From NCBI GenBank assembly GCA_017441125.1, contig JAFSAH010000024.1, positions 1 through 32,037 on the forward strand: a DNA stretch of 32,037 nucleotides, read 5' to 3'. A program made the translations under genes and the position numbers. Within the stretch, counting starts at the first letter, position 1. Every line of letters begins with the position of its first letter. The DNA comes from Clostridia bacterium. GTDB taxonomy: Bacteria; Bacillota; Clostridia; Oscillospirales; UBA644. The notes beneath the pieces are model-generated. The model did not search any database, had not been told where the DNA came from, and saw only the letters and a list, made by a program, of their open reading frames with translations. Below, in pieces: positions 1 to 32,037 of this stretch.

Positions 1-879
1 AAACTTCTTTCCGAAGAAGAAAGCACGAAGTTTACCAATGTAAAAAGACCTCTTCCTGCAGTAAGAGTTATTGAAGAAGGTTCCGTCAGAACAGTTGTTG
101 AAGCTGTTTTTGGCTACGAATCCTCAAAAGCTGTGGTTCAGTATAAACTGAATAAAGTTACATCCGATATGGATATAAAAATTCGTGTTCTATGGGCTGA
201 AAAAGCAAAAATGCTCAAATTGAATATTCCCACAACTTTGGGCAAATGCGAATATTTCGGTCAACAGGCATACGGAGTTGAAAATCTTCCCACAACAGAG
301 CGAGAATGTGTTGCGCAAAAATATGTTTACCTTGACAATAATAACCATGCGGCAGCTCTTATAAATGACGGAATCTACGGTTCTTCCGCAACAGAAGATA
401 CAATAAAAATGACATTACTTCGCTCCCCTGCTTATTGCGCACATCCCGATGGAGATATAGAATTTGTTCCTCAAAATAAATACACTGCATATATTGAGCA
501 GGGCGAAAGACTTTACGATTTCAGATTTATAGTAGGACCCTCCGATGAAATTGTAAACAGAGTTCCGAGAACAGCTGCAACGTTCAACGAAAAGCCCATG
601 ACACTTTCATTCTTCCCCTCCGGACTTGGTGAACTTCCGAAAGTAAACTTTACAGTAGACGCTCCTGACTGTGTTGAATGTAACGCAATCAAAAAAGCAA
701 ACGACGGCAACGGACATATTATAAGAGTGTTTAACGCATCGACAGAGTCAAAAGACGTAACAATAAATTTCACAAACGGAAATAAGTTTGAATACAAGCT
801 CGGAAAATTTGAAATTGCAACATTCAGAATGTCAGATAATAAAATCACTCTCTGCGACCTTATGGAAAATTCTCTTTAA
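1..879 (+). CDS. Alpha-mannosidase, glycoside hydrolase family 38, C-terminal part (partial)
   Basis: The reading frame is open from the first base, so the start and catalytic domain lie outside the window; 292 residues are visible. They match the C-terminal beta-sandwich part of GH38 alpha-mannosidases: a stretch reading as KYVYLDNNNHAAALINDGIYG, followed by MTLLRSPAYCAHPDGD, corresponds to the family's conserved 'W/Y-V-D-L ... A-L-L-N-D-x-K-Y-G ... L-L-R-S-P' block. GH38 enzymes hydrolyse alpha-linked mannose from glycans, in bacteria usually in the cytoplasm on imported oligosaccharides. No catalytic residue is in view, so activity and linkage preference cannot be judged. The pyrophosphatase gene starts 17 bases downstream, suggesting co-transcription. 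Confidence 0.85.
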   Translation, partial: KLLSEEESTKFTNVKRPLPAVRVIEEGSVRTVVEAVFGYESSKAVVQYKLNKVTSDMDIKIRVLWAEKAKMLKLNIPTTLGKCEYFGQQAYGVENLPTTERECVAQKYVYLDNNNHAAALINDGIYGSSATEDTIKMTLLRSPAYCAHPDGDIEFVPQNKYTAYIEQGERLYDFRFIVGPSDEIVNRVPRTAATFNEKPMTLSFFPSGLGELPKVNFTVDAPDCVECNAIKKANDGNGHIIRVFNASTESKDVTINFTNGNKFEYKLGKFEIATFRMSDNKITLCDLMENSL

Positions 880-896
880 AAGAAAGGACAAACTAA

Positions 897-1451
897 ATGA
901 ATATTTGGCACGATATTGATCCTTCAAGAATCAAACCTAATGATTTTTACGCGATAATTGAAATTTCCTCAGGAAGCAAAAACAAATACGAAATGGACAA
1001 AGAAACAGGTCTTCTGAAATTGGACAGAGTTCTTTACACCTCAACCCATTACCCCGCAAATTATGGATTTATCCCCCGTACATATGCGGAAGACGATGAC
1101 CCACTTGACGTACTCGTTCTTTGCTCCGAACCCATAACACCCATGACATTGGTAAGATGCTACCCTATTGGTGTTATAAAAATGGCTGACAACGGAAAGG
1201 CTGACGAAAAAATAATAGCCATACCGTTCACAGACCCCACTTACAACGGTTACAGAAGCATTTTTGCTCTTCCCAAGCATACATACGACGAAATGAAGCA
1301 TTTCTTCTCCGTATACAAAACTCTTGAGAAGAAAGAAACCGTATTGGACGATGTGGGCGATGAAAACGAAGCAATAAGAATCATTTCTGAATGTATTGAG
1401 CGTTATTCAAAATGCTTTAAAGACGGAAAACAAATTAAAAAAATATTCTGA
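897..1451 (+). CDS. ppa: Inorganic pyrophosphatase (family I)
   Basis: A 184-residue soluble protein, close to the usual ~175-residue length of bacterial family I pyrophosphatases, which hydrolyse pyrophosphate to two phosphates in the cytoplasm and pull biosynthetic reactions forward. The signature metal-binding segment is present as EDDDPLDVLVL (family pattern D-[SGN]-D-P-x-D-[LIVM]-[LIVM]), preceded by the conserved YPANYGFIP. The ATG is preceded by AGAAAGGA at a normal distance. It follows the mannosidase gene closely and is followed by a bidirectional terminator, so it is the last gene of this plus-strand unit. Many Clostridia use family II or membrane pyrophosphatases instead, so a family I enzyme is a mild distinguishing trait. 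Confidence 0.95.
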   Translation: MNIWHDIDPSRIKPNDFYAIIEISSGSKNKYEMDKETGLLKLDRVLYTSTHYPANYGFIPRTYAEDDDPLDVLVLCSEPITPMTLVRCYPIGVIKMADNGKADEKIIAIPFTDPTYNGYRSIFALPKHTYDEMKHFFSVYKTLEKKETVLDDVGDENEAIRIISECIERYSKCFKDGKQIKKIF

Positions 1452-1460
1452 TATTGAAAA

Positions 1461-1495
1461 AACGACGGAAATGCACTGATTTCCGTCGTTCTTTT
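1461..1495. terminator. Bidirectional intrinsic terminator between ppa and the methionine operon
   Basis: A perfect 12-bp stem, AACGACGGAAAT (1461-1472) with ATTTCCGTCGTT (1479-1490), around a 6-base loop. The plus-strand tail is CTTTTATATT and the minus-strand tail is TTTTCAATAT. It lies between the convergent ends of ppa and the ECF S-component gene, so it can serve both. Confidence 0.9.
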
Positions 1496-1516
1496 ATATT
1501 CAAGCTTTGATTCGTT

Positions 1517-2023
1517 TTATTTTAATATCGGAGCTATAAATTTCGTATACGCTTTCATAATAACGAGACCTGCAATAAGACCCAAGCATCCCTGTACTGC
1601 ATTAAGAGGAATATTTACCGCCGCAGAACCGAAGCCGTAAAGGATACTTTCAAAAGCAAGATATCCGCCTATCATAATAAGCTCTGCAACAATAGCAGAA
1701 AGGAGCTTCAAACCAAAACTATTTTTGGATTTTGCAAGCTTCACGCCCAAATAATAAGCCGCAACAGCCATAAGCCACTTTATGGCAAAAGTAACAGGAG
1801 CATAAGACACCCACCCTGCGCTAAGGTCAGCAATGGCAGAACCGAGACCTGCCGCCAAACCACCGTATACGGGACCCAAAACCCAACCGCAAAGCAAAAC
1901 TATACAGTCGCCGAGGTTTATGTAACCGACAACGGGCATTGGTACCCGAATAATAATCGTTGCAATAAAAGTCAAAGCTCCGAGCATTGAAGCAAGGACA
2001 ATTTTTTTTGTTTTATCGTTCAT
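1517..2023 (-). CDS. ECF transporter S component (substrate-binding membrane protein)
   Basis: A 168-residue, very hydrophobic protein with about five to six membrane segments. The N-terminal MLGALTFIATIIIRVPMP, the following YINLGDCIVLLCGWVLGP, and the later SYAPVTFAIKWLMA are typical of the ECF-type S-component group to which the riboflavin/HMP-type families (Pfam PF07155-like) belong. S components bind a vitamin or cofactor precursor and work with a shared EcfA-A'-T energising module, which is not in this window. The ATG is preceded by AAAGGAAG and lies 30 bases after metH, so it is the last gene of the metF-metH operon. That context suggests a methyl-cycle cofactor or precursor (a corrinoid, folate or methionine-related compound) as ligand; this is inference, and the family assignment does not fix the substrate. 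Confidence 0.8.
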   Translation of the reverse strand: MNDKTKKIVLASMLGALTFIATIIIRVPMPVVGYINLGDCIVLLCGWVLGPVYGGLAAGLGSAIADLSAGWVSYAPVTFAIKWLMAVAAYYLGVKLAKSKNSFGLKLLSAIVAELIMIGGYLAFESILYGFGSAAVNIPLNAVQGCLGLIAGLVIMKAYTKFIAPILK

Positions 2024-2053
2024 AAGAACAACACTTCCTTTTATATTTTATAA

Positions 2054-4414
2054 TTATATTTCATAAAAATGCTCTGCAATTCTTACTGCATCCATTGCAT
2101 CAGCACCATAGAAATCAGCCTTGATCATTTCAGCATATTCCTTGTTCAGAACGGCACCTCCGACCATGATTTTAACATCGGGAGCCTTCTCATTGAGAAG
2201 CTTTATGGTTTCAGCCATAACGGGCACAGTTGTCGTCATGAGAGCGCTCAAACCCACAAACTTACAGTTAAATTTTTGAACAGCTTCAAGAACGGCTTCG
2301 GGAGAAACGTCTCTGCCTAAATCGTAAACAGTAAATCCATAGCTTTCCAGCATAACCTTTACGATATTCTTTCCTATATCGTGGATATCGCCTTTTACCG
2401 TTGCCAAAACAACGCTTCTGCTGTCGGAAACTTCAGATTTCGGCATTACGGCTTTAACCTCTTCAAATGCCGCGGAAGCAGCTTCCGCGCTCATTAAAAG
2501 TTGGGGTAAAAAGGCTTTTTTCGCCTCAAAATCAGCACCTATCTCATTCAACGCAGGAATAATATACTCGTTTATAACGCAAAGAGGCTCCGAGTTTTTC
2601 AAAAGCTCCTTAACGGCAGAAACAGCGTTTTCCTTCAAGCCTTTATAAACCGCCTTATGTAAGGTAATTTCTTCATTTTTAGCGGTTTTTTCCGCAGTTT
2701 GAGCTTCGGAACTGTTGGCATAATTTATGTAATCGGAACAAGCGGCATCAAGACCGTGAAGAACTCGGAAAGAATGGTAAACATCCATCATTCCAGAAGC
2801 AAAGGGATTCATAATGGCGCAGTTCAAACCATTTTCAAGGGCATTTGCAAAAAATGTCGAGTTAATAAGTTCTCTCTTTGGTAGTCCGAATGAAATATTC
2901 GATACGCCGAGACTTGTTTTTATCCCCTTTTGACTCAAGAACTTGACAGCTTTTAAGGTAACCAATGCACTTTGTTGATTTGAAGAAACTGTCAGAGCCA
3001 ACGGATCAACGATTATATCCTTTTTACCGATACCGTATTCGGAAGCAACAGATATTATTCTTTCTGCAATTGCCACTCGTTTTTCTGCTGTTTCGGGAAT
3101 TCCGCTGTTATCCATTGTGAGAGCAATTACAGCCCCGCCGTATTTCTGAACGAGGGGGAATATTTTTCGCATACTCTCCTCTTCCCCGTTTACGGAATTA
3201 ACAAGAGGTTTTCCGTTATAAATACGCATTGCGTCTTCCAAAACAGCAGCATTGTTTGAATCCAACTGCAGAGGAACATCAGTAACTGTCTGAACAGCCT
3301 CAACCGCGTTTTTCATCATGATTTTTTCGTCGATTTCCGGCAGACCTACGTTTACGTCAAGAACATGAACTCCTGCGTCAATCTGTTTTACTGCCTCGTT
3401 TGCAATATAATTCATATCGTTTGCACGCAAGGCCTCTTTAAATCGCGGCTTACCGGTTGGATTTATTCTTTCACCTATAAGGATAGGCTGTTCGTCTATT
3501 TCCACCGCATGTGTATAAGATGAAATAACGGTTTTTTCCTTATAATTCGGGACAGAATATTCAACAGACGCTGTTTTTCCCACAGTTTTTCTTATATAAT
3601 CGGGGGTTGTACCGCAACAACCTCCAAGAATACAAGCACCCTTTACCGCCATTTTTACCATATAATCGGAAAATGTCTCGTAATCAGTATTGAAAACCGT
3701 TTTGCCGTCCACAACAACGGGAAGTCCCGCATTGGGATTTACAATAATAGGAACTGAAGCATTTTCAACAAATCTATCTACAAGTCCAAGCATTTTATCG
3801 GGACCGAGAGAACAGTTCATACCCAAAGCCGAAACACCAAGACTTTCAAGCATAGCTATCATCGCTTCAGGAGATGCGCCAGTCATGAGTTTCCCGGTCT
3901 CGTCGTACACATTGGTAACGAATATCGGCAAATCACAGCTTTCTTTTGCGGCAAGAACTGCCGCTTTGGTCTCATAGCTGTCATTCATTGTTTCGATAAG
4001 TATAACATCTGAACGTGAAGCAGCAACTTTAATATTTGCGGAAAAAATTTCCACAGCATCTTCAAAATCGAGATCACCGAGAGGCTTGAGCAGTCTGCCC
4101 GTAGGTCCTATATCAAATGCGATAAAAGCATTTTCACGACCGCTGACCGCCTTTTCAGCACAATCCAATGCGGCATTTATCAATTCTTCGTAATTATTAT
4201 ATTTATCACGGTTTATACCAAAGGTATTCGTTTTGATAATATTGGCGCCCGAATTCAAATAGGCTTCATGGAGCGCGGTAATTTTTTCGGGAGCAGAAAG
4301 ATTCCACATTTCGGGAGGCGTTCCCGCAGGAAGCCCCATTGATTGCAAAACCGTTCCCGTACCGCCGTCAAAAAACAGTCTTTTGGTTTTTATTAAATCA
4401 GTTATTTTAGTCAT
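2054..4414 (-). CDS. metH: Cobalamin-dependent methionine synthase lacking the activation domain
   Basis: A 786-residue protein that transfers the methyl group of methyl-tetrahydrofolate to homocysteine through cobalamin. Three MetH modules follow in order: the homocysteine-binding barrel (about 1-290) with zinc-ligand cysteines C201 and C266/C267 in MNCSLGP and GGCCGTT; the pterin-binding barrel (about 310-560), starting at ILIGERINPTG; and the cobalamin cap plus Rossmann domain (about 570-786) with the B12-ligand motif DIHDIG near residue 672. Full-length MetH is about 1200 residues; the missing C-terminal AdoMet-binding activation domain is encoded by the upstream gene, which overlaps this one by 4 bases (ATGA). 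The same split is known from Thermotoga maritima. The metH start is therefore translationally coupled to the activator. Confidence 0.95.
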   Translation of the reverse strand: MTKITDLIKTKRLFFDGGTGTVLQSMGLPAGTPPEMWNLSAPEKITALHEAYLNSGANIIKTNTFGINRDKYNNYEELINAALDCAEKAVSGRENAFIAFDIGPTGRLLKPLGDLDFEDAVEIFSANIKVAASRSDVILIETMNDSYETKAAVLAAKESCDLPIFVTNVYDETGKLMTGASPEAMIAMLESLGVSALGMNCSLGPDKMLGLVDRFVENASVPIIVNPNAGLPVVVDGKTVFNTDYETFSDYMVKMAVKGACILGGCCGTTPDYIRKTVGKTASVEYSVPNYKEKTVISSYTHAVEIDEQPILIGERINPTGKPRFKEALRANDMNYIANEAVKQIDAGVHVLDVNVGLPEIDEKIMMKNAVEAVQTVTDVPLQLDSNNAAVLEDAMRIYNGKPLVNSVNGEEESMRKIFPLVQKYGGAVIALTMDNSGIPETAEKRVAIAERIISVASEYGIGKKDIIVDPLALTVSSNQQSALVTLKAVKFLSQKGIKTSLGVSNISFGLPKRELINSTFFANALENGLNCAIMNPFASGMMDVYHSFRVLHGLDAACSDYINYANSSEAQTAEKTAKNEEITLHKAVYKGLKENAVSAVKELLKNSEPLCVINEYIIPALNEIGADFEAKKAFLPQLLMSAEAASAAFEEVKAVMPKSEVSDSRSVVLATVKGDIHDIGKNIVKVMLESYGFTVYDLGRDVSPEAVLEAVQKFNCKFVGLSALMTTTVPVMAETIKLLNEKAPDVKIMVGGAVLNKEYAEMIKADFYGADAMDAVRIAEHFYEI

Positions 4415-5001
4415 TTTTCTATTCCCACTATTGCTGTTATAGTTTTTGCAGGTGACATAAGCAAAGATTTATTCAAGCTTATTCCCAATAATTTTTGAGC
4501 ATTTATTCTCCCAAGAAATGCCCCTTGACAAGACAGAGCCAAATCTCCGTAACCGGGACTGAAACGTGGTCTGCAAAGAAGATTTCCTTTTATAATTTCC
4601 TCCGCTTTATCTGCGGCGGCTTCAGCATATGCGGAAGCCAAAGCGTCGGCAATAAAGTGGCTTGCAGGAGAAGTAAAGGAAAGTTTATTTAAGAACCTAT
4701 CCACATTTATACCGAGGGTAACGCCAAAAAGAAATGCTTCATTACATCCCTTGAGATTTTTGAAAAGATTTACACTTTTCACCTCTCCAAAACCGCAACC
4801 CACAACATCTTCTTCTTTCAAAATAACAGGAACACGTACGGCAGAGTATTTACACAAAATATTCTGTTCAAGCTCTGATATCAATAAAGAAAAATCTGTC
4901 AGATTCGTATCCCGTGAAGTTTGAAGCCTTGCGCATACTTCATTTTTATTAAGATTTAACTCGGAGGTGGGTATAATTCCGTAATCTGTTGGATAAATCA
5001 T
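4411..5001 (-). CDS. Stand-alone methionine synthase activation-domain protein
   Basis: A 196-residue protein matching the C-terminal reactivation domain of MetH, which binds AdoMet and lets oxidised cob(II)alamin be reductively methylated. The diagnostic segment is RPRFSPGYGDLALSCQ near residue 145, corresponding to the R-x-x-x-G-Y AdoMet-binding motif of MetH. Upstream, FLFGVTLGINVDRFLNKL and ASAYAEAAADKAEE resemble the helices of the same domain. It overlaps metF at its start and metH at its end, each by 4 bases (ATGA), so the three proteins should be made in step. It has no methyltransferase modules of its own and presumably acts in trans on MetH. The electron donor, commonly a flavodoxin or ferredoxin, is not in the window. 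Confidence 0.88.
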   Translation of the reverse strand: MIYPTDYGIIPTSELNLNKNEVCARLQTSRDTNLTDFSLLISELEQNILCKYSAVRVPVILKEEDVVGCGFGEVKSVNLFKNLKGCNEAFLFGVTLGINVDRFLNKLSFTSPASHFIADALASAYAEAAADKAEEIIKGNLLCRPRFSPGYGDLALSCQGAFLGRINAQKLLGISLNKSLLMSPAKTITAIVGIEK

Positions 5002-5858
5002 GAAATAATCTCCGAAAGATTCTTTTGTATAGCCTCTGCAACATCGGGTTTATTCATCGAATATACGTGAACCGCATTCAAGCCGTTGGCGTAAAGGTCT
5101 ATGATCTGTTCAGTAGCATATGCAATACCTGCCTGCTTCATGGCTTTGGGATTATCCCCGTATCGGTCAACAAGACGCATAAATCTTTGAGGAAGAGTAT
5201 TTTGCGAAATTGAACATATTCTCTTTATTTGTGCGGCATTGGTAACGGGCATAATTCCCGCAACAACCGGCACATTCACTCCCGCACGGTAAAGCCTATA
5301 CATAAAATTATATAAAATATTGTTATCAAAAAACATCTGTGTGGTCAGGTATTCACAACCGCTTTCCACTTTTATTTTCAGGCTCTCAATATCTGCCCTG
5401 CTGTTTTCGCTTTCGGGATGATTTTCAGGATAGCAGGCACCGCCGATACAAAACCCACCGAAATCTCTGATTTCTTGGGTCAACTCGCTTGCATAGTGAT
5501 ATTCGAGATGCTCCATATTCATTCCTTCGGGTATATCACCTCTTAAAGCAAGAATATTTTCGATTCCTTTACCTTTAAGCTCTGTCAATTTAGTCTTAAT
5601 ATCCGCTTTCGATGAAGAAATACAGCTTAAATGAGCAATAGGCGTAACTCCGAGTCTTTTCAAGCTTACGGCAATATCCGTTGTATATTTGGACGTTCCG
5701 CCACCTGCGCCGTAAGTAACGCTCATATAGCTTGGATTCAGTTTTGCAATTTCAGTTGTGGCTTCAAGCACAGATTCTACCTTATCATCTGTTTTCGGAG
5801 GGAAAACCTCAAAGGAAAGACTTGGCTTCTCTCCTTTAATTATATCTATAACTTTCAC
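4998..5858 (-). CDS. metF: Methylenetetrahydrofolate reductase
   Basis: A 286-residue protein of the MetF/MTHFR family (E. coli MetF is 296), which reduces 5,10-methylene-THF to 5-methyl-THF with an FAD cofactor in the cytoplasm. It begins with the family hallmark LSFEVFPPKTDDKVE; the active-site glutamate is in SFEVFPP. Later family segments include MSVTYGAGG, LALRGDIP and TTQMFFDN. The start is GTG at 5858, preceded by GAAAGGGG seven bases upstream; this ribosome binding site lies directly after the U-tract of an intrinsic terminator. The gene is the first structural cistron of metF - activator - metH - ECF S component and appears to be controlled by a leader ORF and attenuator (see those entries). 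Confidence 0.96.
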   Translation of the reverse strand: MKVIDIIKGEKPSLSFEVFPPKTDDKVESVLEATTEIAKLNPSYMSVTYGAGGGTSKYTTDIAVSLKRLGVTPIAHLSCISSSKADIKTKLTELKGKGIENILALRGDIPEGMNMEHLEYHYASELTQEIRDFGGFCIGGACYPENHPESENSRADIESLKIKVESGCEYLTTQMFFDNNILYNFMYRLYRAGVNVPVVAGIMPVTNAAQIKRICSISQNTLPQRFMRLVDRYGDNPKAMKQAGIAYATEQIIDLYANGLNAVHVYSMNKPDVAEAIQKNLSEIIS

Positions 5859-5873
5859 ACCTCTACCCCTTTC

Positions 5874-5906
5874 AAAACAAAACCGGGAGACATTAAAGTC
5901 TCCCGT
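5874..5906 (-). terminator. Leader terminator immediately upstream of metF
   Basis: On the minus strand, CGGGAGAC (5905-5898) pairs perfectly with GTCTCCCG (5891-5884) around a 6-base loop, and is followed by a U-tract reading GGTTTTGTTTT. It ends about 15-20 bases before the GTG of metF and sits downstream of a promoter and a short leader ORF, so it would abort transcription before metF unless an alternative structure forms. Confidence 0.85.
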
Positions 5907-5955
5907 TACTTAATTTTCATATCGTAAATAATACGAAATTATAATGAGAAACTTT
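5895..5955 (-). promoter_or_regulatory. Candidate antiterminator pairing of the metF attenuator
   Basis: Minus-strand segment AAAGTTTCTC (5955-5946), covering codons 31-34 of the leader ORF, can pair with GGGAGACTTT (5904-5895), which contains most of the terminator's 5' arm. This gives ten continuous pairs, two of them G-U. Between them, TCGTA and TACGA can form a small inner hairpin. Terminator and antiterminator are therefore mutually exclusive. A ribosome finishing the leader ORF at 5941-5939 would cover 5955-5946 and favour the terminator; a ribosome stalled at the Met/Cys codons upstream would leave it free. The pairing was found by eye; no folding energies were computed. Confidence 0.6.
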
Positions 5956-6046
5956 CTGACAAAACAGCAGAAGAAACCTTGCACATACGGCTACACCACA
6001 TGCGCATCGCAAATATCATATTCGCAAAATAATGACAGAAGTTCAT
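5939..6046 (-). CDS. Met/Cys-rich leader peptide of the metF operon
   Basis: A 35-residue ORF that starts at ATG 6046 with a near-ideal ribosome binding site, AGGAG (6059-6055), eight bases upstream. It lies about 25 bases after the predicted transcription start. Methionine is at positions 1, 10, 14, 16 and 21 and cysteine at 4, 18 and 22; the stretch from 14 to 22 reads MRMWCSRMC. That is far more Met and Cys than expected for 35 residues. No signal peptide or domain is recognisable. The ORF ends 34 bases before the terminator stem upstream of metF, and its last codons overlap the candidate antiterminator strand. I infer a sensing leader peptide whose translation reports charged tRNA-Met and/or tRNA-Cys. 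A conserved small protein is the alternative. Confidence 0.65.
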   Translation of the reverse strand: MNFCHYFANMIFAMRMWCSRMCKVSSAVLSESFSL

Positions 6047-6077
6047 TATAAAATCTCCTATTATTTAAATTACACAT

Positions 6078-6106
6078 ATTATAGCACCGCAAACCCAACT
6101 TGTCAA
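6078..6106 (-). promoter_or_regulatory. Consensus sigma-A promoter of the metF operon
   Basis: Minus-strand TTGACA (6106-6101), a 17-base spacer and TATAAT (6083-6078), a perfect match to the housekeeping consensus. Transcription would start near 6071, about 25 bases before the leader ORF. It separates luxS-pfs from the metF operon. Confidence 0.9.
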
Positions 6107-6160
6107 TAGGAAAATTAAAACTTTTGGTTACGTTTTTAATAAGCTAAACAAAGTTGAGAC

Positions 6161-6871
6161 TTACAGTTTTTTCAAAAATCTATCCAATAAATTAAAAGCA
6201 ACGTCTGAAGCTTTTGCCAAAGATGCAGCGTAATCATTATGAGAATTTTCATCGCCACAGTCAGACATTGCACGAACAACACAAAAAGCAGTATCATTCA
6301 TATAGCAAACATGACCGATACTTCCGCCTTCCATTTCACAAGAAATGGCATTGAAATTATCCGTTATGCGTTTTTTCATTTCCTTGCCGTTAACAAAGCA
6401 GTCTCCCGACGCAATAACACCGATTTCGTAGTTAGCTTCAAGGTCCTTTGCGCAAGATTCAAAAACGTTCAAGTATTCCGTACTGCATGGGAAATTGATA
6501 ATATTTATTCCCGAAATAAGTCCGAGAGGGTCTCCAACGGGAGTCGTATCCATATCATGCTGAACAACACTGTCGGCAATAGCGATATCCCCGATACCGA
6601 GCTTGGGAGACAAAGCGCCTGCAACACCGATATTTATAACTACATCAGGCTTAAACGTAAGGATCATTGTCTGTGCGCACATAGCCGCAAATACCTTACC
6701 GATACCGCACATGGCAACAACGATATTAACGTCGTAAATTTCTCCGTAAACATAATCGGTACCGCTTATAGTAACGGTTTTTGCGTTTTCCACTCTGCTC
6801 TGAACCGCCTCTATTTCGGACTTCATTGCGCCGATTATTCCGATTATTTTTTTATTACTGTTTGTAAACAA
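6161..6871 (-). CDS. mtnN: 5'-methylthioadenosine/S-adenosylhomocysteine nucleosidase
   Basis: The enzyme (also called Pfs) removes adenine from S-adenosylhomocysteine and methylthioadenosine, giving S-ribosylhomocysteine and methylthioribose. Family motifs: the N-terminal IIGIIGAMKSE, whose glutamate matches catalytic Glu12 of E. coli; VVINIGVAGAL; SCEMEGGSIGHVC, with the substrate-binding Met-Glu; and VVRAMSDCGD, with the catalytic aspartate. I place the start at TTG 6871 because AGGAGAAGG lies immediately upstream at ideal spacing, giving 236 residues; another in-frame TTG at 6886 would contain this ribosome binding site within the coding sequence. The gene overlaps the end of luxS by 17 bases, so the two are translationally linked and perform consecutive steps. 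Confidence 0.93.
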   Translation of the reverse strand: MFTNSNKKIIGIIGAMKSEIEAVQSRVENAKTVTISGTDYVYGEIYDVNIVVAMCGIGKVFAAMCAQTMILTFKPDVVINIGVAGALSPKLGIGDIAIADSVVQHDMDTTPVGDPLGLISGINIINFPCSTEYLNVFESCAKDLEANYEIGVIASGDCFVNGKEMKKRITDNFNAISCEMEGGSIGHVCYMNDTAFCVVRAMSDCGDENSHNDYAASLAKASDVAFNLLDRFLKKL

Positions 6872-7328
6872 AATCCTTCTCCTCAACTTTCTTTAAAACT
6901 TCAAGATAGTCTTCAAGCTCTTTTTTAGCCGCTTCAAGAGATAAAGTTCTGTAATTTCCGCATTCAACCGCCGAATTACCGAAGATCTCACCGTCATACG
7001 CCAAAATTTCTTTAATGACAGCTTTAACGACCTCAAAAACCTCAACGGGAGCATGGTCTTTTACCAACAAGTAGAACCCCGTCTGACAGCCCATAGGTCC
7101 GAAATATACGACGTCATTCTTGATTTCCGAATTGCGTACCAAGGTGGCGAACATATGCTCAACACTATGCATGGTTGAATGGTCCATATACTCTCCGTAA
7201 TTAGGCTTTCGTGTACGAAGATCATACGTTATAATATTTCCGTCTATTCTTGAAATATAAAAACCGGGATCAAGAATTTCATGATTCACGGTAAAACTTG
7301 CAATAGGGGTTATTTCATTGCTTTTCAT
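6855..7328 (-). CDS. luxS: S-ribosylhomocysteine lyase (autoinducer-2 synthesis)
   Basis: A 157-residue LuxS, the usual length, which cleaves S-ribosylhomocysteine to homocysteine and DPD, the precursor of autoinducer-2. The metal site is visible: H54 and H58 in HSVEH and C123 in ECGN; the catalytic cysteine is C81 in GPMGCQTGFYLL. The ATG at 7328 has GGAGGATTT just upstream. The only upstream element within reach is the terminator after ftsZ, whose tail ends about 25 bases before the start, and no convincing promoter is visible; the gene may be expressed by read-through from ftsZ. Its homocysteine product feeds the metF/metH genes just downstream. Confidence 0.97.
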   Translation of the reverse strand: MKSNEITPIASFTVNHEILDPGFYISRIDGNIITYDLRTRKPNYGEYMDHSTMHSVEHMFATLVRNSEIKNDVVYFGPMGCQTGFYLLVKDHAPVEVFEVVKAVIKEILAYDGEIFGNSAVECGNYRTLSLEAAKKELEDYLEVLKKVEEKDFVYKQ

Positions 7329-7349
7329 AGAAATCCTCCATATAAATAA

Positions 7350-7400
7350 AAAACGTAAAAACCATATAAACCAAAGAGCTTTTCCTTGGTTTATACGGTT
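7350..7400 (-). terminator. Intrinsic terminator downstream of ftsZ
   Basis: A 15-bp stem with one mismatch joins 7400-7386 and 7374-7360 (minus-strand AACCGTATAAACCAA with TTGGTTTATATGGTT) around an 11-base loop. It is followed on the minus strand by TTTTTACGTTTTTT. It starts 17 bases after the ftsZ stop and ends shortly before luxS. Confidence 0.85.
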
Positions 7401-7416
7401 TATGTTTTAAGTAAAA

Positions 7417-8658
7417 TTATTTGCTTTTTGTGATATCGTTGAGAAGCTTAAGGAAGCTGTCATCATCAGTATCTTCTACAACTGCTGCGCGTCTTGCCTG
7501 TCTTTCAGGGTTAACCTGATTGGGTCTCTGAACGTTAGACATTCTGGAAGGTCTTGCAGGAGCCGCTTCAACGGAAGCTATGGGAGCATCCGTTTCTCTT
7601 GAAACTACAGGCTGGTCATAAACGGAAGCTGTTGTTTCCTTGGGCTGCTGAACGGGAATCTTGAAAGAAGGAAGAGCCTCGTTATTCTTATTGCTGAGAG
7701 CATCCTCATCGAAGCAAGAAGCAATAACTGCAATCTTAAGTTCATCATCAAGATTATCATCAAGCAAGAGACCCCAAATGATATCTGCTTCGGGATGAGC
7801 TTCTTCTTTGATAATATCAGCTGCTCTGTAAATATCTTCAAGAACGATATTTTCGTCTGCAGTAAAGTTGATAAGGATCTTTCTCGCACCGGAAATAGAT
7901 GTTTCGAGAAGAGGACTTGTAATTGCAAGTCTTGCAACGTTTTCAGCCTTATCCTTACCTTTAGCTGTAGCTACGCACATATGTGAATAGCCTGCGTTCT
8001 TCATATTGGAAGAAACGTCAGCAAAGTCAAGGTTAATAAATCCGTGACCTTTGATAAGTTCTGTAATACTTTCTACACCCTGTTTGAGAATACCGTCTGC
8101 CATTTCAAAAGCATTAACAAGTGTAATCTTGTTATCGGCAACGAGCTTGAGTCTTTCGTTGGGAATAACGATAAGGGAGTCTACATTCTGAAGAAGATTG
8201 TCAATACCTCTTTCAGCCTGGATCATTTTACGGGTACCTTCAAAACCGAAGGGCTTTGTAACGATACCTACTGTGAGGATACCCATTTCCCTTGCAACCT
8301 GAGCAACGAAGGGTGCAGCCCCTGTACCTGTACCACCGCCCATACCTGCGGTAATAAATACCATTTCAGCGCCCTTCATAGCTTCTTCGAGAAGAGCTTT
8401 GCTTTCTTCTGCAGCTTTTCTGCCTACTTCAGGATCAGCGCCTGCGCCTCTGCCGTGAGTAGTAGCATCACCGATAAGAATCTTATGGGGAGCCATAGAA
8501 TGGTTAAGAGCCTGCTTGTCTGTATTTACAGCAATGAATTCAACGCCCTGAACCTCATCCTTAATCATTCTGTTAACAGCGTTGTTACCGCCGCCGCCAA
8601 CACCGACTACTTTAATAGTAACAATATCTTCTTTTTCTTCGACACTTCTGAATGCCAT
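7417..8658 (-). CDS. ftsZ: Cell division GTPase FtsZ
   Basis: A 413-residue tubulin-like GTPase that polymerises into the division ring at mid-cell. The N-terminal GTPase domain contains the tubulin signature GGGTGTG at 107-113. The T7 synergy loop NLDFADV (209-215) supplies the catalytic acidic residues. After the core (to about residue 320) comes a variable linker rich in P, A, E and R, then the C-terminal tail ending [14 protein letters not shown], where ZipA/FtsA/SepF-type partners normally bind. The ATG is preceded by AAAGGATGG. The gene has its own promoter (8728-8756) although it follows ftsQ in the dcw cluster. FtsA, the usual membrane tether next to ftsZ, is absent here, so tethering presumably relies on a partner such as SepF encoded elsewhere. 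Confidence 0.98.
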
Positions 8659-8727
8659 TTACGGTCCATCCTTTCAAACGAACAATTGAGTTAATTATCC
8701 AATATAAATTCTTTTATCATTTTATAT

Positions 8728-8756
8728 ATAATAACATATTTTGCGACTTAAGTCAA
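8728..8756 (-). promoter_or_regulatory. Promoter of ftsZ
   Basis: Minus-strand TTGACT (8756-8751), a 17-base spacer and TATTAT (8733-8728). It gives a 5' untranslated region of roughly 60 bases before ftsZ and lies in the 193-base gap after ftsQ. Confidence 0.8.
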
Positions 8757-8851
8757 TGGTTTTTAGTACATTTTTTTGGTTTTTTCTTGTTTATTTCCGA
8801 AAATCTACATAATTTTACGAAAAACGACCTTTTTTTGACCTTCTTTTGACT

Positions 8852-9613
8852 TTAATCAAGAGCCTTATAACGACCCTCTTTATAATTTTTCACATTAATT
8901 ACGGCTCTCTCACCTGAGGGATTTCTGGCAAGAATCTGAACGAGCATATCAATTTTTTTATCAATATCTTCAGAGTTTCCTATTCGGACCTCTATCATAT
9001 TATCAAGAACAAAATAAATATCGTACTTCTTTGTAAAGTCCATTAAAGTAAGTCGGTCATACAAAGAATGTTCCGACAGTGACTCCGATATACTGTCAAT
9101 GAGAGATGTTTCATAGTTTGTATTGCTGTTCAAAACAGCCCCGAGAGATACTCCCTGAAGCTCCATTCCCGTAATCAAAACCGTTCCGGGACACTTAATA
9201 TCGGATATTTCAAGAACCTTTTTATTTGAATCAAGATAAATATATTTTCCTTCTGAAGTCTGTACAGAAATAGCAGGCTCTGATTCCTTTAATCGAATCA
9301 CGATTTTATCGGGAAGAGCTATCGAAACCTCTGCAGAATCTATATAAGGAAATTTTTCCGACGGAAAAAGCTTGTCCGTATCACTCTCAAAATCCAACAT
9401 CGTCTTGCCGATATATTCGGAACAGGACGACAGTAGATTTCCGGAGCTGTATGAAGTTCCGTTTTCAATTAAAATATAATTTGTTTTTAAAAACGTACGA
9501 AGAAGAATTATCGTTACCGGAACGGCAACAATGACCGCAAAAACAAATCCTATAATTTTTCGGATCCGTTTTTTGCGCAATTTACGATTCATTCTTTCAA
9601 TATCGCTTACCAT
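8852..9613 (-). CDS. ftsQ: Cell division protein FtsQ/DivIB
   Basis: A 253-residue bitopic membrane protein. A basic N-terminus (RMNRKLRKKRIRK) precedes a single membrane segment at about 20-40. Outside it come a POTRA domain (about 45-115, including LIENGTSYSSGNLL and FPYIDSAEVSIALPDKIVIRLKE) and the FtsQ/DivIB beta domain with EGKYIYLDSNKKVLE. In the divisome it binds FtsL and FtsB/DivIC and controls septal peptidoglycan synthesis by FtsW-PBP. It starts 21 bases after murA with AAGGAA as ribosome binding site. FtsQ sequences are poorly conserved; assignment rests on topology, the beta-domain motif and position between murA and ftsZ. Confidence 0.9.
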   Translation of the reverse strand: MVSDIERMNRKLRKKRIRKIIGFVFAVIVAVPVTIILLRTFLKTNYILIENGTSYSSGNLLSSCSEYIGKTMLDFESDTDKLFPSEKFPYIDSAEVSIALPDKIVIRLKESEPAISVQTSEGKYIYLDSNKKVLEISDIKCPGTVLITGMELQGVSLGAVLNSNTNYETSLIDSISESLSEHSLYDRLTLMDFTKKYDIYFVLDNMIEVRIGNSEDIDKKIDMLVQILARNPSGERAVINVKNYKEGRYKALD

Positions 9614-9634
9614 TTTAAAATTCCTTTTTTTTCA

Positions 9635-10885
9635 TCATTTTTCCGATGTTATTTTAGCGCCTAAATCAGAGAGGTTTTTCTCAATATTTTCATACCCTCG
9701 GTAAATATGCTCCGCATTATCTATAACTGTGGTCCCCTCTGCGGAAAGTCCTGCAACGACTAAGCTTGCGCCGCCCCTTAAGTCTCCCGCTTCAACCGTC
9801 GTGCCATACAGCTTCTTTACGCCTTCCGTAACAGCGACACGACCTTCGGTCGTAATCTTGGCACCCATACGGAGAAGCTCTCCAACTTGCTTAAAACGGC
9901 TTTCAAAAATAGTCTCAATAAAAACTGTACTCCCCCTTGCCTTACACATCATAGCCATGCACACGGCCTGAGCATCAGTGGCGAAACCGGGAAAAGGCAT
10001 TGTCCTGACGGTATGACCGCCTTTTAAAGAATCACAGGAAACCTGAATTGCATCATCGTATGTATTTATCTCACAGCCGGACTCTCTCAAAAAAGAAAGA
10101 AGTGTTCCCAAATGAGAAGCCTCTGCCTTTTTCAAAAGAGCGTTTCCTCCCGTTGCCGCAACGGCGCATATGTAAGTGGCAGTAACGATTCTGTCGGGGA
10201 TAACTGAATGACGGGTACCCGTAAGCTTTGGAACACCCTGAATAATTATCCTTCCCGAACCCGCGCCTGATATTTTTCCGCCCATTTTCACAAGAAAATT
10301 CTGCAAATCTTCAATTTCAGGCTCTTTTGCGGCATTATTTATAACGGTTACCCCGTCTGCCTTAACGGCGGCAAGCATTATATTTTCTGTTGCTCCTACG
10401 CTTGGAAAAGAAAGATCCAAAACCGTACCTTTAATATTTTTGCACTCACAGTCAAGATAACCAAATTCCTCTCTGATAGTCACTCCCATTTTTGACAAAG
10501 CCGAAATGTGAATATCTATGGGACGAGGTCCTAACTCACACCCACCGGGAAAACTCACCAAAGCGCGTTTCTTTTTACCTAAAATAGCCCCGAGAAACAT
10601 TATGGAAGATCTCATTTTTCGCATAAGCTTGTCAGGGATTTCAAATCCGCAGGCATAGTCCGAATTTATATAAACGGTATTTCCGTGTATAGTCACGGTA
10701 GAACCCAAAGCACGCAAAATTTCAATTGCCGCATGAGTATCACTGATATCGGGACAATTATCTATTACACAATCCCCGTCGGCAAGATACGCCGCCGCAA
10801 GAATCGGTAAAATACTGTTTTTTGCGCCCTGTATATCGATAACGCCGCAAAGAGGATAACCGCCTTCAATTACGATTTTTGACAT
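9635..10885 (-). CDS. murA: UDP-N-acetylglucosamine 1-carboxyvinyltransferase
   Basis: A 416-residue enzyme of the first committed step of peptidoglycan synthesis, transferring enolpyruvate from PEP to UDP-GlcNAc in the cytoplasm; it is the fosfomycin target. The active-site cysteine is present in FPGGCELGPRPIDIH. Other family blocks are GAKNSILPILAA near the N-terminus, SVGATENIMLAA, and DLRGGASLVVAGL close to the C-terminus. A cysteine rather than the fosfomycin-resistant aspartate at the active site predicts sensitivity at the target level. It sits between murG and ftsQ. The 96-base gap upstream contains an AT-rich hairpin abutting the ribosome binding site and a possible weak promoter. 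Confidence 0.96.
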   Translation of the reverse strand: MSKIVIEGGYPLCGVIDIQGAKNSILPILAAAYLADGDCVIDNCPDISDTHAAIEILRALGSTVTIHGNTVYINSDYACGFEIPDKLMRKMRSSIMFLGAILGKKKRALVSFPGGCELGPRPIDIHISALSKMGVTIREEFGYLDCECKNIKGTVLDLSFPSVGATENIMLAAVKADGVTVINNAAKEPEIEDLQNFLVKMGGKISGAGSGRIIIQGVPKLTGTRHSVIPDRIVTATYICAVAATGGNALLKKAEASHLGTLLSFLRESGCEINTYDDAIQVSCDSLKGGHTVRTMPFPGFATDAQAVCMAMMCKARGSTVFIETIFESRFKQVGELLRMGAKITTEGRVAVTEGVKKLYGTTVEAGDLRGGASLVVAGLSAEGTTVIDNAEHIYRGYENIEKNLSDLGAKITSEK

Positions 10886-10898
10886 TGATTCTCAACCT

Positions 10899-10937
10899 TT
10901 CGCATATAAATATAAAATATATTATATTTTATGCGAA
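10899..10937 (-). promoter_or_regulatory. Hairpin overlapping the murA ribosome binding site, with possible promoter
   Basis: Inverted repeat TTCGCATA (10937-10930) and TATGCGAA (10906-10899), with AT-rich inner arms that continue the pairing imperfectly. The 3' arm runs into GAAAGG, the ribosome binding site of murA. TATAAT at 10926-10921, with TTGAGA at 10947-10942 (15-base spacer), could be a weak internal promoter starting within or just after the hairpin. Confidence 0.4.
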
Positions 10938-10981
10938 GAAATCTCAAACCGTGTCACGTCATAACAATTTATTGTCGAAAT

Positions 10982-12088
10982 TTACTTAATCATTTTTTCC
11001 AATTCATCGCAAATAAGTTTAGAGGTATTAGGTCCTGCAAAGGTCTTTGCCGCATCTCCCATTTGTTTAAGCTTGTGACCGTCATTGCAAAGCTCACAAA
11101 CAAGCTCATAAAGCTTCTCCCCGTCAAGGTCCTTTTCTTCAATAAGAACAGCCGCACCTTTATCTGAAAAAGTTTTAGCGTTAAAATATTGGTGATTTTC
11201 CGCAACATTGGGAGAAGGAATAAGAATCGACGGTTTACCAACTGCGGCAAGTTCTGTCAAAGCACCTGCTCCTGAACGTGAGATAATAAGGTCAGCCGCC
11301 GCCATTATCTCGGACATATTATAAATGTATTCGTAGATATGAATATTTTTATGATTTGCTTTATCGCCCAATTTTTTAAGAACATAAGAATAATCTCTTG
11401 AAGCTCCGTGGTAAAGAGTAAGAATTTCTTCTTCGAAAGTTCTCTCCGCCATTTTGCAAAAAGCATCGTTTATCTTTCGAGCGCCCAAGCTTCCGCCAAC
11501 GGAAAGGACCACTTTTTCCGTTTCACTTATACCCAAAGAAGCTCTTGCTGCCTCTCTCTCTGCAGTAAAAAACTCTTGTTTTGCAGGATTTCCAACAAGA
11601 ATCTGCTTGGATTCATCTGCATCTAATTTATTGGAAACCGGAAAACTGAGAAAAATCTTATCAACACGCTTTGCAAGCATTTTTGTTGCAACGCCCGCAA
11701 AGGCATTCTGTTCATGTATAGCTGTGGGAATTTTCATTTTTGAAGCCGCAAACAAAACGGGAGCACTTACAAATCCACCGGTACCGATTACGATATCGGG
11801 ATTAAATTCTTTAATCTTCTTGCGAACTTTACGAGAGGTTGAAAAAAACGTATTAAGAGCTTTAATATTATGCTTAATTGCTTTGAATGTACTCTTACGG
11901 GTAAATCCGTTAGCTGAAATAAATTCAATATTATATCCCGCTTTTGGAACAAGAGAGGCTTCAATATTAGTTTCTGTTCCGAAAAATAAAATTTCCGCAT
12001 CCGAGTAACGTTTTTTTATTTCATTGGCAATTGCAATTGCAGGATTTACGTGTCCCGAAGTTCCGCCGCAAGCAATAATTACTCTCAT
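10982..12088 (-). CDS. murG: Undecaprenyl-PP-MurNAc-pentapeptide GlcNAc transferase
   Basis: A 368-residue GT28 glycosyltransferase that adds GlcNAc to lipid I to make lipid II on the inner face of the membrane. The N-terminal glycine-rich acceptor loop is GGTSGHVNPAIAIA. The C-terminal UDP-GlcNAc site appears as DLIISRSGAGALTELAAVGKP followed by IPSPNVAENHQ. Two Rossmann halves are spread over about 1-165 and 170-360. The ATG overlaps the ftsW stop (ATGA at 12088-12085), so translation is coupled to the lipid II polymerase gene. Confidence 0.97.
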   Translation of the reverse strand: MRVIIACGGTSGHVNPAIAIANEIKKRYSDAEILFFGTETNIEASLVPKAGYNIEFISANGFTRKSTFKAIKHNIKALNTFFSTSRKVRKKIKEFNPDIVIGTGGFVSAPVLFAASKMKIPTAIHEQNAFAGVATKMLAKRVDKIFLSFPVSNKLDADESKQILVGNPAKQEFFTAEREAARASLGISETEKVVLSVGGSLGARKINDAFCKMAERTFEEEILTLYHGASRDYSYVLKKLGDKANHKNIHIYEYIYNMSEIMAAADLIISRSGAGALTELAAVGKPSILIPSPNVAENHQYFNAKTFSDKGAAVLIEEKDLDGEKLYELVCELCNDGHKLKQMGDAAKTFAGPNTSKLICDELEKMIK

Positions 12089-13314
12089 TCCTTTTTATCC
12101 TTCTTTCCTTTATCCAAATATGCAAATCTTGATGCGTGCAAAACAAGACCCATTTCCGCCAACTGAACCAACAGAGCCGTTCCTCCGTAACTGAAAAACG
12201 GAAGCGAAATACCTGTTGAAGGAATGGAGTTGCTTACAACCGCAAAATTCAACAAGGTCTGAATTGCAACCTTTGATATAATACCGATAACAAGCATCGA
12301 TTCAAAGGTGTTTCTCGCACGGATTCCTATGTAAAAACCTCTCCATATAAGGAAAATAAAGAGAAGCATTATAACTATAACGCCCACAAAGCCCAATTCT
12401 TCGGCAATTACGGAAAAAATAAAATCATTCTGTGGCTCCGGAAGGAACAAATACTTCTGACGGCTTTTACCGTAACCCAAACCGAAAGCACCGCCCGAAC
12501 CTATCGTCAACAAAGATTGATACGGCTGAAAGCCCGAACCCAAAAGATCTTCCGAAGGATCATGCCAAACTATAAAACGTTTAGCCTGATATTCTTTAAG
12601 GAACAGATAATTATCTTGAGAAATGGAATAGTCCAACAGTAAGAAAACTACGATAACCAAACCCAATCCGATTAAAGCTATCCACTTATTACATCCACCT
12701 GTCAGCAACATTACGTAACCGATACCGGCAATAAGAATAGCGCCTGAGAGATGGGGTTCAAGAAATACCAATATAACCGCAACCCCGAAAAGAATACCGG
12801 GAAAAACGATGCCCTTTAAAAACTTATTCATATCTTCTTTATATACCGAAATATATAAAGCAAGCATCATAATTATGGCAAGTTTAGCAAACTCCGAGGG
12901 CTGGAACTGAAAGCCGCCTATATACAGCCATCTCTTTTCAGTCTCTTTACTTACTATCAAAACAATAACCAACAATGCCATTGAAGCAAGATAAAAAAGC
13001 ATTATCAAAAGGTTATAAAGCTTTTTCGGTATCAAAGAAGGCAACACGGAGACAAGAAACATCGCGCCGATACCCACGATTGCAAATTTGATCTGCTTTG
13101 ATATGTAATAATAGCTGTTTCCGTCATTTTTAAAAAATGACGCGGCATACCCTGTGGAATAAAGCATGACAAGTCCAACCGCAAGGATCAAAAATACCGA
13201 AATAAGAAAAGGAATATCGAACATCGGCATATTTAACGCTTCCGACTTTAAAAGAGGACTTTTTTTCTTTAAGGTCGTTTGTTTATTTTTGTAAGCACCT
13301 ACAGAGCCCGTCAT
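12085..13314 (-). CDS. ftsW: Septal peptidoglycan polymerase FtsW (SEDS family)
   Basis: A 409-residue SEDS-family membrane protein with about ten membrane helices after a basic N-terminal tail. Family signatures include FQPSEFAKLAIIM, FLEPHLSGA, the extracellular SGFQPYQSLLTIGSGGAFGLGYGKSRQKYLFLPEPQ region (given here only as its ends: residues from SGFQPYQ to PEPQNDFIFSVIAEE) and PFFSYGGTALL near the C-terminus. It polymerises lipid II glycan strands together with its cognate class B PBP, encoded in the same cluster. A SpoVE-type sporulation role cannot be excluded, since FtsW and SpoVE are near-identical in architecture. RBS TTGGAGAA precedes the ATG. Confidence 0.94.
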   Translation of the reverse strand: MTGSVGAYKNKQTTLKKKSPLLKSEALNMPMFDIPFLISVFLILAVGLVMLYSTGYAASFFKNDGNSYYYISKQIKFAIVGIGAMFLVSVLPSLIPKKLYNLLIMLFYLASMALLVIVLIVSKETEKRWLYIGGFQFQPSEFAKLAIIMMLALYISVYKEDMNKFLKGIVFPGILFGVAVILVFLEPHLSGAILIAGIGYVMLLTGGCNKWIALIGLGLVIVVFLLLDYSISQDNYLFLKEYQAKRFIVWHDPSEDLLGSGFQPYQSLLTIGSGGAFGLGYGKSRQKYLFLPEPQNDFIFSVIAEELGFVGVIVIMLLFIFLIWRGFYIGIRARNTFESMLVIGIISKVAIQTLLNFAVVSNSIPSTGISLPFFSYGGTALLVQLAEMGLVLHASRFAYLDKGKKDKKE

Positions 13315-13340
13315 AATTTTTCTCCAAACAGAATTAAAAT

Positions 13341-14387
13341 TTAAATAAGCATAATACCGTTAATATAAAATAAATAAGCGATTGCTGTAGCTAAAATACA
13401 AGCCAGCACAGACACGGCAGAAAATGAAAGTACAATTTTTTCTTCCTTCCAACCGCTGAGCTCAAAGCTGTGATGAATCGGGGTCATTTTAAAGAGACGT
13501 TTTCCGTGAGTGAGTTTAAAGTATATTCTTTGGATAATAACGGAAAGAGCCTCTATAAGATATATAATACCCGCAATAAGAAGAACGATTGTCATATCAA
13601 GAGATATCGCAACGGTAGTAACGATTCCGCCCAGAAACATTGAGCCTGTGTCACCCATAAAAATTCTTGCAGGGTGCCAGTTAAAAATAAGGAAACCGAT
13701 ACAAGCGCCTATAACTATCATGGTAAGAACAGAAAGCTCCGCTTCATATGTAATATTGGCAACAAATACAAAGAAGATGAGAACGGGGATCGTAACACTT
13801 GTAGCAAGGCCGTCTATACCGTCTGTAAAATTAAGCGCATTTGTAAAACCAATAATAGCCAAGAACCAAAGAATATAAGCAAAAAATCCCAAGTCAAAGC
13901 AGAAATTATTACCGGAGCCGTCAAATGTGGGAAGGAAAATAAAAGTTCCGTAGTCTCTGTTCATTGCGGTAAACACAACAAAGGCTGCTGCCACGATAAC
14001 CTGAAGTATGAGCTTTTGGCTTTCGGTAAGACCTAAATTGTGCTTCTTTTTGATCTTTATAAAGTCGTCAAGGAAACCGATAAGCCCGAAAAGACAAGCG
14101 GTTATAAGACAAGCAAATCCTTTAGATGATAAAAAGGAGCTTGAACTGTAATATTTAAAGCCTAAAAATACAAACGCAATAACGGTGGCAATTATAAACA
14201 CGATTCCGCCCATAGTGGGAACACCTTGTTTGTTTTTGTGCCAGGTAGGTCCGTATTCTTCAATAATCTGTTGACCGAATTTCAATTTTCTCAAATAAGG
14301 GATAACGAAAGGCATTAAAGCGCATACAATTGCAAGAGCAACTGCAAGCCCCGCAACAATTTCACCAATACTTGGCATATCTCCCAT
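13341..14387 (-). CDS. mraY: Phospho-MurNAc-pentapeptide translocase
   Basis: A 348-residue integral membrane enzyme with about ten helices that moves phospho-MurNAc-pentapeptide to undecaprenyl phosphate, making lipid I. Signatures are KQGVPTMGGIVFI, the aspartate-rich LDDFIKIKKKHNLGLT, NFTDGIDGLA, and the cytoplasmic loop TPIHHSFELSGWKEEKIV. AAAGGAAG is eight bases before the ATG, and murF ends 15 bases upstream. In many Firmicutes murD lies directly after mraY; here the next gene is ftsW. Confidence 0.97.
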   Translation of the reverse strand: MGDMPSIGEIVAGLAVALAIVCALMPFVIPYLRKLKFGQQIIEEYGPTWHKNKQGVPTMGGIVFIIATVIAFVFLGFKYYSSSSFLSSKGFACLITACLFGLIGFLDDFIKIKKKHNLGLTESQKLILQVIVAAAFVVFTAMNRDYGTFIFLPTFDGSGNNFCFDLGFFAYILWFLAIIGFTNALNFTDGIDGLATSVTIPVLIFFVFVANITYEAELSVLTMIVIGACIGFLIFNWHPARIFMGDTGSMFLGGIVTTVAISLDMTIVLLIAGIIYLIEALSVIIQRIYFKLTHGKRLFKMTPIHHSFELSGWKEEKIVLSFSAVSVLACILATAIAYLFYINGIMLI

Positions 14388-14402
14388 AATTCAAACTTCC
14401 TT

Positions 14403-15761
14403 TCACTTATTTTCCTCTAAAAAAAGCTTAAGCGCATCTTCTGCTCTCATACCGCGACTTGCCTTAAACAAAAGCACGTCACCTTTTTTTGCAATACGGC
14501 TCAAAACCCCTGCCACTTCGGAAGTATTTTCGCATTTAAAGATATTTTCCTCTTTCATTCCCGAAGAAACGGCACCGCAGGCATAGTCGTCGTTATGATT
14601 TCCGTAAACCACCAACAAATCAATTCCGTGCAAACAAGTTCCAACCTGCTTATGAAGCTCCTGAGCTAAAGAGCCAAGCTCCAGCATATCTCCCAAAACA
14701 GCGATTTTTCTGCCGTTTTTAAAACGGAGAAGCTCCAACGCGGACTGCATTGACGCAGGACTTGCATTGTAACAGTCTTCTATTATTGTATATCCGTTTT
14801 TCTCGTAAACATCCTGACGAAGAGGAGCATTTTTGTAATTTGCAAAACCCGCCGCCGCATCTTTCGGTTCAATTCCCAAAACGTGACCGACAGCAATTGC
14901 CGCAAGGGCATTATACACGTTATGAAGTCCTTCCGTAGGAATTCGCACGTTGATATTTCCCGAAGGAGTAACTGCAAGAAATGTAGTCGAACCGTTATCA
15001 AAAAGAATATCCTGCGCAAAGAACTCACATTCTTTATTGCCAATTCCGTAAAATACGGTCTTGGACCAAACGTCTTTTTGATTCTTAAGCAAAGCGTCGT
15101 CTCCGTTAAGAATTAAAGTCCCGTCAGGAGAAAGGCCATTGAGGATCTCAAGCTTCGCTTTCATAATATTTTCTTGAGTCTTAAGGTATTCAATATGTGA
15201 AAAACCGATATTTGTAATTACAGCCACATCGGGACGGGCAATTTTCGTCAGAACATCAATCTCGCCAAACTTGCTCATTCCCATTTCAAGAACTGAAGCC
15301 TCACATTCTTCAGGAATAGACATTAAGGTCAGAGGCAAGCCTATTTCGCTGTTTTTATTACCCTCTGTCTTAAAGGCCTTAAAGCCCTCAGAAAGCACGC
15401 AGTATATAAATTCCTTTGTGGTTGTTTTTCCGACACTTCCGGTAACTGCCACCGTTTTCATATTCAATTTATTTCTGTAGTCGGACGCAAAATCGCCGAG
15501 CGCTTTTACAGAAGAAGGAACTACCACATAAGGAAGCTTCGTATCGAGTTCTTTTTCGCAGAGAAAACCGCAAGCCCCATTTTTTTCAGCATCGGAGATA
15601 TAATTGTGCCCGTCAACACGTTCCCCTTTTATACAAACGAAAATACAGCCTTCCTTTGCATCTCTTGAATCGGTCACGAATTTAACAGGCTCTGCAGATG
15701 CAGCCATTTGCGAATTCATAAGTTTACCGCCGCAAACTCGGGCTATCTGTTCAAAATTCAT
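14403..15761 (-). CDS. murF: UDP-MurNAc-tripeptide--D-alanyl-D-alanine ligase
   Basis: A 452-residue Mur ligase adding D-Ala-D-Ala to the UDP-MurNAc tripeptide with ATP. The P-loop is TGSVGKTTTKE (around 108-117). Further Mur-ligase blocks are TNIGFSHIEYL, DCYNASPASMQSAL and VLGDMLELG. I choose ATG 15761, preceded by AAAGGA at normal spacing, over an in-frame ATG at 15779 whose use would put that ribosome binding site inside the coding sequence. It follows murE by 40 bases; the MurE product is its substrate. Confidence 0.96.
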   Translation of the reverse strand: MNFEQIARVCGGKLMNSQMAASAEPVKFVTDSRDAKEGCIFVCIKGERVDGHNYISDAEKNGACGFLCEKELDTKLPYVVVPSSVKALGDFASDYRNKLNMKTVAVTGSVGKTTTKEFIYCVLSEGFKAFKTEGNKNSEIGLPLTLMSIPEECEASVLEMGMSKFGEIDVLTKIARPDVAVITNIGFSHIEYLKTQENIMKAKLEILNGLSPDGTLILNGDDALLKNQKDVWSKTVFYGIGNKECEFFAQDILFDNGSTTFLAVTPSGNINVRIPTEGLHNVYNALAAIAVGHVLGIEPKDAAAGFANYKNAPLRQDVYEKNGYTIIEDCYNASPASMQSALELLRFKNGRKIAVLGDMLELGSLAQELHKQVGTCLHGIDLLVVYGNHNDDYACGAVSSGMKEENIFKCENTSEVAGVLSRIAKKGDVLLFKASRGMRAEDALKLFLEENK

Positions 15762-15801
15762 TTTTATGCGTCCTTTCATAATTCTTTTATCAACTTTTCA
15801 T

Positions 15802-17256
15802 TCAGTTATTTTTCAAAAAATTCTCTATTTCTTCCCGTTCATCAAAATGATGTTTGATTCCGTTTATTATCTGATAGGTTTCATGCCCCTTCCCCGCAAG
15901 AAGAACGGTATCATTTTTCTTTGCAAGAGAAAGTGCGAGCCGTATGGCCTCACGCCTGTCGGTTACGGATAAAACTTTTGAAGTATCTTTTATTCCAACA
16001 AGGATATCTTCTATTATTTTTTCAGGTTCTTCATTGCGAGGATTATCGGAAGTTACTATAACTTTATCCGAAAGAGCCTCCGCAATCTTTCCCATAAGAG
16101 ATCTTTTTGATTTATCCCTATTACCGCCGCATCCGAACACTGCAAGTATTTTACCTTTACAGCATGAACGAATAGAGGTGAGAACTTTTCCTAATCCGTC
16201 GGGCGTATGTGCATAATCTATGATAACGGTAAAACCTCTGTCTGTCAGAATACGTTCCATTCTGCCTTTAACCCCTGAAAAAGTGGATATTGCACGCGAA
16301 ATACTGTCTTTTTTTACACCAAGAATATCCGCAGCGGCAAATGCAGCCAATGCATTGTATACATTAAAGAAACCGTTTATTTTCTGTTTTACCCCAATTA
16401 CTGTAAAGCAATTACACTTTACAACATCAAATTTACTACCGTCATCAAAAACATGAATATTTTCAACTCTATAGTCAGAATCGGCATGGGCAGAGTATGT
16501 AAAAACGGAGCTTTTTTCTTTTTCAGAGCCTACGAAGAAGTCTGAAAAGGAGTCATCTTTATTTATAACACATATATCCGATTGTTTAAATAATTTCAGT
16601 TTGGATTTCGCGTACTCTTCCATAGTTCCGTGATAATCCAAATGTTCGATAGACAAGTTTGTAAAAATACCGATTTTAAATCGGATTCCCCAAGCTCTGT
16701 CCTGGTCCAAAGCGTGAGAAGAAACTTCCATTACAACGTGAGTTATTCCCTGCCGAACCATTTCCGCAAAAATCGAATGTATCGTAACCGCATCGGGAGT
16801 AGTATTTTGCAAAGGCTCAAATTTATCGCCTATAACCACACCGTTAGTTCCGATAATTCCGCATTTTATGCCCGCTTCCGATAAAATATGGGTCAACATA
16901 TATGAAGTTGTGGTTTTTCCGTTTGTACCGGTAATACCTATAATACACAGTTTTTCCGAAGGTTTATCAAAAAACACATTTGCGGCATAAGCCAATGCAC
17001 GTCGAGAGTTTTTTACCGCAACTACACAGCAGTCACTCTCAAAATCTTTATTTTCCGTTACGACTGCTGCTGCGCCCTTTTCTATGGCTTCCTCAAGAAA
17101 ATCATTTCCATCAAATTGAAAGCCTTTAATCGCAAAGAAAAGACTTCCCTCTTCCACCTCTGCTAAATCAGAAGTGATTTTAAAAATTTCAAGTTCAAGT
17201 TCTTTTTCAGACAAACCTTTATTTTCAGCATCCTCTATCAAATGATAAAGCTTCAC
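15802..17256 (-). CDS. murE: UDP-MurNAc-dipeptide--meso-diaminopimelate ligase
   Basis: A 484-residue Mur ligase that adds the third amino acid of the peptidoglycan stem. The P-loop is GITGTNGKTTTSYML (108-121). The motif DNPRNEEP near residue 400 is the one found in enzymes that select meso-diaminopimelate rather than L-lysine, so the organism's wall is predicted to be of the A1-gamma mDAP type. The carbamylated-lysine region (MERILTDRGFTVIIDYAHTPDGL, here residues from MERIL to HTPDG) is intact. The start is GTG at 17256 with GGGAGAT upstream. It lies 45 bases after the PBP gene. Confidence 0.97.
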   Translation of the reverse strand: MKLYHLIEDAENKGLSEKELELEIFKITSDLAEVEEGSLFFAIKGFQFDGNDFLEEAIEKGAAAVVTENKDFESDCCVVAVKNSRRALAYAANVFFDKPSEKLCIIGITGTNGKTTTSYMLTHILSEAGIKCGIIGTNGVVIGDKFEPLQNTTPDAVTIHSIFAEMVRQGITHVVMEVSSHALDQDRAWGIRFKIGIFTNLSIEHLDYHGTMEEYAKSKLKLFKQSDICVINKDDSFSDFFVGSEKEKSSVFTYSAHADSDYRVENIHVFDDGSKFDVVKCNCFTVIGVKQKINGFFNVYNALAAFAAADILGVKKDSISRAISTFSGVKGRMERILTDRGFTVIIDYAHTPDGLGKVLTSIRSCCKGKILAVFGCGGNRDKSKRSLMGKIAEALSDKVIVTSDNPRNEEPEKIIEDILVGIKDTSKVLSVTDRREAIRLALSLAKKNDTVLLAGKGHETYQIINGIKHHFDEREEIENFLKNN

Positions 17257-17301
17257 TGAAAATATCTCCCTAAAAATAAAGTATATGGTTCAACGTCCGA
17301 T

Positions 17302-19536
17302 TTATTCAAATGTAACGGTAATTACCGTTGCCTTATCAACGACTTCGCCTTCAGCATGACTTTGCTTTACAGCTACCGTATCGGGGAAATTAATGTTTGA
17401 TCCTACTACCTTTATGTTAAGATCACACTCAGCAAGAAGAGTATTACATTCAGCCGCTGTCTTTCCTATAAGATTAGGAACTGTTGTTTTGTAAGAAACA
17501 GGTTCATCGTTTGTATATAAAATAACCGTTCCGCCTTTAGGTAAAGTGCGACCGTCGCCGGGAATCTGATACGTAACCGTAGCATCTAAGGAAGAATCCC
17601 CGACAACCTTTACGGTAAAGCCTTCAGCCGCAAGCTCTTTTTTGGCTTCTTCCAAAGTTTTTTTCTTAACAAGAGGAACCTTAACATATTCAACAGAGGA
17701 ACCGTCCTCATAATTGGGTTCAATATTTAAATGCTGTAAGCAGTCCTTCATTATAGCCCCGCCTAAAGGTGCGGCAATAAGAGAACCGTACTGAACTTCA
17801 GAATTAGGTTCGTCGACAATAACTAGAACACATATTTCAGGGTCATCAGCCGGAGCAAAGCAAATAAAAGAAGCAATACGTTTGTTGTTTTCATAACTTC
17901 CGTTATCTACTTTTTCCGAAGTACCTGTTTTACCTGCAACTTTATAGCCTTCAATATACGCGGTATTTCTATAGTTATGCTCAACCGCATATTCAAGCAT
18001 TTCACAAATAGTCTTTGAGGTTTCTTCCGAAACTACCTGTCTGACCTCTGTGGGTTTATTGCTTACAATAATATTACCTTCAGAATCAGTGATTTCCTTT
18101 ACTATATAAGGCTGCATATACGTACCGCCGTTTGCAATAGCGGAAACGCCCGCCAAAAGCTGCATACCCGTAATCTGGAAGGTCTGCCCGAAAGAAGATG
18201 AATACAAGTTATAATTTGTCATTGTAGAGAGTGAATGGTGAACCCCTGAAGATTCCCCTATCAAACCCACGTTGGTTTTTTCTCTGAGTCCGAATATGGT
18301 AATATAATTATAGAACTTTTCAACACCTATTCTTTCGGCAATCGTAATAAAAACAGGGTTGCAGGAGTTCCCCAACGCCTCAAGGAAAGTTTCATGTCCG
18401 TGACCTTCACGTTTAGCGCAATGATAGGTAACAACACCCTTTACAATACTTCCGCTGCAAAAGAAGGTTTCATCCAAACTGACAAGTCCTTCTTCAAGAG
18501 CCATAGCAGTTGTAAATATCTTAAAAGTCGAACCGGGATCATACTGTTCAGTAACAAACTTATTTCTCCTGTAAGTTGCCTGAATATTATTATACTGTGT
18601 CCAATATTCGGTGCTTGTATAATTTCCTGAAGCGATTTCCTCTTCCGTTGCATATTGGTTAAGCATTTCAAGAGTCATATCGTCAGTAATTACATAAAAA
18701 TCATTGGGGTCAAAATCAGGCTTTGTTGTCATTGCGAGGATCTCCCCCGTTTTGACATTCATAACCGCACCTGCAACACGGCTCTGTACGTTATGCTCAA
18801 CTCGTGTATTTTCAATATGCTTTTCAAGGAAATACTGAATTTCAAGGTCTATCGTAAGTTTGATATCGTATCCGTCTACGGCATCAATATATTTTTCGTA
18901 TTCAAAAGGCATGGAAGAACCTGTTGCATTTTGAGATGTGATTATCTTACCGTCGGAGCCCTTAAGATAATCCTCATACATTGCCTCTATACCTTCAAGA
19001 CCCTGCTGGTCAACACCGACAAAGCCCAATACTGTTGAAAGCAAATTTCCGTGAGGATAATATCTTTTTGAAGTTTCGGTTATATTTACTGCCGTTCTGA
19101 CTTTTTTTTCAGAGCTCATTGCCTCAATAAGCTGATTATATACATCTTTTTCAACGCCTCTTTTAATAACCTCATATTGGTTATTTTTCAGCGTCTTTTG
19201 ATAAACGTCATCATAAGAAAGATCAAGAATTTCGGAAAGGATCGTAGTGAGCTTTTCACGGGTTTCCTCATCTTCAATCTTATTAGGGGCGATAGTAACA
19301 AGATAAGCGGAAGCGCTTACTGCAAGTTCATTACCGTTAACATCGTAAATAGTTCCTCTTTTTGCGGAAACGGTTATATCGCTTGTTTGCTGATTTACAG
19401 CAAGCTGTTCATATTTATCATGTTCAATTATCTGCAGATAGAAAAATCTTGCAGCCATAGCAGCGAAAGCAAGAATGAAAACTATTCTCAAAACATTAAA
19501 TCTTATAATCATTGACTGAGAAGGTCTTTTTGACAT
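17302..19536 (-). CDS. ftsI: Class B penicillin-binding protein with two PASTA domains (FtsI/PbpB/SpoVD type)
   Basis: A 744-residue bitopic transpeptidase that cross-links septal peptidoglycan and pairs with FtsW. Order: one membrane segment at about 12-33; dimerisation domain (about 50-200); transpeptidase with S336-T-F-K, S391-C-N and K536-T-G-T, the three catalytic motifs in the standard spacing; then two C-terminal PASTA domains (about 610-744). I start at ATG 19536, preceded by GAAAGGAAA; an upstream in-frame GTG (19581) has no ribosome binding site and would add residues atypical of the family. With PASTA domains it resembles B. subtilis PbpB or SpoVD; as the only class B PBP in the cluster it could serve division, spore cortex synthesis, or both. 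Confidence 0.95.
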   Translation of the reverse strand: MSKRPSQSMIIRFNVLRIVFILAFAAMAARFFYLQIIEHDKYEQLAVNQQTSDITVSAKRGTIYDVNGNELAVSASAYLVTIAPNKIEDEETREKLTTILSEILDLSYDDVYQKTLKNNQYEVIKRGVEKDVYNQLIEAMSSEKKVRTAVNITETSKRYYPHGNLLSTVLGFVGVDQQGLEGIEAMYEDYLKGSDGKIITSQNATGSSMPFEYEKYIDAVDGYDIKLTIDLEIQYFLEKHIENTRVEHNVQSRVAGAVMNVKTGEILAMTTKPDFDPNDFYVITDDMTLEMLNQYATEEEIASGNYTSTEYWTQYNNIQATYRRNKFVTEQYDPGSTFKIFTTAMALEEGLVSLDETFFCSGSIVKGVVTYHCAKREGHGHETFLEALGNSCNPVFITIAERIGVEKFYNYITIFGLREKTNVGLIGESSGVHHSLSTMTNYNLYSSSFGQTFQITGMQLLAGVSAIANGGTYMQPYIVKEITDSEGNIIVSNKPTEVRQVVSEETSKTICEMLEYAVEHNYRNTAYIEGYKVAGKTGTSEKVDNGSYENNKRIASFICFAPADDPEICVLVIVDEPNSEVQYGSLIAAPLGGAIMKDCLQHLNIEPNYEDGSSVEYVKVPLVKKKTLEEAKKELAAEGFTVKVVGDSSLDATVTYQIPGDGRTLPKGGTVILYTNDEPVSYKTTVPNLIGKTAAECNTLLAECDLNIKVVGSNINFPDTVAVKQSHAEGEVVDKATVITVTFE

Positions 19537-19574
19537 TGTTTTTTCCTTTCGTAAGTACTCTGTTTGAAAAGGTA

Positions 19575-19601
19575 GGGTCACCTTAACACTTAAGATGACC
19601 C
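19575..19601. promoter_or_regulatory. Strong hairpin between ftsL and the PBP gene
   Basis: GGGTCA (19575-19580) pairs with TGACCC (19596-19601), and CTTAA (19582-19586) with TTAAG (19590-19594) around a CAC loop, one C/A mismatch between. On the minus strand it is followed by TACCTTTTC, a poor U-tract, so it is more likely a processing, mRNA-stability or partial attenuation element than a full terminator. The 155-base gap between the two genes holds no other feature I can support. Confidence 0.55.
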
Positions 19602-19691
19602 ATTACAAAACAAAGTGCAAATTTTATTATGAAAATCTGCTTATAGGAGAGAAGTAAAAAATGAATTCGTTATTAATAAATTATGCGTCGG

Positions 19692-20081
19692 TTAATCGAA
19701 ATATTCCGCTATAATGGAAAATACCGTCGCAACACGGGAAAGAACACTTTCAGTCGGAGCTTCCTGTTCAAACATTACCGTTTTGTTTGAATTCTGCTTG
19801 GTAATGTATTCAACCTGGTAATTGCTGTATTTCTGAAGTCCCAAAACATTTACGGCGTAATCTTCAACTTCACGGATATTTGTTCTTTTTTCATATTCTA
19901 TGCGAAGCTTTTCACCGTTGTTTATTTCCTCTTCAAGTTTAGCTGTAAGTTCATTTGTGCGGTAAATTTTTTCGTATTGTGTAATATAGCAGTTAACACT
20001 TGCTACCAAAGTGAGTATCAAAACGAGAACGAGTGCAATATTTATGTAATTGATGACAACATTCTTATTTGACTTATTCAC
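19692..20081 (-). CDS. ftsL: FtsL/DivIC-like division protein
   Basis: A 129-residue bitopic protein: short cytoplasmic N-terminus, a membrane helix at about 10-32 (INIALVLVLILTLVASVNCYI), then a coiled-coil stretch (about 35-70, KIYRTNELTAKLEEEINNGEK cut here by positions) and a segment NIREVEDYAVNVLGLQKYSN typical of the FtsL/FtsB/DivIC family. These proteins form the FtsQLB complex that activates FtsW-PBP. The start is GTG 20081, 18 bases after the rsmH stop, with AGGAG overlapping the end of rsmH. Sequence conservation is low in this family; position between rsmH and the PBP gene is the strongest argument. Confidence 0.85.
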   Translation of the reverse strand: MNKSNKNVVINYINIALVLVLILTLVASVNCYITQYEKIYRTNELTAKLEEEINNGEKLRIEYEKRTNIREVEDYAVNVLGLQKYSNYQVEYITKQNSNKTVMFEQEAPTESVLSRVATVFSIIAEYFD

Positions 20082-20099
20082 CGCAAATACAGCTCCTTT

Positions 20100-21035
20100 T
20101 TATACAATTTCAAATACTCTTAATTTTGCGCTCCTTGAACGCGGGTTGAATTCCAACTCTTCCGAAGAAGGAACGATGGGTTTTCTTGTTATTACTTTCC
20201 CCTTACTTACCTTCCCGCAAACACATACGGGAAAACTCGGAGGACAAGTACAGGGTTTTTCGGCTTTTGCAAAAGCTAATTTTACAATTCTGTCTTCCAA
20301 CGAATGGAATGTGATTATTGCTATTCTCCCGCCGGAATTCATCACGGGGAAAATATTTTCCAAAAGTGTTTCCACCTGAGTAAGCTCTGAATTAACTTCA
20401 ATTCTCAAGGCCTGAAAAACTCTTTTTGCCGGATGCTGCGCTTCCCTTAAGGCTTTTGCAGGCATCGCGCTTTTGATTATATCACTTAACTGAAGTGTAG
20501 TTTCTATTTTTTCGTTTACTCTTATTTTGCATATTTTGGAGGCGATCTGTCTGGAATATCTTTCCTCACCGTATTCAAAAAATACTTTGGCAAGATCCTC
20601 TTCAGAATATCCGTTTACGACATCTGCTGCCGTAAGGCTGTCCTCTCTGTTCATTCTCATATCAAGAGGAGCATCCTGCATATACGAGAAGCCTCTTTCC
20701 GCCTCATCAAGCTGATGAGAAGAAACGCCTAAATCTAAAAGCAATCCGTCAGCCTTTATACCTTTTTGAGTGAGTATATCTGGAATTGAGGTATATGTGG
20801 TATGAAATATTTCCACGTTACAAGCTAAAGGCGAAAGCTTTCTTTTACATTCGTTTACCGCGTCCATATCTCTGTCGGTACACAGAAGTGTTCCCTGATT
20901 GCTCAATTTACTTCCTATGGCAAAAGAGTGATTTCCTCCGCCTGCCGTACCGTCGCAGTAAATTCCGTCGGGACATATATTTAAAGATTCTATGGTTTCT
21001 TTAAACAGAACCGGAATATGTTCAAATTCGTTCAT
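20100..21035 (-). CDS. rsmH: 16S rRNA (cytosine1402-N4)-methyltransferase
   Basis: A 311-residue AdoMet-dependent methyltransferase (formerly MraW) that methylates C1402 in the 16S rRNA decoding centre. It begins EFEHIPVLFKETIESL and has the AdoMet-binding DGTAGGGNHS (about 28-37). Further signatures are LLLDLGVSSHQLDEAERGFS and the C-terminal ITFHSLEDRIVK. It follows mraZ by three bases, with no strong ribosome binding site of its own, suggesting coupled translation. Its own product methylates with AdoMet, whose by-product S-adenosylhomocysteine is recycled by the Pfs/LuxS/MetH set encoded at the other end of the cluster. Confidence 0.97.
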   Translation of the reverse strand: MNEFEHIPVLFKETIESLNICPDGIYCDGTAGGGNHSFAIGSKLSNQGTLLCTDRDMDAVNECKRKLSPLACNVEIFHTTYTSIPDILTQKGIKADGLLLDLGVSSHQLDEAERGFSYMQDAPLDMRMNREDSLTAADVVNGYSEEDLAKVFFEYGEERYSRQIASKICKIRVNEKIETTLQLSDIIKSAMPAKALREAQHPAKRVFQALRIEVNSELTQVETLLENIFPVMNSGGRIAIITFHSLEDRIVKLAFAKAEKPCTCPPSFPVCVCGKVSKGKVITRKPIVPSSEELEFNPRSRSAKLRVFEIV

Positions 21036-21038
21036 ATC

Positions 21039-21473
21039 TTAAATATTAAGGTCAATAGCTCTGAGAGCCTCTTCAACACTTTCATCAGATTCCATCTTAA
21101 GGTTGAATGCATTCCATTTATCTGTATCCCAAAGTTCAAGCTTGCCTGAAACACCGACGATAGTAACATCTTTTTGCAATCCTGCAAAATCTCTTAATCC
21201 TTGAGGAACTGCGATTCTGCCTTGAGCATCAAGGGGAGATTGCGCCGCGTTACCGAAGAAGAAACGCTGAAGATCACGGGCGTTGTAAGTGGTGATGCTC
21301 TGAATCTTTTCGTAGAAAACTTTCCACTGCTCCTCTGAGAAAAGGAAAATACAATGGTCAAGACCTCGCGTCATATAAACACTGTCACCGATTTCGGTAC
21401 GCAACTTAGAGGGAAGGAACATTCTTCCTTTTGCATCCAGCGTGTGCTGATAATTGCCTATTAAATTGTCCAT
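21039..21473 (-). CDS. mraZ: Transcriptional regulator MraZ
   Basis: A 144-residue protein made of two SpoVT/AbrB-like halves, first gene of the dcw cluster. The N-terminal GNYQHTLDAKGRMFLPSKLR and the second-half SPLDAQGRIAVPQGLRDF are the family's paired D-x-x-G-R motifs that form the DNA-binding face. In E. coli and mycoplasmas MraZ forms rings that bind short direct repeats upstream of its own gene. Candidate repeats are present at 21552-21579. AAGGAG precedes the ATG. The protein is expected to adjust transcription of its own operon. Confidence 0.97.
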   Translation of the reverse strand: MDNLIGNYQHTLDAKGRMFLPSKLRTEIGDSVYMTRGLDHCIFLFSEEQWKVFYEKIQSITTYNARDLQRFFFGNAAQSPLDAQGRIAVPQGLRDFAGLQKDVTIVGVSGKLELWDTDKWNAFNLKMESDESVEEALRAIDLNI

Positions 21474-21551
21474 ATCAGCTCACTCCTTAATTTGAGGTCG
21501 AATTTACACCACTTAATCGTTTTTTGGAGCTTAATTTGTGGCCTCATGCAC

Positions 21552-21579
21552 CACTTTGCTCACTAAATCCCCACTTCAC
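21552..21579 (-). promoter_or_regulatory. Candidate MraZ operator: spaced GTG/GTGG repeats
   Basis: On the minus strand, directly after the -10 box, GTG cores lie at 21579-21577, 21574-21572 (GTGGG), 21563-21561 (GTGAG) and 21554-21552 (GTGGT). The last three are 11 and 9 bases apart, about one helical turn. Known MraZ sites are tandem short G-rich repeats with roughly this period. Assignment is by eye. Confidence 0.5.
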
Positions 21580-21583
21580 TAAT

Positions 21584-21612
21584 ATTATACCCTATATTCT
21601 CACAAAAATCAA
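21584..21612 (-). promoter_or_regulatory. Promoter of the mraZ/dcw operon
   Basis: Minus-strand TTGATT (21612-21607), 17-base spacer, TATAAT (21589-21584). It gives a leader of about 100 bases containing the candidate MraZ repeats. Confidence 0.82.
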
Positions 21613-21674
21613 GCATTTATTTAAAAATATTTCTCACATCACCCTGAAAACTTTTTCAACTTTTTTACTGTTTT

Positions 21675-21693
21675 TTTGTGCAATATGCACAAA
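21675..21693. promoter_or_regulatory. Palindromic candidate operator between mraZ and radA
   Basis: A perfect inverted repeat, TTTGTGCA - ATA - TGCACAAA, with 8-base arms and a 3-base centre. It lies between the divergent mraZ and radA promoters, about 48 bases before the radA -35 box. It lacks a U-tract, so a dimeric-protein binding site is more likely than a terminator. The remainder of the 339-base intergenic region holds the two promoters and a short repeat CCTAT/ATAGG at 21706-21719. Confidence 0.45.
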
Positions 21694-21740
21694 TGACATC
21701 TTTAACCTATTTGCATAGGCTTTTTTAATAAAAAAAGGAC

Positions 21741-21769
21741 TTGACTAATCCCGTCATTTGCTGTATAAT
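21741..21769 (+). promoter_or_regulatory. Promoter of radA
   Basis: TTGACT (21741-21746), 17-base spacer, TATAAT (21764-21769). Transcription would start near 21776, about 37 bases before the radA ATG, which has AAGGGG as ribosome binding site. Confidence 0.85.
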
Positions 21770-21812
21770 AATGTAAATAACACACTTATATACATATAAA
21801 TAAGGGGTAAAA

Positions 21813-23168
21813 ATGGCTATAAAAAACAAAACTGTATACGTCTGCACGGAATGCGGAGCAGAAAGCCCCAAATGGTCGGGAAAATGCCCTGCCTGCGGTC
21901 AATGGGATACGATGTCGGAATTTAAAATATCAACACCCGAAAAGACTTCAAAGCAAACCCATTTGACAAAAACAAATTCAACAGCAATAAAGCTCTCTGA
22001 GATCAACAAATCCGACGAAGTCAGAATTCCCACAAACATAGAAGAATTGGACAGAGTTCTGGGCGGAGGAATCGTACAGGGCTCTCTTATCCTTATTACT
22101 GGCGAACCCGGCATAGGAAAATCCACCATACTTTTACAGATTTGTCTGCAATTAGGAATGACAAATAAAATTCTTTATGTATCGGGAGAGGAGTCCCCCC
22201 GTCAAATTAAACTCCGAGCAGAAAGATTGGGTCTTTCTGACGGTCAAATTTATCTTATAGCAAAAACAGATATTGAAGAAATAATTGAATACGCAAGACT
22301 TGAAAAACCCGATATTTTAATTATCGACTCAATTCAGACCATGCAGAAGGAAGACGTAAATTCTTCCCCCGGCAGCGTTTCACAAGTAAAAGAAACGACT
22401 TCCCTGCTGATGAACTTTGCCAAAAGCGAAGAAATACCCGTTTTTATTGTAGGTCACGTCAATAAGGAAGGCGCCGTTGCCGGTCCGAAGGTTATGGAGC
22501 ACATGGTGGATGCCGTTCTTTATTTTGAAGGAGACAGAAGTCAGGAACACCGAATTTTGAGGGCAGTAAAAAACAGATTCGGCTCAACAAATGAGATCGG
22601 CGTTTTTGAAATGACGGGAACAGGCCTCAAAGAGGTCAAGAACCCCTCACAGCTGTTTCTCCAAGGTAAACCGACAGATATGTCAGGTATTGCAACCGCG
22701 TGTATAATGGAAGGCACACGCCCTCTGGTCGTGGAAATACAATCCTTGGTAACACCGACACCCTTCCCTGCACCGAGAAGAGTTTCCGTAGGATTTGACT
22801 ACAACAGACTGAATCTGATCATTGCGGTTTTGGAAAAGCGTTGCAAATTATTCTTCGGAACCTCTGATACATATTTAAATATTATCGGCGGAATACGCCT
22901 CGATGACCCTGCCGCAGATCTTGCCGTTGCAATAGCATTGGCTTCGGGATTAAAAGAGTTCATCATTCCCGAAGACACTTTAATAATCGGAGAATTGGGT
23001 CTTGCAGGAGAAATCAGAGCCATAAGATCGTTGGAAAGAAGAATACTCGAGGCTAAAAATTTAGGCTTCAAGCGTTGCCTGGTTCCCTCAAGAAACAAAA
23101 TAGATTTCAAATCTCCGATTGAAATAATCCAAGCAGAAAACATCAGAGACGCACTTAACAAATTATAA
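21813..23168 (+). CDS. radA: DNA repair protein RadA (Sms)
   Basis: A 451-residue RecA-like ATPase that promotes branch migration and processing of recombination intermediates. The N-terminal C4 zinc finger uses C11, C14, C25 and C28. The RecA-like domain has the P-loop GEPGIGKST (97-105) and the RadA-specific KNRFGSTNEIG motif near residue 253. The C-terminal third is the Lon-protease-like domain without protease activity (from about 290). Length is normal for the family. It is transcribed divergently from mraZ, and the ABC exporter gene follows after 18 bases. Confidence 0.97.
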   Translation: MAIKNKTVYVCTECGAESPKWSGKCPACGQWDTMSEFKISTPEKTSKQTHLTKTNSTAIKLSEINKSDEVRIPTNIEELDRVLGGGIVQGSLILITGEPGIGKSTILLQICLQLGMTNKILYVSGEESPRQIKLRAERLGLSDGQIYLIAKTDIEEIIEYARLEKPDILIIDSIQTMQKEDVNSSPGSVSQVKETTSLLMNFAKSEEIPVFIVGHVNKEGAVAGPKVMEHMVDAVLYFEGDRSQEHRILRAVKNRFGSTNEIGVFEMTGTGLKEVKNPSQLFLQGKPTDMSGIATACIMEGTRPLVVEIQSLVTPTPFPAPRRVSVGFDYNRLNLIIAVLEKRCKLFFGTSDTYLNIIGGIRLDDPAADLAVAIALASGLKEFIIPEDTLIIGELGLAGEIRAIRSLERRILEAKNLGFKRCLVPSRNKIDFKSPIEIIQAENIRDALNKL

Positions 23169-23186
23169 AAAAGGATAAATACAGTA

Positions 23187-24938
23187 ATGGAAACAAAAAA
23201 GAAAAATTATAAATTAAGTTATCTTCTTAAAAGATTTCTCCCATATTTCAAAAAGCACAGAAGAACAATCCTTTTTGATTTATTATGCGCGGCGCTAACG
23301 ACCGTATGCGAGCTGGCTCTCCCCAAAATAGTGGAGTTTTTAACGGGAAAAGCCACCGAAGATATTACTTTACTCACAACAGATCTGATATTGAAGGTCG
23401 GAGTATTCTATATCGTTCTCAGAGTTATAGACACCCTGGCAAACTATTATATGGCGTCCGTCGGTCACATTATGGGCGCAGCAATAGAGACCGATATGAG
23501 ACGAGACTTATTCAATCATCTTGAAAAATTGGAGCACTCGTATTACGATAACACAAAAGTCGGCCAGCTTATGTCAAGAATGACATCGGACCTCTTTGAC
23601 ATAACGGAATTTGCCCACCACTGCCCCGAAGAATTTTTCATTGCAGGAATAAAAATAATTGCATCATTTATCATTTTAAGTTTTTCAAATATTTGGCTCA
23701 CTCTTATAATGTTCGCGATTCTGCCTTTTATGCTTGTAGTCACAAAAATCTTCAATGGCAAAATGCGTGCAGGATTCAAAATGTCAAGAGCTCAAGTGGG
23801 AGAGCTTAACTCCCAAGTTGAAGACAGTCTGCTTGGAATAAGAGTTGTAAAAAGCTTTGCAAATGAACCAATCGAGCAAGAAAAATTCAACAGCGGCAAC
23901 AATAAGTTTTTAAACATCAAAAGTATCGTTTATAAAACAATGGCATCTTTTCACAGTTCAACAAGGCTTTTTGACGGTATTATGTATATCACAATAGTTA
24001 TTTGCGGCGCGTTTTTTATGAAAGAAGGAACACTTTCAGCCCCTGAATTCATGGCATTTTTACTATACGCCTCTACTCTACTGAACTCAATCAGAAGAAT
24101 CGTCGAATTCACGGAGCAGTTCCAAAGAGGTATGACAGGTATTGAAAGATTTATTGAGATCATGGACGTTGAGCCTTCAATAATTGATGAAGAAGGCGCT
24201 GTAGAACTTGAAAACGTTCAAGGTGACATTGAATTCAAAGACGTTTCATTTAAATATACCGAAGAAAATGAAAACGTTCTGAACCACATTGATTTAAAAA
24301 TAGATAAGGGAACAAACGTAGCCATAGTAGGGCCCTCCGGCGGAGGTAAAACTACTATCTGCAGTCTTATTCCAAGATTCTATGAAATCAACGAAGGCGA
24401 AATTACAATAGACGGAACCGATATCAAGCACATTAAGCTTGAAAGCTTGAGAAAAAATATCGGTATCGTACAGCAGGACGTATACCTTTTCTATGGAACC
24501 GTAAGAGAAAACATTGAATACGGGAAACCGGGGGCTACAGATGAAGAGATCCGTGAAGCAGCTCGAAAAGCAGGTGCAGAGGAGTTTATTTCAAAGCTAC
24601 CCAACGGATATGACACATTTGTAGGCGAAAGAGGCGTAAAGCTTTCAGGCGGTCAAAAGCAAAGAATCAGTATCGCACGCGTATTCTTAAAGAATCCTCC
24701 CATACTCATTCTTGACGAGGCCACTTCTGCCCTTGACAATCAAAGCGAAAGACTTGTTCAAAAATCTCTTGAGCTCCTTGCTGTGGGAAGAACAACGCTC
24801 ACTATCGCACACAGACTTTCAACTATTAAAAACGCAGACACGATAATATACCTTACTGAAAAAGGAATTGAAGAGCAGGGTTCACACGATGAGCTTATGG
24901 CAAAAAAAGGTGAATTCTACAAACTCAGTATTTCTTAA
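23187..24938 (+). CDS. ABC exporter, fused permease and ATPase (half-transporter)
   Basis: A 583-residue protein with the layout of MsbA/multidrug-type exporters. The membrane domain of six helices occupies about 25-310. The nucleotide-binding domain (about 345-583) has Walker A GPSGGGKT (382-389), Q-loop, signature LSGGQKQR (486-493), Walker B ILILDEATSALD (506-517) and H-loop IAHRLS. All catalytic residues, including the Walker B glutamate, are intact, so it could work as a homodimer. No partner half-transporter is adjacent, and the substrate cannot be read from sequence. It follows radA by 18 bases, with AAGGA upstream of the ATG, and is closed by a terminator. Confidence 0.92.
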   Translation: METKKKNYKLSYLLKRFLPYFKKHRRTILFDLLCAALTTVCELALPKIVEFLTGKATEDITLLTTDLILKVGVFYIVLRVIDTLANYYMASVGHIMGAAIETDMRRDLFNHLEKLEHSYYDNTKVGQLMSRMTSDLFDITEFAHHCPEEFFIAGIKIIASFIILSFSNIWLTLIMFAILPFMLVVTKIFNGKMRAGFKMSRAQVGELNSQVEDSLLGIRVVKSFANEPIEQEKFNSGNNKFLNIKSIVYKTMASFHSSTRLFDGIMYITIVICGAFFMKEGTLSAPEFMAFLLYASTLLNSIRRIVEFTEQFQRGMTGIERFIEIMDVEPSIIDEEGAVELENVQGDIEFKDVSFKYTEENENVLNHIDLKIDKGTNVAIVGPSGGGKTTICSLIPRFYEINEGEITIDGTDIKHIKLESLRKNIGIVQQDVYLFYGTVRENIEYGKPGATDEEIREAARKAGAEEFISKLPNGYDTFVGERGVKLSGGQKQRISIARVFLKNPPILILDEATSALDNQSERLVQKSLELLAVGRTTLTIAHRLSTIKNADTIIYLTEKGIEEQGSHDELMAKKGEFYKLSIS

Positions 24939-24951
24939 CCTTAATAATAGA

Positions 24952-24976
24952 ACCACCGGCGGTGCCGGTGGTTTTT
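24952..24976 (+). terminator. Intrinsic terminator after the ABC exporter gene
   Basis: ACCACCGGC (24952-24960), loop GGT, GCCGGTGGT (24964-24972), then a run of T. A 9-bp GC-rich stem, 13 bases after the stop codon. Confidence 0.93.
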
Positions 24977-25027
24977 GCATATAAAATAAAGAAGATATTC
25001 GTATCTACATCCTTAGCAGAGAAATAG

Positions 25028-25276
25028 CTGACACCACCAAGGATTTTCTTTGGAGATATTTTCTGTCAGTCACAACTTATACAAGATCTCTCCTGGAGGG
25101 AGCCTTGCTTATAAATCCTTGTTCTTCTGATAGTGGATTCGAGCTTTCGCTCGAGTTTTTCCTGCATGAGCGCAGAGACGGTGCAAGGTGGGCACCGATA
25201 TTTAGAGGAGACACGCCTCACGCCATGCTTTCTTCAAACGCAAGCGTCGGAAGAACAGGATCAAGTTTTCAACTTG
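25028..25276. other. Gene-free region built of consecutive hairpins (structured RNA or palindromic repeat)
   Basis: Within about 250 bases there are at least six inverted repeats: CTGACA/TGTCAG (25028-25069) enclosing CCAAGG/CTTTGG; TCGAGC/GCTCGA (25139-25154); CGGTGC/GCACCG (25179-25197); GAGG/CCTC (25206-25219 region); TTCTTC/GAAGAA (25230-25255) enclosing ACG/CGT; and CAAGTT/AACTTG (25262-25276). On the minus strand the second one closes a GAAA tetraloop. An 80-codon plus-strand ORF spans part of it but has no ribosome binding site or recognisable domain. The 400-base stretch lies between the exporter terminator and the promoter of the XRE gene. I cannot name it; a dispersed palindromic element or a structured RNA fits best. 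Confidence 0.45.
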
Positions 25277-25305
25277 CGTTAGAAAAATTCTCTCCAAACA
25301 AGTTA

Positions 25306-25334
25306 TTGTTTTTTATAGAGAAGTGTGCTATAAT
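25306..25334 (+). promoter_or_regulatory. Promoter of the XRE/TPR regulator gene
   Basis: TTGTTT (25306-25311), 17-base spacer, TATAAT (25329-25334). Start near 25341, with GGAGG (25368-25372) as ribosome binding site. Confidence 0.75.
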
Positions 25335-25379
25335 AATATCAGGATAAGCGCTGATCCAAAATAATTTGGAGGAAAAACA

Positions 25380-26186
25380 ATGATTAAACTTGGAGAAAAA
25401 ATCAAAACTTTAAGGAAACAGAAAAACCTATCCCAAGATGTTTTCGCAAATTACCTTGGAGTATCTTTTCAAGCTGTTTCAAAATGGGAAAACGGAAACA
25501 CAATGCCAGACGTCACGATGATTCCTGCTATTGCGTCTTTTTTCGGTGTTTCCACAGATGAGCTTTTCGATTTTAATATTTATGAGATGGAGAAAAACGT
25601 TGAAGAGATCGTAGATGAGTGGAACAAATATTTGGATAACGACAAAGCAAAAGCGGAACAGATTATTCGTGATGGGCTGAAGAAATATCCCGGAAATGAT
25701 GTGTTATTGAATTGCTTAATTTGCGTAATCTCGGATTTGAAAAAAAATGATGAAGCCATTACAATCGGTAAGTCTCTTGTAGAAAGCACGAAACATGATG
25801 CTATTCGTCTTGATGCATATCGTATTATGGCAGAAGCATATAAAGCAAAAGGTGAATATGAATTGGCTAAAAAAGCGATTGAACATATTCCCGAAACATA
25901 TTTTTCCAATTTGTATGTAAAAGCCTATCTGTTAGAAGGCGAAGAAAAATATGAGGCAGCCACCAAGGAAGCATCATTATGCTTGGAACACTTGGTTTGG
26001 ATGCTTGAGATTTTAGGGGAAATATATCTTGAAAACGGTGAAACTGAAAAAGCCGAGATACAATATACGCAAGCAATTAATGTGCTGAAAGCCTTTGACA
26101 ATGATTTCGGAACAAAATATACACACAGCAAGCACGATTCCGAAAAAATCAAAGAACTTGAAATTAAACTGTCTTTAATTCAATAG
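25380..26186 (+). CDS. XRE-family regulator with TPR-like C-terminal region
   Basis: A 268-residue protein with an N-terminal helix-turn-helix of the XRE/Cro type (about 4-62; LRKQKNLSQDVFANYLGVS followed by QAVSKWENG and a FFGVSTDELF end). A helical region (about 75-240) follows in which paired helices such as AEQIIRDGLKKYPGNDVLL, EAYKAKGEYELAKKAIEH and GEIYLENGETEKAEIQYTQA read as tetratricopeptide repeats. Such proteins are cytoplasmic DNA-binding regulators, sometimes responsive to peptides, but no ligand can be inferred. It is monocistronic, with its own promoter and terminator. Its insulated position between a hairpin-rich stretch and a terminator, with unrelated neighbours, hints at acquisition as a unit; this is inference. 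Confidence 0.85.
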   Translation: MIKLGEKIKTLRKQKNLSQDVFANYLGVSFQAVSKWENGNTMPDVTMIPAIASFFGVSTDELFDFNIYEMEKNVEEIVDEWNKYLDNDKAKAEQIIRDGLKKYPGNDVLLNCLICVISDLKKNDEAITIGKSLVESTKHDAIRLDAYRIMAEAYKAKGEYELAKKAIEHIPETYFSNLYVKAYLLEGEEKYEAATKEASLCLEHLVWMLEILGEIYLENGETEKAEIQYTQAINVLKAFDNDFGTKYTHSKHDSEKIKELEIKLSLIQ

Positions 26187-26207
26187 ACAGTTTGTAGCAC
26201 ACGTCAC

Positions 26208-26235
26208 GCCCCGCCTCACGCGGGGCTTTTCTTTA
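26208..26235 (+). terminator. Intrinsic terminator after the XRE gene
   Basis: GCCCCGC (26208-26214), loop CTCAC, GCGGGGC (26220-26226), then TTTTCTTT. A 7-bp, fully GC stem. Confidence 0.9.
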
Positions 26236-26246
26236 TTTCTGCGTAT

Positions 26247-26283
26247 GAATTGAGCCATCGCGTTTTTTGTGATGACTCAATTC
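26247..26283. terminator. Long hairpin between the convergent XRE and F-family genes
   Basis: GAATTGAG (26247-26254) with CTCAATTC (26276-26283) and CATCGC (26256-26261) with GTGATG (26269-26274), separated by one C/A mismatch, around a T-rich loop. Plus-strand tail AATTTTACAG; the minus-strand tail is not T-rich. It is possibly the 3' end of the F-family gene transcript, but is a weak terminator by tail. Confidence 0.5.
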
Positions 26284-26329
26284 AATTTTACAGCCAATTT
26301 TGTACGGCCTTCCCCTATTCTCTTTTTTA

Positions 26330-27364
26330 TTAAAGTAAAAGATATTGTTCAATTATTTCCATATACATAGTCATATAAGTACTGAATAAATATATCAGGA
26401 ATGCGCCAATTGCCAACATAAATATGGGCTGAATGTAGGAAACCAATTTATTAAAAATATTCATCATAACAGCCTCGTCATGCTCTCCGCATATCTGCAA
26501 AGGACTTTTTCCTTTATAAACCTTATTTGAAACGAGAGGGATTGAATAAAAGGAGTCGGAAAATCCTTCGGTATACTGAAGACATACATCTATCTGCACC
26601 CCGTCACGCAAATCATCATAAGCGGCCTTAATATTCGATTTGACGTAATTATTTGGAATAATTCTGATCAGCATTTCATAGATTTGGGTTCCTGACATAC
26701 CGTTATCCAGCATTGAATCAAGACATGGCGCGCATATGGCAGTAATCCGAGACTTTTCCGCAACACCGATAACGGGAAGATTCAGCAAAATGAAGTCGAT
26801 AAACGTTTTTACTTTTGACGACATTTTGCAAAGAACGGACAGAATAATATAAACAGTCGTTAATATCACCAATAAAACCAAAACACTCAAAACCACCGTC
26901 CTTGATGTTCCGAGTGACGCTCCGGGGAAAAGCGAATTCAATGACGGAAAAACAAAGAAATAAACCAATGCGGTGGCAATAAGAGAAATGAATAAAAGAA
27001 ATTTCGGATACTGCAACACGTTTTTAACAGTACGCTTCATTTCAGAAAGTGTTCTCATAAGAGTTTCGCAGTTTTTCACGGCGGCTTTCATTGTTCCCGT
27101 AGCCTCACCGACACAAAGCAATGATACAATTTCTACGGGTAAATTTTTCTCATATACTCTTATAGCGTCAGAAAAAGGCGTTCCGTTATCATACATATCA
27201 TTTCTGATGGCGGTAAGAACTGCTTTTAATTTTTTATTACGCAGGGTCTCAAGCTTTCCGAACATCGCGTCCATAACGTTTTTGCCCAAATCAATATTAA
27301 CGCTTACTCCTAAAAAATACGTATACAGTACATCATATGAAATTTTCCCGTATATTTTTTTCAT
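26330..27364 (-). CDS. Type II secretion / type IV pilus F-family inner-membrane protein (GspF/PilC/ComGB-like)
   Basis: A 344-residue protein with two copies of the GspF domain: about 5-125 (with LGKNVMDAM and LLCVGEATGTMKAAV) and about 195-315 (with SRITAICAPCLDSMLDNGMS and ICGEHDEAVMMNIFNKLVSYI cut by position). There are three membrane segments, near 122-145, 158-182 and 318-340. In pilus, competence and secretion systems this protein anchors the assembly ATPase and platform. Here no ATPase, pilin or prepilin peptidase is adjacent, which is unusual. The residue match is to the family, not to a particular system. AGGGGA precedes the ATG; the gene follows a terminator and has no clear promoter. 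Confidence 0.82.
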   Translation of the reverse strand: MKKIYGKISYDVLYTYFLGVSVNIDLGKNVMDAMFGKLETLRNKKLKAVLTAIRNDMYDNGTPFSDAIRVYEKNLPVEIVSLLCVGEATGTMKAAVKNCETLMRTLSEMKRTVKNVLQYPKFLLFISLIATALVYFFVFPSLNSLFPGASLGTSRTVVLSVLVLLVILTTVYIILSVLCKMSSKVKTFIDFILLNLPVIGVAEKSRITAICAPCLDSMLDNGMSGTQIYEMLIRIIPNNYVKSNIKAAYDDLRDGVQIDVCLQYTEGFSDSFYSIPLVSNKVYKGKSPLQICGEHDEAVMMNIFNKLVSYIQPIFMLAIGAFLIYLFSTYMTMYMEIIEQYLLL

Positions 27365-27403
27365 TATTATATCCCCTCTCTGATTTTATTGACGCCCTCA
27401 TAA

Positions 27404-27440
27404 AAATCCGCACCTCGAAATGAAGTGCGGATTTAATTTT
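27404..27440. terminator. Intrinsic terminator after rhaD
   Basis: AAATCCGCAC (27404-27413) with GTGCGGATTT (27425-27434), a perfect 10-bp stem. The minus-strand tail is TTTTTATG; the plus-strand tail AATTTTTTTT is stronger but no plus-strand gene ends here. It terminates rhaD on the minus strand. Confidence 0.8.
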
Positions 27441-27469
27441 TTTTATAAACTAAATATTTTCCGAATCAA

Positions 27470-28285
27470 TTATAAATCAAGGAAATCTGCTCTGTATTTA
27501 AGACCGAAGGATTCAGCAACTGCTTTGAGTTCGTGGTCTTCGATAGTATTTACTCTTGGCATAGTAGATGCAATCATATAAAGCTGAGCAGCCTTTTCAA
27601 CAGTTTCGATAAGACCGAATGTTTCGTCCATGTCTTTACCTGCACCGTAGATACCGTGCATGCCCCAGATTACAAGGCGATATTCTTCCATTTTCTTTGC
27701 TGTTGCAATACCGATTTCATTCGTACCGCAAACCATCCAAGGAAGTACGCCAACACCGTCGGGGAAAACTACGATACATTCTGTACATGTTTTCCAAAGA
27801 GAACGTGTGAAAGATCTTTCTTCAAGTTCATGAACAAAGTTCATTGCAAGAGTATATGTAGGATGTGTGTGCATGATGATTCTGTTTTCGGGGTTTTTCT
27901 TAAGTCTTACCATATGGCTCATAAGATGCGCGGGAAGTTCAGAAGTGAATTTACCGCCGTCCTTATATCCCCAAAGGAGTTCTGCTGTTGTGCCGTCTTT
28001 TGCAATACGGATAATACCGAGGTTTGTTTCAGGATCAGCATCGATATTCTTAAAATATTTACCTGTACCTGTTACGATAAAAATTTTACCGATAAGCTCT
28101 GATGCATCAAAGCCTGTGGGGATCGTACGGATAACGTTGTTAAGATCGAGGTATTCTGCAACTTCGCTTTCTTCGAGCATATAACTGATGTTACCACCGT
28201 TTCTTTCATCCCAACCGAGACGGTACATATTAGCAGTTGTTTTTCTCATTTCCTCCACAAAGGGAGCTGTTAAAATATTTTTCAT
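27470..28285 (-). CDS. rhaD: Rhamnulose-1-phosphate aldolase
   Basis: A 271-residue class II aldolase, the same length class as E. coli RhaD (274). It splits L-rhamnulose-1-phosphate into dihydroxyacetone phosphate and L-lactaldehyde. Shared RhaD-specific text includes GWDERNGGN, FIVTGTGKYF, ELLWGYKDGGKFTSELPAH and VVFPDGVGVLPWMVCGTNEIG (the last spanning positions 172-192). The catalytic glutamate is E116 and the zinc ligands are H139 and H141 in MHTHP and H210 in MHGIYG. I use ATG 28285, with GGAGAT upstream; a longer ATG start at 28351 overlaps the predicted promoter. No rhamnose isomerase, kinase or transporter is nearby, so it is an isolated sugar-catabolic gene. Confidence 0.95.
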   Translation of the reverse strand: MKNILTAPFVEEMRKTTANMYRLGWDERNGGNISYMLEESEVAEYLDLNNVIRTIPTGFDASELIGKIFIVTGTGKYFKNIDADPETNLGIIRIAKDGTTAELLWGYKDGGKFTSELPAHLMSHMVRLKKNPENRIIMHTHPTYTLAMNFVHELEERSFTRSLWKTCTECIVVFPDGVGVLPWMVCGTNEIGIATAKKMEEYRLVIWGMHGIYGAGKDMDETFGLIETVEKAAQLYMIASTMPRVNTIEDHELKAVAESFGLKYRADFLDL

Positions 28286-28339
28286 ATTAATCTCCATTCT
28301 TCCACTTTGGATTTTATTCAATATTTTCATACAACTAAT

Positions 28340-28368
28340 ATTATACAACATCTGTTTGCCTTTTGCAA
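28340..28368 (-). promoter_or_regulatory. Promoter of rhaD
   Basis: Minus-strand TTGCAA (28368-28363), 17-base spacer, TATAAT (28345-28340). Transcription would start near 28333, about 48 bases before the chosen ATG, which also argues against the longer start at 28351. Confidence 0.7.
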
Positions 28369-28442
28369 TGCTAAATAAACAAACTTTTTGTCAAATAGAA
28401 TAAACATAATTATTTTTTCTGTAAAATAAGAACTCTAAAACA

Positions 28443-28471
28443 TTGACAAACGGCAAATTACAGTGTAAAAT
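28443..28471 (+). promoter_or_regulatory. Promoter of the PAS/kinase-like gene
   Basis: TTGACA (28443-28448), 17-base spacer, TAAAAT (28466-28471). Start near 28478. An AGAAAGGA motif follows at 28491-28498, but it serves a 7-codon TTG ORF rather than the annotated start. Confidence 0.7.
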
Positions 28472-28546
28472 ATAATTTGAAAAATATTTTAGAAAGGAAA
28501 ATTTGAATATTCTCGAAACAGAATAATTCTTTTTAACAGACCTCAT

Positions 28547-29563
28547 ATGATACGTTCAGGCTTTACGGATATACTTTCTTATTTTGAAGATGCCGCCTTC
28601 CCTGTGATACTGCTCAAACCGGACCTTACAGTGGAGTACATGAACAGGCAAGCAGATAACAAATTTGGGAAATACTTACGCATAAAAAATTGGCAGTCAG
28701 AATATATGCACAGCGCGACAGTACGCAAAATAACAACAAGTATTCTTGCGGGAGAAAACGTAATAGTTTCTCCGCCCGATGTTAAAGAATTCAGTTTTTT
28801 ACTGTTTCAGCCAATCTTGGGCCAAAGCGGAAAGCCCGAGCTTGTAAGACTGAATATCGAGATACTTGCGGATATGCATAAAAAGTATCGGAAGAATTCT
28901 CCCAATATAAACCTCTTCAGCAACATATACAATGAAACGCACCGTCAGCTAAGCACCATTGAAATGTCCATAGAAGCTCTCAGAAGAAGTATCTGTAAGG
29001 ACGGAGGAGACGTCTACCTCGAAATGTTGAAAAGCAGCAGCGAGGTTTTCAGTAAAATCGTAATGACATACGATTACATATACTCACTGATGAAAAGTTA
29101 CAACATAAACGAAGAAACGCTTTTTGATCCAAGCGAAGTCGTAGAGAAGCTCGCTGAAAGTAATCCGAAATTATCCGTGATAAACTTACTCAGCGGATAT
29201 GATGTGTTAATATGTAACCCTCAACTTTTCATAAACACGTTGAAGGCAATAATTGAGCATATAACGATCTTTGCGGAGGACTCGCAAATAGAACTGAAAG
29301 CATATGAAGAAAAAGAGCATTTTGTATTCGTGCTTAAAGCAAATAAAGATCAAACCCCCAAAAGTCATTATAATTATATTCAGCAGTATTACATGAACCT
29401 TGAGCCATTCAAAGAAAAAGCCGAAGAATTAGGCGGAAATCTGATAAAAATCGAAAATGAAGCACATATTAAAATCATGTATTCTCTTCGCAAGCATTTC
29501 CGCATGGATTCTACCGTAGAATTTAATCAGGATACATCCTTCGAATCCCCATACCAAATATAA
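28547..29563 (+). CDS. PAS-domain protein with a degenerate histidine-kinase core
   Basis: A 338-residue soluble protein with no membrane segment. The N-terminal part (about 8-110) reads as a PAS domain (FPVILLKPDLTVEYMNRQA). Two helices (about 120-148 and 155-183) match a DHp dimerisation domain, with NETHRQLSTI in the place of an H-box; aligned on L135 and I138, the phosphoacceptor position is N129, although H132 is close. Residues about 195-315 resemble the HATPase fold: NPQLFINTLKAIIEHITIF where an N-box is expected and AEELGGNLIKIENEAHIKIMY at the end, but the asparagine of the N-box and the D-x-G-x-G motif are missing. I therefore infer a pseudokinase or phosphotransfer-like regulator. 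ATG 28547 lacks a good ribosome binding site, so the start is uncertain. Confidence 0.6.
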   Translation: MIRSGFTDILSYFEDAAFPVILLKPDLTVEYMNRQADNKFGKYLRIKNWQSEYMHSATVRKITTSILAGENVIVSPPDVKEFSFLLFQPILGQSGKPELVRLNIEILADMHKKYRKNSPNINLFSNIYNETHRQLSTIEMSIEALRRSICKDGGDVYLEMLKSSSEVFSKIVMTYDYIYSLMKSYNINEETLFDPSEVVEKLAESNPKLSVINLLSGYDVLICNPQLFINTLKAIIEHITIFAEDSQIELKAYEEKEHFVFVLKANKDQTPKSHYNYIQQYYMNLEPFKEKAEELGGNLIKIENEAHIKIMYSLRKHFRMDSTVEFNQDTSFESPYQI

Positions 29564-29580
29564 TATTTCGTAAAACACAT

Positions 29581-29620
29581 AAGGGCGGCAGACTTCTTAA
29601 TCACAGTCTCCGCCCTTTAC
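29581..29620. terminator. Bidirectional terminator-like hairpin
   Basis: AAGGGCGG (29581-29588) with CCGCCCTT (29610-29617), continued inward by AGACT/AGTCT with one bulged C, a 13-bp stem. Tails are short (TTTACGG on plus, ATGTGTTTTACG on minus). It lies between two convergent genes. Confidence 0.7.
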
Positions 29621-29629
29621 GGTTATAAA

Positions 29630-32037
29630 TTATTCAGTTTCTTCATCATTTGACGGGGTTTGTTCCGAAGAAGAGTCAGCTTCATCTGCAGGTTCATCTT
29701 CTTCATCGCCCTGCGCAGATTCAGCGGCTTGTTGTTCTACAAACGATAAATAATCAATCACAGCATTACATTCGTCTGTATCATCGTTAAGATCGTCTCC
29801 GTAAAGAACCTTATCGTCAACACCCTCTTGAGGAGCACCAATATAAGCTTCGATAATTATCTCTGTATCCTTCGGAGCCACAATGTCCAAACGGACATAA
29901 GAATCTTTTTTAAGCTGTACGGTGAAATACTCGTTTTCTCCGATAATAATCTTCAAATAACCCTGTTCGATATTTTCGGTTATTTTAAAGCAAAGGGAGA
30001 GTTTTTCGGTACTCATTGACAGTTTACAGAAATATTCGCCTGCTTTATTTTCAACTACTTCAACAGCCTCAAGACCTGTTATACGAGCATCAAGGTCTTT
30101 TTGATATTCCGTTTCATTCTCAGCTTGTTCATGACCTTTATAGATAAGAATATCTGCATCCTTGAGCAGTATCGTGCTTTCCGATACAAGCTTGTAATCG
30201 GGGTCTGTTCCGTCATACAACATTGCGGGTTTATCTTTTGACTCTTCGGATTCATTTCCGCCTTCAGTGTTGGTGTTTTCACCGGTCTGTTCGCCTTCGG
30301 TTCCGTCATCATCATCGCCTTTGGCGTCGGGATTTCCTGCAGTCTGATTGCCTTCGGTTACGTCGTCATCGCCTTCAGCGTCGGGATTTTCTTCGGACTG
30401 ATTGCCTTCGGTTTCGTCATCCTTGTCGCCTTCAGTGTTGGTGTTTCCACCGGTCTGTTCTTCTTTATTTCCGCCTTCTGTAGCTGTATTATTGTCGGGC
30501 TGACCGTCTCCTCCTTCGGTTGAGGGGTCTACTACAGGTTTTATCTCTTCATGTAACAACCATGCGCTGTTTCCGTCATTACTATTATTTAGATCATCGC
30601 CATAAAGAACACCGCCGTTAACGATTACAGGAGAATCTCCCGAATAAGCCTCCAATCGGATTTCCGAGTTAAGGGGCGCTTGAATATCCAAGAAGATATA
30701 TGAATCTTTTGTGATTTGTACTGTGTAATATACGCTATCTCCAATAACGATTCTCAAATAACCGTTTTCAATATTATCGGTTATTTCAAAACAAAGTGAA
30801 AGCATTTCAACCTTGTTCACTATAGTGCAGAAATATTCGCCGTTATCAGCCTCAAGACCTGTTATACGACGATCCAAATCTTTCTGATAAGCATTAACAT
30901 CTGCGTTTTCCTGCTTTTTATAAATCAAAATATCCGCTTTATCAAGAGTTATCATTCCTATGTTCATAAGCTCATAGGTATTGTCGCTTACATATAATGA
31001 TACACTTTCGTCCGTAACAGGATTTTGAACAGGAGTATCATCCGTGCCTGTAGTTCCGCCCAAATCGGGGTTAACAGTAGATTCGGTTTCATTGCCGGTA
31101 GTAGGCAGTTGTCCTTCATTACCTGTGGTATTATCAGTATTATTTGAAAAAGGATCAGAAGTATCTTCAGTATTGTTATTATCGCCGCTGCTATCTTCAG
31201 ATGCGGAAGGCTCTGCAACGGGAACAGTATAATAGGGATACTCTGCAGTAACACCGGGAATTTCAATTGGAATACCTTCTGTTATTTCCGTAATACCATT
31301 GTACAACAAAATATCGGCTTCAGTCACTTTATAATGCTCCGCGATACCTGATAACGTCGCATTCTCCGCTACAATATATGTTGCATGAGAAACTGCGTAC
31401 TTGGTTATTTCGGGATTAGCATTAGGGATCTTCAATTCCGCGCCGACACCGAAGGCTGTCTCTGTATTAAATGCGTTAATATCATAAACGGAAATTCCGT
31501 AATGCGCAGAAATGGCTTCAATCGTTGCTGTAGGTTCAACGGTGTATGTTGCATAAGGAACCTGATACGGCAGGTCAACGTTTTGAGTAGGATTGGGAAT
31601 TGCCAAGGCCATTCCTTCAATAAGAATTGGCATAGTAATTTCTTCGTCAACGCTGAAAACTGAAACTACGGAGAGATCATTATAAGTAATTATATCTTCT
31701 TCAGGAACGCCGTAATGAGCTGCTATATTTGAAAGTTTAGCTGTCGGTTCAACTGTATAATAAACGACATTTGTTACGGAGTGAGCAATAACACCATTGT
31801 CACCGTAATATCCGCTACCGTTCACGTAGGCAGAGGACGTACCCCATTGAGGAATAAACTCAATTACAGTATTGGGAGCAGCCTGAATTGTCAAGGTTAT
31901 AGAATTATCAGGTGCTACCTGCGCTGTATAATAGGGAACTCCACCAACCTTTATTTCACAATAACCGGTAGATGCCGTTCCGCTTGCTGTGAGAACAAAT
32001 GTGTGATTATCCGCATATTCAGAAGATCTAAGAACAC
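29630..32037 (-). CDS. Large repeat-containing surface-type protein with LysM-like domains (5' end outside window)
   Basis: The frame stays open to the right edge, so the N-terminus, and any signal peptide, is missing; about 801 residues are seen. From the edge: a beta-rich segment; three LysM-like repeats (about 31252-31762; YTVEPTAKLSNIAAHYGVPE, then YTVEPTATIEAISAHYGIS and YIVAENATLSGIAEHYKVT), likely to bind peptidoglycan; a Ser/Thr/Asn/Gly linker; a domain of about 140 residues; a long acidic linker of near-repeats (EGDKDDETEGNQ type); and a second copy of that domain ending in an acidic tail. A 40-residue core, G-Y-x-x-I-x-I-G-x-x-x-Y-[YF]-T-V-Q ... D-I-x-A-P, occurs at 30763-30644, 29962-29843 and, less well conserved, at 31966-31856. 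There is no LPxTG anchor. No function recognised; extracellular location is inferred. Confidence 0.75.
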   Translation of the reverse strand, partial: VLRSSEYADNHTFVLTASGTASTGYCEIKVGGVPYYTAQVAPDNSITLTIQAAPNTVIEFIPQWGTSSAYVNGSGYYGDNGVIAHSVTNVVYYTVEPTAKLSNIAAHYGVPEEDIITYNDLSVVSVFSVDEEITMPILIEGMALAIPNPTQNVDLPYQVPYATYTVEPTATIEAISAHYGISVYDINAFNTETAFGVGAELKIPNANPEITKYAVSHATYIVAENATLSGIAEHYKVTEADILLYNGITEITEGIPIEIPGVTAEYPYYTVPVAEPSASEDSSGDNNNTEDTSDPFSNNTDNTTGNEGQLPTTGNETESTVNPDLGGTTGTDDTPVQNPVTDESVSLYVSDNTYELMNIGMITLDKADILIYKKQENADVNAYQKDLDRRITGLEADNGEYFCTIVNKVEMLSLCFEITDNIENGYLRIVIGDSVYYTVQITKDSYIFLDIQAPLNSEIRLEAYSGDSPVIVNGGVLYGDDLNNSNDGNSAWLLHEEIKPVVDPSTEGGDGQPDNNTATEGGNKEEQTGGNTNTEGDKDDETEGNQSEENPDAEGDDDVTEGNQTAGNPDAKGDDDDGTEGEQTGENTNTEGGNESEESKDKPAMLYDGTDPDYKLVSESTILLKDADILIYKGHEQAENETEYQKDLDARITGLEAVEVVENKAGEYFCKLSMSTEKLSLCFKITENIEQGYLKIIIGENEYFTVQLKKDSYVRLDIVAPKDTEIIIEAYIGAPQEGVDDKVLYGDDLNDDTDECNAVIDYLSFVEQQAAESAQGDEEDEPADEADSSSEQTPSNDEETE

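Follow-up and report, generated by a model that had tools for sequence, protein, structure and literature searches.

A putative ribosome-mediated attenuator with a Met/Cys-rich leader peptide before metF in an uncultured clostridium, with homologues before other sulfur amino-acid genes

The leader that precedes metF in the window (the whole stretch of 32,037 nucleotides that was analysed) is very probably a ribosome-mediated transcription attenuator controlled by the supply of methionine and/or cysteine. On the best reading of the sequences, it would work like the classical amino-acid attenuators, and it is of a type that we found undescribed in Firmicutes.

All elements of this leader lie on the minus strand. 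The promoter TTGACA-17-TATAAT (6078..6106) agrees with the consensus at 12 of 12 positions and has an extended -10 TG; a partial operator-like dyad, CCTATTGACAAGTTGGG, is present at it. The leader ORF (5939..6046; ATG at 6046, TAA ending at 5939, 35 codons) encodes MNFCHYFANMIFAMRMWCSRMCKVSSAVLSESFSL, a peptide homologous to 18 other leader peptides, with methionine at positions 10, 14, 16 and 21 and cysteine at positions 4, 18 and 22. Methionine and cysteine make up 7 of its 34 internal residues (binomial p about 7e-4 with an assumed background of 4.5%), a share exceeded in the homologues, and the putative leader is thus a short ORF with a Shine-Dalgarno (SD) sequence and an enrichment in Met/Cys codons, as the attenuator class requires. 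The control cluster, codons 10-22 (5981..6019; M-I-F-A-M-R-M-W-C-S-R-M-C), aligns with the conserved MMxMCMWxCxMCM. Four segments can be distinguished. Segment 1 (6032..6060) is the SD/start region, with the AGGAG of the leader ORF at 6055..6059, and in the MFE structure of the full leader it can pair with segment 2 in a "protector" helix, an element absent from the sequence-only reading. Segment 2, the antiterminator strand AAAGUUUCUC (5946..5955), is found in codons 31-34 (LSESFS), only two codons before the stop codon, and corresponds to UCCGAUAUGUUCUCC of the homologues. It is complementary over ten pairs (5955-5946 with 5904-5895) to segment 3, the 5' arm GGGAGACUUU (5895..5904) of the terminator. 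Segments 3 and 4 form the intrinsic terminator CGGGAGACTTTAATGTCTCCCG (5884..5905), which is followed by a U-tract to about 5874 and stands between the leader ORF and the first gene, as expected for an attenuator. The promoter, the ORF, the Met/Cys positions, the terminator and the ten-pair alternative pairing had all been described in the sequence-only reading, and each was recovered to the base on the sequence and in scans.

The gene that we propose to be regulated is metF (4998..5858; minus strand, like the rest of the operon), encoding a methylenetetrahydrofolate reductase (TIGR00676 above cut-off), whose own SD and GTG start (at 5858) come after the terminator. Further along the operon, metH (2054..4414) encodes a methionine synthase without activation domain (partial match to TIGR02082). 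Between the two genes, and overlapping both, an ORF (4411..5001) gave no match in an NCBIfam search; from its position and overlap it probably encodes the MetH activation domain as a separate protein and would be co-regulated with its neighbours. As luxS and pfs sit upstream of the leader, the whole neighbourhood belongs to the methionine/SAM cycle. Directly downstream of metH (1517-2023), a putative ECF transporter S component is encoded (TIGR04002/FolT-like, below cut-off).

In the proposed mechanism, segment 2, inside the ORF, would have two alternative partners, namely segment 1 with the SD and start codon, or segment 3 in the terminator. Without translation, the 1:2 and 3:4 helices would form and metF would be off. 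Free translation to the stop codon would leave segment 2 either covered by the ribosome or re-paired with segment 1, the 3:4 terminator would form and metF would again be off. When charged tRNA is low, the ribosome would stall on the Met/Cys codons 10-22 and hold segment 1 open; segment 2, left free, would then form the 2:3 antiterminator and RNA polymerase would read into metF-metH. Actual translation, stalling and termination, as well as the identity of the tRNA that is sensed, are things that we infer. A methionine shortage would also make ribosomes start less often on the leader ORF, an effect opposed to induction.

We then modelled the three states by sequential folding of 19 leaders. Without translation, the 1:2 helix and the terminator were obtained; with the ribosome placed at the final Met/Cys codon, the 2:3 helix formed before segment 4 was made in all leaders but one (G756_metY1; MFE); with a ribosome at the stop codon, the terminator was obtained in the 19 leaders. 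In these models, the antiterminator strand is placed such that the position of the ribosome would decide its pairing, as in attenuators. The sequence-only reading had supposed that a ribosome at the stop codon covers segment 2 and permits termination while a stalled one leaves it to segment 3, and the folding of the 19 leaders agrees. Simple masking by a terminating ribosome is nevertheless a better explanation for the window than for the homologues, most of which have their stop codon 8-10 codons downstream of segment 2. The off state of the homologues after full translation therefore probably relies on re-pairing of 1:2 together with ribosome cover; in the window, with its nearer stop codon, direct ribosome cover would suffice.

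The full leader of the window has an MFE of -59.9 kcal/mol (z -5.6 vs. shuffles), and its fold consists mostly of a long helix of the SD/start region with about codons 31-40, plus two hairpins inside the ORF. The 2:3 pairing of the window is not significant by itself, as 18 of 300 shuffles were as good, and the claim for this helix thus rests on comparative evidence. Duplex scans of 15 leaders gave segment 2 (about codons 25-36) as the best partner of the terminator arm, with the exception of G308, and the 2:3 duplex beat nearly all shuffles in most of these leaders; besides the window, weaker values were found for G544 (57/300), G103_metQ (17/300) and G308 (15/300). Segment 2 of the family is complementary to both the SD and the 5' arm plus loop of the terminator.

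This comparative evidence comes from homologous leaders elsewhere in Clostridia. A search with the single peptide in 394 genomes of the order gave mostly noise and one marginal match (G270, E 0.0066), which proved real on inspection: this leader shares the promoter of the window, encodes a peptide rich in Met and Cys, has almost the same terminator and precedes a NlpA/MetQ gene and an ABC ATPase gene. Nine other inspected candidates of this search were rejected by context. Iterated profiles and a covariance model were used after G270, and 18 further distinct leaders were found in all, from at least six families (f1, f18, f20, f35, f44 and f69) and at least two orders. Apart from the NlpA/MetQ and ABC ATPase genes of G270, the names of the downstream genes come from reading their translations. 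Four leaders precede metQ-metN (G270, G490, G308 and G103), nine precede metY, encoding O-acetylhomoserine sulfhydrylase (G175, G326, G412, G490, G103, two in G756, G678 and G645), three precede cysK (G544, G465 and G454, the cysK of the last being frame-disrupted in the assembly) and one precedes genes for a Ssu/Tau-like (sulfonate-type) ABC transporter (G497); for G565, the contig ends before the downstream gene. The leader peptide of G562 is identical to that of G326. To prevent circularity, the peptide HMM and the covariance model were rebuilt without the window. With the HMM of the other 18 leaders, the ORF of the window ranked first of 911 open segments (E 0.0011); with the RNA model R2 built from the same leaders, positions 5968-5875 ranked first in the 32 kb (25.5 bits, E 1.4e-4). 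The distribution of the leaders is patchy; in f20, for instance, some 240 genomes were sampled and about a dozen have the leader. Weak matches to the covariance model in G092, G489, G498, G559, G059 and G547 were put down to chance or to unrelated terminators. Decayed relatives were also observed, one before metF with no clear leader ORF (G530, L184:1310-1750) and one before metY with its Met/Cys cluster deleted and its terminator eroded (G501, L185). In G645 (L168), what seems to be a 1-nt shift close to the usual position of the stop codon, either an assembly error or a sign of decay, extends the leader ORF across the terminator.

The family has a constant order, i.e. promoter, GGAGAACA (SD, segment 1), ATG, the MMxMCMWxCxMCM cluster, segment 2 and terminator. 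The counterpart of segment 1 in the duplexes of the homologues contains the SD GGAGAACA, segment 2 (UCCGAUAUGUUCUCC) encodes SDMFS (SDxFS), the stop codon often lies inside a small CCGC/GCGG hairpin, and the terminator has the consensus ACCGGGAGACUUUAUCGGAGUCUUCCGGU plus a U-tract (segments 3 and 4). Cysteine codons are a mixture of TGC and TGT (46/30 over the first 28 codons; TGC:TGT of 8:5, 8:2, 14:3 and 7:4 in the Cys columns). The silent sites of segment 2 are near-invariant, with Ser TCC in 17 of 18 leaders, Asp GAT in 17 of 17, Phe TTC in 18 of 18 and Ser TCC in 18 of 19. These counts show, computationally, selection on the meaning of the Cys codons in the cluster and on the identity of the nucleotides in segment 2. 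Gaps in the alignment are mostly codon-sized inside the ORF and not after it. Compensatory changes, which the sequence-only reading had proposed to look for in both helices, were seen in the terminator, where 5 of 11 pairs have double changes and the covariation score was reached by 0 of 500 shuffles, slid versions scoring far lower. They were not seen in the 2:3 helix: under fixed columns it has no double compensatory changes, because segment 2 hardly varies, and its pairing is kept at 92%. The antiterminator is thus supported by silent-site near-invariance and complementarity, not by compensatory changes. For 2:3, the window is an outlier: the outer part (UCCGAUA with UAUCGGA) was lost on both sides, and ten uninterrupted pairs, one position out of register with those of the family, have taken its place. 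This joint change of both strands is suggestive, though a single event. Taken together, the homologous leaders, the three-state folding and the codon patterns support the main parts of the mechanism, namely the Met/Cys codons, an antiterminator within the ORF and a terminator ahead of metF.

Before met genes, the clusters contain 4-7 Met and 2-5 Cys codons. Two of the three cysK leaders no longer have most of these Met codons but retain Cys codons (M1/C4 in G544 and M2/C3 in G465), and the third (G454) is still Met-rich and also keeps its Cys codons; the Met content of cysK leaders compared with met-gene leaders gave a one-sided p of about 0.01-0.02, from few and related points. In these small numbers, the pattern supports codon-specific sensing with a specificity adjusted to the operon. 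The identity of the codons appears to be kept in relatives and matched to the downstream pathway, as would be expected of an attenuator. The cluster of the window has four Met and two Cys codons and its target is metF, and methionine is therefore the more likely signal for this leader.

Conservation of the leader upstream of metF in relatives, which the sequence-only reading had proposed as a check, was not observed, so that one of the outcomes it had named as refuting is half realised. The congeners G002 and G003 have a MetF 93-94% identical to that of the window and pfs at the same place (G003 also has a luxS-like gene before pfs). Despite the same pfs-metF order, they have no leader, and about 45 nt separate their promoter from metF. 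A DNA search with the leader in 59 relatives gave no leader homologue; the match in G055 is a promoter-like sequence beside unrelated genes. Neither the peptide HMM nor the covariance model detected a leader at 80 other metF loci, inspection by eye of the upstream regions of about 25 close metF relatives gave none either, and the leader was not found in other sampled genomes of the family of the window. Alone, this local absence would have argued for chance, i.e. for an ordinary untranslated region with an upstream terminator, in which the ORF and the pairing are coincidental; the window-only 2:3 pairing, no better than some shuffles, points the same way. Such a coincidence is already contradicted by the homologous leaders before sulfur amino-acid genes and by the non-circular detection with protein and RNA models, and we consider it extremely improbable.

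The strong multi-branched fold of the naked leader, with its low z score and its anti-antiterminator layout, might also be that of a metabolite riboswitch, e.g. for SAM, in which the ligand would stabilise the 1:2 helix (P1-like) and so allow the terminator. SAM riboswitches are present in some relatives (G009 and G025), one of them the congener G009, which carries a SAM-I riboswitch at G009:C73:40216-40338 (L199). Still, this alternative seems very unlikely to us, since the sequence separating segment 1 from segment 2 is conserved in the manner of Met/Cys codons, with drift at silent sites and gaps the size of codons, rather than in that of an aptamer, and since the window and 16 homologous loci gave no Rfam match apart from tRNAs. 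In the window, no Rfam family reached its gathering score, and relaxing the threshold to E 10 added nothing but noise, so the leader matches no known riboswitch covariance model, a match that the sequence-only reading would have counted against an attenuator. The S-box (SAM-I) family RF00162 was not detected in the window, nor was a SAM-I riboswitch in its own genome assembly (an incomplete MAG from an uncultured organism), and the Rfam T-box models found no T-box in the window and the 16 homologous loci.

Methionine genes of Firmicutes are taught to be under the control of S-boxes, T-boxes or repressors, and we know of no established Met leader peptide of the Proteobacterial attenuator class. 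In agreement with the sequence-only reading, which held such leaders to be undescribed, no Met or Met/Cys leader-peptide attenuator was found in searches of open-access literature, which is no proof of absence. The attenuator that we propose shares with the Proteobacterial trp, his, thr, ilv, leu and pheA attenuators an ORF rich in the regulated amino acid, the 1:2/2:3/3:4 alternatives and an intrinsic terminator upstream of the first structural gene. It differs from them in its amino acids (Met/Cys) and its clostridial host, and in its segment 2, which is part of the ORF and has the SD/start region, not the control codons, as its upstream partner. With the S-box (SAM-I) riboswitch and the Met T-box, it has in common the target genes in Firmicutes and the choice between terminator and antiterminator, whereas the proposed sensing here is via translation and not via an RNA that binds a ligand or a tRNA. 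The His leader peptides before hisZ/hisS in Bacilli are likewise regular leader-peptide attenuators in Firmicutes, for a different amino acid; with the exception of ermC, they were presented as the first case beyond Proteobacteria and Actinobacteria, and they were described as unusual for Firmicutes (PMC2965389). In an unrelated lineage, short Cys-rich ORFs also stand upstream of the sulfur genes of the mycobacterial cys operons; their Cys codons form a run close to the C-terminus, a conserved terminator is lacking and no Met codons are described (PMC1262725, PMC4633059). If our reading is true, the leader would represent a new route of Met/Cys control in gut and rumen Clostridia, recurring before metF, metY, metQN and cysK, and its natural variants would bear on how codon choice sets amino-acid specificity. 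The covariance model of the leader family is one that Rfam lacks.

The peptide itself has conserved residues (W, RMC and SDxFS), as would be expected if the nascent chain, together with methionine, SAM or another small molecule, arrested the ribosome and an RNA switch followed. A second mini-ORF, xxYFEKLVRANFRFGRM(C), which follows the terminator in many homologues, is much more like an arrest peptide and adds to the appeal of this explanation. For the leader peptide, the conservation of SDxFS reaches the silent sites, pointing to RNA pairing, and the cluster tolerates many substitutions by residues other than Met or Cys, two cysK leaders replacing Met and keeping Cys. Arrest by the leader peptide is thus unlikely in our opinion. 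The second mini-ORF (L105:1705-1761, L122, L123, L154, L165-L170 and L201-L216) is very conserved and lies after the terminator of most metY/metQ Met/Cys leaders; copies standing on their own also precede metY and methionine-type ABC ATPase genes. Its amino-acid sequence is conserved despite drift in many codons, and it is a candidate arrest peptide. Neither peptide matches a Pfam or NCBIfam model.

Finally, promoters similar to that of the window precede all homologous leaders. Operator-like dyads accompany nearly all of them, with TTACCTATTGACAAGGTAGGTAA overlapping the -35 box and ACCAACCTAAnnGGTAGGTAA immediately downstream of the start site (L105, about 1404-1462); in the window they are largely degraded (partial at 6109-6093). 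A repressor acting at such dyads could be the main control, the leader being here a degenerate remnant like the decayed leaders of G501 and G530. Yet the window keeps the terminator, the ORF, the Met cluster and a re-registered 10-bp 2:3 helix, and it is the promoter dyad that degraded, which makes this explanation quite improbable. Beyond attenuation in the window, we tentatively raise a broader possibility, which we hold to be rather doubtful. It is a modular clostridial attenuator family with a common RNA chassis that would use interleaved Met and Cys codons to sense both amino acids. The codon content would be retuned from one operon to the next, towards Met for met genes and towards Cys for cysK, and many operons would combine the attenuator with an operator at the promoter and with the second mini-ORF, acting as a separate nascent-peptide sensor. 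The promoter of the window is closer to those of the homologues (CCTATTGACAAGnTnGGT) than to those of the congeners, and promoter and leader may have arrived together. In the leaderless congeners, a GGGCAGT...ACTGCCC palindrome surrounds the metF promoter (L014:2915-3000 and the same region of L005), suggesting repressor control there instead.
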